DNA of 51,987 nt from Bacteroidota bacterium (GTDB lineage Bacteria; Bacteroidota; Ignavibacteria; UBA10030; UBA8401), in contig JAGVPT010000182.1 of assembly GCA_020052095.1 (NCBI GenBank), positions 1 to 51,987 on the forward strand, read 5' to 3'. Positions 1 through 51,987 of this stretch are shown piece by piece. Both the position numbers and the translations under genes were made by a program. How positions within the stretch are numbered: position 1 is the stretch's first letter; each line of letters opens with the position of its first letter. The notes beneath the pieces are model-generated. The model ran no database searches. It was not told the origin of the DNA and worked only from the letters and a program-made list of their open reading frames with translations.

Positions 1-17
1 AGCTGATTGATTGTCAT
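1..17 (-). CDS. 5' end of a possible transposase gene, cut by the window edge
   Basis: An ATG on the minus strand (positions 17-15) begins M-T-I-N-Q and runs off the window. It is preceded at a good distance by a perfect AGGAGG ribosome site (positions 28-23) and by a promoter at 45-73. Only five codons are visible, so the product cannot be identified. The promoter and fold-back hairpin arrangement is typical of insertion-sequence transposase genes, so a transposase is the best inference. An IS21-type IstA is possible but unproven. Confidence 0.4.
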
Positions 18-20
18 TTA

Positions 21-46
21 TTCCTCCTGTGTTATTACAGGAGGAA
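21..46 (-). promoter_or_regulatory. Fold-back hairpin that hides a ribosome binding site
   Basis: TTCCTCCTGT at 21-30 and ACAGGAGGAA at 37-46 form a perfect 10-bp stem with a 6-nt loop. On the minus strand the 3' arm carries AGGAGG five bases before the ATG at 17, so transcripts holding both arms would mask the ribosome site. A transcript from the promoter at 45-73 should start near position 38, inside the 5' arm, and leave the site open. The start point is inferred from promoter spacing. Confidence 0.6.
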
Positions 47-73
47 TCTACCACTTTTTTCTCTCTTTGTCAA
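45..73 (-). promoter_or_regulatory. Sigma-70-type promoter for the left-edge gene
   Basis: On the minus strand TTGACA (73-68) is followed by a 17-base spacer and TAGATT (50-45). The -35 is a perfect consensus and the -10 matches four of six bases. It overlaps the 5' arm of the hairpin at 21-46. Confidence 0.5.
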
Positions 74-116
74 TATGGGCCATTTTTGTCGTAGACCCGA
101 AGTGGGACATTATCGA

Positions 117-147
117 GCTATCCGATTGCTCGCAGCAATCGGATAGC
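117..147. repeat. Perfect 14-bp stem-loop with CGATTGCT core
   Basis: GCTATCCGATTGCT (117-130) and AGCAATCGGATAGC (134-147) pair perfectly around a 3-nt loop. It lies seven bases past the stop of the leftward cytochrome-like gene. There is no T-run, so it is not a classical terminator; it may stabilise the 3' end of the mRNA. Its core resembles the hairpins at 3550-3574 and 30675-30705. Confidence 0.6.
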
Positions 148-154
148 TTCCTAA

Positions 155-583
155 TCAATTATTCGGCGCGCCGATGATGATCCATTGACGAACCGCTTCA
201 ATCTCATCCGGAGTCAGCTTGTCGCTTCCTTTTGGCATTAGTTCGCCTTGTGTAGAATCTGGCGAAGTAATCTTGATGTACAAAAGGCTTGAGTCCGGAC
301 TCCCGGATTTTACTCGAAACAGCGGGGGAGTGTTCATTCGGTCTGTGGTACCCGGTACGCCGACCAACTGACGATACGAGTTTGCACCAACAAGGCTGAG
401 ACCTCCTTTCACTCCGCTTCCATGGCACGATGGTGCATTGCAACGTACATCAAATATTTCTTGTTGCAGAGATGACAGTTTCGGTTCGAGAACCTTAGGG
501 GGTTCATGCGATTTCTTTTTCATGTTACACGAGATTTGAATGAAGCTGATCCAGGCGACTAAAATAATTAGCAGAGTGCGCAT
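155..583 (-). CDS. Small cytochrome-c-like lipoprotein with a CX4CH motif
   Basis: The 142-residue product begins with a short hydrophobic signal ending in a lipobox-like I-Q-I-S-C, so it is probably a lipid-anchored envelope protein. I chose the ATG at 583 because it starts this signal; the open frame continues 25 codons upstream without signal features. The mature part has F-D-V-R-C-N-A-P-S-C-H-G, a C-x4-C-H motif where c-type cytochromes normally have C-x2-C-H. A later Met-Pro-Lys and the closing helix fit the small cytochrome-like domains often seen as surface modules in this phylum. Haem binding is plausible but not certain because of the non-standard spacing. It is divergent from the amylase gene and no partner oxidoreductase is nearby. 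Confidence 0.6.
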   Translation of the reverse strand: MRTLLIILVAWISFIQISCNMKKKSHEPPKVLEPKLSSLQQEIFDVRCNAPSCHGSGVKGGLSLVGANSYRQLVGVPGTTDRMNTPPLFRVKSGSPDSSLLYIKITSPDSTQGELMPKGSDKLTPDEIEAVRQWIIIGAPNN

Positions 584-756
584 CAGACTAAGGTGCCAAT
601 AGTATGGTGTGAGAAGATCGTGAGTAGACAAAATAGAGAGTATGCCAAAGACTTTCAAGCTGAGAGAGGTGATTGCTCGGATTTACACAGATTGCACGCA
701 GATGCTTTGCTCTTGCATTGGTTAGGTCATGTAATTGTTCGCGCGGGGCCGCAAGC

Positions 757-832
757 TTCCATCATTCCATTATTCCATCATTCCATCACTCCATTATTCC
801 ATCATTCCATTATTCCACCATTCCATCCATTC
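757..832. repeat. ATTCCATC/ATTATTCC simple-sequence tandem repeat
   Basis: About nine imperfect copies of an 8-nt unit (ATTCCATC, ATTCCATT, ATTCCACC and similar) run in tandem upstream of the amylase gene. Reading it as protein gives low-complexity H-S-I-I-P repeats in several frames, so the open frame across it is probably not coding. Inverted copies of the same unit recur at 13212-13298. The rest of 584-958 shows no gene I can support. Confidence 0.7.
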
Positions 833-958
833 TCACCGAGATCAGCCATTCCCCATCCTCCCAAATATTTTCAAGCGTTTGCATCCTTCTCCAACTTTCG
901 CTACTTTTCCCCCCACGTTTCTGCCGACGGCGCTTACAAACCTTTCCGCTTGTGTACT

Positions 959-2377
959 ATGAGTCGACGATTCCTCCTATTCTCACTCTTCTTTGTCGCT
1001 GCTTCATCGTTACTTTACCCGCAGACACCTGACTCAACGCGTGCTCAACGAATCTCCACGCAGCAGGCGCGACATTCCGAAGAGTGGGTACGCCGTGGCG
1101 TTATCTACGAAATTTACACCCGCTCATTTTCTCCCGAAGGAACGTTCGCCGGCATCGAGAAGCGATTGCCGGAGTTGAAGAACCTCGGCGTTACAATTCT
1201 CTGGCTCATGCCGATCCATCCTGTGGGGGTTCTTCACCGGAAAGGGACGCTCGGTAGCCCGTACTCCATACAAGATTACTACGCTGTCAATCCGGAATTT
1301 GGCACAATCGACGATTTTAAGCGATTGGTCAAACGGACGCACGAGCATGGCTTCCATCTCATCATTGACCTCGTGGCAAATCACACCGCGTGGGACAACA
1401 AGCTCATCGACAAACATCCGGAATGGTTTACAAAAGACCGCGCCGGGAACATCATCTCCCCAAATCCCGATTGGACCGATGTTGCCGACCTCGATTATTC
1501 GCAGCCAGGCCTGCGCAGCTCTATGATAGAGATGATGAAGTATTGGGTTCGCGATGTCGACATCGATGGATTTCGATGCGATGTTGCGGAGATGGTGCCG
1601 ACAGATTTCTGGGAAAACGCCCGCTCGGCATTGGAGAGCATTAAACCGGTGATGATGATCTCCGAGGGATCGTATCCCGAACACCATCTTCGGGCATTCG
1701 ACGCAACCTATGGTTGGAATATCTATCACGCCCTCGCTCCTATCATCAAAGGAGAGAAACCTGCGAGCGTTTTCGATGCCGAACTAGATCTTGAGGAAGC
1801 CAGCTATCCTCGAAATGCTCTGCGCATGCGCTTCAGCTCTAATCACGATGAGAATGCCTGGGACGCATCCGACGTTGAGAAATTCGGCAGCAACGGTGCA
1901 AAACTTGCCGCCGTCCTAGTAAGCACGATGCCCGGTATTCCGTTGTTGTACAACGGACAGGAAGTTGGAAACAAAAGAAAGCTCGGGCTTTTCGAGAAAG
2001 TTAGTATCGATTGGAAGGGTGGCGATGAGTTCAGGACGTTGTACACCAGGCTATTCGAGCTTCGGAAAAACCAGCCCGCGTTTTTTGCCGGAGAACTGAT
2101 CCGCATTGCTACAACAAACGACAAACGCGTTTTTGCTTTTGCACGGGTGAGCGGACCGAACAAATTCATCGTCGTTTGCAATTTTGACACGAGCGCGTTC
2201 AGCGGCTCGATAGATCTTTCATCCCCCCGGCTTGGAATTAATAACCAAATCACGTTGACCGATGTGTTCACTTCACACACTGCAACGACACGTTTGCTTC
2301 CATCGAAATTAACCCCGCTTGAAGTCCCTGCGGTTGGATTTCGTATCGTGCAAATCGAACAAGAACCGTCTCACTAA
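959..2377 (+). CDS. Secreted alpha-amylase-family glycoside hydrolase (GH13)
   Basis: Family 13 enzymes cleave or transfer alpha-glucosidic bonds in starch and glycogen-type glucans. The 472-residue protein starts with a signal peptide (M-S-R-R-F-L-L-F to about residue 22), which is why I place the start at 959 although the frame is open from 593. The four family regions are visible: D-L-V-A-N-H (region I), G-F-R-C-D-V-A-E with nucleophile Asp208, I-S-E-G with acid/base Glu236, and N-H-D with Asp297. A C-terminal beta domain ends the protein. No T9SS sorting tail is present, so it is probably periplasmic or secreted by another route. Precise substrate is not readable. It is followed after 18 bases by the acyltransferase gene, possibly co-transcribed. 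Confidence 0.9.
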   Translation: MSRRFLLFSLFFVAASSLLYPQTPDSTRAQRISTQQARHSEEWVRRGVIYEIYTRSFSPEGTFAGIEKRLPELKNLGVTILWLMPIHPVGVLHRKGTLGSPYSIQDYYAVNPEFGTIDDFKRLVKRTHEHGFHLIIDLVANHTAWDNKLIDKHPEWFTKDRAGNIISPNPDWTDVADLDYSQPGLRSSMIEMMKYWVRDVDIDGFRCDVAEMVPTDFWENARSALESIKPVMMISEGSYPEHHLRAFDATYGWNIYHALAPIIKGEKPASVFDAELDLEEASYPRNALRMRFSSNHDENAWDASDVEKFGSNGAKLAAVLVSTMPGIPLLYNGQEVGNKRKLGLFEKVSIDWKGGDEFRTLYTRLFELRKNQPAFFAGELIRIATTNDKRVFAFARVSGPNKFIVVCNFDTSAFSGSIDLSSPRLGINNQITLTDVFTSHTATTRLLPSKLTPLEVPAVGFRIVQIEQEPSH

Positions 2378-2395
2378 CCTTTTCGAGGTTTGACC

Positions 2396-3520
2396 ATGGC
2401 ACAACAGCACGAACGATTGATGTCTCTCGATGCATTTCGCGGCGCGACTATTGCCGGAATGATGCTCGTCAACAATCCTGGCACCTGGAGCACGATCTAC
2501 CCGCAGTTGGAACACGCGGAATGGAATGGCTGGACATTCACCGACTGGATTTTTCCGTTCTTTCTCTGGATTGTCGGCGTTGCAATGACGATGTCCTTTG
2601 CACATCGACAGGAGCGCGGCGACACGAAGAAGCAGCTTCTTATCCAGGTGGTGAAGCGATCGCTTATTATTTTCGGGCTTGGCTTATTTCTTGCCGGCTT
2701 CCCGTTTTTCAACCTTTCCACTATTCGGATCCCCGGTGTGTTGCAGCGAATTGCCGTATGCTATTTTATTGCGTCATTGATCGTTTTCTATACAAAGAAT
2801 ATGCGGACGCAGGTCTATTGGTTGGCCGGGTTTCTGATCTCGTACTGGTTGATGATGAAGCTGATTCCTGTTCCGGAAATCGGTGCGGGTATTATGGAAA
2901 GAGGAAAGAATTTTTCGGCATATATTGATTCAATGTTTTTGTCGGGACACATGTGGGGGTACACGAAAACATGGGATCCCGAAGGCATCGTCAGCACGCT
3001 TCCGGCTGTCGCCACTACGCTTTTCGGCGTGATGACCGGACATTACCTTCGCTCGCAACATTCGAAGGAGGAAAAAACGGCATGGATGTTTGTCGTCGGG
3101 AATATTTTACTCTTCGTCGGAGCGACGCTCGACATGTGGCTTCCCATCAACAAGAGCATTTGGACAACTTCATACAGCATTTTCATGGCAGGCTGGGCGC
3201 TTGTATGTTTTGCGATGTTCTACTGGATTATCGATGTAAAGGGCTACAAGCGGTGGGTAAAGCCCTTTATTATTTTCGGAATGAATGCCATCACGGTGTT
3301 TGTCATTTCGGGAATGATCGGACGTTTGTACGGTTCGGTGATCAAGTTGAAGCAGCCTGATGGATCGGAAATATCGCTGCAGGGGTATATTTTCCGAACC
3401 TTCTTTCTGCCGCTGGCGAGTCCGATCAATGCCTCGCTGATCTATGCAATTTGTTTTCTGCTGTTCCTCTATTTAACTGCGTGGATCATGTGGAAAAGAA
3501 AATGGTTCTTGAAGGCGTGA
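2396..3520 (+). CDS. HGSNAT/NagX-like membrane acyltransferase (DUF5009 type)
   Basis: This 374-residue polytopic membrane protein resembles the COG4299 family related to heparan-alpha-glucosaminide N-acetyltransferase. The signature N-terminus R-L-x-S-L-D-A-F-R-G is followed by a conserved N-N-P-G-x-W and the F-T-D-W-I-F-P-F-F-L-W segment, then about nine further hydrophobic helices. Family members are thought to acylate sugars across the inner membrane; the donor and acceptor here are unknown. ATG 2396 has GAGG eight bases upstream and is preferred to the TTG at 2390. Its position behind a secreted glycosidase suggests a role in sugar handling. Confidence 0.8.
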   Translation: MAQQHERLMSLDAFRGATIAGMMLVNNPGTWSTIYPQLEHAEWNGWTFTDWIFPFFLWIVGVAMTMSFAHRQERGDTKKQLLIQVVKRSLIIFGLGLFLAGFPFFNLSTIRIPGVLQRIAVCYFIASLIVFYTKNMRTQVYWLAGFLISYWLMMKLIPVPEIGAGIMERGKNFSAYIDSMFLSGHMWGYTKTWDPEGIVSTLPAVATTLFGVMTGHYLRSQHSKEEKTAWMFVVGNILLFVGATLDMWLPINKSIWTTSYSIFMAGWALVCFAMFYWIIDVKGYKRWVKPFIIFGMNAITVFVISGMIGRLYGSVIKLKQPDGSEISLQGYIFRTFFLPLASPINASLIYAICFLLFLYLTAWIMWKRKWFLKA

Positions 3521-3549
3521 CGGGGAGCGCGTCATTTTGGCCGGACGTT

Positions 3550-3574
3550 ATGCGATTGCTCTTAACAATCGCAT
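3550..3574. repeat. Stem-loop with ATGCGATTG arms
   Basis: ATGCGATTG (3550-3558) and CAATCGCAT (3566-3574) form a perfect 9-bp stem with a 7-nt loop about 30 bases past the acyltransferase stop. No T-run follows. It shares the CGATTGCT...AATCG core of the hairpins at 117-147 and 30675-30705. Confidence 0.55.
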
Positions 3575-3700
3575 GACCTGAAAATGTACCACTGCCGTAA
3601 TTTTTAAAGCCTTGACTTTGAGGATTAAAATCAACAAATTTTTGCAGTTGGGTTGGCGTGGTTCTTATTTGGTAAAAATTTCGGCGCTAAGGAGGCATAC

Positions 3701-4468
3701 ATGGCAACGGAAACTCAAAAAGGCATTGGTCTGCAATGGAAGTGGATCGGGATCGGCACAGTCATCGGAGTAGTGATAACAACGTTTCTTTTCCAGATCA
3801 TGTCCGACACTTTCAACTCATTTTACATCCCTCTCTTCATCGGTCTCCTCTCCTTTGTAATTATGGGGATAATTATCGGCTACAAATCGCCGGGCTACAC
3901 TTTGAAAGAGCCGGCCATCGCCGGGGTCTTTGCGATGGGCATCACCATCGCGGTTCTTCACTACGTCTTCGATTATAACCCGCCCGAAGGACAGATGATC
4001 GCTGCTCCGTTTATCGCGTTCGTACTCGCCTTGATTGGTGGCTGGGTGGGCGAAGAGTTGCAGGGGTCACACGAGCGCGCGGCGGAAACAAAAAAGGTCG
4101 GTGGCTTTGAGTGGGCGTGGGTTATTACCGGAACGGTGGTTGGGTTCATCCTTAACAACATCTTTGTTTACGGATTGTTTGCCCTGCTGAGATTCGGTGT
4201 CGCCGGTATTCTGATTTCACTCGGCACAAGTTTTATTGTTGCCGGCATTATCGTTGGCTATAAATCCCCCGGAGTCACTGTTAAGGAGGCGGCACTTGCC
4301 GGCGTTCTTGGTGTTATCATCAACTTCTTCTTCATCTATTACGGTTTCGGGGCTATGCTCGATATGCAGTATCTTTTGATCAGTCTGGCGGGCGCATTTA
4401 TTCTCTCGTTCGTCGGCGGTTGGGTGGGGGAAGAGATGCAGAAGAGAAAAGAGAGCAGGGCAAAATAG
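3701..4468 (+). CDS. Membrane protein made of two tandem copies of one module
   Basis: I do not recognise the family beyond a likely DUF5518/DUF-type small integral membrane protein. The 255 residues hold two copies of a module of about 115 residues. Each copy has G-x-x-x-G-T-V-x-G, then G-I-I-(I/V)-G-Y-K-S-P-G-x-T-(L/V)-K-E-x-A-x-A-G-V, and ends in G-G-W-V-G-E-E-(L/M)-Q. Each copy carries about four hydrophobic helices. ATG 3701 has an excellent AAGGAGG 5 bases upstream, which rules out the upstream in-frame start at 3653. It is a single-gene unit closed by the terminator at 4499. Function is not assignable. Confidence 0.75.
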   Translation: MATETQKGIGLQWKWIGIGTVIGVVITTFLFQIMSDTFNSFYIPLFIGLLSFVIMGIIIGYKSPGYTLKEPAIAGVFAMGITIAVLHYVFDYNPPEGQMIAAPFIAFVLALIGGWVGEELQGSHERAAETKKVGGFEWAWVITGTVVGFILNNIFVYGLFALLRFGVAGILISLGTSFIVAGIIVGYKSPGVTVKEAALAGVLGVIINFFFIYYGFGAMLDMQYLLISLAGAFILSFVGGWVGEEMQKRKESRAK

Positions 4469-4498
4469 GAGCAACGGAAAGCTTTTCTTTAAACGAAA

Positions 4499-4529
4499 GG
4501 GTTCACGGAATGTGCGTGAACCCTTTTTT
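4499..4529 (+). terminator. Intrinsic terminator, probably used from both sides
   Basis: GGGTTCAC (4499-4506) and GTGAACCC (4516-4523) form a perfect stem followed by TTTTTT. In the opposite direction the stem is followed by TTTCGTTT, so it can also serve the leftward yidC transcript. Confidence 0.85.
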
Positions 4530-4574
4530 GATTTCGCGGCCGTCGAGAAACGAGCGGCGTGGTGAAAAGCGCTA

Positions 4575-6380
4575 TCAGGTCTTCGGCCGCTTGGGCAGAT
4601 TCTTTGTCAGCGCATTCATAATTCCGCCCGATCTCTTCTTCTCTGAAACTTTTTGGAGCGGTACGTTGTCGTGCTGTTTGTTTATGAACACTTGCTGCCC
4701 GATTGCCAGGAGGTTGAAGACAAAGTAATACAAGTTTAATCCGGACGGCAGACTGTTGAAGATAAGAGTCATCATCACCGGCATTATCCACACCATTGCT
4801 TTCTGTCGCGGGTCGGTTGTTGTCATCTTAGTCTGTATAAACATCGTTATTCCCATCATCAATGCAAGCCCGCTGATGTTGTGTACGCCGACAAGGGGGA
4901 GCGTCAACGGCAAATCGAAAATCACATCCGGCACTGACAGATCCTTTATCCACCAGACAAAATCTGCCTGACGGAGTTGAATCGAGTTCGAGAACAACGC
5001 ATAGAGCGCATAGAGAATCGGCATCTGCAGCAGGAGCGGCAGACAGCCACCTGCAGGATTGACGCCGTAATCTTTGTAGAGCTTCATGATCTGAATATTC
5101 ACCTGATTCGGATCGTCCTTAAATTTCGTCCGAATCTCCTCCATCATCGGCTGCAGTGCTTGCATTTTCTTCATCGACTTCATACTGCTTCGCGTCAGCG
5201 GATGAAGTACGATTTTTATGATAATCGAAAACAAAATTATTACGATGCCGTAGTTTGCAATGAACATGTGCAGCAGTTTGAAAAGCGGGATAAACGCGTA
5301 CTCCGTGATGGGGCGAATCCACGACCACCCCAGGTTCATGATGTGGTCGAGTCCGCGATTGAATCCTTTAATGATGTCATAGTCCAGTGGCCCCAGGAAC
5401 AGCGTGAAGCGCGCAGTCTCCTCCATAGCGTTCTTGAAGGGGACTTTCAACCCGATCGAATAATGTTCGACGATGCCCTGATTGGGAGCAGCCTCGCACC
5501 CTCCTTCAAGGTAGCCGCCTTGCGCCTTTTTATCTTCCGAGAGGAGGACAACGGCGAAATATTTACTACGCGTTGCGACCCATTCTGTGGCACCGTTTGT
5601 GTTTGAGATGGGCGTTTCCCCCGGACTTGATGCGTTGACCGTCGTTACTTCGCCCCCCGCGTACAAGAACGCCTCTGCCGCCTGGGACTCGTCCGTGCTG
5701 CTGTGTTCGACGTAGCGGATCCCATTCTCCCAAATTACCTGATATTCATAATTCGCGATAATGTCTTGCATTCCGACAAGTTTGATGCCAACGTCCAGAG
5801 CATACGCATTGTTTTTAAAGTGAATCGTCTTGATCACGCGTCCCGTGCCGGCGTTGAGCACAAGATCGATGGTATACTCATCGTTGCCGGTAAGGCGGAC
5901 ACTCCGTGTCGGTGGAAGGGCTGCCGCAAAAAACAAACTTTTTGTATTGATCAGCTTGCCTTCGGTAGACGTGAAAAGCAGGCTTAGGTCCCCGCTCGAT
6001 GTATTCTTGATAAGTTGGACCGGGTGCTGATCCCACGTTTTGTAGTTCTTCAACTCAAAACTCTTCAGAGTTCCCCCTTTTGTTGAGACCTCTGCGATAT
6101 AAAGATCGCTTTCTATCGTCACGACGCTCTCATTACCGATGGCAGCTCGCGAGAAGAATTTTCCGAGCGAATCTTTCTGTGAAAGCTGTTGGGGCTGAAC
6201 TCTGCTTTCCTCGAATTTCTTTTCTGCCGGCTGGTTTATCGCTGCCGTAGAATCTTTTCGCTGTCCGCTCGTCTGCTTTCCATTTTGGAGCTGCTGTGCC
6301 GGGCGGGGTGAACTCCACCACATCCAGATCATCAAAACCAGGGCGATAAGAACAAAACCAAGAGTTGTCTGTTTATCCAT
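4575..6380 (-). CDS. yidC: Membrane protein insertase YidC
   Basis: YidC inserts and folds inner-membrane proteins, alone or with SecYEG. The 601-residue protein has an N-terminal membrane anchor (M-D-K-Q-T-T-L-G-F), a large periplasmic beta domain to about residue 345, and the conserved C-terminal 60KD_IMP domain. That domain shows S-M-K-K-M-Q-A-L-Q-P, N-P-A-G-G-C-L-P and L-Q-M-P-I. The C-terminal tail is basic, as expected for ribosome contact. Length fits the Gram-negative form. It closes the leftward rpmH-rnpA-yidD-yidC cluster, 39 bases after yidD. Confidence 0.97.
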   Translation of the reverse strand: MDKQTTLGFVLIALVLMIWMWWSSPRPAQQLQNGKQTSGQRKDSTAAINQPAEKKFEESRVQPQQLSQKDSLGKFFSRAAIGNESVVTIESDLYIAEVSTKGGTLKSFELKNYKTWDQHPVQLIKNTSSGDLSLLFTSTEGKLINTKSLFFAAALPPTRSVRLTGNDEYTIDLVLNAGTGRVIKTIHFKNNAYALDVGIKLVGMQDIIANYEYQVIWENGIRYVEHSSTDESQAAEAFLYAGGEVTTVNASSPGETPISNTNGATEWVATRSKYFAVVLLSEDKKAQGGYLEGGCEAAPNQGIVEHYSIGLKVPFKNAMEETARFTLFLGPLDYDIIKGFNRGLDHIMNLGWSWIRPITEYAFIPLFKLLHMFIANYGIVIILFSIIIKIVLHPLTRSSMKSMKKMQALQPMMEEIRTKFKDDPNQVNIQIMKLYKDYGVNPAGGCLPLLLQMPILYALYALFSNSIQLRQADFVWWIKDLSVPDVIFDLPLTLPLVGVHNISGLALMMGITMFIQTKMTTTDPRQKAMVWIMPVMMTLIFNSLPSGLNLYYFVFNLLAIGQQVFINKQHDNVPLQKVSEKKRSGGIMNALTKNLPKRPKT

Positions 6381-6419
6381 TTACATCGTGCTCCAATTCA
6401 AAATTGTACGGCCATGTAT

Positions 6420-6632
6420 TCACACAACCGGGTCGTAGCCGCCTTCATGCCACGGATGACACTTGCTTAATCGTCGAACTGCCAACCATGTTCCTTTCCA
6501 AGCGCCGTGCCTCTCAAGTGAGGCAATTGCGTAGTGCGAGCATGATGGGTAAAACCTGCACGAGTTGGGGGGCAGAAGGGGGGAAATTAGTAGTTGATAG
6601 AGGCGGACAATTGCGATCATTACGTGTCTCAT
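6420..6632 (-). CDS. yidD: Membrane protein insertion efficiency factor YidD
   Basis: This 70-residue protein has the YidD hallmark Y-Q-x-x-I-S-P-L followed by C-R-F-Y-P-S-C-S-x-Y-A, with the three conserved cysteines, and the downstream C-H-P-W-H-E-G-G-x-D-P-V. YidD is a small membrane-associated helper of YidC; its precise role is modest and poorly defined. It begins 7 bases after the rnpA stop, so the two genes are surely co-transcribed. Confidence 0.95.
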
Positions 6633-6639
6633 TGCGGCC

Positions 6640-7029
6640 TCAAAGTGAAGAAATAATTTTTGGCATCAGGGCGTTCCACTCGTTTTCAATTGTCGCAAGC
6701 GAGATCTGCCGCGCTTGCATGGTGTCTGCTTTCCGAAACATAATGATAAGTTCGAACTGCAGATTTTTTTTACTCGCGGCCTCATACAATAGCGCCTTGT
6801 TCTTTCGGAACGCCTCACGCATTAGTCGTTTCAATCTGTTTCGGTCTACGGCAAGTGCAATGCTTTTACGTGGAACGGCAAATCCTACTTGTACCGACGG
6901 GGTTGATTCCCGATGTGTTGTGAAGTGGCATTGCAGCAGAGCACCTTGAGCACGCTTTCCATTTTTCAAAATGTCGGAAAAAACGGAATATCCTCGGAGG
7001 ATTTCAGATTTACGAAGTGTGTTTCGCAC
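6640..7029 (-). CDS. rnpA: Ribonuclease P protein component
   Basis: RnpA is the protein cofactor of RNase P, which trims the 5' leader from pre-tRNAs. The 129-residue product is basic and contains the RNR signature ([11 protein letters not shown]) and the G-F-A-V-P-R-K strand. Its length is usual. The gene sits 69 bases after rpmH and 7 bases before yidD, the almost universal bacterial order. Confidence 0.95.
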
Positions 7030-7098
7030 ACATTCAACCTTTGTTGTCTCTCTTCAAAACCGGGAAAAATGATGCGCCGTTATCGGGAATATCCAGGC

Positions 7099-7245
7099 TT
7101 ACTTCTCGTCGCTCACGGTCAGCTTGTGGCGACCTTTTGCCCGACGCCTGGCGAGAACTTTTCTTCCGTTTTTGGTCGACATGCGCGCTCGGAATCCGTG
7201 GGCGTTTTTGCGTTTTCGTGTATGAGGCTGGTATGTTCGTTTCAT
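7099..7245 (-). CDS. rpmH: 50S ribosomal protein L34
   Basis: L34 is a 48-residue basic protein of the large ribosomal subunit. The sequence M-K-R-T-Y-Q-P-H-x-R-K-R-K-x-x-H-G-F-R-x-R-M-x-T-x-x-G-R is diagnostic. The frame is open further upstream to 7362, but the conserved start is the ATG at 7245, preceded by GGAG. A terminator-like hairpin lies in its leader at 7272-7308. Confidence 0.97.
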
Positions 7246-7271
7246 TACTGGTCTCCAAATAGATTCCAAAC

Positions 7272-7308
7272 AAAAAAGGGTTGCCTCATCTTCAGACAAT
7301 CCTTTTTT
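7272..7308 (-). promoter_or_regulatory. Terminator-like hairpin in the rpmH leader
   Basis: Read leftward, AAAAAAGGATTG (7308-7297) pairs with CAACCCTTTTTT (7283-7272) with one G-U wobble and a 13-nt loop, and ends in six T. It lies 26 bases before the rpmH start. It could be an attenuator for the rpmH operon or a stop for leftward transcripts crossing the origin. Confidence 0.5.
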
Positions 7309-7333
7309 GCCGTTAACCGGCGCAACTTTAAAC

Positions 7334-7362
7334 AAAATATGAAAAATGCCCTTGATAAACAA
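7334..7362 (-). promoter_or_regulatory. Possible rpmH promoter
   Basis: On the minus strand TTGTTT (7362-7357) lies 17 bases from TATTTT (7339-7334), giving a start just upstream of the leader hairpin. The match is moderate. Confidence 0.3.
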
Positions 7363-7389
7363 GAACTATTTCCCGCCAGAAAATATCGC

Positions 7390-7419
7390 TTGACAAACCT
7401 CATATTTGTGTTGTATAAT
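7390..7419 (+). promoter_or_regulatory. Strong sigma-70-type promoter reading into the origin and dnaA
   Basis: TTGACA (7390-7395), an 18-base spacer with a TG before the -10 region, and a perfect TATAAT (7414-7419). It would make a leader of about 290 bases that crosses all DnaA-box-like sites upstream of dnaA. Confidence 0.6.
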
Positions 7420-7439
7420 TTAGCGTGTGAGAGAGGTAA

Positions 7440-7716
7440 AAAATTGTGTGAATAAGATGTGAATAACCTCTGTTTTGATTTCTAATACTTCTCTCCCCAT
7501 ATTCCATTGCAGAAAATAATCTAATGTGGATTTGTGGATAAGTAGTAAACAAGTTTTTTAGAAGCGTTGCAGTTGAACATTTTGGGTGTGTTTGTCTCAT
7601 GTGTATAATTTTCTAATCGGCCGTAACTCTCTAATTCATGCTGTTTTGTGTTGTGGATAAGTATGTTGACAAATTAGCGTTCCTTGTTGATAACTTCTTA
7701 AGTGTTTGAGTTACAT
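7440..7716. other. oriC: Probable replication origin, left part: DnaA-box cluster
   Basis: DnaA-box-like 9-mers in one orientation: TGTGAATAA at 7447 and 7458, TGTGGATTT at 7525, perfect TGTGGATAA (TTATCCACA on the other strand) at 7533 and 7652, and TGTTGATAA at 7685. Gene direction switches here from leftward rpmH to rightward dnaA, as usual at an origin. The sequence between is AT-rich. The last box overlaps a possible second dnaA -10 (TTGACA at 7666, N17, GATAAC), which would allow autoregulation by DnaA. Confidence 0.7.
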
Positions 7717-9168
7717 ATGGAAAACCAACTTGATATCATTGCTACCCCTGCTGTAGATCAGAGCGCTCTCAGTATTTGGTCAGCTTGTCTCTCATCCATC
7801 CAGGGCCAAGTTCCAAGTCAAAGTTTCAAAACATGGTTTGAGCCTGTAAAGGCATCAAAACTTGAAAACGGCGAGTTGACTGTGCAGGTACCTAGCCAAT
7901 TCTTTTATGAATGGCTTGAGGAACACTACTACTCACTCATCAAGGCTACGATCTCACGCTTTATGGGTGAAGATGCACGGTTAACCTATGTCGTGGTTCC
8001 TCCCGACGAAGCGGGAAACGGCTCGGATGTTCATCCGGCGGCTGCTATCAGGCTTCAAAATGATCCGGCGGTTTCGGCCATCCGTCTCGGGCCTTCGTTT
8101 TCCCTAAAAGAAAGCGAAGAAAATCTTCCACCTTCAAAGACGTTTCTTAACCCGCGTTACACGTTCAACAATTTCATTAAAGGGGATAGTAATCAACTTG
8201 CAAGGGCAGCAGCGTCGGCTGTGTCTAATAATCCCGGCGGTACTTCCTTTAATCCTTTAGTTATCTATGGCGGAACGGGCCTCGGCAAAACGCATTTGAT
8301 CCAGGCAATCGGCAATTATGCATTCGAAGCGGGAAAAGCAAAGCGGGTGTGTTACGTGTCGAGCGAGAAATTTACTATCGAATTTGTCGATGCGATCCAG
8401 TCGGATAAAACGCGAGAATTTTCGAACTATTACCGAAGCATGGATCTATTGGTCGTCGACGACATTCAGTTCTTTTCCGGAAAAGAAAAAACGCAGGACA
8501 GCTTCTTCCACACTTTCAATACGCTTCACCAGATGGGAAAGCAGATCGTCCTTTCTTCCGACAAGCCCCCGAAAGACTTAAGGGGCTTGGATGAGCGATT
8601 GATCTCCCGTTTTCAATGGGGATTGACGGCCGATATTCAGCCGCCGGACCTTGAGACCCGAACGGCGATTCTCCTCAAGAAATGCGAAGACGACAACATT
8701 GAAATTCCGCAAGAAGTTTTGGATTTCATCGCGACGAATGTAACGTCAAATATCCGAGAACTCGAAGGATGCTACATTAGTCTGCTGGCGAAGGCCTCGC
8801 TGGAAAACCGCGAGATAAATCTTGATCTTGCGCGCGATGTTTTGCGGCTTGTAGTGAGCGATGTCCGCTCGCCGATCACGGTAGAGGAAATCCAGCGTCA
8901 GGTTGCCGAGTTCTTTGACATTCCGCCAGACCTACTCCGTGCGAAAACGCGCAAACAGGAGATCGTGAGCGCGCGGCAGGTTGCAATGTACCTTGCAAAA
9001 GAAATGACGAACTGTTCGTTGAAGACTATCGGCCTTCATTTTGGCGGAAGAGACCACAGCACGGTCATCCATGCATATCAATCCGTCGAGGATCAGATAA
9101 AGCTAGATTCAAAGTACCGGGATACGCTTCAACTTGCACGAAAGAAAATTGAGAACTCCTCCCGCTGA
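7717..9168 (+). CDS. dnaA: Chromosomal replication initiator DnaA
   Basis: DnaA binds boxes at oriC, unwinds the origin and loads the DnaB helicase. The 483-residue protein has domain I (W-x-x-x-L-x-x-I...S-F-x-T-W-F, residues 10-85), a variable linker, and the AAA+ domain III with Walker A G-G-T-G-L-G-K-T (Lys191) and Walker B L-L-V-V-D-D-I-Q-F. Domain IV carries the DnaA signature G-G-R-D-H-S-T-V near the C-terminus. The ATG at 7717 is preferred over the GTG at 7702, though no strong ribosome site marks either. dnaN does not follow; the next genes are mreD, mrdA and rodA. Confidence 0.98.
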   Translation: MENQLDIIATPAVDQSALSIWSACLSSIQGQVPSQSFKTWFEPVKASKLENGELTVQVPSQFFYEWLEEHYYSLIKATISRFMGEDARLTYVVVPPDEAGNGSDVHPAAAIRLQNDPAVSAIRLGPSFSLKESEENLPPSKTFLNPRYTFNNFIKGDSNQLARAAASAVSNNPGGTSFNPLVIYGGTGLGKTHLIQAIGNYAFEAGKAKRVCYVSSEKFTIEFVDAIQSDKTREFSNYYRSMDLLVVDDIQFFSGKEKTQDSFFHTFNTLHQMGKQIVLSSDKPPKDLRGLDERLISRFQWGLTADIQPPDLETRTAILLKKCEDDNIEIPQEVLDFIATNVTSNIRELEGCYISLLAKASLENREINLDLARDVLRLVVSDVRSPITVEEIQRQVAEFFDIPPDLLRAKTRKQEIVSARQVAMYLAKEMTNCSLKTIGLHFGGRDHSTVIHAYQSVEDQIKLDSKYRDTLQLARKKIENSSR

Positions 9169-9190
9169 GGATCGATCATCTCTTTTCCGA

Positions 9191-9221
9191 AAAAAGTCTC
9201 ACATCTGTGAGACTTTTTTTT
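9191..9221 (+). terminator. Intrinsic terminator after dnaA
   Basis: AGTCTCACA (9195-9203) and TGTGAGACT (9206-9214) pair perfectly around a 2-nt loop, flanked by A and T runs ending in seven or more T. It ends the dnaA transcript and can also act leftward. Confidence 0.9.
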
Positions 9222-9240
9222 ATTCACTCCATTCCGTAGA

Positions 9241-9480
9241 TAACATGTGGATCAGTGTGGACTACCTGTTGACAAATCCTCCACTGAAAGAGAAATTTCA
9301 GACTGACCCTAAATGTGTGGAAAATGTCCTGGTTGTTCACAACTCATTCACGTACATCGTGCATCATTTGTATCATTGGGAGCAATGATTTCGGCCCCCA
9401 CTTGTGATTGCTAATAGATACAAACATATCAACAGGCTTTATAACTACTATAACTATTATTAAACTTATACTTATAAAAG
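9241..9480. other. Possible right part of the origin: degenerate DnaA boxes and an AT-rich element
   Basis: Downstream of the dnaA terminator lie degenerate boxes TGTGGATCA (9246), TGTGGACTA (9256), TGTTGACAA (9267) and TGTGGAAAA (9316). They are followed by an AT-rich run (about 9404-9480). On the minus strand that run reads T-A-A, T-A-G and T-A-T triplets reminiscent of a DnaA-trio unwinding element. Boxes on both sides of dnaA would make a bipartite origin. This is inference from sequence only. Confidence 0.45.
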
Positions 9481-9514
9481 GAGATCAAACGCTGAATTCT
9501 TTGGCGTCTGTGAG

Positions 9515-9543
9515 TTGATTGTTTTTCAATTTTCTCCTACTTT
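9515..9543 (+). promoter_or_regulatory. Candidate promoter for mreD-mrdA-rodA
   Basis: TTGATT (9515-9520), 17-base spacer, TACTTT (9538-9543). The predicted start is about 70 bases before mreD. The boxes are imperfect. Confidence 0.35.
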
Positions 9544-9620
9544 TATTATGGGCATAGGGCAGTATTGAATAGATTAACTCTTATGTCGAATAGTTTCCCT
9601 CTAAAAGGTTGTAATCCAGA

Positions 9621-10103
9621 ATGCAACGATATATTCGGTACGGCGCGGTAACGCTCCTGTTATTAATTTTTCAGACAACAATTGTTCCGTTCACGTCGAT
9701 CGCTAATATCATTCCTGATGTTTTGCTGGTGTGGATTGTCTACGTCGCCGTGAAACTCGGTCAGATCCCGGCCACAGTCCTCGGTTTCACAGTAGGACTT
9801 CTTATGGATCTTATCAGCGGTCAGTTCATAGGATTGTCCGCGTTGTCGAAGACTGTCGCCGGATTTCTTGCCGGTTATTTTTACAACGAAAATAAAATAG
9901 ATTATACCATCGGCACTCACCAGTTTTTGACGATTGTAGGATTATCATCACTCTTTCACAACATAATTTATTTCGTGATATTTGTTCAAGGAAGTGAAAT
10001 AGGATTCTGGGCAGCGATACTTCGTTTCGGAATATTCTCCACGGTTTATACAACGGCAATTGCCATTCTCCCTGTATTCGCTTTTTCGCGGAAACTTGCC
10101 TAA
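9621..10103 (+). CDS. mreD: Rod shape-determining protein MreD
   Basis: MreD is an inner-membrane subunit of the elongasome that builds the lateral cell wall. The 160 residues form about five hydrophobic helices with the family pattern P-D-x-L-L-V-W and G-F-x-x-G-L-L-x-D-L-x-S-G near residues 31-67, and a conserved G-x-x-x-L-x-x-x-x-A-G-F-L-A-G-Y segment. Length is usual. It is followed after 14 bases by mrdA. mreB and mreC, the usual upstream partners, are not in the window; dnaA stands there instead. Confidence 0.88.
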   Translation: MQRYIRYGAVTLLLLIFQTTIVPFTSIANIIPDVLLVWIVYVAVKLGQIPATVLGFTVGLLMDLISGQFIGLSALSKTVAGFLAGYFYNENKIDYTIGTHQFLTIVGLSSLFHNIIYFVIFVQGSEIGFWAAILRFGIFSTVYTTAIAILPVFAFSRKLA

Positions 10104-10117
10104 GGCCCGATGATATT

Positions 10118-11938
10118 ATGATCACTGAAGAATTTGGTTCTGCGAAAAGAAAGAATGTTTTGCTCGCAGTGCTTAGTATCGGTTTTCTGATATTGCTCGG
10201 ACGGCTGTATCAATTGCAATATATCTATCGCGACGAATACGGAAAAAAGTCTGAAGAAAACAGCATTCGGACCGTTGTGAAGGTGCCCGTTCGCGGATAT
10301 GTGTATGACCGCAAGGGAAAACTTATCGTCGACAACAGGCCTTCCTACATTGTCATGCTGACGCCGATAGATTTCAACACTGCCAATATTCCACTTCTCT
10401 CATCAATTTTACAGATGGACGAAGAATCGTTGAGGGAAAAAATAAAGAAGGCGCGGCAATTTTCATTGTTCAATCCGACGCGGATCAAACGCGACATCGA
10501 TTTCACAACCCTCTCGATACTGGAAGAAAACAGAAGCAAACTGCCCGGCATCGAAGTACAGGTTGAATCCAAACGGTACTACGCTATGCCGGCCCACGCA
10601 TCACACATGCTGGGGTACGCGAAAGAAATTTCAGACTGGCAGCTAGACAAATTCGGCGAGTACTACCAGCAGGGAGACGTTGTCGGCTCTTCGGGGCTGG
10701 AAGCAAAGTACGAAAAATACTTGCGGGGTGAAAAAGGGTTCGAGTTCATCTCGCAGAATTCCAAAGGGCAGGTAATCGGCAATTTCAATAACGGGAAATA
10801 TGACATTCCTCCGAAAGACGGACTCGATTTACACCTCGCGATCGATGCAGATGTCCAAGCCCTTGCAGAGTCGCTCCTCGCCGGAAATCGCGGCGCCGTT
10901 GTTGCAATTGATCCGAAGGATGGTGGTGTTATAGCGTTGGCGAGCAAACCGGACTACGACCTCTCGTACTTCAGCGGGGTCACTCCCCCCGACGTATGGA
11001 AGCGATTAAACGAAGACGAAGAGAAACCGTTGTTCAACCGCGCAACACTCACGCGATATCCTCCCGGCTCAACGTTCAAAATGATACTTGCGATCGCTGC
11101 GCTGGAGAACCATGTGATCGATGAGAATTGGCGGATCCAGTGCCGCGGTGCATTTGTCTACGGCAGAAAAGTATTTAGGGATTTACATGTTCATGGCTCG
11201 ACAAATGTTGTGGAAGCGATTCAGCGCTCGTGCAACGTCTTTTTCTATCAGTTGATGTTGAAGGTCGGTTTGGATCCATGGAGTGATTACGGTAAAGAAT
11301 TTGGCTTCGGTCAAGCCACGAAAATCGACATCCTTGAAGAAAATTCCGGCCTCCTTCCATCAACGGAATATTACAACCGTGTGTACGGAAAAGGAAAATG
11401 GACACAAGGATACCTGGTGAGCCTGGGGATAGGGCAGGGTGAACTTGGAGTAACACCGCTGCAGATGGCATGCTATGCATCCATGCTGGCGAACAAGGGA
11501 CACTACGCTCAACCGCACATTGTGCAAACGATCTACAATAGATCAGCAAACACAACGGACACGGTGGGAATCGAGCGTCACGATCTTCACATCTCAGAAC
11601 GGACATGGCAGATCGTTCGCGAAGGGATGCGCCGCGGCGTGATGGAACCGGGCGGCACGGGGGGGGCTGCGCGCATTCCCGGCATCGTTGTCGCCGGAAA
11701 GACAGGCACGGCTGAAAACCCCCACGGGAAATCTCATTCGTGGTTTATCGGCTTTGCGCCGTTTGATAATCCGAAGATTGCAATTTGTGTTTTGGTAGAA
11801 AACGTCGGCTACGGCGGATCGTTCGCTGCGCCGATTGCAGGCATGTGTATGGAGAAATATTTGTACGGAGAGATTATCCGAAACCAGAAGCCGTCGGTGC
11901 AAAACGAAGAGGCGGTTGCCGCCGTGCATCGGCAATGA
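10118..11938 (+). CDS. mrdA: Penicillin-binding protein 2, peptidoglycan transpeptidase
   Basis: PBP2 cross-links new peptidoglycan during elongation, working with RodA. The 606-residue protein has one N-terminal membrane helix, a dimerisation domain with V-R-G-Y-V-Y-D-R-K-G, and the transpeptidase domain. Its three active-site motifs are S-T-F-K (Ser318-Lys321), S-C-N (Ser371-Asn373) and K-T-G (528-530). It lies between mreD and rodA with short gaps, a single elongasome operon. Confidence 0.95.
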   Translation: MITEEFGSAKRKNVLLAVLSIGFLILLGRLYQLQYIYRDEYGKKSEENSIRTVVKVPVRGYVYDRKGKLIVDNRPSYIVMLTPIDFNTANIPLLSSILQMDEESLREKIKKARQFSLFNPTRIKRDIDFTTLSILEENRSKLPGIEVQVESKRYYAMPAHASHMLGYAKEISDWQLDKFGEYYQQGDVVGSSGLEAKYEKYLRGEKGFEFISQNSKGQVIGNFNNGKYDIPPKDGLDLHLAIDADVQALAESLLAGNRGAVVAIDPKDGGVIALASKPDYDLSYFSGVTPPDVWKRLNEDEEKPLFNRATLTRYPPGSTFKMILAIAALENHVIDENWRIQCRGAFVYGRKVFRDLHVHGSTNVVEAIQRSCNVFFYQLMLKVGLDPWSDYGKEFGFGQATKIDILEENSGLLPSTEYYNRVYGKGKWTQGYLVSLGIGQGELGVTPLQMACYASMLANKGHYAQPHIVQTIYNRSANTTDTVGIERHDLHISERTWQIVREGMRRGVMEPGGTGGAARIPGIVVAGKTGTAENPHGKSHSWFIGFAPFDNPKIAICVLVENVGYGGSFAAPIAGMCMEKYLYGEIIRNQKPSVQNEEAVAAVHRQ

Positions 11939-11957
11939 AGACTGAAAAGCTAAGGCC

Positions 11958-13175
11958 ATGAATCCATTCTTCAAGGAATATTTCGACCGGACATCGTTCC
12001 TTACATGTATTGCCCTGGTCGTGATCGGTCTTGCATCAATCTACAGCGCAACCTTCGACACCAATGCTGCCGGCAGATTTGACAAGCAGATGTTGTGGGC
12101 GTGCCTCGGTTTTGTTTCGCTTGTTGTTACCATGTTCATCCCTCTCCGGGTGATCCAGCGTTCGTCGTTCGCGTTGTATCTTGTTTCTCTTCTCGGATTA
12201 GGCGCGGTGCTTGCTATCGGTACAAGGGAGTATGGATCGCAAAGCTGGTTCGGCGTGGGTGGGGTGGGCGGCCAGCCATCGGAGTTTGTGAAGATAACGA
12301 CAATACTCGCGCTTGCATCATTCTTGAGCCGCAACGATATAAGCATGGGGAGCCTGAAAGATGTGGCCAAAGCGTTCGTGATTCTTCTCTTTCCTATTTC
12401 GCTTATCATGATGCAGCCGGACTTGGGAACATCGTTGACCTTCGTCGCAATGTTTGTTCCGGTATTATACTGGGCGGGTGCGTCGAACTTTTTGATTGTT
12501 GCCGTCATCGCTCCGGCGCTCGTCGCTCTCTCCGCAATTATCGGTACAACGACATTTCTTATCGTGCTAGCGGTTGTGGGCGGTGCCCTGTATTTCTTTC
12601 GAGAGGACAGATTTGTCAGTGCGCTGATGTTCGGCGTGAACGCAATGATCGGAATCTTTGTCCAAGTAGCTTATGAAAAACTTCCCCTGTATCAGCAGAA
12701 GCGCATCGCAACATTCCTCGATCCCAACAACGATCCGCTCGGTGCCGGGTACAATGTGATTCAGGCAAAAGTTGCGATTGGCTCCGGTGGCTTCTTTGGA
12801 AAAGGGTACCTCCAAGGCACGCAAACGCAGCTCAACTTCATTCCGAAGCAATGGACCGATTTTATTTTCTGCGTGCCGGGCGAGGAGTTCGGATTTCTCG
12901 GTGCGGCCATAGTGCTCGGGTTGTTTGCTATACTACTTGTCCACGGAGTGCGGATAGGATACACGGCGAAGAACCGTTTCGGCAGTACGATTGCGATTGG
13001 TATTTCTGCGTTGTTTGCTGTCCACGTGTTTGTCAACATCGGAATGTCCGTTGGACTTATGCCGGTGATGGGCATTCCACTTCCTTTTCTTAGCTACGGT
13101 GGCTCATCTCTCTGTTCATATATGATTATGGTAGGATTGATGATGAATGTGTACTCGAACAGGAAAGAGTATTAG
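11958..13175 (+). CDS. rodA: Rod-shape SEDS glycosyltransferase RodA
   Basis: RodA is the SEDS-family glycan-strand polymerase that pairs with PBP2. The 405-residue protein has about ten hydrophobic helices and the family hallmarks G-x-Q-P-S-E-F-V-K, Q-P-D-L-G-T-S-L, G-A-G-Y-N-V-I-Q-A-K-V-A-I-G-S-G-G, E-E-F-G-F-L-G and the closing G-I-P-L-P-F-L-S-Y-G-G-S. It starts 19 bases after mrdA. A simple-repeat stem-loop at 13212-13298 follows the stop. Confidence 0.96.
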   Translation: MNPFFKEYFDRTSFLTCIALVVIGLASIYSATFDTNAAGRFDKQMLWACLGFVSLVVTMFIPLRVIQRSSFALYLVSLLGLGAVLAIGTREYGSQSWFGVGGVGGQPSEFVKITTILALASFLSRNDISMGSLKDVAKAFVILLFPISLIMMQPDLGTSLTFVAMFVPVLYWAGASNFLIVAVIAPALVALSAIIGTTTFLIVLAVVGGALYFFREDRFVSALMFGVNAMIGIFVQVAYEKLPLYQQKRIATFLDPNNDPLGAGYNVIQAKVAIGSGGFFGKGYLQGTQTQLNFIPKQWTDFIFCVPGEEFGFLGAAIVLGLFAILLVHGVRIGYTAKNRFGSTIAIGISALFAVHVFVNIGMSVGLMPVMGIPLPFLSYGGSSLCSYMIMVGLMMNVYSNRKEY

Positions 13176-13211
13176 GAAGCGCTCTGCTGGATTTTAGAGT
13201 GGGCACTATGA

Positions 13212-13298
13212 GGAATGATGGAATAATGGAATATTGGGAGTTAAGACAGCATTCGCCCTAATCGATCATTCGATCATTCCATTATTCCACAATTCCAC
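13212..13298. repeat. Inverted copies of the ATTCCAT repeat between convergent genes
   Basis: GGAATGATGGAATAATGGAAT (13212-13232 region) faces ATTCCATTATTCC (13276-13288) and its neighbours; 13 bases pair perfectly and about 18 of 21 pair overall. This is the same unit as the tandem array at 757-832. It sits between rodA and the leftward GHL10 gene and may serve as a shared transcript end. Confidence 0.6.
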
Positions 13299-13329
13299 AC
13301 CCAGACAGACTAGCCCATACTCTACCGTC

Positions 13330-15075
13330 CTACTCTCCCCGCTCGAAGTACTTCATTGCAACGAACGATCCCGCTCTTAGGCGGTACAGATATTTTCCCC
13401 TTCGCAGCAATTTCGCATCGACGGAGACAATGTACGTGCCGGCTTCCTGTGTCTCCCTCACAAGGGTGATCTCTTTTTTGGTCAAGGTATCCTGAACAAT
13501 CAGTTCCACCGGGCTTTTCTCACTCAGTTCGTACGATATATACGTCTTGTCCGAAAACGGATTCGGATAATTTTGAGCAAGGGAATGACGTACTGGCGGA
13601 GCACTGTGAACTCCTGGGGCAAATTGTGAGAAAGTCCCGCCACTCTCGTTGTGTCCTTTGTCGATCGCAGTAACGGTATAGTAGTAGTGTATATTATTGA
13701 CTGGCGCCTCGTCCACGTACACGGTACGCGTCGCGGGTATGACCGCAAGGATGTTGCGCGCGTTATCAAGTGCGATGTCCTCGTCCGTCGAACGATACAC
13801 GACGTAGTTCCGTGCGCGGTCGCCGTCTGCGGCCGGGGGCGGCTCTTTCCACCGAACGATTGAGGTGTTGTTAGAAGATTGTGTCACGTGAATATCGGTT
13901 GGCGGAAGCGGCGGGATGGAATCTTTCCACGGCATTGGGGGAATGAGTGCCTGGTATTTGTATGTAATGGAAATTCCCGGAAGATCAAGAATGTTCTGGT
14001 ACCGGAAAAATGCTTGCCCCTGACTTCCCATGCTCCGCGTCAGATAAATCTGCTCCGTGATTTCTTTCTGAATATTCTCACGGTATGCGCCGAGCCCTGC
14101 GTACACATGCCGGCCGAAATTATTCTTCGTCCAGTCGATGCACAGCGCACGGAAGTCGGGGTCGTTCGGATTTGTCTGCTCGCCGAAATCCCAATACATC
14201 TGGGGCGCGACGTAGTCTTGAATTTTTTCTTCCAACCATCGCCGCGCATCTTGATAGAGAAAGGGGTACCCGGAAAAGCCCGATTGCGCCCCGACAATAG
14301 GTTTGTATATTCCGAGCGGCGCCGACCCGACTTTCATTGCCGGCCTTTCTTTGGTAATCTGATCATACATCTCACGCACAAACGCGGTGATGTTGTTGCG
14401 CCGCCACTCGTCGCGTTCGAGCCCATCACTGTGGAGGCCGAACGATTTCCAATCATCGAACTTTTCTCCGGGATAGCGGATATAGTCGAAGTGAATTCCA
14501 TCAAGATCATATAACTGCACTAATTCCATTACAAGATTCTCAGTATACCCGCGGAGTTCAGGTCTTCCCATGTCCACCCACCACTCGCCTCCATACAGTT
14601 GCGCCCATTCCGGATGGCTGCGGAGAACGTGTCGCGGGGAACTCAAAGGGGGCAGCCCCGCCGTGTACACTTTTGCGACATTAAACCATGCGTGCAGCTC
14701 CATCCCGCGCTTGTGGGCTTCTCCGATGGCGAAATCGAGTGGATCCCAGCCGGGGTCTTCTCCCAAAGTCCCCGTGAGCTCAGCCGCCCACGGCTCATAA
14801 CGCGACCTGTACATCGTATTTCCTCGCGACCGCACCTGAAAGAAAACAGTGTTGAAGTGTTTTTCCTGAAGAGTCTCAAAAATCTCCACAAGAGTTCTTT
14901 TCTGCGCCGCAACGTCGTAGGTTTTAGGCCAATCGGCACCACCGGCGGTTGTCAACCACACCGCGCGGACCTCCCACTTCGGCGCTACAATATTCGGTTG
15001 AGCGTTCAAAGGAATGAGGGATGAGGGAAGAGGGATGAAAAGAGTGATCAGAAGAAGCTGCTGGTATTGTTTCAT
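13330..15075 (-). CDS. Secreted GHL10-family glycosidase-like protein with T9SS tail
   Basis: The 581-residue protein resembles the GHL10/DUF187 family, putative glycoside hydrolases that fold like family 10 enzymes and have been linked to cell-wall or surface glycan breakdown. After a signal peptide (to about residue 26, ending N-A-Q) the GHL10 domain begins with E-x-R-A-V-W-L-T-T and continues through F-N-T-V-F-F-Q-V-R and L-H-A-W-F-N. It ends near residue 340 with the Y-W-D segment. A fibronectin-III-like domain follows (about 395-490), then a sorting domain starting N-Y-P-N-P-F. The signal-peptide codons overlap a GGGATGA-type simple repeat (about 15012-15038). Substrate is unknown. Confidence 0.85.
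   Translation of the reverse strand: MKQYQQLLLITLFIPLPSSLIPLNAQPNIVAPKWEVRAVWLTTAGGADWPKTYDVAAQKRTLVEIFETLQEKHFNTVFFQVRSRGNTMYRSRYEPWAAELTGTLGEDPGWDPLDFAIGEAHKRGMELHAWFNVAKVYTAGLPPLSSPRHVLRSHPEWAQLYGGEWWVDMGRPELRGYTENLVMELVQLYDLDGIHFDYIRYPGEKFDDWKSFGLHSDGLERDEWRRNNITAFVREMYDQITKERPAMKVGSAPLGIYKPIVGAQSGFSGYPFLYQDARRWLEEKIQDYVAPQMYWDFGEQTNPNDPDFRALCIDWTKNNFGRHVYAGLGAYRENIQKEITEQIYLTRSMGSQGQAFFRYQNILDLPGISITYKYQALIPPMPWKDSIPPLPPTDIHVTQSSNNTSIVRWKEPPPAADGDRARNYVVYRSTDEDIALDNARNILAVIPATRTVYVDEAPVNNIHYYYTVTAIDKGHNESGGTFSQFAPGVHSAPPVRHSLAQNYPNPFSDKTYISYELSEKSPVELIVQDTLTKKEITLVRETQEAGTYIVSVDAKLLRRGKYLYRLRAGSFVAMKYFERGE
15012..15038. repeat. GGGATGA-type simple repeat inside a signal-peptide coding region
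   Basis: The plus strand shows GAATGAGGGATGAGGGAAGA and then GGGATGA. On the minus strand this encodes the I-P-L-P-S-S-L-I-P-L part of the GHL10 signal peptide. Three perfect tandem copies of the same heptamer occur at 17291-17311. Confidence 0.5.
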
Positions 15076-15098
15076 TTCTTGGATGATCGCTTTTGGGA

Positions 15099-17279
15099 TT
15101 ATGCGTGTGGACGCACTTCAAAAATTTCTATCGGCTGTTCTTTCCCCTTCACCCGAATAGCTTCAAGCTTCACCAATTGGAGCGAAGTTGAGCCGTGTAG
15201 ATAGCGCGCAGAGTTCTCCGAGATCAGGATTTGGCCCCGCTTCGCTGCACTGCACAGTCGTGCGCCAAGATTAACAGCATCACCAATGACGGTGAAATCC
15301 ATCCGATCCTCGCTCCCCATCGCCCCCATCACCATCTCGCCGGTGTTAATGCCGATACCGATGCCGACATCCTCTCCCGCCGTTGAGGTGACCTGGCTCA
15401 TTGTCTGCTGGATTTCCGCTGCACATTCCACGGCGCGGTGTACCATGGTGTCACCCTGAAATACCGCCACCATCTCGTCCCCGACAAACTTGTCGATGTC
15501 GCCGCCGTACTTTTTTACGATCGCCGTCTGGCGGCTGAGGATGGAATTGAGCATTGTAACGACCCGCTCTGGTTCAACTTTTTCCGAGAACGAAGTGAAA
15601 CCTCGCACGTCTGAGAAGAATACCGTGGCCGTCTTCCGCTCGCCGCCGAGCTTCACCCCCATCACATCCGACCGGCGCACGGCATCGACAGTCTGCTGTG
15701 ATACAAATTTCTGAAGATGAAATCGTTCCCGCAATCCAACGATCATCTCGTTAATGCGCGAAGCGAGATCGCCGATCTCATCGCCGGAACGTACGTTCGC
15801 ACTCACCGAGAAATCCCCCTCCCCCACCTTTTGTGCAACGTCGCCAATATTGCCGATAGGATGAACGACCACTCTTTTCATGAAGACGCGAAGGACGAGC
15901 CAGACCAGCACAATTGTTAACGCGCCGGTAATTAACGAATAGATCTTAGATCGTCTGATGGTTGCATTGATCTCCGCCATGGAGGCTGCGACCTCGACCA
16001 CGCCGCGGACACTGTGGTCTGTACCGTGGCAACCCTGGCACCGTTTATCGTTTATGAGCGGAGAGAAGCGGACAAAATACTCTTCTCCATCAACGATCTC
16101 TTTTGTTTCGATCACCTGCTTGGCGGCCAAGGCTTTGCGCGCAAAGCTTTTTCCGTACTCTTCCATCGGGCGATCGACGAAGCGTTCGTTCCCCTCCCGG
16201 TCGAACACGCGAAGATCGCGCACGGCCGGTATTGTCCGGACATCGTTAATAAACGAACGGACGTAGCTTCCTTTTCCGACAAGCATAATGCTTCGGAAGC
16301 CGACGCCCACCGATGCCTGGAGCATCATCGTGAGCTGCTTCTTGAGAGAATCGACATTCCGTTGTAAATGAGCCGCGCGGAGCGTAACAGCCATGACGCC
16401 CCGCCAGGGGTTCTTCGGATCGTGGCAAACTTGGCACCGCTCTTCGTTTCGCAAAGGGATCAGGCGCGTGAGAAAACCATGTGGCTTGTCAACGATTTCG
16501 ACGGGTTGAGCTTTTGAGAACGCAGCGAGAATAACTTCGGGCTTCTGTATATTTTTTTCGAGGCCGAAATGCAAATCACCGAATCTATCGTAGACCTGGA
16601 TGCGCTCAATGAACGGCAATGCGGATGTGCGATTAATAAGCGTGTCCATCAGAGGACCTTCGCCCGACACCATGATATTGCGGAAGCTTGCAGCAAGCGT
16701 GTTGCAGACGATCTCGCTCACCTCGGACTGGATCTGGAAAAAGTTCTCATTGATGGAACCATTTCCAAGGGCATTCATCAGTTCCGGCTTCAGCGTGACC
16801 CACGTTACACCCCGCACACTATGGTTGCCTCCGTGACATTGTTGACACTCTTTATCGTTGAGCAAAGGCTCCAGTCTCGTGAATACCGGGCCGGTTGCCT
16901 CCGACGGCGCCATCGCCATCACCTCGCCCTGCGTTTCTATCGCCCGCCTCACATTCGGATCCCCGGTGCTCTTAATTATCCCCTTCCCCTCTTCTTGAAA
17001 AACTTCATTTGCCTCTCTGTCGTACACCTTCAGAGTGCCGGACTTCAGGCTGTCCCGCGCGTCGTTCACGAACGTGCGAGCGTAGCTCGCTTTGCCCGAA
17101 AGCATGACGTTGCGGATGCCGACCATAATGGTCTGGCCAAAGAGCATCGACTTTTCCCGGTTCTGTTCGATCAGTGCGTTTGATTGATTGCTGATCGAAA
17201 CGACCACGTACGTTCCGAACCCTAGAATGAGAACGATGATGATGAGAAGAAGTATTTTTGTTTCGAGACGGTTCTTCAT
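15099..17279 (-). CDS. Membrane nucleotidyl cyclase with three haem-binding sensor repeats
   Basis: This is a class III adenylate/guanylate cyclase, probably making cAMP. The 726 residues are ordered as membrane helix (8-30), extracytoplasmic sensor (31-445), second helix (446-467), HAMP linker (468-520) and cyclase domain (550-726). The sensor is three repeats about 135 residues apart. Each has an R-N/S-(V/I)-M segment, a V-(Y/F)-D-R-x-G-like strand and one C-x2-C-H motif at C145-H149, C282-H286 and C414-H418, the first and third followed by G-x-x-H-S-V-R-G-V. The cyclase has metal ligands Asp557 and Asp601, Lys597 and the V-I-G-D-A-V-N-L motif, so it should be active. The likely signal is redox state or a haem ligand. 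No cAMP receptor is nearby. It lies 139 bases after herA in the same direction. Confidence 0.88.
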   Translation of the reverse strand: MKNRLETKILLLIIIVLILGFGTYVVVSISNQSNALIEQNREKSMLFGQTIMVGIRNVMLSGKASYARTFVNDARDSLKSGTLKVYDREANEVFQEEGKGIIKSTGDPNVRRAIETQGEVMAMAPSEATGPVFTRLEPLLNDKECQQCHGGNHSVRGVTWVTLKPELMNALGNGSINENFFQIQSEVSEIVCNTLAASFRNIMVSGEGPLMDTLINRTSALPFIERIQVYDRFGDLHFGLEKNIQKPEVILAAFSKAQPVEIVDKPHGFLTRLIPLRNEERCQVCHDPKNPWRGVMAVTLRAAHLQRNVDSLKKQLTMMLQASVGVGFRSIMLVGKGSYVRSFINDVRTIPAVRDLRVFDREGNERFVDRPMEEYGKSFARKALAAKQVIETKEIVDGEEYFVRFSPLINDKRCQGCHGTDHSVRGVVEVAASMAEINATIRRSKIYSLITGALTIVLVWLVLRVFMKRVVVHPIGNIGDVAQKVGEGDFSVSANVRSGDEIGDLASRINEMIVGLRERFHLQKFVSQQTVDAVRRSDVMGVKLGGERKTATVFFSDVRGFTSFSEKVEPERVVTMLNSILSRQTAIVKKYGGDIDKFVGDEMVAVFQGDTMVHRAVECAAEIQQTMSQVTSTAGEDVGIGIGINTGEMVMGAMGSEDRMDFTVIGDAVNLGARLCSAAKRGQILISENSARYLHGSTSLQLVKLEAIRVKGKEQPIEIFEVRPHA

Positions 17280-17290
17280 TGCAGGGGAAA

Positions 17291-17341
17291 GGGATGAGGG
17301 ATGAGGGATGAATGGGAGAAGACCAGAGAAAGTATCATCCC
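17291..17341. repeat. Three tandem GGGATGA heptamers with an inverted copy
   Basis: GGGATGA repeats perfectly at 17291-17297, 17298-17304 and 17305-17311. A single inverted copy, TCATCCC, sits at 17335-17341, so a stem-loop can form between the herA stop and the cyclase start. Confidence 0.6.
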
Positions 17342-17418
17342 TCTGGCCTCATCGCTCATCTCTAGTGAAAAATATGACGGTGCGGAAAGGAGAAGTTTGT
17401 CGCTCATTCTGCTAGCGG

Positions 17419-19044
17419 TCACGAGCGGTCTTGCCTCCACCACCGTTCAACAACATCGGAAACGTTGGTCTCTTTTTCGGAAGCGACCCACTTGTCGTAA
17501 AACTTAATGTCGGCGCTGTCGGGGGGCGGTGCAGGATAATCGAGCAACACGCGAACCGGCAACGGCGTCGAATCGCCGATCACAAGAGCCTCGCCGGGCC
17601 GCAGCGTTGGCAGAATGTCGAACAATCCGCTGAATGAATCGGGGACTAATTTTTTGACGTAGTTCTGGTCGGTGGGATTTGTCAATCGCAAAGTGATAAA
17701 ATTATTGCACTGCGAAAGAATTGTCTCGGAGAGTTCCGACGGTCGCTGGCTCACAATCATACATGCGACTCCGTATTTGCGCCCCTCCTTCGCAATGCGC
17801 TCGACCGTCCGACGCGCAGCCTGATTGTGCTGCGACGGGATTTGTGGTAGATAGTTGTGTGCTTCTTCGAACACCAACAGGATGGGAAAGTCTGATTTGT
17901 TCTTGTTCCAGAAATTAAAATCGAACACCATGCGGGCCAGCAGCGACACAATAACGTTCACAATGTCGAACGGAACCCCGCTCAAATCGATAACCGTGAT
18001 TTGTTTCTTGATGTCTAATCCAAAGATTCTCGAGATAACGTCCTTGATTGCGACCGAGTCTTTAAACTTCTTTGGCTTGAACATGAACTGATATCGATTG
18101 TCCGTCATGCGGCTGTCCAGCCGCACAAGCAAGCGCGTGAACTGGCCGTAAAATGGACCTTCGCGCGATGGACCGCCGCTCATGCCGGTAATCCGCTCGG
18201 TATCATAGAATTGGAACTTGGCTCGAACTTCATTTAAGTCGTAAAACACAGGCGAGTCGATCGTGATGAACTCCTTCAGGGTCGGGTTCTTTACTTTTTT
18301 TGCATTCAATACCAAATCTTTGAGGAGCATTACCTGGCTTTGTGCCGACGGCTCGCTTTCATCCACAAAAGTCTCCTGCATCTCCTCGAAATTCATGAAC
18401 CAATGCGGCAGCTCAAGGTCGGTGATGTTGATGATGTTTCCGAAGTCGCGAAACGCTGCTCTATATTCATTATGAATATCGAGAATGATAACGTGCGTAT
18501 TTGAAAACATCTGTACTTTTTGAAGAATGGACGACACGGCTGTGGATTTGCCGGAACCCGTGGAGCCGAGCAACGCAATGTGCTTACCGAAGAACTTGTT
18601 CGGGTCGATGTACTGCCTCTCTCCCAAATAGCCCGAGATATCTCCTATGGAAAAACCGAACTGCGCAAAAGTAGAGAAGAGCGAGGTCATATCGCTGTCA
18701 TCGGTCATGAATACATCTGCGCCGATTGCCGGGAAGCTCGCAATACCTTTCTCAAATCGTCCCTTGACGACGGAACCAATGAGCTGAAGCTCCATCTCCT
18801 TCTTCGCCTTTACAATGTCGGTTGAAGTCCCCTGGAATTGCTTGGACAACCGGACTTGCGTCACCATTCCCATCACGCTCGTCTCGCCAACCGGCACAAC
18901 GACAAACGAACCGATTTGTCCGACTCGATATGTCTTTCCATTGATTGTTCGTTCCATTGAGACAATGGTCTCGTCTAACAGCGCAATGGCTGTGGAACTG
19001 CTGATGCTATAAATGACGCCGAGATGCTTCTCTGTGGTAGACAT
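17419..19044 (-). CDS. HerA-like hexameric ATPase/translocase
   Basis: HerA/FtsK-type ATPases of the DUF87 group pump DNA and act in end resection with NurA, or in defence with partners such as SIR2. The 541-residue protein has a HerA-type beta-barrel start (residues 5-95), Walker A G-S-T-G-S-G-K-S-T (160-168), the I-L-D-I-H-N-E-Y strand, and Walker B I-L-L-V-F-E-E-A-H-N-Y. It also shows the K-E-G-R-K-Y-G and S-Q-R-P-S-E sensor segments. No NurA, SIR2 or nuclease gene is adjacent, so its partner is unknown. Start ATG at 19044; the promoter is at 19096-19124. Confidence 0.85.
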   Translation of the reverse strand: MSTTEKHLGVIYSISSSTAIALLDETIVSMERTINGKTYRVGQIGSFVVVPVGETSVMGMVTQVRLSKQFQGTSTDIVKAKKEMELQLIGSVVKGRFEKGIASFPAIGADVFMTDDSDMTSLFSTFAQFGFSIGDISGYLGERQYIDPNKFFGKHIALLGSTGSGKSTAVSSILQKVQMFSNTHVIILDIHNEYRAAFRDFGNIINITDLELPHWFMNFEEMQETFVDESEPSAQSQVMLLKDLVLNAKKVKNPTLKEFITIDSPVFYDLNEVRAKFQFYDTERITGMSGGPSREGPFYGQFTRLLVRLDSRMTDNRYQFMFKPKKFKDSVAIKDVISRIFGLDIKKQITVIDLSGVPFDIVNVIVSLLARMVFDFNFWNKNKSDFPILLVFEEAHNYLPQIPSQHNQAARRTVERIAKEGRKYGVACMIVSQRPSELSETILSQCNNFITLRLTNPTDQNYVKKLVPDSFSGLFDILPTLRPGEALVIGDSTPLPVRVLLDYPAPPPDSADIKFYDKWVASEKETNVSDVVERWWRQDRS

Positions 19045-19095
19045 AAAGGCCGTTAGTGTCTTGAGTGTAAGGGTGAGAATCGTTTTGGCTACATG

Positions 19096-19124
19096 ATAGT
19101 AGCAAAATTACGACAGTTTGTCAA
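19096..19124 (-). promoter_or_regulatory. herA promoter
   Basis: On the minus strand TTGACA (19124-19119), 17-base spacer and TACTAT (19101-19096) predict a leader of about 45 bases. The 10-bp palindrome GTGTTAACAC (19126-19135) lies directly upstream of the -35 and could be an operator. Confidence 0.6.
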
Positions 19125-19185
19125 TGTGTTAACACTGATTACTGTAAAGTTGAATTGAGAAAGCCGGGGAGGGGGATGGTGGCGG

Positions 19186-19243
19186 GATTGTAAGATCGCG
19201 AAATTACAAGATTACAAAATTACAGCGATTACAAGATTGCAGG
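19186..19243. repeat. Degenerate ATTACAAG tandem repeat
   Basis: About six imperfect copies of an 8-nt unit (ATTACAAG, ATTACAAA, ATTACAGC, ATTGCAGG and similar) fill the gap between a propeller gene end and the herA promoter. It is a third, unrelated simple-repeat unit in a gene-boundary position. Confidence 0.55.
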
Positions 19244-19273
19244 ACCACATGATTTAGAAAATTGTCGTGGAGA

Positions 19274-20557
19274 CTATTTAATAAGTGAAAGCCTTTTTGT
19301 TTCCGAGAAACCTCCCGCTGTCAATCGATAAAAGTATACGCCGCTTGGGAAATTCGCAGCGTACCATTGAACCGAATAACTTCCGGCAGGCTTCTCTTCA
19401 TTCACCAGCTCCGCAACTTCACGTCCAAGCAGATCCATTATCGTCAGGGTAACCAAACCTTTCACTTTCAACTCATAACTTATCACCGTTGCCGGGTTGA
19501 ACGGATTAGGATAATTCTGCTCGAGCGAAAACCTCATAGGTGCGGTGTCTACCTCATCAACCCATGTCACCCCGCCGTTTGTCGTCTTGTAGATTCTGTT
19601 TGTTCCTCCGACAGCCCAGCCGACCCTCTCATTCACCATGCTGAATGATTCGAATCCAAGATAGTTGGAAGGGATGAATTGTTGCGTTTCCCACGTTTCC
19701 CCGCCATTTGTTGTATGTCCAATGTAAGGCTCAACATTGAGCGCACCCACAAACCAGCCGACACGACTATTTAGGAATTTCACTTCACGCAAACTGCTTC
19801 CGCCTTTTTCTGTGGCCGACCACGACGATCCACCGTTTGTAGTTCGTGCAATGACCATTGTTCCCGAGATTCCGCCGACTGCCCACCCACTGTCTGGTGA
19901 GATGAAGAAAACATCTCGCAACGGGTATGGGTATGACACACTTGAATCCTGGCGGCTCCACGTGGTGCCGCTGTCTGCTGTATTGAACACGGCCCCATTG
20001 TACGCAACCGCCCAACCCCGTGATTGATTTGCAAAAGAGATTCCTTCGAAGGTGTCGTAGGAAGTGGTTGTATCAAGATAGACCGTATTCCACGCTGTCC
20101 CCGCATTTGAAGTCTTCTTGATAATTGCAATGTACTTCGAACCGGAGACCCAAGTGTAACCACACGCAAAACCTACCTGGGGACCACCAAATGCAAATTC
20201 CGAAAAGGCGAATCCGGAACTGTCGACAACCTGCCAGGTAATACCCCCGTTTGTTGTGCGTCGAATTCCTGCGGTAGCCGGATTTACACCATCGTAATTG
20301 GCGCAAAATACAGTATTGGTGTCGAGAGCGTAGAGGGCCGATGCTGCCCCCCGAGACGTATCCTGAGCAAACCACGTCGCTCCGCCGTTGGTGGTCTTCC
20401 AGATGTGTGAGTTGCTTGTAACCCACCCGATGTTTTCATTTGCGAATCGCACCTTCCAAAGATACTCGTCAGCAGGGAACAGTTGACGATACCACTGGGC
20501 GGAGAGGGAACTTGTAAGGAACAGAAGCAACAGAGTAAGAATGATAGTGCGTCTCAT
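19274..20557 (-). CDS. Secreted YCF48/BNR beta-propeller protein with T9SS tail
   Basis: The 427-residue product has a signal peptide beginning M-R-R-T-I-I-L and ending S-L-S-A-Q-W. It is followed by propeller repeats with G-W-x-x, T-T-N-G-G-x-T-W and V-G-x-x-G motifs of the photosystem-II-stability YCF48/BNR-like type. The C-terminal 75 residues form a type-A sorting domain (N-Y-P-N-P-F-N through the K-x-x-x-L-I-K end), so it is exported by T9SS and attached to or released from the surface. I placed the start at the ATG 20557 because the signal fits; the frame also allows 20578. Function beyond surface display is unknown. It is a paralogue of the genes at 20586 and 22701. Confidence 0.85.
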   Translation of the reverse strand: MRRTIILTLLLLFLTSSLSAQWYRQLFPADEYLWKVRFANENIGWVTSNSHIWKTTNGGATWFAQDTSRGAASALYALDTNTVFCANYDGVNPATAGIRRTTNGGITWQVVDSSGFAFSEFAFGGPQVGFACGYTWVSGSKYIAIIKKTSNAGTAWNTVYLDTTTSYDTFEGISFANQSRGWAVAYNGAVFNTADSGTTWSRQDSSVSYPYPLRDVFFISPDSGWAVGGISGTMVIARTTNGGSSWSATEKGGSSLREVKFLNSRVGWFVGALNVEPYIGHTTNGGETWETQQFIPSNYLGFESFSMVNERVGWAVGGTNRIYKTTNGGVTWVDEVDTAPMRFSLEQNYPNPFNPATVISYELKVKGLVTLTIMDLLGREVAELVNEEKPAGSYSVQWYAANFPSGVYFYRLTAGGFSETKRLSLIK

Positions 20558-20585
20558 TTGTTCATTGTATGGTTGCATGATGAAA

Positions 20586-21878
20586 TTATTTAATGAGTAA
20601 AAGGCTTTTTGTTACCGAAAAACCTTCCGCTTCCAATCTATAGAAGTACACACCGCTCGGAAAATTCCTGGCGTTCCAGCGAACCGAATAACTTCCGGCA
20701 GGCTTCTCCTCATTCACCAATATCGCAACTTCGCGTCCAAGCAGATCCATTACCGTTACAGTAATAAAACTTTTCACTTTTAACTGGTAGCTTATCACTG
20801 TCGTCGAATTAAACGGGTTCGGATAATTCTGATCGAGAAGAAATTCCTTTGGCGCGGGGCCCGGCGCTTTGCCAACATCGACGACAATCCCGCCTCCATT
20901 GTTCGTGTGGAGGAGCGTGCCCGAATCGCCCACGGCAAAGCCGTTATTCACATCGCAGAAAGAGATGGCCTTGAGGCGTCGCGTTGTCAAGCCGGTGAAG
21001 GAATTCCACGAGTCGCCGCCGTTCGTCGATTTGTAGAGCATGCCACCGTCTCCACACACAAAGATGTTATTTATTGAGGGCGCCGATATTCCATAGAAAG
21101 TCCCGTCGTGAAGAACCCCCTGGGAGACGCCTGTCCAAACTGTGTCCGCCCCCATCCTTCGAATTATTGCCGGCGCAGCGCGAAGGTCTCCCTGAACTCC
21201 CACAATGAAACTCGTACCGTAGCCGCAGATAGTCCCTTTAAATGCCTCAGATCCCAACCCCTCGAAATTTTTAAGAATTGATTCCTTCCATGAGCTCGGT
21301 GGATAACTCCCCCACTCACAGAGTGAAAACGGGGTAAGGGCAAAAATCAGGAATTCTTCGATGACACTATTCCACGCGAAAATCGATCGAATTGGCCATT
21401 GACTTATATTTTTGCCAGTCCACGTCTTCCCGGTGTCGATTGTATGATAGATCCAGCCCGAGTCCGCCCCGACATAGATGCTTGCGTATCCGGTTTGCAT
21501 AACAGATAGACACTTTCGCGTTGACGGGACAGATCGGTTTACCCACGTGAAACCACCGTCCGTTGTGGTCATAATGCGCTGGTCGCCGACGATCGTTCCA
21601 TTCAATGGACCAGAGAACGAGATGCCGTTCCACCAATACGGAGCGCTAATGGCCGCACTTTGGTTTGTCCACGTCGTGCCCGCATCGGTTGTTCGAAGAA
21701 CACCGTTTCTATCGCCGACCGCAAGGGCGTTCATTGAATCGAGTGTGACAACCTCAACGATATTTTCAGGCGTCTCGGCGTTCTGTTGCACCCATTGCGC
21801 TGAGGAGAACTGGGCCGCGAGGGGAATTACTGCAAACAGGAGCCATGCGCGCATAAGCTTTGACAGATATGTTTTCAT
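20586..21878 (-). CDS. Secreted YCF48/BNR beta-propeller protein with T9SS tail
   Basis: The 430-residue product starts at an ATG with a clear GGAGG five bases upstream. A signal peptide ends at S-S-A-Q-W-V-Q-Q-N, then YCF48-like propeller repeats follow (A-V-G-D-R-N-G, T-T-D-A-G-T-T-W, S-T-N-G-G-D-S-W). The type-A sorting domain occupies about the last 75 residues. Its sorting-domain DNA is strikingly similar to that of the downstream neighbour, which suggests recent duplication or conversion. The stop lies close to the next gene's start, so the two are probably one transcript. Confidence 0.87.
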   Translation of the reverse strand: MKTYLSKLMRAWLLFAVIPLAAQFSSAQWVQQNAETPENIVEVVTLDSMNALAVGDRNGVLRTTDAGTTWTNQSAAISAPYWWNGISFSGPLNGTIVGDQRIMTTTDGGFTWVNRSVPSTRKCLSVMQTGYASIYVGADSGWIYHTIDTGKTWTGKNISQWPIRSIFAWNSVIEEFLIFALTPFSLCEWGSYPPSSWKESILKNFEGLGSEAFKGTICGYGTSFIVGVQGDLRAAPAIIRRMGADTVWTGVSQGVLHDGTFYGISAPSINNIFVCGDGGMLYKSTNGGDSWNSFTGLTTRRLKAISFCDVNNGFAVGDSGTLLHTNNGGGIVVDVGKAPGPAPKEFLLDQNYPNPFNSTTVISYQLKVKSFITVTVMDLLGREVAILVNEEKPAGSYSVRWNARNFPSGVYFYRLEAEGFSVTKSLLLIK

Positions 21879-21913
21879 ACCCACCTCCTGGCTCGCGCGA
21901 CCGAGACGCTAGC

Positions 21914-22630
21914 TTACTTCATGTAATTCATTTTACCGACCTGCACCACATCTCCAACTGTCATCCGGTAGAAATAAATTCCACTCGGAAAGTTTGCCGC
22001 ATTCCATTGAACAGAATGCTCGCCCGGATTCAACTCTCCATTAATCAACGTCGCGACTCCTCGACCAAGCAGATCGGAGATCTTCAGAGTAACAAATTGA
22101 GATGTGGGAACAATGAATCGAAAATTTGTCGCGGCATTGAATGGATTAGGATGATTGATCAGCCGGCTTATTTCCGGAGGCGAGACCGACTTCCTTTCGA
22201 CCGTGACCGGCACATTGTTGCATTCAGACTGGAAGCCAGTGATGGAAAAATAAGGGAGCAGGTTGGGGCTTGACATAGAAAAGGTTACGGAGCCCACAAA
22301 ATAGAGTGTGTCAATTGGATAATCGTAGATCTTCAACTGCTGACGGTAAACCATCGCGACAAAATTGCCGGACAGGTTCACAACCGTGACATTGAGATCG
22401 AAAAGACATGTGCATTTTGCCCGAGGTCCCACCGTATCCCGCTCGACGATGACAATTGTGTCGAGGTTGACCGTAACGACAAACGCGAATTTAGATGCGC
22501 AGTTGCTCTCGGTGTTCTTATGCCAGATGGTTGCCGTATCACCGTGGGCAATTACACAGAGGGAATCAAATCCGGCGTACGCTGAACCGTATGCAACGAC
22601 AAGCAGGAGTATTGTTTGAAGGGCTTTCAT
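21914..22630 (-). CDS. Short secreted protein with T9SS tail, body unrecognised
   Basis: The 238-residue product has a signal peptide (M-K-A-L-Q-T-I-L-L to about residue 19). It then has a body of about 135 residues rich in beta-strand and containing cysteines (C24 region, C43, C74, C76), and a type-A sorting domain with the variant H-P-N-P-F-N. I do not recognise the body. It lies in line with the propeller paralogues and shares their sorting signal, so it is another T9SS cargo. The upstream gap holds two G+C-rich stem-loops. Confidence 0.75.
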   Translation of the reverse strand: MKALQTILLLVVAYGSAYAGFDSLCVIAHGDTATIWHKNTESNCASKFAFVVTVNLDTIVIVERDTVGPRAKCTCLFDLNVTVVNLSGNFVAMVYRQQLKIYDYPIDTLYFVGSVTFSMSSPNLLPYFSITGFQSECNNVPVTVERKSVSPPEISRLINHPNPFNAATNFRFIVPTSQFVTLKISDLLGRGVATLINGELNPGEHSVQWNAANFPSGIYFYRMTVGDVVQVGKMNYMK

Positions 22631-22645
22631 AGAGGCGCTCCTCCC

Positions 22646-22692
22646 CTCCGCGTTTAGGCGGAGATTCCGGCCCGCTTCCGGGTAATAGCGGG
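22646..22692. repeat. Two adjacent G+C-rich stem-loops between cargo genes
   Basis: CTCCGC/GCGGAG (22646-22651 and 22658-22663) and CCCGC/GCGGG (22671-22675 and 22688-22692) form two small hairpins without T-runs. They may be processing or stability signals in a leftward transcript. Confidence 0.4.
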
Positions 22693-22700
22693 CTGGATCA

Positions 22701-24032
22701 TTATTTCAACAATATCATCCTCTTCGTTGAAACAAAGTCGTTGACCACGAGCCTGTAAAAATAGACACCCGTGGACACCAAATTTCCGAATCTGTTTCTT
22801 CCATCCCACATAACTTTGTGAGTGCCAACCCCTATTCGTTCTAACAACAACGATTTCACCTCTCTCCCAAGAACATCATAGATACGAAGGTCGACATTCC
22901 CCCGCTCTTTCACTGCGAATTGAATTTCAGTTGTCGGATTGAACGGATTGGGATAGTTCTGCTCAAGAGAGAATTCTTTAGGCATAATATCCGGCTCTTC
23001 ACCAACGCTCGTGACACCACCGTTGGAAGTAAAAAGAATTGTTCCCGAATCTCCAACCACAAAACCGTAACGCTCGTTGTAAAAGTCGATTGCGTTTAAT
23101 TTCCTCGTGGTTCCGGTTGGCAGTGGAAACCAAGATGTGCCGCTGTCTATTGTTTTCACAAAAGAACCAAAATCGCCACAGGCAAATGCTACACTGGATG
23201 TTGGCACAGTAACATCATTCAAACCTCCTCTAAAAACTGGAATCGGCATGGGAGGAGGGAAAATATATTTTTGCCATGACGTATCGGCTGAAGTTTTCCT
23301 TAGTATCACAGGAGTCACTTTAAGTTGCCCATCATAGCCAACAATAAAAGCCGGTTCGCCTGCTTTAAAGTTACTTCCTTTGGTTGCAGCACCCCACATA
23401 GTTATTCCGAGATGTTCTTCTCTCCACGTAGAATCAATAAAGTCATAAAATTTTGTTGAATACACGGTATAGTTTGTTAAAGCGTAAACCGGTCTCCAAC
23501 TCATGATTGGCAATGTATAATAAAAAATTGATTTGATTGGTCCCGTCGTTATCTTTTTAGAACTCCACGCCTTACCAGTATCAATTGATTGATATATGCG
23601 ACCAGAATCATCACCGACATATATATGATTAAGTCCTCTGTAGTCAGTGGCAAGGAATATTTCAGTCCCAGTTATGGAGCGTAATTGCCATTCCTCTCCT
23701 CCATTGGTTGTCGTCATCAAGAAAGAATCTCCAGCAACTATTCCGTGAAGTTTGTCAAAAAATGACATGCTATTCCACTTCATCAGAATATCAATTGACG
23801 GCTCTTTGTGTATCCACGTTGCCCCGGAATTCGTCGTCTTGAGAATAGAGCCTGCACGACCTACTACAATCGCTGTCGTTGTATCAAGCATGACAACATC
23901 GGTGAGCTTTTCTGCGGTACCGCTGTTTTGTTGAACCCACTGCGCAATTCCACACTCCACAAGAAAAAGTACCGTAATAAGCCAACCATAAATTCTTGTT
24001 TTTATAACATACCCCGCTTCAGTAGTGTCCAA
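22701..24032 (-). CDS. YCF48/BNR propeller protein with T9SS tail, start disrupted by an IS
   Basis: The body matches its paralogues: signal peptide ending G-I-A-Q-W-V-Q-Q-N, YCF48-like repeats and a sorting domain with N-Y-P-N-P-F-N. The open frame now begins with a TTG (24032) inside the terminal inverted repeat of the IS4 element, reading M-D-T-T-E-A-G through the target duplication. In the pre-insertion sequence an in-frame TAA lies upstream of this point, and no ATG or GTG precedes the signal peptide. The codon aligned with the paralogue's initiating M-K-T is ATA (24005-24003), followed by K-T. The gene is therefore either started at a rare ATA, started at the IS-borne TTG, or silenced. 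Confidence 0.75.
   Translation of the reverse strand: MDTTEAGYVIKTRIYGWLITVLFLVECGIAQWVQQNSGTAEKLTDVVMLDTTTAIVVGRAGSILKTTNSGATWIHKEPSIDILMKWNSMSFFDKLHGIVAGDSFLMTTTNGGEEWQLRSITGTEIFLATDYRGLNHIYVGDDSGRIYQSIDTGKAWSSKKITTGPIKSIFYYTLPIMSWRPVYALTNYTVYSTKFYDFIDSTWREEHLGITMWGAATKGSNFKAGEPAFIVGYDGQLKVTPVILRKTSADTSWQKYIFPPPMPIPVFRGGLNDVTVPTSSVAFACGDFGSFVKTIDSGTSWFPLPTGTTRKLNAIDFYNERYGFVVGDSGTILFTSNGGVTSVGEEPDIMPKEFSLEQNYPNPFNPTTEIQFAVKERGNVDLRIYDVLGREVKSLLLERIGVGTHKVMWDGRNRFGNLVSTGVYFYRLVVNDFVSTKRMILLK
24011..24019. repeat. Left 9-bp target-site duplication of the IS4 element
   Basis: ACCCCGCTT directly before the left inverted repeat; the same nine bases follow the right end at 25348-25356. Confidence 0.85.
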
Positions 24033-24103
24033 CTGTTGAGTTTAGGAAAACGTATAAGTTCTTAACCATAAATCCCTTACACAGAAAAACCACCGTTTTC
24101 GAT

Positions 24104-24133
24104 TTGAACTTAGAACTGGAAAATTGCTATCCT
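24104..24133 (+). promoter_or_regulatory. Transposase promoter
   Basis: TTGAAC (24104-24109), an 18-base spacer and TATCCT (24128-24133). The -10 overlaps the 5' arm of the fold-back hairpin, so transcripts starting near 24140 would lack that arm. Confidence 0.4.
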
Positions 24134-24159
24134 TTGAGGACAATTTCTTACTCAAAGGA
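24130..24159 (+). promoter_or_regulatory. Fold-back hairpin covering the transposase ribosome site
   Basis: TCCTTTGAG (24130-24138) and CTCAAAGGA (24151-24159) pair perfectly with a 12-nt loop. The 3' arm contains AAAGGA, the ribosome site six bases before the ATG at 24165. Read-through transcripts would fold and block translation, while the element's own transcript would not. Confidence 0.6.
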
Positions 24160-24164
24160 AGCAG

Positions 24165-25334
24165 ATGAACACAGGACGGACAATATTTTCTCAAGTGATG
24201 GATTACGTTCCGATGCACGAATTTCATCGTTGCGTTGAACGCTATGAGGGTTCATATAAGGTTCAGAAATTTTCTTGTTGGAATCATTTTCTTTGCATGG
24301 CATTTTCACAATTGACATATCGTGAAAGTCTACGGGACATTGTTCATTGTTTGGGCGCTCAACAATCGAAGCTGTATCATCTTGGTTTTCGAAGTGCCAT
24401 AACACGAAGCACATTGTCGTATGCAAATAATACTCGTGATTGGCGCATCTATGCGGACCTTGCCGCTGTGTTGATGACGACAGCAAAAGAGTTGTATCGT
24501 GACGAACCCTTTGGTCTCGAGATAACGAACACGGCGTATGCTCTTGACTCTACAACGATTGATTTATGTTTATCCATGTTTCCTTGGGCAAAGTTCCGGC
24601 AGAAAAAAGCTGCCGTGAAAATTCATACTCTGTTAGATTTGCAAGACCATATTCCTTCAATTTTGGCTATTTCCAGCGGAAAAATGCACGATGTCAATGC
24701 CCTTGATCTCTTGGTTGCTGAACCGGGGGCAGTGTATATCTTTGATAGAGCATATATCGACTTTGCTCGCTTGCATCAGTTAACTCGATCTTGTGCTTAC
24801 TTTGTGACACGATCAAAATCGAACATGCAATTCAACAGACTCTATTCACACCGTGTCAATAAAAATCTTGGGACACTTTGCGATCAGACTATTCGTCTCT
24901 CAGGTTTCTATACATCGCAAGACTATCCCGACACGTTGCGTCGTATCAAGTACCGCGACACTGAAAGTGATAGAACGTTTGTCTTCATCACGAACAATTT
25001 CCTATTACCGTCTCTGACTATTGCACAACTCTACAAATGTCGTTGGCAAGTCGAACTCTTCTTCAAATGGATTAAACAACATCTCCGCATCAAAGCTTTC
25101 TATGGAACATCCGTCAATGCAGTGAAGACTCAAATTTGGATCGCTCTATCTATTTACCTGATTGTTGCTATCATCAAGAAACGATTGAAGCTCGAGCACA
25201 GTCTTTACACAATTCTACAGATTTTGAGTGTATCCTTGTTTGAGAAAGTCCATATTGCTCATGCACTTACAGACACACAGCCTCTTTTTGAACAACCCAT
25301 TGCACATAATCAATTGAATCTATTCCACTTATAG
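24165..25334 (+). CDS. IS4-family DDE transposase
   Basis: The 389-residue protein has the IS4-type N-terminal domain (F-S-Q-V-M-D-Y-V-P) followed by a DDE catalytic core. The candidate triad is Asp128 (A-L-D-S-T-T), Asp194 (I-F-D-R-A-Y) and Glu297 in the Y-x2-R-W-Q-x-E-L-F-F-K-W-I-K signature that marks the family. Length is full, and the gene looks intact. ATG 24165 has a good AAAGGA upstream within the hairpin. It lies antisense to the surrounding T9SS genes. Confidence 0.95.
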   Translation: MNTGRTIFSQVMDYVPMHEFHRCVERYEGSYKVQKFSCWNHFLCMAFSQLTYRESLRDIVHCLGAQQSKLYHLGFRSAITRSTLSYANNTRDWRIYADLAAVLMTTAKELYRDEPFGLEITNTAYALDSTTIDLCLSMFPWAKFRQKKAAVKIHTLLDLQDHIPSILAISSGKMHDVNALDLLVAEPGAVYIFDRAYIDFARLHQLTRSCAYFVTRSKSNMQFNRLYSHRVNKNLGTLCDQTIRLSGFYTSQDYPDTLRRIKYRDTESDRTFVFITNNFLLPSLTIAQLYKCRWQVELFFKWIKQHLRIKAFYGTSVNAVKTQIWIALSIYLIVAIIKKRLKLEHSLYTILQILSVSLFEKVHIAHALTDTQPLFEQPIAHNQLNLFHL

Positions 25335-25347
25335 TTGGACACTACTG

Positions 25348-25356
25348 ACCCCGCTT
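25348..25356. repeat. Right 9-bp target-site duplication of the IS4 element
   Basis: ACCCCGCTT, identical to 24011-24019. Confidence 0.85.
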
Positions 25357-25384
25357 CTTAAATTAGGAATTGGGTTGATCATCG

Positions 25385-27934
25385 CTATTTCACGTAACTC
25401 ATCTTGCCGATTTGGCGTTGACTGCCAACGATAAGATGGTAGAAGTACACACCGCTTGCCGCCACCAATCCATTTTCCATTGTTCCATCCCAGCGCGTCG
25501 CATAATTTCCTGCCGGCAATCTTTGTGAGAGCAATCGCTTCACGAGGCGTCCCTGAACATCGTATACAGCAAGCTCTGCATGGGAATTTGTCAGCGCATC
25601 TGGGATGATGAAGCTGATGATTGTGGATGAGTTGAACGGATTTGGAAAATTCTGCCTGAGCACGAGCGTTGTTGGCAGAGATGGAGAAGGTTGGCGCTCA
25701 ACGCCGGTTGCAAGAGAAGGACCGGAGCCGCGCGTTGCGCCGTTGGCATCCGCCAAATACAAATTTGCCAAGGTAGGACGCATGGAAGGCGCAGTAGAGT
25801 ACATCGTTTGCCACTCCTCATCGGTCAGACGTTTGAAGTTAGTGGCGAGATGTTCGTAGTAGCTCATTACGGGACCGATGAATGCAGTTGCTCCCCCATC
25901 CTGCAGCTCGGTCACAACAACGGCAAGATTAATGGGACCGGTGCCGACGTGCAGCACCCATCCGACCATGTTTCCCGCCGCATCCGTTGGCGCAGTGTGA
26001 ATGTCGGCGATAATCAAATTCCGCTCACTAATGCCCGTTGCTCCAGTGTAATACAGCCGGGCGTACCAACCCTTGTAATCAAGGTCGCCACAACCTATGG
26101 GTGTTGTGGAAAGCATCGTTCGCAAAAAGAGTTTCTCCGGTTCACTGAATGGAGTCTTGCTCAGCTCTTTTCGCGCAATCGTACCCAACGTATCAGCGAT
26201 GGCCTTCATCGAAAGAAAATATTGTGCGATGTACTTGTCCGAGAGCGGCGGATTCTGAAACATTGTCGCAGCGCTTTGCGCAAACGTTTTGATCCCGTCG
26301 TAGAATTCCGGAATCGGCTCAACGTAACTTTCGGGGAAGGAGCACGTGGTGCCGCCGCTGTACGATTGTTTAGCGTACAAAATGAAGTCGTGTCTCAGTT
26401 CCGCCCACGACGCGAGCTGCGTATTCATTTTTTCCTGCCACCACGCCGCAGTTTGCATGAATGAGGGCAATGCCGTTCTGTCCGTCGGTGGATTGAGCAT
26501 GCGAACGGAATTCAACCACCCATTGTAGATTGAGCTTTGCCAAAACGCCGGCTCATACGAATCGACGAGATAGCGAAGCGCCGCGAGGTTTGAGGAATAT
26601 TTATAAAGATCGAGTTCCGGTTTCAGCAGCGGCGCCGCGGCATCGTTGCCCAGCGCAAAGAGAACATCAAGAGCCGACGGAAGCATCCTCAGGATTTTAG
26701 TGTTGTTGTACACTATCCTGTCATACACCACATTTCCTGTAGTGTATGAATCGATGATGAACCGTTGTCCCAGAAGAAGAAACGCAGACGCCGGCTTGAT
26801 TTGCTTCGGGCTCATCGGGTTGGACATCATTATTTGAGAGTTGATCCGTTGAAATGCGAATGATTTCTCTGCCAGGGTCTGGTGGAAATTTTTCAGTGTC
26901 AGCGAATCCAATAATTGATCGGCGCTTGCGAGACCCGTTTCTTGAATCAACGAGCGAACATTCTCGAGCGTCACGTTATCCGATTCCCCGATGAAGTAAC
27001 GAGTAATAGTGTCTATCTCGCCCAAGAGAGGAAACGCATTTCCGGATTCTGCAGCCTCTTCGACCAGCACCGCGTCGATGGTTTGACGGCGGATGTCTGC
27101 GTCTGTTTGTGCCACGTCGTCAGATTGCGGCGCGATCAAACAGATTTCAGTTCGACCCAGCCAGATCATCGCCTGAAAATATTGCGAGAGGATTTGAGAT
27201 TGGGTGTAATGCCCGCGCACAGTGAATTGGCTGAAGTCGATCGTGCGCTGCGTGCCGGAGAAAAGCGGGTAGGAAGCAGGCCTGAGGGTTTTGATTAGAT
27301 CGAGCAGATCCTGAACGACAGTTGCATTTTCAGCGAGTTTTGGCCCACTCGCCGTGCCGAGAAGAATCCGGGGCACCGTCAGGTAGATGTCAACGTCGTT
27401 TATCATTTGCTTCATTGCCGGCGACGAAGAATATTTTGTCGCGAGCACAGGAACTTGATTATGCAAGCGCGCGAGTAGCGTATCGAGCTTCTTTCGCAGG
27501 ACAGCCGTTTCTACCTGCATCAGAATTTTGTCCCACGACATGTGCAATGAATGGAGAATTGCGTCGGTCGACACAAACACCGGCAAATCCCTATTATAGA
27601 TTTCCGCAAACGCAAAGCCAAAAGAGGTGCGCTGCAGTCGCTCCGTAGCCATAAAGCCGTGCTTGCTGATGAGCGACTTCTCGTACGGCGTCAGCTTGTA
27701 GCGAGCGTCAATGCTATCGAAGTATCGCGCCGCCGTGATATTTGTCGGTGCTTCGGCCGCAAAAATTCCGGCTGCATGGAGAGTGCGAAGTTGTGCGGTG
27801 GTTAGATTCTGATGCGAAGAAAGAAATTGTTTGTAGGCATCGACATCAAACGAAGAACTTCCCTGTCCAAAAATCGCAGCATACACACAGAACAGCGAAG
27901 CCGCCAACAGAATTGGAATTCGGTAGGATTTCAT
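25385..27934 (-). CDS. Secreted DUF3160 protein with T9SS tail
   Basis: The 849-residue product has a signal peptide (M-K-S-Y-R-I-P to about residue 24) and a long DUF3160 region. That region shows Y-x-L-T-x-Y-E-K, F-A-E-I-Y, V-S-T-D-A-I-L-H-S-L-H-x-S-W-D and a late G-W-V-L-H-V-G segment. It ends in a type-A sorting domain with N-F-P-N-P-F-N. DUF3160 proteins are large surface proteins of unknown activity. I chose the ATG at 27934, which starts the signal peptide and follows AAAGGGG; the frame is open to 28000. The IS4 element lies just downstream and may have cut its transcript from the next cargo genes. Confidence 0.87.
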   Translation of the reverse strand: MKSYRIPILLAASLFCVYAAIFGQGSSSFDVDAYKQFLSSHQNLTTAQLRTLHAAGIFAAEAPTNITAARYFDSIDARYKLTPYEKSLISKHGFMATERLQRTSFGFAFAEIYNRDLPVFVSTDAILHSLHMSWDKILMQVETAVLRKKLDTLLARLHNQVPVLATKYSSSPAMKQMINDVDIYLTVPRILLGTASGPKLAENATVVQDLLDLIKTLRPASYPLFSGTQRTIDFSQFTVRGHYTQSQILSQYFQAMIWLGRTEICLIAPQSDDVAQTDADIRRQTIDAVLVEEAAESGNAFPLLGEIDTITRYFIGESDNVTLENVRSLIQETGLASADQLLDSLTLKNFHQTLAEKSFAFQRINSQIMMSNPMSPKQIKPASAFLLLGQRFIIDSYTTGNVVYDRIVYNNTKILRMLPSALDVLFALGNDAAAPLLKPELDLYKYSSNLAALRYLVDSYEPAFWQSSIYNGWLNSVRMLNPPTDRTALPSFMQTAAWWQEKMNTQLASWAELRHDFILYAKQSYSGGTTCSFPESYVEPIPEFYDGIKTFAQSAATMFQNPPLSDKYIAQYFLSMKAIADTLGTIARKELSKTPFSEPEKLFLRTMLSTTPIGCGDLDYKGWYARLYYTGATGISERNLIIADIHTAPTDAAGNMVGWVLHVGTGPINLAVVVTELQDGGATAFIGPVMSYYEHLATNFKRLTDEEWQTMYSTAPSMRPTLANLYLADANGATRGSGPSLATGVERQPSPSLPTTLVLRQNFPNPFNSSTIISFIIPDALTNSHAELAVYDVQGRLVKRLLSQRLPAGNYATRWDGTMENGLVAASGVYFYHLIVGSQRQIGKMSYVK

Positions 27935-28040
27935 GAAGCGCCCCTTTCCGGAAGATTGACTTTCCTTTACAAAGGTACTTCCGATGAAAACAAGAGTCAA
28001 GGGAGGAGGAAAGGAATTACGCGGATTTGGAGAAGGGAAG

Positions 28041-29453
28041 CTACGCGGAACCTTGTTTCATTTTTTGCAGATTTCCCAGCCCGTCGTACGATGCATATTT
28101 ATACGCCTCGGACAGTGTTGGAAAATTAAACACCGATTGGATGAAATAATCGATTGTCAGTCCTTGGGAGAGGACAAATAACCCGAGATGGATCAACTCC
28201 GACGCCCCCTCACCGATAATATGAACCCCGAGTAGTTTTTGGTTGGAAGGAGAAAAGAGGAGTTTCACCATTCCGTTCAGGTCGCCGATGATTTGTCCCC
28301 GTGCATTGAGCTCGAACATTGCTCGCCCCACACAGTACGGAATTTTTTTCTCCTTCAGCGCTTCTTCCGTCAATCCTGCGTAGGAGATTTCTGGGATTGA
28401 ATAGACGGCCAACGGAATGAAGGGAGAGACCTGCTTCTTGTACTCAAGTTTGAACGCGTGGCACATCGCAACGCGCGCTTGCTCCATCGAGGTCGAAGCG
28501 AGCGAAGGAAATCCGATTACGTCCCCGGCTGCGTAAATATTCGGAACCGAGGTCTGGAATTGCAGATTGACTGCAAGATGTCCCTTTGCATCGGGCGTTA
28601 TCTTCAGTTTTTCCAGGCCCAGCTTTTTTGTATTGCCGTATCTGCCGGCGGCAACGAGAACTTTTTCGGAGGTAAATTTCTTCCCGCTCTTCAAGTGCAC
28701 AATTGCAGCCGCGTCCCCTTTTTCGATACGGTCATATGTTTCGTTGAGCATCACCGTCATGCCGAGGTCGGCGAGATACTTCTGCAGGCGCTCGGCGATC
28801 TCCGCATCCACAAAAGGGAGCAGCCGCGGTTTCGACTCGACAAGCGTTACCGGAATCCCGAGTGCTGCAAAAATCGTCGCATACTCACATCCGATAATTC
28901 CGCCGCCGATAACGGTAAGATTCTTTGGAATGCGGTCCATATTCAGCACGGAGTCGCTGTCGTATACAAGGTGGTCGTCAATCGGAAAATTGTCGGGGCG
29001 GTTGGGGAGAGAACCGGCGGCGATCAGGAAATATTCAGCGGTATATTTTTCGAGCGCCCCCTCGCGCTCCACCTGGATGGTGTGTGCGTCGAGGAACGAT
29101 GCGTGTCCGAAGATCAGCTCGATATTATGGCGCTCGATGTTTTGGTAAATCAGATCCCATTCGTTATTGACGACATGGGTCTTGCGGTACATGAAATCTT
29201 CGATGGAGATGTTCTCTTTGATACTGTAATCAATACCGTACAATCCACGCTGGCGGAGGTTTGAGAAGTACAGTGCGGTCTCGCGGAGGGTCTTGCTCGG
29301 GACGGTGCCGGTGTTGACGCCTGCACCGCCGACGCGCGGAGCTCTTTCTATGATCGCTGTCTTTTTTCCAAAGTACGCGGCCTGCGCGGCTCCCTTTTCA
29401 CCTGCGGGACCGGAACCGATAACGATGAGGTCGAAGTCGTACGTACTTGCCAT
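28041..29453 (-). CDS. sthA: Soluble pyridine nucleotide transhydrogenase (Si-specific)
   Basis: SthA interconverts NADH and NADPH in the cytosol using FAD. The 470-residue protein has the FAD-binding G-S-G-P-A-G start, a second nucleotide site G-G-G-I-I-G near residue 185, G-D-V-I-G-F-P-S-L-A-S and a C-terminal dimerisation domain with H-I-I-G-E-G-A-S-E-L-I-H. The redox-active C-x4-C of dihydrolipoamide dehydrogenase is absent: the site reads G-V-N-T-G-T-V-P-S-K-T. This loss is the mark that separates transhydrogenases from disulfide reductases. Confidence 0.9.
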   Translation of the reverse strand: MASTYDFDLIVIGSGPAGEKGAAQAAYFGKKTAIIERAPRVGGAGVNTGTVPSKTLRETALYFSNLRQRGLYGIDYSIKENISIEDFMYRKTHVVNNEWDLIYQNIERHNIELIFGHASFLDAHTIQVEREGALEKYTAEYFLIAAGSLPNRPDNFPIDDHLVYDSDSVLNMDRIPKNLTVIGGGIIGCEYATIFAALGIPVTLVESKPRLLPFVDAEIAERLQKYLADLGMTVMLNETYDRIEKGDAAAIVHLKSGKKFTSEKVLVAAGRYGNTKKLGLEKLKITPDAKGHLAVNLQFQTSVPNIYAAGDVIGFPSLASTSMEQARVAMCHAFKLEYKKQVSPFIPLAVYSIPEISYAGLTEEALKEKKIPYCVGRAMFELNARGQIIGDLNGMVKLLFSPSNQKLLGVHIIGEGASELIHLGLFVLSQGLTIDYFIQSVFNFPTLSEAYKYASYDGLGNLQKMKQGSA

Positions 29454-30022
29454 CGAGAGGTTTATTGTGAATGCCTAAAGCAGAATGAAAACAAAGATAC
29501 ACGTTTTTTTGAAAGAGGCAATAGGGGTGCTGAGTGCGTGGTGCGTGGTTTTTTGGGACATGGGCATCAGAACTAAGTAAGGTCTTAGCATCGAGCAATT
29601 CTTACGCCGCCATCGTCTGGTACTATATTGTGTTAATTGAGATTGGCCACCGATTAACCGCAAATAATACAAAGGAAGAAAGTTACACACACAGCACTAC
29701 GCACCTCACACCTAAAATCTCTTGCTCTTATCGGCGAATAAACGTATATTAATCACGCAAATAATAGTACACCGTTTTTGCGCTTGTCACTGCTTTTTCG
29801 CTTGAGATTTTTCAAAAACAGAGGTAAGGGTTTCTCCTTCTCCGAAGGAGTCCTTCGGACCAATTTCTGAAACATCGACAGACGAAATTTGATCGCATCG
29901 AATGGTGGATGCACCAAGCCGTTCCTGCGATTTTTTGTTCATGGCTGCAAGAACCAAGGCTGTACATCCTCCGCCGGAGGCGGAGGATTTTTGAAAAATC
30001 TTTATCGAAAGGAGACGTTCCT
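29454..30022. other. 569-bp region without a gene: leader of the cold-shock gene
   Basis: No convincing gene is seen. The region contains G-rich and C-rich short repeats at about 29528-29545 and 29693-29712, a perfect 9-bp palindromic stem TCCGAAGGA/TCCTTCGGA at 29841-29859, and the terminator-like hairpin at 29966-29992. A long structured leader is normal for cold-shock mRNAs. I could not place its promoter with confidence. Confidence 0.5.
29966..29992 (+). terminator. Terminator-like hairpin directly upstream of the cold-shock gene
   Basis: ATCCTCCGCC (29966-29975) and GGCGGAGGAT (29979-29988) pair perfectly over 10 bp with a 3-nt loop, followed by five T. It ends 30 bases before the cold-shock start, leaving little room for a promoter between. 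It may therefore attenuate the cold-shock leader. Confidence 0.65.
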
Positions 30023-30223
30023 ATGGAAAAAGGAACAGTCAAATGGTTCAACCGAACCAAAGGTTTCGGATTCATTTCACGGCCAACAGGCGAAGATGTG
30101 TTTGTCCACTATCGCTCGATTGTCGGAGAAGGATTCAAGAATTTGAACGAAGGCGACCAGGTTCAGTTTGAAGTTGAAACCGGGCCCAAAGGCCTGCAAG
30201 CTGCAAACGTGCAAAAGATCTAA
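30023..30223 (+). CDS. Cold-shock domain protein
   Basis: The 66-residue protein is a single cold-shock domain that binds single-stranded RNA or DNA and melts mRNA structure. It carries [13 protein letters not shown]1 K-G-F-G-F-I and RNP2 D-V-F-V-H-Y. ATG 30023 has AAAGGAGA nine bases upstream; the frame is open farther back but only this start gives the conserved domain boundary. A strong terminator follows at 30242, and a second cold-shock gene follows that. Confidence 0.93.
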
Positions 30224-30241
30224 CGCTGCACACGATTGCCG

Positions 30242-30276
30242 GAGAGTCCCGCGACTGACGCGGGACTCTCTTTTTT
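30242..30276 (+). terminator. Strong intrinsic terminator between the two cold-shock genes
   Basis: GAGAGTCCCGCG (30242-30253) and CGCGGGACTCTC (30259-30270) form a perfect 12-bp stem with a 5-nt loop, then TTTTTT. Confidence 0.93.
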
Positions 30277-30331
30277 ACCTTTTTTTCACAACATTGTCCT
30301 CGGCTACGGGGAGATGAAGGAGGCTTCAACT

Positions 30332-30610
30332 ATGCTGAATGGCACCGTAAAATTCTTCAATTCGACCAAGGGTTTTGGGTTCTTGACAACACCGGAAGGC
30401 GAAGATATTTTCTTCCACAAGAGCAACGTGAAAGATACTGGGTTTCGTGATGAGCTTCGACAGGGAGACAATGTGAAATTTGAGATCCGCGTCGAACAAA
30501 AAGGAAAACGGGCCTATAATATCGCCCGCGTTTCATCTGAGGTCCCCAAAGAAAAGGAAGTGCCGTCTACTGAAGTCCCCAAAGAAAAGGACATGCCGTC
30601 TACGCTTTGA
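30332..30610 (+). CDS. Cold-shock domain protein with a repeated C-terminal tail
   Basis: The 92-residue product has a cold-shock domain (K-F-F-N-S-T-K-G-F-G-F-L, then D-I-F-F-H-K) of about 67 residues. A tail follows made of two copies of E-V-P-K-E-K-x-x-P-S-T, encoded by a 33-nt direct repeat (about 30539-30604). ATG 30332 follows AAGGAGG. It is a paralogue of the gene at 30023, and the two are separated by a terminator, so each may be regulated alone. The tail is acidic-basic mixed and probably disordered; its function is unknown. Confidence 0.9.
   Translation: MLNGTVKFFNSTKGFGFLTTPEGEDIFFHKSNVKDTGFRDELRQGDNVKFEIRVEQKGKRAYNIARVSSEVPKEKEVPSTEVPKEKDMPSTL
30539..30604 (+). repeat. 33-nt tandem repeat, two copies, in the cold-shock tail
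   Basis: The two copies differ at only a few positions and keep the frame; each encodes an 11-residue unit of the tail. Confidence 0.7.
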
Positions 30611-30628
30611 GGCGTGCTACTATACGTA

Positions 30629-30672
30629 ATGAAAGACAGCCATCTTGTTTTTGCGGGATGGCGTTTTCATTT
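30629..30672 (+). terminator. Probable terminator after the second cold-shock gene
   Basis: GCCATC (30639-30644) pairs with GATGGC (30657-30662); the flanks AATGAAA and TTTTCATT extend the stem. A T-rich stretch follows. Confidence 0.6.
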
Positions 30673-30674
30673 TA

Positions 30675-30705
30675 CCTCCGCGATTGCTTAACGGAATCGC
30701 GGAGG
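30675..30705. repeat. Perfect 11-bp stem-loop with CGATTGCT core
   Basis: CCTCCGCGATT (30675-30685) and AATCGCGGAGG (30695-30705) form a stem with a 9-nt loop. The core CGATTGCTTAACGGAATCG resembles the hairpins at 117-147 and 3550-3574. Confidence 0.6.
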
Positions 30706-30795
30706 TTGGTCTCTTCCCCCCTTCGTTGCATTTCAAGAAAATTCTCGTAGATTTAGTCGACACTCACCCCCCACTATTTACCAAACACTTTTTGC

Positions 30796-31335
30796 ATGAT
30801 TCTTTCCGACACAAAAATTCTCGATGAGATGGCGCAGGGCACCATCGTCATTCGCCCGTTCGACAGAAAATATCTCGGCTCGAACAGCTATGATGTTCAT
30901 CTCGACAAGACGCTTGCGATGTATAACGATGAGATCCTCGACGCAAAGACGCACAACAAGATTCATTATTTCGAGATCCCGAGGGAAGGGATCATCCTGG
31001 TTCCAAGCAAACTCTACCTAGGCGTGACCGAGGAGTATACTGAAACACACCGCCACGTCCCCTTTCTCGAGGGCAAAAGCTCTATCGGAAGGCTGGGCAT
31101 CGATATCCACGCCACTGCCGGTAAAGGCGACGTGGGATTCTGCAATACGTGGACGCTTGAGATTTCCGTCCGCCAGCCAGTGCGAATCTATGCCGGTATG
31201 CCGATAGGTCAATTGCTCTACTTTGCGATTGACGGCGATGTCGAAGTGTTGTACAACAAAAAGAAGAACGCAAAGTACGGTAAACGGACTACCAAACCGG
31301 TGGAATCGATGATGTGGAAGAATTTTAAGAAATAG
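30796..31335 (+). CDS. dcd: dCTP deaminase
   Basis: Dcd converts dCTP to dUTP and ammonia, the first step toward dTMP. The 179-residue protein has the trimeric dUTPase-like fold signatures: R-P-F-D-x-x-x-L-G-S-N-S-Y-D-V, the nucleotide-binding L-E-G-K-S-S-I-G-R-L-G and the H-A-T-A-G-K-G-D-V-G-F region. It shows the D-x-x-H/E pattern expected for deamination. Length is usual. No strong ribosome site precedes the ATG. Confidence 0.93.
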   Translation: MILSDTKILDEMAQGTIVIRPFDRKYLGSNSYDVHLDKTLAMYNDEILDAKTHNKIHYFEIPREGIILVPSKLYLGVTEEYTETHRHVPFLEGKSSIGRLGIDIHATAGKGDVGFCNTWTLEISVRQPVRIYAGMPIGQLLYFAIDGDVEVLYNKKKNAKYGKRTTKPVESMMWKNFKK

Positions 31336-31405
31336 CCGAATCACGATTGTCACATAGCTAAGAGTTACGCGACGAAACAATTTCTCAAATTCCAGGAGTC
31401 ACTTC

Positions 31406-33472
31406 ATGCATAACATGTTTTCAAAACTGCTGATCGTTTTCTGTTCATTGATCATTACTCATTATTCATTTTCCCAGCAAAAGCACCCCCTCACCTTCGA
31501 CGATATGGTGAGTTGGGGCCGCGTCACGGATCCGCAAATCTCGCCGGATGGCAAATGGGTTGCATACACTGTCACCTATTACAGCAAAGAGACAAACAAA
31601 GGCAACAGTGATATTTGGCTGGTTTCTTTCAACGGCGGTGAAGCGCGACAATTGACTAACAGTCCAAAGGCGGATAAATCGCCGCGATGGTTGCCGGATG
31701 GCAAATCAATTGCATTCATCTCGGCTCGAGACGGCGAGCCGCAAATTTATACCGTCGCCGCTGCCGGCGGCGAGCCGGTCAAGGTGAGTTCGATTTCAAC
31801 AGGCGTTTCCGGATTCGTCGTATCGCCTGATGGAAAGTATTTTGCATTCGCCTCGGACATATTTTCGGACTGTGCCACCGATAGCTGCAACAAAGCGCGC
31901 AACGATCAGATGGAGAAAAGTAAGGTGAAAGCAAAAATATTCACCACCCTCCCGTATCGTGTATGGGATCATTACACCGATGGAAAGCGAAGCCACGTGT
32001 TCATTCTTCCTTCAACCGGCGGGATTGCGATTGACGCGACCCCTGGTGACTACGACACACCTCCCATCGACATCGGCGGGAATGTTGATTACGCATTTTC
32101 GCCGGACGGGAAAGAGCTTGCCTTTGTTCGGAACACCGACCCGATGATCGCCGTCTCAACGAATAACGATATTTTTGTCGTTGATCTGCAACCCGGAAAA
32201 CCGGTCGGCCAGGCAAAACGCATTACCGACAACAAGGCAAACGACAATCAACCAATGTATTCGCCCGATGGAAAGTATCTTATCTATCGCGCGATGAAAC
32301 GCCCAGGATTCGAAGCTGACAAGTACGATATTATTCTTTATGAACGCGCTACGGGGAAACGCACAAACCTCACCGAGACGTATGACCGCTCCCCAGCGTC
32401 CGTTCTTTTGTCCCCCGACGGGAAGCTTGTCTATTTTACTGCAGACGATCAGGGATATCATTCTATCTATAAGGTCATGCTGCCGACAAAGAAGGTTGAG
32501 TCTAAAATCGAACCGCTTACGACAAAAATGTATATCACGAGCCCCGGGATCACACCGGACGGCAAGACATTCGTGTTTTCCAAGACCACAGTCCGCAATC
32601 CCCATGAAGTGTGGCGATTGGATGTGGACGGGAAAAATCTTAAACAGATAACGACGACGAACGATTCAAGCATCTCCCGGATCGAAATGAATTCATTAGA
32701 AGAATTTTGGTTTGACGGCGCTGAAGGAAAAAAAGTCCATGGTCTTTTTCTCAAACCACCATTTTTTGACCCGGCAAAGAAATATCCGTTGGTCTACCTT
32801 ATTCACGGCGGCCCGCAGGGGCAATGGGACGACATAACGCACTACCGGTGGAACGCGCAAATGTTTGCTTCGCCCGGCTATGTCGTCGTAATGGTGAATC
32901 CGCGGGGGAGCACCGGTTACGGGCAGCAGTTCACCGATGAAATCTCCGGTGACTGGGGAGGAAAGGTCTTCGTCGATCTGATGAACGGCGTGGAGTACGC
33001 GATGAACACGTTTCCGTATATCGACAAAGACCGCGTTGCCGCTGCCGGCGCATCGTACGGCGGCTATATGGTCAATTGGATCGAAGGGCATAACGATAAA
33101 GGAATCTTCAAAGCGCTCGTGAGCCACGACGGCGTTTTCAACACTGTGAGCGCGGCTGGAACCACGGAGGAATTGTGGTTCGATGAATGGGAATTCAAAG
33201 GCACGACGTGGGACAATCGTGAATTGTACGAAAAATTCTCTCCGAGCAATTTCGTGAAGAATTTCAAAACGCCGATGCTTCTCATCCACGGTCAACTGGA
33301 CTATCGCCTCGACGTCAGCGAAGGGTTCCAGATGTTTACGGCACTGCAGAAAATGAACGTACCCTCAAAAATGTTGTATTTCCCGGATGAGGGACACTGG
33401 GTCTTGAAGCCCCTCAACAGTGAACTGTGGCACGAGACGGTGTTGGAGTGGCTGGCGACGTACCTGAAGTGA
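31406..33472 (+). CDS. Exported S9-family prolyl-oligopeptidase-type peptidase
   Basis: The enzyme probably releases short peptides or acyl-amino acids in the periplasm. The 688 residues begin with a signal peptide ending S-F-S-Q-Q, then a seven-bladed beta-propeller (about 25-430) with recurring S-P-D-G-K motifs. An alpha/beta-hydrolase domain completes it. The catalytic triad is Ser550 (G-A-S-Y-G-G-Y), Asp632 (L-D-Y-R) and His664 (E-G-H-W). It has the size and order of dipeptidyl/acylaminoacyl-peptidase members of the family; exact specificity is not readable. Confidence 0.92.
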   Translation: MHNMFSKLLIVFCSLIITHYSFSQQKHPLTFDDMVSWGRVTDPQISPDGKWVAYTVTYYSKETNKGNSDIWLVSFNGGEARQLTNSPKADKSPRWLPDGKSIAFISARDGEPQIYTVAAAGGEPVKVSSISTGVSGFVVSPDGKYFAFASDIFSDCATDSCNKARNDQMEKSKVKAKIFTTLPYRVWDHYTDGKRSHVFILPSTGGIAIDATPGDYDTPPIDIGGNVDYAFSPDGKELAFVRNTDPMIAVSTNNDIFVVDLQPGKPVGQAKRITDNKANDNQPMYSPDGKYLIYRAMKRPGFEADKYDIILYERATGKRTNLTETYDRSPASVLLSPDGKLVYFTADDQGYHSIYKVMLPTKKVESKIEPLTTKMYITSPGITPDGKTFVFSKTTVRNPHEVWRLDVDGKNLKQITTTNDSSISRIEMNSLEEFWFDGAEGKKVHGLFLKPPFFDPAKKYPLVYLIHGGPQGQWDDITHYRWNAQMFASPGYVVVMVNPRGSTGYGQQFTDEISGDWGGKVFVDLMNGVEYAMNTFPYIDKDRVAAAGASYGGYMVNWIEGHNDKGIFKALVSHDGVFNTVSAAGTTEELWFDEWEFKGTTWDNRELYEKFSPSNFVKNFKTPMLLIHGQLDYRLDVSEGFQMFTALQKMNVPSKMLYFPDEGHWVLKPLNSELWHETVLEWLATYLK

Positions 33473-33529
33473 GTTGAAAGTTATAACTTACAACCTCTAA
33501 CTTTGTACTTTTGATTTCAAACTCGACCG

Positions 33530-34354
33530 ATGATCTTCCTCGACAAACTCCGCGCAATTCAAGGCACAAACAACAGTCTTCTTTGCATCGGGCTAGATAC
33601 CGATTCTGGGAAGCTGCCGAAATTTTTAAAAAAACATGCGAACCCACAATACGAATTCAATAGGCAGATTATCGCTGCCACAAAAGATCTCGTCTGCGCC
33701 TTTAAAATCAATTCCGCGTTCTACGAAGCGGAAGGGGAACGCGGATGGAGCGCTATGCGTGAAACACTACACTGCGTGCCATCATCAGCTATTTCTATCG
33801 CAGACGCAAAACGCGGCGACATAAGAAACTCTTCGGAGCGGTACGCCCGAATTTTTCTTGAGGAGTTCAAGTTTGATGCTATTACAATCAATCCTTACAT
33901 GGGGAAAGATTCCGTGGCGCCGTTTCTGCGATCGCCCGAACAGTGCGCCTTCATTCTCGCGCTGACTTCCAACGCCGGTGCGAAAGATTTTCAACGATTA
34001 AAGGTCGGAAAAAAATTTCTGTATCAGAAGGTTATTGAGACTGCGATGAAGTGGAACGGAAAGAAGAATATCGGTTTTGTGGCGGGAGCGACGAATCCGA
34101 AAGATCTGAAGTCAATCCGCAATTATGCGCCAACCGTTCCGCTGCTGATTCCGGGGGTCGGCGCGCAAGGCGGGAGCGTGAAAGCAGCGGTTCAGTACGG
34201 TTGTGACTTGAAAGGGGAAATGGCAATTATCAACGTAAGCCGGAGTATTCTCTACGCATCCGGCGGCGAGGACTTTGCTGAATCAGCAAGAAGAGAAGCA
34301 ACGAAAATCAGGGATGAAATAAACTTCTGGCGGGAGAAGTTTTTCAAACGTTGA
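33530..34354 (+). CDS. pyrF: Orotidine 5'-phosphate decarboxylase, type 2
   Basis: PyrF decarboxylates OMP to UMP in pyrimidine synthesis. At 274 residues it matches the longer type 2 group. The catalytic motif D-A-K-R-G-D (Lys94) is present, preceded by V-C-A-F-K-I-N and followed by the phosphate loop region P-G-V-G-A-Q-G-G. The gap to the peptidase gene upstream is 57 bases. The next gene begins 67 bases downstream. Confidence 0.93.
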   Translation: MIFLDKLRAIQGTNNSLLCIGLDTDSGKLPKFLKKHANPQYEFNRQIIAATKDLVCAFKINSAFYEAEGERGWSAMRETLHCVPSSAISIADAKRGDIRNSSERYARIFLEEFKFDAITINPYMGKDSVAPFLRSPEQCAFILALTSNAGAKDFQRLKVGKKFLYQKVIETAMKWNGKKNIGFVAGATNPKDLKSIRNYAPTVPLLIPGVGAQGGSVKAAVQYGCDLKGEMAIINVSRSILYASGGEDFAESARREATKIRDEINFWREKFFKR

Positions 34355-34421
34355 GAAACGAAATTTGTTCTCTCAATGCCTCCATGCCTCCGCGGTTCAA
34401 ACCAGAACCGCATCATCAAAA

Positions 34422-35936
34422 ATGGAAAACAATAAAATTCACGAAGATCTTCTCCGCCATCTGTGGAGTGGACAGTATCTTGACGCGGAACGGCTCGCAA
34501 CGATCGATGGACGTTTCTTGAAAGTAATCCAGCCGGGGACGTTGAATCGCGGCAGCGGTCCGGACTTTCGCGATGCTATCGTCGTGCTTGATGGGAAAAC
34601 TTTGCGCGGGGATATTGAATTTCACCGATCGATCGCAGACTGGAAAGCTCATGCGCACGATGTCGATGCAAAGTACAACTCTGTTATTCTTCACGTTGTC
34701 CTTCGTGGGAATTCTGACGTCGCTTCCACCCTGTCGGCAAGCGGACGACCAATTCCTATTCTCATGATCGAGCAGTATCTCTCCTATCCCTTGGAAAAAA
34801 TTCTTGAGCACACGATGCGGGATGAGCGCGTCTCACTCTCCGCGCCCCTCCGATGCGTTCACCGAAATGATGGAATAGGTGTTGAAGTGCTGGAGTCCTG
34901 GATTCGCCGGTTATTTGCCGAGCGACTGAAAGAGAAAGAGACACGTATGCTCGCCCGCCTTTACCAGATCATCGATGACCGGCATCGCGGCGTATTTGAG
35001 CCGGAGGAGAAATACAATGAGAATCCTGATGATATCCCGGTTTCCGAGCTCAGCATTACGAAGGAAGAATTGAAGCAATCCGATGCGTGGGACCAACTTC
35101 TTTACGGGGCGATTATGGATGGGCTTGGATATTCGAAAAATCGGGCGCCATTTAAGGACCTCGCCCATCGCGTTTCGATTCAACGTCTCAGAATTCTTTC
35201 GGCCTCACGAGAACTGACACAACACGATATCGAGGCGATCTTATTTCGCATATCGGGACTGCTTCCCGCAAGCCATGAATTGAATGATCAACAATCAAAG
35301 GTACATGTTCACCTCCTCCAGTCGTTGTGGAAAGAACTGAACGCGGATGTTCATTCAGCCCATCTTCTCTCCGTTGAGCCGCTCTCCGCCACGGACTGGG
35401 TTTTTACCCCCACGCGCCCTTCAAATTTTCCGACCGTGCGCATTGCTGCAGCAAGTCATTTTCTTACAAGGATTTTTCATGGCCAAATGGTGAAGCACAT
35501 CATCACAATAATTGCAGGAGTACATTCGTCTACAGAGGAAAAGCTTGATCAATTGCTTTCGTTATTCGATATTGCGGGAGAATCTTTCTGGAACTACCAC
35601 TATTCATTTACCGACTCTTTTCCACAAAGGCGCTCGTTGCTTGGCAACGCTCGGAGGCTTGACATCATTATCAACGCTATCATTCCGCTCAGTAATCTTT
35701 ATGGTAACATCTTTGGTATAGACGTGATTGGTTCGCATACATCGCGCATTGCAGAAGCAATTCCATTATTAGAAAGTAATGCCGTGGTGAGGAAAATTGA
35801 GAATCAATTGCTGAAAGGGAAACTGCGATTGAGTGCCGCGCACCAACAACAAGGAGCAATCCAGCTCTACAGGCGCTATTGCACAATGGGGCGGTGCGAC
35901 GAATGTGAAGTCGGTAAAAGAGTCTTTGGAGAATAG
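34422..35936 (+). CDS. DUF2851 family protein
   Basis: This 504-residue protein matches the conserved Bacteroidota/Ignavibacteria family DUF2851, whose function is unknown. Recognisable are the N-terminal E-D-L-L-R-H-L-W, G-x-L-N-R-G-S-G-P-D-F-R-D-A and G-D-I-E-F-H-R-S-I-x-D-W segments. A C-terminal cysteine cluster Y-C-T-M-G-R-C-D-E-C may bind metal or be structural. The ATG at 34422 gives the family N-terminus; the frame is open from 34365. It is followed after 3 bases by a small unknown gene. Confidence 0.85.
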   Translation: MENNKIHEDLLRHLWSGQYLDAERLATIDGRFLKVIQPGTLNRGSGPDFRDAIVVLDGKTLRGDIEFHRSIADWKAHAHDVDAKYNSVILHVVLRGNSDVASTLSASGRPIPILMIEQYLSYPLEKILEHTMRDERVSLSAPLRCVHRNDGIGVEVLESWIRRLFAERLKEKETRMLARLYQIIDDRHRGVFEPEEKYNENPDDIPVSELSITKEELKQSDAWDQLLYGAIMDGLGYSKNRAPFKDLAHRVSIQRLRILSASRELTQHDIEAILFRISGLLPASHELNDQQSKVHVHLLQSLWKELNADVHSAHLLSVEPLSATDWVFTPTRPSNFPTVRIAAASHFLTRIFHGQMVKHIITIIAGVHSSTEEKLDQLLSLFDIAGESFWNYHYSFTDSFPQRRSLLGNARRLDIIINAIIPLSNLYGNIFGIDVIGSHTSRIAEAIPLLESNAVVRKIENQLLKGKLRLSAAHQQQGAIQLYRRYCTMGRCDECEVGKRVFGE

Positions 35937-35939
35937 TCG

Positions 35940-36269
35940 ATGGCCGATTGGTTGATTGAAATAGAAAATGAACTCCGGAGAGGCCGCCAATCGCAAAATC
36001 CGGGCCGAACACGCACCGTCGCACGCCGAATTGCTGGCATTGCGATCACGGAACTCCAGAATCAATTCCCAAACCTCTTTTTCGGTGACGATTATTATCG
36101 CGCTCTGCAAGCATTCATGAACGCCGGCGAAATTCCCGCTCCTGTTGCCGCAGCCGCGCGACGATTACAGGAGCGACTCACTCCCGATTTTACATCGCCG
36201 AGCATCGACCCACTCGGCGACGCCATAATGATAGTGGAGTTTGTAAAAATCCGTCTCAGCGAAAAATAA
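35940..36269 (+). CDS. Small unknown protein behind DUF2851
   Basis: The 109-residue product starts 3 bases after the DUF2851 stop, so it is almost certainly co-transcribed. It is helical in appearance, with R-T-R-T-V-A-R-R-I-A-G-I-A near residues 23-35 and a closing I-M-I-V-E-F-V-K helix. There is no signal peptide or membrane segment. I do not recognise the family. Confidence 0.65.
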   Translation: MADWLIEIENELRRGRQSQNPGRTRTVARRIAGIAITELQNQFPNLFFGDDYYRALQAFMNAGEIPAPVAAAARRLQERLTPDFTSPSIDPLGDAIMIVEFVKIRLSEK

Positions 36270-36354
36270 CGTACGACATGAAACAGTTCTAAAATAATTT
36301 TGTTGCATTGTTTCAAAGGATGCACTAATTTCTTCTGAAAGCTAAGAGTGAGTC

Positions 36355-37434
36355 ATGCATACAGAACATAAAAATCATGCAAACATTTATCTCGACCGCA
36401 ACGAAAGCCAATTTGGTCCTGCGCCGGAATGTTTCACTATTCTTCGACGGGCTACCAAAAACGAACTCAGCAATTACTCCCGCGATTTTGCGCGGGGTGT
36501 GAAGAGTGTTCTATCCGAGACCCTTGCACGCGAGTATGATATTCCCGAAACCAATATTCTTCTGAGCTACGGCATCGAGGACATGCTGAAAGAGATCGTT
36601 CATTGCTACCTCGCCAAGGATGAAATCATCATGATTCCACAGCACTCGTGGTGGTACTATAAATCCGTTGCAAGCGAGGTCAGCGGCAAGGTGGTTGAAT
36701 ATCCAATGCACGCCAATAAAGACCGATACACCTATGATCTCAGCGAGATCGTTTCTCTCGTCCGCTCTGTGAAGCCCCGCCTCTTGCTCTTTGCATCGCC
36801 GAACAACCCGACGGGGAATTCTCTCTCCATGGATGATGTGAAGTTGCTCGTCAATGAATGCACCGATACAATGTTCATCATCGATGAAGCCTATTTTGGC
36901 TTCACGGACATTTCGCATAACATCATGCCGCAGCTTACCTTGCACTATCCTCAGCTGGCGGTATTAAGAACATTTTCGAAACTCTACGCACTTGCCGGAA
37001 TACGAATTGGATATGCATTTGTCGGCAAAAATTATCAAAAACTCATTACGTTCAGCGCCCGGTATTTGGGCTACAATGTGCTTTCGGAACAGCTCGCACT
37101 TGCAGCCCTGCGTGACAAAAAGTACTATCAGTCGCTTGCCGCCACCATGGCAACGGAGCGTGAACGCTACTACCAATTTTTCCGTACAGTAGAAGGTTGC
37201 ACGGCATATCGCACCGACGCCAATTTTGTCCTCGTGAAACTTCCGCATGAAAACTCCGATTCGTTGAAAAAGTATCTTACTGAACCCGGTCTTGTCATCA
37301 AGTTCTTTGCCGAAAAAGAATTTTCCGATCACGTACGAATTACAATTGGAACGCCTGAACAAAATTCGTTGCTCCTCAATGAAATGAAGAAATATTTTGC
37401 TCGAAAAAGTGCCTTAGTCTCGAACCAAGGGTGA
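36355..37434 (+). CDS. PLP-dependent HisC-like aminotransferase
   Basis: The 359-residue protein is a fold-type I PLP enzyme of the histidinol-phosphate aminotransferase/threonine-phosphate decarboxylase group. It has the L-D-x-N-E-x-x-F-G-P start, the S-P-N-N-P-T-G motif, the D-E-A-Y motif and the PLP lysine Lys209 in T-F-S-K-L. Its stop overlaps or adjoins a nucleotidyltransferase gene and a CDP-alcohol phosphatidyltransferase follows. A role in head-group synthesis (transamination or decarboxylation of a phospho-amino acid) is thus as likely as histidine synthesis. No his genes are nearby. Confidence 0.85.
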   Translation: MHTEHKNHANIYLDRNESQFGPAPECFTILRRATKNELSNYSRDFARGVKSVLSETLAREYDIPETNILLSYGIEDMLKEIVHCYLAKDEIIMIPQHSWWYYKSVASEVSGKVVEYPMHANKDRYTYDLSEIVSLVRSVKPRLLLFASPNNPTGNSLSMDDVKLLVNECTDTMFIIDEAYFGFTDISHNIMPQLTLHYPQLAVLRTFSKLYALAGIRIGYAFVGKNYQKLITFSARYLGYNVLSEQLALAALRDKKYYQSLAATMATERERYYQFFRTVEGCTAYRTDANFVLVKLPHENSDSLKKYLTEPGLVIKFFAEKEFSDHVRITIGTPEQNSLLLNEMKKYFARKSALVSNQG

Positions 37435-37439
37435 CCCTG

Positions 37440-38162
37440 ATGCATTGCGTTATCCTCGCCGCCGGTACAGCCACCCGGCTTCGACCGCTTACTGACTCAA
37501 CTCCGAAATGCCTGCTTCGCATCGGCGACCGGGTAATCCTGGAGCGTGCAATTCGCGCGGTGTTCCATGCCGGCGTGATCGACTTCACGATTGTTGTGGG
37601 ATTTCAGGACTGGATGATCAAGAATTATCTCAAGCGAAATTTTCTGTCTTTGGATTTCACATTCGTTATCAACGATCGCTTCGAGCAGACAAACAACGCC
37701 TATTCATTGCTCCTGGCCGGTGAAGAAATTGAGGGCCACGAGCTGCTTTTGCTGGACAGCGACATCGTCTTCGATGATGAGATCATTCCGCTCCTCGCCA
37801 AATCTCCGCAGGAGAGCTGCATAGCAGTGCGTTCGAGGGGGAACGTGGGAGAGGAAGATATTAAAGTGGAAGTAAATTCAAAAAAGGAAATCGTTCGTAT
37901 CGGCAAAGAAATTCCAATTGCTTCAGCGTACGGCGAGTCGATCGGCATAGAACGGTTTTCCCGCGGTGACACGACAGCTCTTTTCCGTACTTTGGAAAAG
38001 AGGATTCACGCCGAGAAGCGCGTAAATGAGTTCTACGAAGCGTCGTTCCAGGAAATGATTGGCGACGGAGCACACCTCCGTGCGGTCGACATCGGCAGCC
38101 ATCGCTGCGTGGAAATAGATACCCTGGATGATTTGCATACAGCAGAATCCACCTTTATCTGA
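37440..38162 (+). CDS. LicC-like nucleotidyltransferase (phosphocholine or similar head group)
   Basis: The 240-residue protein is a sugar-nucleotidyltransferase-type enzyme. It has I-L-A-A-G-x-A-T-R-L-R-P-L-T-x-x-T-P-K at the N-terminus, then V-V-G-F-Q and N-N-A-Y-S-L-L, a metal-binding L-D-S-D and a closing V-E-I-D-T-L-D-D-L. These features fit the LicC-type CTP:phosphocholine and related alcohol-phosphate cytidylyltransferases. ATG 37440 has AAGG nine bases upstream; the GTG at 37431 overlaps the upstream stop and is an alternative. It is probably co-transcribed with its neighbours. Confidence 0.82.
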   Translation: MHCVILAAGTATRLRPLTDSTPKCLLRIGDRVILERAIRAVFHAGVIDFTIVVGFQDWMIKNYLKRNFLSLDFTFVINDRFEQTNNAYSLLLAGEEIEGHELLLLDSDIVFDDEIIPLLAKSPQESCIAVRSRGNVGEEDIKVEVNSKKEIVRIGKEIPIASAYGESIGIERFSRGDTTALFRTLEKRIHAEKRVNEFYEASFQEMIGDGAHLRAVDIGSHRCVEIDTLDDLHTAESTFI

Positions 38163-38173
38163 CACTTCAGCGC

Positions 38174-39055
38174 TTGCCTTCCTATAGCTACGAAAATTCC
38201 GTCAAGTCCGATAAATCGGATGAACGTATCAACGTTTATCTTCAACGTCCGATTGCTGGCTTTATTGTACGCGCTGTGTATCTCACGCCGATATCGCCTA
38301 ATCACCTTACACTAGTATCGATCATTTTTGGAGTTATCGGAGGAGTGTTGGTCGCCCTGTCCGATGCCCGGCTGGCGGCCGCCGGCCTCTGCTTCTATTT
38401 GAAAGATGTATTTGATTCCGCCGACGGGCAACTTGCGCGAGCGAAGCAACAATTCAGCCGGCGAGGGAGATTTCTCGATTCGATTGGGGACTTTATTGTC
38501 GATCTCTTCTTGTTCGGAGGAATTTGTGTGTTTCTTTGCCGCGGTGGGACGTCTATCCCCATTTCTTTGTCAATTGGAGCTATTGGATTTCTCGGTACGA
38601 GTCTGCGCGTGTCGTATCATGTATTCTACCAAACTTCGTATCTCCACCGCGAACAAAAATATCAGACGAACCGCATTTCCGAAGAATTGCGGGACCAAGA
38701 CTATTTGGAAGACCGAACGACTCTTTGGTTGCAGAGAATATTTCTATTCCTGTACGGATGGCAGGATCGATTAATGCTTTGGCTTGATGTGTGGTGTCTC
38801 CGCGGAGGAAATCGAGAGCACGGCACGATGCCGGCGGCCTGGTATCAAGATGCGATCGCTTTGCGGTTGAGCGGCTTGCTGGGATTTGGAACTGAGTATG
38901 TTGTGCTGACTGCGTGTTTGCTCCTTGGGAGTGTCTCCACATATCTTTTTTTCACGCTGATATTTTTCAATGGAGTGTGGCTCTGCGCGGTACTCTACAG
39001 AAAGTTTTTTCTCTCGCGCAATAGATCAAAGGGGAATTCAGAGGAGGATGCGTAG
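38174..39055 (+). CDS. CDP-alcohol phosphatidyltransferase-family membrane enzyme
   Basis: The 293-residue protein has the full family signature D-S-A-D-G-Q-L-A-R-A ... G-R-F-L-D-S-I-G-D, plus about six membrane helices. These enzymes swap CMP on a CDP-alcohol for another alcohol, forming a phosphodiester. The start appears to be the TTG at 38174, 11 bases after the previous stop; no ATG or GTG precedes the signature. It completes a three-gene set with the aminotransferase and nucleotidyltransferase. The donor is probably the CDP-linked product of the gene at 37440. Confidence 0.85.
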   Translation: MPSYSYENSVKSDKSDERINVYLQRPIAGFIVRAVYLTPISPNHLTLVSIIFGVIGGVLVALSDARLAAAGLCFYLKDVFDSADGQLARAKQQFSRRGRFLDSIGDFIVDLFLFGGICVFLCRGGTSIPISLSIGAIGFLGTSLRVSYHVFYQTSYLHREQKYQTNRISEELRDQDYLEDRTTLWLQRIFLFLYGWQDRLMLWLDVWCLRGGNREHGTMPAAWYQDAIALRLSGLLGFGTEYVVLTACLLLGSVSTYLFFTLIFFNGVWLCAVLYRKFFLSRNRSKGNSEEDA

Positions 39056-39072
39056 GAGACTGCTGTGAAGGG

Positions 39073-39999
39073 TTACTTCTTTTCTTGCATTTCTTTCCGG
39101 ATTTGGGCTTCAAGCCGGAGATGCTCTTCAGCGGAGATGTTCAGGGATTTTCGAAGTGCTTCGAGCCGTTCGGCCTCTTCTGGTGTGAAAAGCCCATCCT
39201 TCCAAATCTCGCGTAGATGACCGATGTATGATGTCGATTTTTTTTCGTTTTCAATCTTAAGAAATTCCTGGTCGGATAATCCGAGCTCGTTCTTCAATAC
39301 CACAAGAAGCCCGCGCTCGTCTGCAGAGATAACGCCATCCTCCCACGCTTTTTGAAAGAGTTTCGCAATCAGCCCGAGCATTTGTTCTTTCGCATCTCCA
39401 GCGGGAGGCCGTTGCCCCTCTTTGCCGGGCTGAGATTGCATCTCCGCAAGTTTTTTTTCGGCTTCTTCCTTTGCAGCAATCGCATCCTTGGCCTGTGTCG
39501 CCAGATGTGCGATATCTTGTTGGAATCGTTGCTGTGATGTGCTGAACTCTTGTTTCAGCAGTTCAATGCGCGCATCGGATTTCTTTTCCGCAGCGTCTTG
39601 AGCATCTTTTCTAATTTTTGTGAGCATGTCGTCGCCCGGCACTTGCGCTACCGGTGAGGGCGGGGCTTGGGCCGGAACAGTCTGCGGTTTTGCATCAGGG
39701 GCGTTTTGTGCACGAGGCGGAGCGTCCGCCGTTTTCGGTCCGGCAGCAGACTTCTTCTGCTCCTCGGCAAGTTTCTTGACGCGCTCTTCTTCTTCCTTCT
39801 TGCGGCCGGCTTCCATCGCTACCTTGATTCGCTCATTGTACGCCAACGCGTACATATTGTTCGCTTCGATAGCAAGGGCCTTCTTCACTTCATCGAGAGC
39901 TTTTGGAAACTCGGACGACTTGATAAATTTGTCCGCAGATTTCAAAAACTCGCCGATTGCCTTTTTGTTTGCTTCTCTATCTTGAACGAGCGAGGGCAT
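39073..39999 (-). CDS. TPR/coiled-coil protein with two TerB-like C-terminal repeats
   Basis: The 308-residue cytoplasmic protein has a TPR-like N-terminus (A-D-K-F-I-K-S-S-E-F-P-K-A-L-D-E-V, residues 22-60) and a charged coiled coil. A Pro/Ala-rich linker (about 88-122) and a second coiled coil (about 130-190) follow. The end has two related units of about 40 residues, each with W-(E/K)-D-G-x-(I/F)-(S/T)-x-(D/E)-E and a hydrophobic helix. The units resemble TerB-like or EF-hand-like folds, but I cannot assign them. No enzyme motif is visible. It is divergent from or tail-to-tail with its neighbours. Confidence 0.72.
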   Translation of the reverse strand: MPSLVQDREANKKAIGEFLKSADKFIKSSEFPKALDEVKKALAIEANNMYALAYNERIKVAMEAGRKKEEEERVKKLAEEQKKSAAGPKTADAPPRAQNAPDAKPQTVPAQAPPSPVAQVPGDDMLTKIRKDAQDAAEKKSDARIELLKQEFSTSQQRFQQDIAHLATQAKDAIAAKEEAEKKLAEMQSQPGKEGQRPPAGDAKEQMLGLIAKLFQKAWEDGVISADERGLLVVLKNELGLSDQEFLKIENEKKSTSYIGHLREIWKDGLFTPEEAERLEALRKSLNISAEEHLRLEAQIRKEMQEKK

Positions 40000-40445
40000 G
40001 GCCTTTTTGTTCGGATTCTATTGACGTCATACGATGCTGGCTAGGACCAATATATTCATCGATCTGCATAATGTCAATGAAATGAGGGACTGGGAAGTGT
40101 CGCACTTTCTTCAGGGCAAAGAGAGTCTTGTTGGTATCCCATCGAATCCTTTGGCTGAGCTTCTACTCTTTCTCTGGCATCAGAGAAAGAAGAGATCGGA
40201 TAAGTCTTCACAAACTGAGATACCCGTGGGGAATGAGATGACCGGTTCGTCTATGAGTCCAAAATTCAAAGATCTCGTGCCTGAAGCGAGAGTCCCGAGG
40301 AAACAGATTCAAATTGCTCAACAAGGCGCTTTGCTTCTCGGCGCTCTGTGTGTTATATTTTCACGCAATGCACCGATATCGGAAGAGTATTCACCGCAAG
40401 CAAATAAGAGACATCCTCAAGTGAGTGTTCCGTCCGGAAAGAGGA
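40000..40445. other. 446-bp region without a supported gene
   Basis: An open frame crosses it but overlaps the next gene and has no family-like features. A short stem CTTTCTCT/AGAGAAAG at about 40169-40190 is the only structure I noticed. Confidence 0.5.
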
Positions 40446-40871
40446 ATGATGACGACCGCCAATGTTCGAAGTCAACTTGAAAAAAAACTGCGTGATGCAT
40501 TCAAAGAAATTATAGATGGCAGGAGCGTGAAACGGTCGAAGCACGAATTGATTTTTGGCGGGGTCGATGTCTCGAATGTATTTATCGAGGAGTTAGATAA
40601 AAAGAGTTTTGTTCCAACAACGGTGGGCGGTGTTCAATGCGCAGAAGGCCGGCGTGTGCCGGCATTCACCATCGAGGGATCGTCCGCGTTCTTCGGATGG
40701 GTATTCTGGGAAAAATTTACCGAATTGCGTCTACGGAAACTTTTCGGCAGTGTCGTGAGAAACGAAAAAGGAGATTGGGCCATTCAAATCTCGCCCGGAA
40801 GTCAAAAAACAATTTACGTAAACTCCGGGCAGGCGCTGGATATGGATATTGACCATCCGTTTGAGTGGTAG
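40446..40871 (+). CDS. Unknown small protein
   Basis: The 141-residue product (start ATG 40446 or 40449, both close behind AGAGGA) has a mixed alpha/beta look. It shows I-F-G-G-V-D-V-S-N-V-F-I-E-E-L and F-G-W-V-F-W-E-K-F, and ends D-H-P-F-E-W. There is no signal peptide or membrane segment. I do not recognise it. It ends 43 bases before the M1-like gene start. Confidence 0.55.
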   Translation: MMTTANVRSQLEKKLRDAFKEIIDGRSVKRSKHELIFGGVDVSNVFIEELDKKSFVPTTVGGVQCAEGRRVPAFTIEGSSAFFGWVFWEKFTELRLRKLFGSVVRNEKGDWAIQISPGSQKTIYVNSGQALDMDIDHPFEW

Positions 40872-40914
40872 AGTCTGTTCACACTCGTCGTTTGAACCCG
40901 TTTATCGTCTCTTC

Positions 40915-43002
40915 ATGAAAATCTATCGCTCATACTTTCCGCTCCTTTTTGTTTTTCTTATTTCCGTTGCTGCTGCCGCACAGGAAGAATCCGCTCGGGC
41001 GTTCGCATCCATCGATCACTATACGCTAAGAATTTCAATCGACGTTGGACGTCATCTTTTACAGGGTGAAGCCGATCTCAGGCTTACCATATTGAAAGAC
41101 TCCGTTTCGCAGATTCACTTCATGTTTGGCTCCTCAATGGAATTGCTCTCTGTTCGCGATTCCCTCGAGCAAAAAATGGAAACCAAGGAACATCCATTTT
41201 CCGAAGCCGTCAATCGCAAAGAGATTTCAGTATTTGTTCCCGATACCCTGAAACGGGGAGACCTGATCTCTGTGAAAATTGCGTACGAGGCCAGCTTCGA
41301 TTCCGTACCGACGATGACCTCATTTATCTCCGACCGGGAAATTCTTCTTGCACCAAATGATAGCACGTTGTGGTGGCCCCTCCTTGCTTCGACGACAAGC
41401 CCATTGTCCCAACAAGTCGCTCCTGCAATTATGGAGGCAACGCTTCCCTCCGGGTTTGTGATCGTTCCCACTGGACCGGCCGACTCGGCTCATTCCGTTG
41501 GGTCGAAGACATCATGGAGATTCGTCTATAACATTCCGAGGCGTCTCTCCGCAGGTTTCATCTTATGTGCGTCGAAAAATCTGTTGGAGAGCACTCTTGC
41601 GAATGCAGACAGCACCGCTCAATTTTCTCTGTACTACGATGCAGCACAGTTCAATCAAGCACTTGCGGGAGCAGTCCTACGACAACTTCGTGAGGCATTT
41701 TCTTTTTTTGCTTCACTCACCGGCGTTCATTATCCACGGTCAAACATCTCTGTTGCAGTGGTTGGGACAGACGATGGGCGTATCGGATGGTATTTCGCGG
41801 ATAACGTTATTATTGGAAGAAATTCTTTCGCATATTCTCTTTACGATTCCACAATATTGTCTTCGGTTCAGAAGAATAAGTGGATTCACCAACTTGCTCA
41901 CTTCTTCGGAATCGCGGCCACCGACTCCACATTCTTGTTTGATGAAGGCTGGGCAAACTATCTGACGGCGAAATTCTTTCTCCACAAAACAGCCGGCGAA
42001 GAGGATGCGCGACGGCAGACTCGTCTCGATATATTTTCAACCACCCTTGATTTTTATCCCTCGCAAACGCTGGCTCAAGGCCGGAGCACAGGGAAGAACG
42101 AACAGGCAGTCTTCTCCAAAAGAGGATCATGCGTTTTTTTAATGCTTGAGTATATTCTGGGCGAGGAGTCGTTCAGGGCTGTAACCAGAAAATTATATGA
42201 GAAATTCACCGCCCGGCCGGTTACAATTCTCGAATTTGAACAACTCTGCGAAGAAGTGTACGGCTCTTCACTCGATTGGTTTTTCTATGAGTGGGTGTAT
42301 CAAGCTGGGATTCCGGAGTTAATTTTCTCGAGCGACGTCACACAAACAAACAGGGGGAGTTATCTGCTTAAAGCCAGAATAAGCCAGCGTGGCGATGTGT
42401 TCAAGACTCCTGTCGACCTGGTTTTTACCGGGAGCGCTCGATCGCTGACGAAGCGGGTACTCCTTGAGCGCCAAGATCAGGAATTCGAATTCATCCTTCC
42501 CTTTCTCCCGACAAAAAGCGAGATTGATCCGAATTATCTTGTCCTCCGCTGGATTCCCCGACTCCGCTTGCTCGCCCACGTCCGGACAGCAGTGAGCTTC
42601 AGAATATTTGACCATGACCTCGCTAATTCGGAACGAGAAGCAATGCTTACGCTCCAGCTTGACCCGAACAATCTCACCGGTTGGAACAACATCGCCCTCT
42701 TTGCGCTCGGAAAGTCTGCGGTGCTAAAAGGTGAAATGACAAAAGCGGAGGAATATTTTCGCCGTGCTTCTGCTTTGGAAGCAAATGAACCGACGCAGAT
42801 CTATTCCGTGCTCAGCCTGGTGCGTCTGGGGAACGTGCTGGAAATGGAGGGAAAACGTGATGAGGCCGTCGAAATATACAAACTCAGCGTAACGATAGGG
42901 GAACGAAACCCCGTGTTGTACAGCGTTGCACTCTTTGAAGCGTTGAAATATCTGCGTGAGAAGTTTGTTTCATCCGATCAATTTTGGTACGGGGAGTATT
43001 AA
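40915..43002 (+). CDS. Exported M1-peptidase-like protein with a lost catalytic Glu
   Basis: The 695-residue protein has a signal peptide ending A-A-A-A-Q and an M1-type N-terminal beta domain (about 25-240). A thermolysin-like region follows, then a C-terminal TPR-like helical tail (about 590-680). The zinc motif that should read H-E-x-x-H is H325-Q-L-A-H329, with Gln at the catalytic position. A downstream D-E-G-W (Glu344) resembles the third zinc ligand but lies about four residues closer than usual. The substrate-side G-x-M-E-N motif is also not intact. It is probably a non-catalytic binding or scaffold protein. ATG 40915 starts the signal; the frame is open further back. Confidence 0.75.
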   Translation: MKIYRSYFPLLFVFLISVAAAAQEESARAFASIDHYTLRISIDVGRHLLQGEADLRLTILKDSVSQIHFMFGSSMELLSVRDSLEQKMETKEHPFSEAVNRKEISVFVPDTLKRGDLISVKIAYEASFDSVPTMTSFISDREILLAPNDSTLWWPLLASTTSPLSQQVAPAIMEATLPSGFVIVPTGPADSAHSVGSKTSWRFVYNIPRRLSAGFILCASKNLLESTLANADSTAQFSLYYDAAQFNQALAGAVLRQLREAFSFFASLTGVHYPRSNISVAVVGTDDGRIGWYFADNVIIGRNSFAYSLYDSTILSSVQKNKWIHQLAHFFGIAATDSTFLFDEGWANYLTAKFFLHKTAGEEDARRQTRLDIFSTTLDFYPSQTLAQGRSTGKNEQAVFSKRGSCVFLMLEYILGEESFRAVTRKLYEKFTARPVTILEFEQLCEEVYGSSLDWFFYEWVYQAGIPELIFSSDVTQTNRGSYLLKARISQRGDVFKTPVDLVFTGSARSLTKRVLLERQDQEFEFILPFLPTKSEIDPNYLVLRWIPRLRLLAHVRTAVSFRIFDHDLANSEREAMLTLQLDPNNLTGWNNIALFALGKSAVLKGEMTKAEEYFRRASALEANEPTQIYSVLSLVRLGNVLEMEGKRDEAVEIYKLSVTIGERNPVLYSVALFEALKYLREKFVSSDQFWYGEY

Positions 43003-43071
43003 GTGCAATTTTTTTCAGCGCAGATTCATGAAGGCGAACAGAACTGAGGACGCTCGTTCGGTATCCCGCTC

Positions 43072-43530
43072 TCATTGCGTTTTTTTCTTCGACCCCAATT
43101 TTCTCGTCGATGCATCGACAGCAAAAACGTCCTCCGATTTTGAGAAGAAAAGGACCACGAGGGATGAAAGAAGGACAAGAGCATACGGGTTAGAGAAAAA
43201 TTGCGTGGAAAATAAATTGCCGTTGGCAAGGTGAAAGTTAAGGACAAGCATCATCGCAATGATTAGTGTCGGCTGAGTGAGCAGACCCAAGATCAATGCT
43301 ACACCGATGAGCATCTCTCCGGTGGGAATCATCCGCGACCACGCTTCAATTCCCGGATACGCGACGTGCTGCTGGTAGAATGAAGTAAGTACCGGGGGAC
43401 TCTGCGCGTAGCGGTCCAGACTCGTCCGAAGAAATTCTGAAGAAGAGTACCACTCGAGCTTGTTCAATCCCTGAGCGAGAAAGAAAAGACCGATTGCGAT
43501 GCGAAAAAAGGCAGCCCACTTTTGATTCAT
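43072..43530 (-). CDS. DoxX-family membrane protein
   Basis: The 152-residue protein has four hydrophobic helices with the DoxX pattern R-I-A-I-G-x-x-F-x-x-x-G, then P-T-G-E-M-L-I-G-V-A-L-I-L-G and N-F-H-L-A-N-G. DoxX proteins are small membrane subunits found with quinone oxidoreductases, but here no partner is adjacent, so function is open. Confidence 0.82.
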   Translation of the reverse strand: MNQKWAAFFRIAIGLFFLAQGLNKLEWYSSSEFLRTSLDRYAQSPPVLTSFYQQHVAYPGIEAWSRMIPTGEMLIGVALILGLLTQPTLIIAMMLVLNFHLANGNLFSTQFFSNPYALVLLSSLVVLFFSKSEDVFAVDASTRKLGSKKKTQ

Positions 43531-43601
43531 ATATTTCCTTTACTTCCAACAGTTAAAAATGCAAAATTTAAAACTAAAATCAAACCTCCTTGTATGATGA
43601 A

Positions 43602-44501
43602 ATGAAATTTACTCTCCCCCTTCCCAGTAACTTCAGTTTCTGGTCAACCGTCTATAGCCATGGCTGGTGTGTACTTCCACCGTTCAACGTTGACAAAGAG
43701 CAGAAACGGCTGAACGTTGTCGTGCCCACCAGACACAACTCGATGTACCATGTATCGTTGTACGAAGAGAAAAAGAGACTCGTTGTGCTTGTTGAGAATA
43801 GCCGACAATTGACGACTGCGGCAAGATTTGAAGTGACGAAAGCCATCTCTACAATGTTGCGTATCAATGAATCGCTTGATGAATTTTATGTCCACGCAAA
43901 GAAACATCCGCGCTATCGGTGGGTATCAAGACGCGGTGCAGGAAGATTGCTGCGCTCTCCTACGGTCTTCGAGGATGTTGTGAAGATGATCTGTACGACA
44001 AACTGCAGTTGGGCATTAACGGAAATCATGGTCGCGGCTCTCACTACAAAGCTTGGGGTTCATATTCAGGGGGATGTTTATTCGTTCCCTACGCCCAATG
44101 CTATTGCTGCGCAATCTGAACCCTTTCTCCGAAAAGAAATCCGCTGCGGTTATCGCGCACCCTTTTTGCTTGAACTCTCGCAAAGAATCACAAACGAGGA
44201 TCTCTCCATTGAACAATGGCGGACATCCGATGCACCAACGGAAGAATTATTCAATGAGGTCCGATCGGTGAAAGGTGTCGGCGAGTATGCAGCTGGAAAC
44301 ATCCTCAAGCTCCTCGGCAGATATGACTACCTCGGATTAGATTCGTGGTGCCGCGGAAAATTCTACGAGATTTTTACAAAGGGAAGAAAAGTCAAAGACT
44401 CTACAATCGAAAAGCATTACGCGCCGTTTGGAAAATGGCGTGGCTTATTTTTGTGGATGGATGTTACGAAGGATTGGTATGAAAAAGAGTTTCCGTTCTG
44501 A
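43602..44501 (+). CDS. HhH-GPD superfamily DNA glycosylase-like protein
   Basis: The 299-residue protein has the helix-hairpin-helix segment V-K-G-V-G-E-Y-A-A-G-N-I-L-K-L-L followed by L-G-L-D-S-W-C-R, whose Asp is the conserved catalytic residue of base-excision glycosylases such as AlkA and OGG1. The N-terminal half (1-130) fits the beta-rich AlkA/OGG-type domain. It should remove damaged bases, but the base is unknown. ATG 43602 is preferred to the TTG at 43590. No DNA-repair partner is adjacent. Confidence 0.8.
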   Translation: MKFTLPLPSNFSFWSTVYSHGWCVLPPFNVDKEQKRLNVVVPTRHNSMYHVSLYEEKKRLVVLVENSRQLTTAARFEVTKAISTMLRINESLDEFYVHAKKHPRYRWVSRRGAGRLLRSPTVFEDVVKMICTTNCSWALTEIMVAALTTKLGVHIQGDVYSFPTPNAIAAQSEPFLRKEIRCGYRAPFLLELSQRITNEDLSIEQWRTSDAPTEELFNEVRSVKGVGEYAAGNILKLLGRYDYLGLDSWCRGKFYEIFTKGRKVKDSTIEKHYAPFGKWRGLFLWMDVTKDWYEKEFPF

Positions 44502-44684
44502 GACTTTCGCAAAGCACGTGTGCCCCGTTATACGCAGGATCAGAAGATCTTTACACCGGCTCTTCAATGCCACCGTCGTTCCCATTTTTGGAAACATCCG
44601 CTAACCTATTCTTATTTCTGCACACCCCTTCTTGCAATACGTTCATTATTTCCCTGCCAGATATGTGGCACATTAGTTGGAGGA

Positions 44685-45587
44685 ATGAACAACGTCAAAG
44701 GTTTTCCCCATAACCAAGGTGTACATGTGTTTCCGATTATAGAAAAGAATGACCTTGCCGCCAAAGTCTATCGCTACATCATCAAGGCTCCGAATATTGT
44801 AAAAAAAGCAAAAGCCGGACAGTTTGTCATTTTGCGTTTATATGAAGACGGAGAGAGAATCCCGATTACGCTTGCAGATTGGGACGAAGCACGCGGGACG
44901 ATTACTCTTTACGTTCAAGCAGTCGGAAAGACGACGATAATGATGAGCATGATGAAAGCGGGCGACTCGTTGATGGACGTGGTCGGACCGTTCGGCGTCC
45001 CGAGTCATGTTGAGAAGGGCAAAACATTTGTGGCGCTTGGGGGTGGTTTTGGCATCGCAGCAATCCATCCGATTGTTCGCGCACATAGAGTGATTGGAAA
45101 CAGAACAATTTCAATTATTGGCGCTCGCTCAAAAGAGCTGCTGATCATGGAAAACGAAATGCGAGCGGTTTCCGATGATGTCCGCATTGCTACCGATGAC
45201 GGCAGCTATGGCACAAAAGGTTTTGTCACAACAATTTTGAAATCCATGCTCGAGAAAAACGAACCGATAGATGTTGTGCTCGCTATCGGTCCGGTTGTCA
45301 TGATGAAAGCAGTCTCCGACCTTACGAAACCGTACGGCGTTCAAACGCTCGTTAGTTTAAATCCGATTATGATGGATGGCACGGGAATGTGCGGCGCCTG
45401 CCGCGTTGTCGTCGGAAACAAAATGCAATTCGCTTGCGTGGACGGGCCGGAATTCAACGGTCACGATGTCGATTTCGAGTTGTTGACGGCCCGGCAGAAA
45501 ATGTATTCGCCGCAGGAAAAAATTTCATTGGAAATTTTTGAAAAAATTTGCCAAACACAGGAGCAGCGCGAAACCGCTGCGTGGTGA
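44685..45587 (+). CDS. nfnA: NAD-dependent ferredoxin:NADP oxidoreductase subunit alpha
   Basis: NfnA is the FAD/[2Fe-2S] subunit of the electron-bifurcating NfnAB transhydrogenase, related to sulfide dehydrogenase and DHOD electron-transfer subunits. The 300-residue protein has the flavin-binding R-I-P-I-T-x-A-D, the NAD-site G-G-G-F-G-I-A-A-I-H-P and the cluster G-T-G-M-C-G-A-C-R with a later F-A-C. The start is ATG 44685, right behind GGAGGA; the open frame from 44520 lacks family sequence. It is followed after about 125 bases by nfnB. Confidence 0.88.
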   Translation: MNNVKGFPHNQGVHVFPIIEKNDLAAKVYRYIIKAPNIVKKAKAGQFVILRLYEDGERIPITLADWDEARGTITLYVQAVGKTTIMMSMMKAGDSLMDVVGPFGVPSHVEKGKTFVALGGGFGIAAIHPIVRAHRVIGNRTISIIGARSKELLIMENEMRAVSDDVRIATDDGSYGTKGFVTTILKSMLEKNEPIDVVLAIGPVVMMKAVSDLTKPYGVQTLVSLNPIMMDGTGMCGACRVVVGNKMQFACVDGPEFNGHDVDFELLTARQKMYSPQEKISLEIFEKICQTQEQRETAAW

Positions 45588-45712
45588 TATCGAAAAATGA
45601 AAAGAGAAAATCTTCCACAGGAAGTGGATCAACCCCTGGTTGAAAAAGTGAAAAGTCATTCGTTGCGGACTCGGAATTTGATTTCATGCTGTCAGCTATT
45701 TGGCATACTCCT

Positions 45713-47167
45713 ATGAGTGAAGAAACAATGACGGACAAGATCGACACACAACGAAAGCTTACCAACAAAGAGCGAATGAAGATTTCGCGCCATGCGATGC
45801 CGGAACAGGATCCGCTGGAGCGCGCGAAGAATTTCTTTGAAGTGCCGCTCGGTTATACACCAGAGTTGGCAATCGAAGAAGCGGAACGATGCATCCAGTG
45901 CAAGAATCCGAAATGTATTGAAGGCTGCCCAGTCAACGTGAAAATTCCACAATTTATTTTTCATGTGGCGATGGGTAATTTTGAGCTTGCGGCTCAGACG
46001 TTGAAAGAAACGAATGCGCTGCCTGCGGTTTGCGGCAGGGTCTGTCCGCAGGAAGAGCAGTGCGAAATTGTTTGTAACATCAGCGCGAAAGTCGAGCCGG
46101 TCGCAATTGGTCGCTTAGAACGATTCGTTGCGGATTGGGAACGCGCTTCCAGGAAAATTTCCATTCCTTCACTTGCACCCCCAACTGGGAGGAAAATTGC
46201 AGTCATAGGCGCCGGACCTGCCGGCCTTACGTGCGCGGGAGACCTCGCGAAGCTAGGTCACACGGTGACTATCTTCGAAGCTCTGCACAAACCGGGCGGC
46301 GTTTTGGTCTACGGAATCCCCGAATTTCGCCTTCCAAAACAGATTGTTGAGGCGGAAGTACACTACTTGGAAAAAATGGGAGTGCAAATACAATGCGATT
46401 TTGTTGTTGGAATGACCCGCACGATTGATGAATTGATGAACGAGGATGGCTTCGACGCAGTTTTCATCGGAACTGGCGCCGGACTTCCATACTTCATGGG
46501 AATTCCGGGAGAGAATTTGAATGGAGTCTATTCCGCAAATGAATTTCTAACACGGATGAACCTCATGAAGGGTTTCGAATTTCCAAATCATGCCGACACG
46601 CCCGTGCCGATGGCGAAACACTTTGCCGTCATCGGGGGTGGAAATACGGCTATGGATGCTGCGCGCACAGCGCGCCGATTACCGTGGGCAGAAAAAGTGT
46701 ACATCGTTTATCGCCGCTCTCATATTGAAATGCCGGCGCGAAAAGAAGAAATTCATCACGGTGAAGAAGAAGGAATTGAATTCCTCCTCCTCACAAATCC
46801 GACCCGATTCTTAGGCGATAATGGCTGGTTGGTCGCAATGGAATGCCAGAAGATGGAACTCGGCGAACCCGATGCGTCGGGTAGACGCAAGCCAATCCCC
46901 ATCGCCGGCAGCGAATTTGTTCTCAGCGTTGAAGCGGCAATTGTCGCGACGGGCAACGGTTCAAATCCGCTCATCAACAAGACAACGCCGGGACTGGCGG
47001 CAAATAAGTACGGCAATATCATTGCAGACGAAACAGGAAAGACGTCTCGCGAGGGTGTGTGGGCAGGAGGCGACATTGTCATCGGAGCGGCGACCGTCAT
47101 CAAGGCGATGGGTGCAGGAAAAAAAGCAGCAGCCGCAATGCACGAATATGTGATGGCAAAAAAATAA
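45713..47167 (+). CDS. nfnB: NfnAB subunit beta, NADPH-dependent glutamate-synthase-like flavoprotein
   Basis: This 484-residue protein has the two N-terminal [4Fe-4S] motifs C-x2-C-x4-C-x3-C-P and C-G-R-V-C-P-x4-C-x3-C. An FAD G-A-G-P-A-G site and an NADPH G-G-G-N-T-A site follow, with G-G-D-I-V-I-G-A-A-T-V near the end. The fold is shared with GltD, but the pairing with nfnA identifies the bifurcating NfnB rather than GOGAT. It uses NADPH to make NADH and reduced ferredoxin. I used ATG 45713; the ATG at 45728 is equally possible. Confidence 0.88.
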   Translation: MSEETMTDKIDTQRKLTNKERMKISRHAMPEQDPLERAKNFFEVPLGYTPELAIEEAERCIQCKNPKCIEGCPVNVKIPQFIFHVAMGNFELAAQTLKETNALPAVCGRVCPQEEQCEIVCNISAKVEPVAIGRLERFVADWERASRKISIPSLAPPTGRKIAVIGAGPAGLTCAGDLAKLGHTVTIFEALHKPGGVLVYGIPEFRLPKQIVEAEVHYLEKMGVQIQCDFVVGMTRTIDELMNEDGFDAVFIGTGAGLPYFMGIPGENLNGVYSANEFLTRMNLMKGFEFPNHADTPVPMAKHFAVIGGGNTAMDAARTARRLPWAEKVYIVYRRSHIEMPARKEEIHHGEEEGIEFLLLTNPTRFLGDNGWLVAMECQKMELGEPDASGRRKPIPIAGSEFVLSVEAAIVATGNGSNPLINKTTPGLAANKYGNIIADETGKTSREGVWAGGDIVIGAATVIKAMGAGKKAAAAMHEYVMAKK

Positions 47168-47190
47168 ATATCAATGAGATTGTGGTACGA

Positions 47191-47223
47191 AAAACCCGAC
47201 CAATGACGGCCGGGTTTTTTATT
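47191..47223 (+). terminator. Intrinsic terminator after nfnB
   Basis: AAAACCCG (47191-47198) and CGGGTTTT (47211-47218) form a stem followed by more T. Confidence 0.85.
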
Positions 47224-47298
47224 TATGGAAAAGTGATAAGTTCTCGCTATATTATTCCATTGCCGAAAACAATTCTTGTATATTAACCCCATCGCATC

Positions 47299-48972
47299 AT
47301 GCCCAGGGCACTCAGTCCGCGAAAACTTGCCGTAATGGTCTCGATTTTTCTGATCATTATTTCGATCATAGGCATAGCGCTATGGGAGGTTTTTTCAGGC
47401 CGGCTTATCGAAACGGCGTTCAACGGACAATCGCTGCCATCGGTGAATAAGTACGTCGGCATCCATAAAAGCATCGATCCGACCAATCGAACTCTAGAAT
47501 ATTTTTTGCAGAATGGAAAACCGGTTGTCCCGCGATTACTTGGTCTTCTTATCACGGCCCAACTCCTCCTGTTAGCCGCAATGCGATACGGTCGGTCCGT
47601 TGTTTCAAAGTTCTTTTCTGAAGCGACCCACCCCATCAACCTCGGGATCTTCCGCGTCGTTTTGTTTGCAGCACTGATTATTTACATCGACATTCCTCAG
47701 GTTGTTCAGTTCAGCCGATTTCCTGTCGAGCTTCGTGTGGCGCCGTTTGGAATTGGCTGGTTGATCAATATTCTTCCAATCAATCCCGCATGGGCAACGG
47801 CTGCGTCATATCTTTTTATTATGTCATGTGTCAGCGGAGTCCTCGGATTTTTTTCCCGAACATCTGCAACGATTGCCGTCATTCTTGGTTTTTATGTACT
47901 CGGTATTCCGCAATTTTTTGGAAAAATCGACCATTACCATCACCTTCTCTGGTTCGCGGCAATTCTTGCTGCGAGTCCCTGCGGAGATGCACTGTCGATT
48001 GACTTACTCATTGCTTCACGAAAGAAAAAGAAGGGCGAGGCAGTGGATCCGTCAGTGGCATACGCTCTACCGCTGAAATTTGCAATGTTGTTGATGGGGA
48101 TAATTTATTTTTTCGCGGGAGTCTGGAAATTTGTAATCGGGGGATTCGGCTGGGCAACGGGTGACACGATGAAATATATTCTATACGCGCAATGGTTCCG
48201 GTTGGAGTGGATGCCGGCGTTCAGAATAGACCAGTATCCATTGGCTTATAGAGCAGCGGGCATCGGCGTCATCTTTTTCGAGCTGGCATTTATCTTCCTT
48301 CTGTTTTTTCCGTGGTCTCGGAAAGTTGCCGCAATCTGCGGAATACTGTTTCATTTTTCGGTCTATCTCTTCGCACATATAAATTTTTGGACTCTTGCAC
48401 TCTGCTATGTCATATTCATAGACTTCGAACCCCTTCATCACCGACTAAAAAGGTCAACGTTGCCGATGCCCGGCTTCTCAAATCAACACTCGGCAATTAT
48501 AAATCCCAGCCGAAGCCTGGTGAGCCTCGGGCACAGTAAATCAACGGTTATCGTCGGCACCCTATTGCTCTCAGTCAATATTCTATGTGGTCTTGCACTT
48601 GTCGATTCCTGGCCATTCGCAGTCTACCCGACGTTTGCAACCGTTCAAGAAAAATATCTTCAGTCCCTTACCATATCACTCCTTAACCCAGACGGCACGA
48701 CAACGGAGATAATTCCCTATAAAGAACGATCACTCCAAAGCAAGATGCATCCATCGCGACTCATTGGCCTATTCACACAAGTGTTATGGGCAAAGGATTC
48801 AACCGAAGCAAGAACGCGAGGAACCGCTCTTCTTAAGGTGCTGGCGGAGGACGATACGCGTCTGCGCCAAGCCAAGTCAATTCAGATTTTCAAAGATATA
48901 TGTTCAGTGATACCGAAAGAACAGAATAGAAACCCCGTGCGACGGGAGTTATTAGTCAGCATTGAACGATGA
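47299..48972 (+). CDS. HTTM-domain membrane protein
   Basis: The 557-residue protein has about eleven hydrophobic helices and resembles HTTM-domain proteins related to vitamin-K-dependent gamma-carboxylase. Recognisable is P-I-N-L-G-I-F-R-V-V, then H-Y-H-H-L-L-W-F and A-S-P-C-G-D, and L-M-G-I-I-Y-F-F-A-G-V-W-K. The C-terminal soluble part (about 450-557) is unassigned. Its stop overlaps the start of the DCC1 gene by four bases (ATGA), a translational coupling that links the two. Function is unknown. Confidence 0.8.
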   Translation: MPRALSPRKLAVMVSIFLIIISIIGIALWEVFSGRLIETAFNGQSLPSVNKYVGIHKSIDPTNRTLEYFLQNGKPVVPRLLGLLITAQLLLLAAMRYGRSVVSKFFSEATHPINLGIFRVVLFAALIIYIDIPQVVQFSRFPVELRVAPFGIGWLINILPINPAWATAASYLFIMSCVSGVLGFFSRTSATIAVILGFYVLGIPQFFGKIDHYHHLLWFAAILAASPCGDALSIDLLIASRKKKKGEAVDPSVAYALPLKFAMLLMGIIYFFAGVWKFVIGGFGWATGDTMKYILYAQWFRLEWMPAFRIDQYPLAYRAAGIGVIFFELAFIFLLFFPWSRKVAAICGILFHFSVYLFAHINFWTLALCYVIFIDFEPLHHRLKRSTLPMPGFSNQHSAIINPSRSLVSLGHSKSTVIVGTLLLSVNILCGLALVDSWPFAVYPTFATVQEKYLQSLTISLLNPDGTTTEIIPYKERSLQSKMHPSRLIGLFTQVLWAKDSTEARTRGTALLKVLAEDDTRLRQAKSIQIFKDICSVIPKEQNRNPVRRELLVSIER

Positions 48973-49376
48973 ACAAAACTTTACAACCAGTAATTCTTTA
49001 TGATGGAGTGTGCGGGCTCTGCGACCGATTTGTACAGTTTATTATCGCGCGCGACCTGTCGGCGAAGATTAAACTTGCACCATTGCAATCTGGATCTGCA
49101 ATTGCGCTGTTGCAGAAACTTCACTTGCCCGTAGCTGCACTTTCAACTGTGGTGCTCATTGAAGAAGAGAAAAGCTATATCAAATCAGCAGCAGTACTTC
49201 GGTCTCTCAGCTACGTCGATGGTGCGTGGAAATTCTTCACAATTTTGAGGATCATTCCCACTCCTATCTCCGACTTCGTGTACGATTTTGTAGCACGCAA
49301 TCGTTATAGATGGTTCGGGAAGTTCGACGCGTGCATTATTCCGTCTCCCGAGACAAAAAACCGTTTTCTTTTGTAA
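48969..49376 (+). CDS. DCC1-like thiol-disulfide oxidoreductase (DUF393)
   Basis: The 135-residue protein starts with the DCC motif Y-D-G-V-C-G-L-C-D-R, a C-x2-C in a thioredoxin-like fold. DUF393 proteins are small predicted redox enzymes found fused or next to HTTM proteins. The ATGA overlap with the HTTM gene supports a joint function, possibly a redox modification at the membrane. No signal peptide is seen. Confidence 0.87.
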   Translation: MNKTLQPVILYDGVCGLCDRFVQFIIARDLSAKIKLAPLQSGSAIALLQKLHLPVAALSTVVLIEEEKSYIKSAAVLRSLSYVDGAWKFFTILRIIPTPISDFVYDFVARNRYRWFGKFDACIIPSPETKNRFLL

Positions 49377-49378
49377 GT

Positions 49379-49427
49379 GGGGCACGTGACCCCTTCAGTA
49401 GGTTGGGTCACGTGACCCCACCTACTG
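49379..49427. repeat. 32-bp inverted repeat with a CACGTG core upstream of the MOSC gene
   Basis: CAGTAGGT (49396-49403) and ACCTACTG (49420-49427) flank the perfect palindrome GGGTCACGTGACCC (49405-49418). Only the pair 49404/49419 mismatches. A related GGGGCACGTGACCCC stands at 49379-49393. It lies between the DCC1 stop and the MOSC start and may be an operator or a REP-like element. Confidence 0.65.
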
Positions 49428-49529
49428 CGCCTTTCGTGTCTCTGGAATACTTTGCCGAAGAGTCGTACATTGAGAGCACATTCTTTCTCGATGTCTCAGC
49501 GCCTTGGCCGTTGGCATCTTTCAAATTCT

Positions 49530-50321
49530 ATGACTCTTAGTGAAATAAACATTTACCCGATCAAGTCGGCGAAGGGAATATCGGTGCGAACTGCCCTTGT
49601 CGAGCGGCGTGGAATTCAATTCGATCGCCGCTGGATGGTTGTCGATGCCTCCGGAGTATTCTTGTCGCAACGAGGCTTTCCCCGATTAGCATTGATCTCA
49701 ACGCACCTTGATTCGGATACTCTGCATGTGAACGCTCCGGGCATGAATACTCTCACACTTTCATTACAGCCGAGTAGCCCCGATCCGATCCGCGTCCATG
49801 TCTGGAATGATGGAGTTGACGCGATTTCGGCCGGCGACGAGGCGCAAAAATGGTTCAGTACGTATCTTGATATGCCATCCCGGCTCGTCTTCATGCCGGA
49901 AAACAGCATTCGCCAAGTTCAACCTAAGTCTGCTATTCACAATGATATCGTCAGTTTCGCGGATGGGTTTCCACTATTACTCATCTCGCAGCAATCACTT
50001 AACGATCTCAATGACAGGCTTGTCACTCCCGTGCCAATGAACCGTTTTCGGCCGAATATTGTAATAAATAACTCCGACGCGTTCGCCGAAGATCGCTGGA
50101 AAAGAATTCGCATCGGCACGATGCTGTTTTACGTTGTCAAGCCCTGTTCACGATGCGTCACAACGACCGTCGACCAGGAGACGGGGATACAAGGAAAGGA
50201 GCCGCTTGCGACCCTTTCGCGGTACAGAAAAGTCGACGGCAACGTCCTCTTCGGACAAAACATCATTCCCGAAAATGTCGGGACGATTACTATTGGGGAT
50301 CGAGTCGAGATCATCGGATAG
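49530..50321 (+). CDS. MOSC-domain protein (molybdenum-cofactor sulfur-carrier type)
   Basis: The 263-residue protein has the MOSC N-terminal beta-barrel (I-x-I-Y-P-I-K-S-A-K-G, G-x-x-F-D-R-R-W-M-V-V-D) and a C-terminal MOSC domain with N-R-F-R-P-N-I and the conserved cysteine segment P-C-S-R-C-V-T-T-T-V-D. The family includes YcbX and mARC, which carry Mo cofactor and reduce N-hydroxylated compounds. ATG 49530 starts the family N-terminus. It is 2 bases before the next gene and probably co-transcribed with it. Confidence 0.86.
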   Translation: MTLSEINIYPIKSAKGISVRTALVERRGIQFDRRWMVVDASGVFLSQRGFPRLALISTHLDSDTLHVNAPGMNTLTLSLQPSSPDPIRVHVWNDGVDAISAGDEAQKWFSTYLDMPSRLVFMPENSIRQVQPKSAIHNDIVSFADGFPLLLISQQSLNDLNDRLVTPVPMNRFRPNIVINNSDAFAEDRWKRIRIGTMLFYVVKPCSRCVTTTVDQETGIQGKEPLATLSRYRKVDGNVLFGQNIIPENVGTITIGDRVEIIG

Positions 50322-50323
50322 CC

Positions 50324-51430
50324 ATGACACTCTTCATGAAAAAAGTCTTCATCCTCTCGGTTTTTCTTATCTCCACCCTTCAGGCGCAAGAGACGAAGTA
50401 CTATTTCTACAACCCGAAGATCGACTACGGTTCAGATGCGATCTTCAGCCCGCTGACCATGATGATCAATAGTAGCTACGATATTTTTCGCAACGGCGCA
50501 CACAGTAAAGACGTTTTTAATCAGCCGTATCTCACAGGAATGAAAAATGTGTGGCGGAATATTTCCAGTCCGCTGTACAACATCAACAGATACGGATGGG
50601 ATAGATTCACGCGCGAAGAGATTTTCAATCTTAATCTGAATGCGAAGGAAGCGCAATTTCTCCCGAACTTCTCCGACCACGCCATTGGGGAAGGGATGCT
50701 GTACGCAAAAACAGCGGAATGGTACGATTACAATGGCTATCGGTATCCGTATCTATGGTCGTTTATTACCACCTCGGCGTCTCAATTCATGAACGAGATT
50801 GTTGAGAACGGAGCATATGAAGACACGAGTGTTGACCTTATCGCTGACATGCTCATTTTTAACACGGCAGGCTTTATTCTCTTCAGCAACGAGTGGGCAA
50901 GAGATTTCTTCAGCCGAACGGTTCCGTTGTATGATTGGTCGCTGCAACCGGTGATCGACCCCACCACTGGATTTCTCTTCAATGCGGGCGAACAGTTTGT
51001 GATCAGGCACGGGATTCCCTTCGCTCCGCGATACTCTGCCTTTGTCTACTGGGGAATTCACGGGATCGCCGGTATCAGCTATGCATGCGACGATGAAAGC
51101 AATCTCTCGATCGGGGTGGGACAGGTCGTGAACAGGGTCAACGAAAATAGATATAAGGGATTGCGTTTTCTGACGCCGAGCCTGGACGGCGTTATAGGAA
51201 TATTCTACGACAAAAATAACTCGTTGATGACTTCAGTTCTTCTAACCGGTCCGCGTTTGTACAATGCACAAATAAATATATATCCTGGATTGGTGAAGCT
51301 GGGTTGGTTTGAGCCCGGAGTGTATCTTGCGTTCGGAGAGTGGGATAAGTTCGTTTTTGGGATTTCGCTTGCCCACATTCCCCTCGGGATCGGCCTGGGC
51401 AGTAGATATGACGAGACGCGGTCAAACTAG
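50324..51430 (+). CDS. DUF3943-like secreted protein
   Basis: The 368-residue product has a signal peptide (hydrophobic to A-Q-E near residue 24) and a beta-rich body with many aromatic residues. It resembles the DUF3943 family of probable outer-membrane proteins, though the match is by eye only. It begins 2 bases after the MOSC stop. Its end overlaps the convergent osmC-like gene by nine bases. ATG 50324 or 50336 are both possible starts. Function is unknown. Confidence 0.65.
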   Translation: MTLFMKKVFILSVFLISTLQAQETKYYFYNPKIDYGSDAIFSPLTMMINSSYDIFRNGAHSKDVFNQPYLTGMKNVWRNISSPLYNINRYGWDRFTREEIFNLNLNAKEAQFLPNFSDHAIGEGMLYAKTAEWYDYNGYRYPYLWSFITTSASQFMNEIVENGAYEDTSVDLIADMLIFNTAGFILFSNEWARDFFSRTVPLYDWSLQPVIDPTTGFLFNAGEQFVIRHGIPFAPRYSAFVYWGIHGIAGISYACDDESNLSIGVGQVVNRVNENRYKGLRFLTPSLDGVIGIFYDKNNSLMTSVLLTGPRLYNAQINIYPGLVKLGWFEPGVYLAFGEWDKFVFGISLAHIPLGIGLGSRYDETRSN

Positions 51431-51868
51431 GACAATCGTAGGGTCAATCTCAACGCCGGCCTTCATCGAATTTGCGATCAGACAATTTCCGTGTGCCTCG
51501 CGAACAGCCTCTTCTACCTGCTCGCGCGTCCATTCTTTCCCAACCGTAATCTCCGGCAAGATCCTGATTTTCGTGAACCGATATTTTCCGTCCACAAACT
51601 CTAGGACTCCCTCGGCGGAGCTCTTGTAGGAAACGAGAGGAATATTTCTTCGCCCCCCAAACGAGAGAAATGTTGACATCGCGCAAATCTCCGCTGATGC
51701 GACGAACATGTCTTCCGGTGTCCACATGCCCGGAATTCCCTTGAATTCCGGTGGGCTCGATACGTCGAGACTTGGTTTTATATCCGAAGAAAGCTTTCCT
51801 TGCCTCGCCTGCTGCCATTTCAGCGAGGTGTTATAAGTAAATGTTTTATATCTCTTTGTTGGTTCCAT
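51422..51868 (-). CDS. OsmC-family protein
   Basis: OsmC-type proteins are thiol-dependent peroxide reductases. The 148-residue protein has the family fold with the two conserved cysteines in S-A-E-I-C-A-M-S and H-G-N-C-L-I-A-N-S. It is convergent with the upstream gene and overlaps it by nine bases. Confidence 0.88.
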   Translation of the reverse strand: MEPTKRYKTFTYNTSLKWQQARQGKLSSDIKPSLDVSSPPEFKGIPGMWTPEDMFVASAEICAMSTFLSFGGRRNIPLVSYKSSAEGVLEFVDGKYRFTKIRILPEITVGKEWTREQVEEAVREAHGNCLIANSMKAGVEIDPTIVLV

Positions 51869-51929
51869 TTTCTGGTGTACAATTCTTGCTTAGTGGGTAA
51901 ATTCATAAATATGATGACGTATTATATGC

Positions 51930-51958
51930 TTGACAATATTCAGTTTTTAGTGTACAAT
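51930..51958 (+). promoter_or_regulatory. Near-consensus promoter reading out of the window
   Basis: TTGACA (51930-51935), 17-base spacer and TACAAT (51953-51958). A CGGAG ribosome site and an ATG at 51983 follow, so a rightward gene starts at the edge. Confidence 0.7.
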
Positions 51959-51987
51959 ACTGGCGTATATAGCGGAGAATATATGCC

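Follow-up and report, generated by a model that had tools for sequence, protein, structure and literature searches.

A predicted receptor adenylate cyclase with three tandem c-type haem Cache domains in one order of the Ignavibacteriae/Bacteroidota

The gene at positions 15099 to 17279 of the window (the whole stretch of 51,987 nucleotides that was analysed) encodes a predicted receptor adenylate cyclase with a haem sensor in three parts. At the level of sequence, three complete haem sites, the membrane topology, an intact adenylate-type catalytic site and deep conservation are established; haem loading, Met ligation, the direction of the response, the dimer and the cAMP effectors are what we infer beyond that. 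We put at about two in three the probability that the protein is a tri-haem periplasmic receptor in which the haems switch between Met-on and Met-off states, driven by redox or by NO, and thereby set the synthesis of cAMP.

Domain organisation

The features of the gene and of the encoded protein are as follows.

15099..17279, minus strand: tri-haem sCache receptor adenylate cyclase gene, 726 aa (open reading frame and translation; full-length orthologues L018-L025)
17199..17255, minus strand: transmembrane (TM) helix 1, residues 9-27 (hydropathy 3.07)
16755..17174, minus strand: haem-sensor repeat 1, residues 36-175, PF21563-like (PF21563 32 bits at 16797-17129)
17103..17105, minus strand: Met59, predicted axial ligand of haem 1, equivalent of GSU0935 Met60 (20/20 homologues; role from PMC8396549)
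16833..16847, minus strand: CQQCH haem-attachment motif 1, residues 145-149 (CXXCH in 20/20 homologues)
16344..16751, minus strand: haem-sensor repeat 2, residues 177-312 (PF21563 38 bits at 16383-16682)
16671..16673, minus strand: Met203, predicted axial ligand of haem 2 (20/20 homologues)
16422..16436, minus strand: CQVCH haem-attachment motif 2, residues 282-286 (CXXCH in 20/20 homologues)
15942..16343, minus strand: haem-sensor repeat 3, residues 313-446, membrane-proximal (PF21563 56 bits at 15978-16292; 3b42 E 2e-10)
16284..16286, minus strand: Met332, predicted axial ligand of haem 3 (aligned with GSU0935 Met60; 20/20 homologues)
16026..16040, minus strand: CQGCH haem-attachment motif 3, residues 414-418 (CXXCH in 20/20 homologues)
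15879..15935, minus strand: TM helix 2, residues 449-467 (hydropathy 2.32)
15729..15881, minus strand: HAMP domain, residues 467-517 (PF00672, 1.8e-11)
15132..15635, minus strand: class III cyclase domain, residues 549-716, with D557/D601, K597/T663 and N670/R674 (PF00211, 2.8e-25)

By hydropathy, two strong hydrophobic segments flank all three repeats, in agreement with the proposal of an earlier, sequence-only reading that the repeats face outside. A weak third peak (residues 316-334, 1.46) lies inside the helix that opens repeat 3 and was not counted as a TM helix. Since hydropathy places TM helices only at residues 9-27 and 449-467, the repeats are expected to lie together in the periplasm.

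The three CXXCH motifs begin at residues 145, 282 and 414, and the spacings of 137 and 132 residues bear out the figure of about 135 given in the sequence-only reading. The M-S-G-K...D-R-x-G pattern that it had assigned to each repeat is approximately right, the versions found being MLSGK, MVSGE and MLVGK, and YDREA, YDRFG and FDREG. The repeats are mutually homologous (pairwise BLASTP E-values of 3e-14, 9e-29 and 1e-17; identity 26-36%). In 20,000 shuffles of the 726-residue protein, CXXCH occurred on average 0.0015 times, and no shuffle contained three.

Family and predicted fold of the sensor repeats

Pfam recognises three separate PF21563 (Mcp40H-20_sensor) stretches in the protein, of 56, 38 and 32 bits, all above the curated cut-off of 27 bits (protein E-value 3e-33). 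The profile comparison with DUF3365/Tll0287 that had been suggested earlier places the repeats in the sCache_heme family but not in its Tll0287 type, PF11845 reaching an E-value of 1e-6 against 3e-33 for PF21563. An assignment to the Tll0287-like, Cys-ligand family PF11845 was rejected as the weaker of the two, with Met conserved at the ligand position. Their sequence places the repeats together with GSU0935 and GSU0582 in the branch of sCache_heme that signals and has a Met ligand, not in the Cys-ligand Tll0287 type. Motif positions and predicted secondary structure put the CXXCH ahead of the last beta strand, which is the arrangement of sCache_heme and PF21563.

The closest solved relatives by sequence are GSU0935 (3b42) and GSU0582 (3b47), the c-haem sensors of Geobacter chemoreceptors. 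In repeat 3 the residue aligned with Met60 of GSU0935 is Met332, which lies 82 residues ahead of the first Cys as compared to 80 in GSU0935, with a two-residue gap; in the alignment Met59 and Met203 are the equivalents of Met332 in repeats 1 and 2. The haem of GSU0935 is held by Cys140, Cys143 and His144, plus Met60 in the low-spin form; Met60 is bound when the haem is reduced, released on oxidation and displaced by NO or CO, and in the crystal it is bound in just one of the two subunits (PMC8396549). Alignment to this one structure, with Met bound in one of two subunits, predicts Met ligation at all three sites.

The structure prediction that had been proposed was run with AF2 on the sensor region and gave a helix-helix-beta unit repeated three times, in which a short helix bearing the CXXCH precedes the last strand; this is a monomer model without haem and of moderate confidence (pLDDT 74, pTM 0.62). 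A Foldseek search with this model returned 3b42_B, 3b42_A and 3b47 as the top three PDB matches (E-values 7e-5 to 1e-3). The large RMSDs of these alignments might stem from the domain swap that the 3b42 and 3b47 crystals are known to have. The fold of this moderate-confidence model is Cache-like, with GSU0935 and GSU0582 as its nearest relatives.

Conservation and origin of the three repeats

A scan of genome contigs, with patterns that favour close relatives, found full-length orthologues in eight MAG contigs (L018-L025), all from the Ignavibacteriae/Bacteroidota, and a profile search found orthologues in about 22 genomes, including a partial one, in the families of the order coded f1, f4 and f6. 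The CXXCH motif and a Met equivalent to Met60 are present in 60/60 repeats of the 20 distinct homologues with all three sites, and when 17 of these homologues are compared in full, both belong to the small set of residues that never vary in each repeat.

In a maximum-likelihood tree of the 60 repeats and 11 single-domain sequences, the first repeats group together (97/99), as do the second (99/98) and the third (92/95), and all 60 repeats stand together apart from the single-domain sequences (92/85). Since repeats 1, 2 and 3 each form one branch, a single triplication older than the split of the three families is indicated, and by the same tree the copies have evolved without homogenisation since then. 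A recent or artefactual duplication is ruled out by the repeat tree and by the independent MAGs.

The triple form was seen nowhere outside this order in surveys of 294 genomes of the class and 345 genomes of the phylum. The translated matches outside the order are single-haem chemoreceptors and histidine kinases, their outputs being assigned by reading of the sequences, and a plasmid search with the sensor region gave no match.

Genomic context

Two genes accompany the cyclase gene in the window.

17419..19044, minus strand: HerA-like ATPase (DUF87), conserved upstream neighbour
13330..15075, minus strand: GHL10 glycosyl-hydrolase-like protein, downstream neighbour within the same family, at a gap of about 23 bp

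In family f1 the HerA-like ATPase, the cyclase and GHL10 follow each other in one direction. The order in family f6 is MutS ... cyclase, SpoIIE-type phosphatase, HerA, MsrP, MsrQ (L163:9170-13738; L166:1225-5985; L022, L023, L164). HerA lies close to the cyclase in 13/13 external loci with enough flanking sequence, some of them being the same species twice, and also in the window. In five relatives (L167-L171) that lack the cyclase gene at this place, GHL10 still comes after HerA, and these loci represent natural empty sites. The cyclase has therefore been gained or lost as a single gene at a fixed place, and the HerA neighbour common to f1 and f6 suggests loss of the cyclase rather than repeated gain. 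The case for a functional tie between the cyclase and HerA is weakened by the HerA orthologues of the five examined relatives, which pair with GHL10 in the absence of the cyclase.

In the family of the window itself, the neighbouring genes do not point to a signal. MsrP and MsrQ repair periplasmic methionine sulfoxide, and since the predicted haem ligands are Met, the presence of these genes near the cyclase in f6 only is suggestive of a link to oxidative stress.

The best NCBIfam match of the HerA-like ATPase of the window is the anti-phage-associated HerA NF042944, at 427 bits with a cut-off of 850. Another part of the window (19274-24032, minus strand) encodes a group of YCF48-like (PSII_BNR) proteins plus one other, with C-terminal sorting tails of the secretion-system type; a DDE transposase (24165-25334) adjoins this cluster.

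The host genome (3.9 Mb, 98.8% complete) encodes two CcmF-like proteins, one CcmC-like and one CcsA-like protein, the subtypes being assigned by reading of the sequences, and c-type haem attachment is therefore likely to be possible in this organism. The genome also encodes nine cNMP-binding (cNMP_binding) proteins, aa3-like and cbb3-like oxidases and a multihaem cytochrome. Similarity to class III cyclases was found in about ten other places; these other cyclases match the HAMP/cyclase region only, apart from weak matches that start near residue 403-435.

Signal, sensing repeats and product

We propose that the protein would act as a homodimeric transmembrane receptor adenylate cyclase with three tandem single-haem Cache domains in the periplasm, each repeat carrying a covalent c-type haem on its CXXCH, with the His of the motif as proximal ligand and a Met that can bind or let go on the distal side. 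Met59, Met203 or Met332 would be detached, at one or more of the haems, when the haem iron is oxidised or NO binds. Release of the Met would move the helices at the N-terminal end of each repeat, and this movement could travel via the connecting helices to TM2 and HAMP, where it would alter the geometry of the cyclase dimer and with it the cAMP output. The cAMP may then be read by some of the nine cNMP-binding proteins of the host. The three haems, distinct since one ancient triplication, would probably allow a graded or threshold response; two of the three could also be non-signalling.

The conserved tri-haem arrangement probably reports redox state or nitric oxide. Extracellular redox state, the signal named in the sequence-only reading, is graded here as no more than plausible, since signalling members of the family also bind NO tightly (PMC12889525, PMC8396549). 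In a more elaborate scheme the haems would differ in potential or exchange electrons, and the redox poise of the envelope, possibly fed by respiratory or extracellular electron-transfer cytochromes, would reach cAMP synthesis as a multi-level or cooperative signal; we regard this extension as speculative and rather unlikely.

The strongest competing explanation is that the protein is specifically a periplasmic NO sensor, whose haems would be kept reduced in an anoxic or microoxic habitat and whose Met would be displaced by NO, so that cAMP reports nitrosative stress and redox has no signalling role. The signalling sCache_heme protein of P. azotoformans indeed binds NO and releases it slowly (koff of about 6e-4 per s), without forming a stable complex with O2 (PMC12889525), and GSU0582 and GSU0935 bind NO reversibly (PMC8396549). 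However, that characterised NO sensor is predicted to be without a strong distal ligand (PMC12889525), as opposed to the Met found in 60/60 repeats of the tri-haem proteins. Moreover, the two full COX1-family proteins of the host read, from their sequences, as aa3- and cbb3-type oxidases and so do not establish a source of NO, and three NO sites per chain bring no obvious advantage. An exclusive role in NO sensing is doubtful, if worth serious attention.

Somewhat less probable, and in our judgement unlikely, is that only the membrane-proximal repeat 3 signals, with repeats 1 and 2 serving as an electron relay or as a stalk that bridges the envelope and repeat 3. With 56 bits, as compared to 38 for repeat 2 and 32 for repeat 1, repeat 3 is the nearest to the known sensors, and it adjoins TM2 and HAMP, while repeat 2 evolves fastest (mean identity 42% versus 49%). 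Yet the Met switch ligand and the CXXCH are invariant in every repeat, which goes beyond the needs of a passive stalk.

The earlier claim of an apparently complete class III cyclase holds, PF00211 matching with an E-value of 2.8e-25 and every catalytic residue being there. D557, D601, K597, T663, N670 and R674 are all invariant in 17 full-length homologues; from general knowledge of class III cyclases we take D557/D601 to be the metal, K597/T663 the purine and N670/R674 the transition-state residues. The residue set of a class III adenylate cyclase (IIIb), i.e. the metal Asp pair, Lys/Thr and Asn/Arg, is complete. In the fold alignment the Lys/Thr pair matches the adenylate cyclase CyaB (3r5g), whereas the guanylyl cyclase Cya2 (2w01) has Glu/Val in these positions, and the predicted product is therefore cAMP. 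Profile, phylogeny, conservation and predicted fold all speak for the idea of a class III cyclase with a tri-haem sensor, and K597/T663 narrow its "cAMP or cGMP" output to cAMP. The strong similarity to the guanylyl cyclase Cya2 (7.5e-30) might point to cGMP as the product, but with the CyaB-like pair invariant in the 17 homologues, this is very improbable.

That the haem motifs are accidental or vestigial and carry no covalent haem is hardly credible, given the CXXCH and Met in 60/60 repeats, the homology to crystallised c-haem sensors, the CcmF- and CcmC-like proteins of the host, and the shuffling and conservation, which together rule out a chance origin of the motifs.

Relation to known systems

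Each repeat shares with GSU0935 and GSU0582 the fold family, the CXXCH and a Met at the axial position, and in both cases the sensor lies between two TM helices and is followed by HAMP. The Geobacter proteins have one haem domain per chain and a chemotaxis output, whereas here three domains in tandem are joined to a predicted adenylate cyclase output. Tll0287 differs in having a Cys ligand where the tri-haem protein has a predicted Met. The cyclase domain resembles the class IIIb adenylate cyclases CyaB of P. aeruginosa and CyaC of Spirulina (it shares the Lys/Thr pair of CyaB, and the fold alignment gives about 38% identity between the two), but its sensor is a c-haem Cache array. Control of a class III cyclase by haem state is known from soluble guanylate cyclase (H-NOX) and from the globin-coupled adenylate cyclase HemAC. 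These use a cytosolic, non-covalent b-haem, in contrast to the three covalent c-haems predicted outside the membrane.

The protein shares its membership of the sCache_heme (DUF3365/Tll0287) family and its sensor-HAMP-cyclase plan with proteins described in the 2026 preprint of Deshpande et al. (PMC12889525). Since Guanylate_cyc is among the frequent fusion partners of sCache_heme in that preprint, as single-haem fusions (PMC12889525), the joining of a haem-Cache sensor to a cyclase is in itself already known. The terms "tandem", "repeat" and "two sCache" are absent from the main text of PMC12889525, and a conserved tri-haem tandem form was not found in the open-access papers searched.

According to a review, two Geobacter signal proteins, GSU0591 and GSU0599, carry two c-haem motifs. 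Histidine kinases in related genomes (L115, L116, L118, L119, L120) contain a CX2CH followed about 50 residues further on by a CX4CH (CSNAECH-like), and these are possible di-haem sensors of another design. At another locus, L114 (G005:C14:10769), an open frame of 1551 residues contains a single c-haem motif and then several PAS-like segments.

The characterised c-haem Cache sensors have one haem per chain, and it is unsettled whether redox or NO is their physical signal. A natural tandem form with switch ligands invariant across three families offers a direct test of whether the signal is tuned by how many haems there are and how they are spaced, with cAMP, through the coupled cyclase, as an easy read-out. 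If the proposal is true, this enzyme would be unusual among class III adenylate cyclases in taking its input from covalent haem outside the cytoplasm; and if the haems were to differ in potential or exchange electrons, the protein would be a multi-haem transmembrane redox receptor with a second-messenger output.
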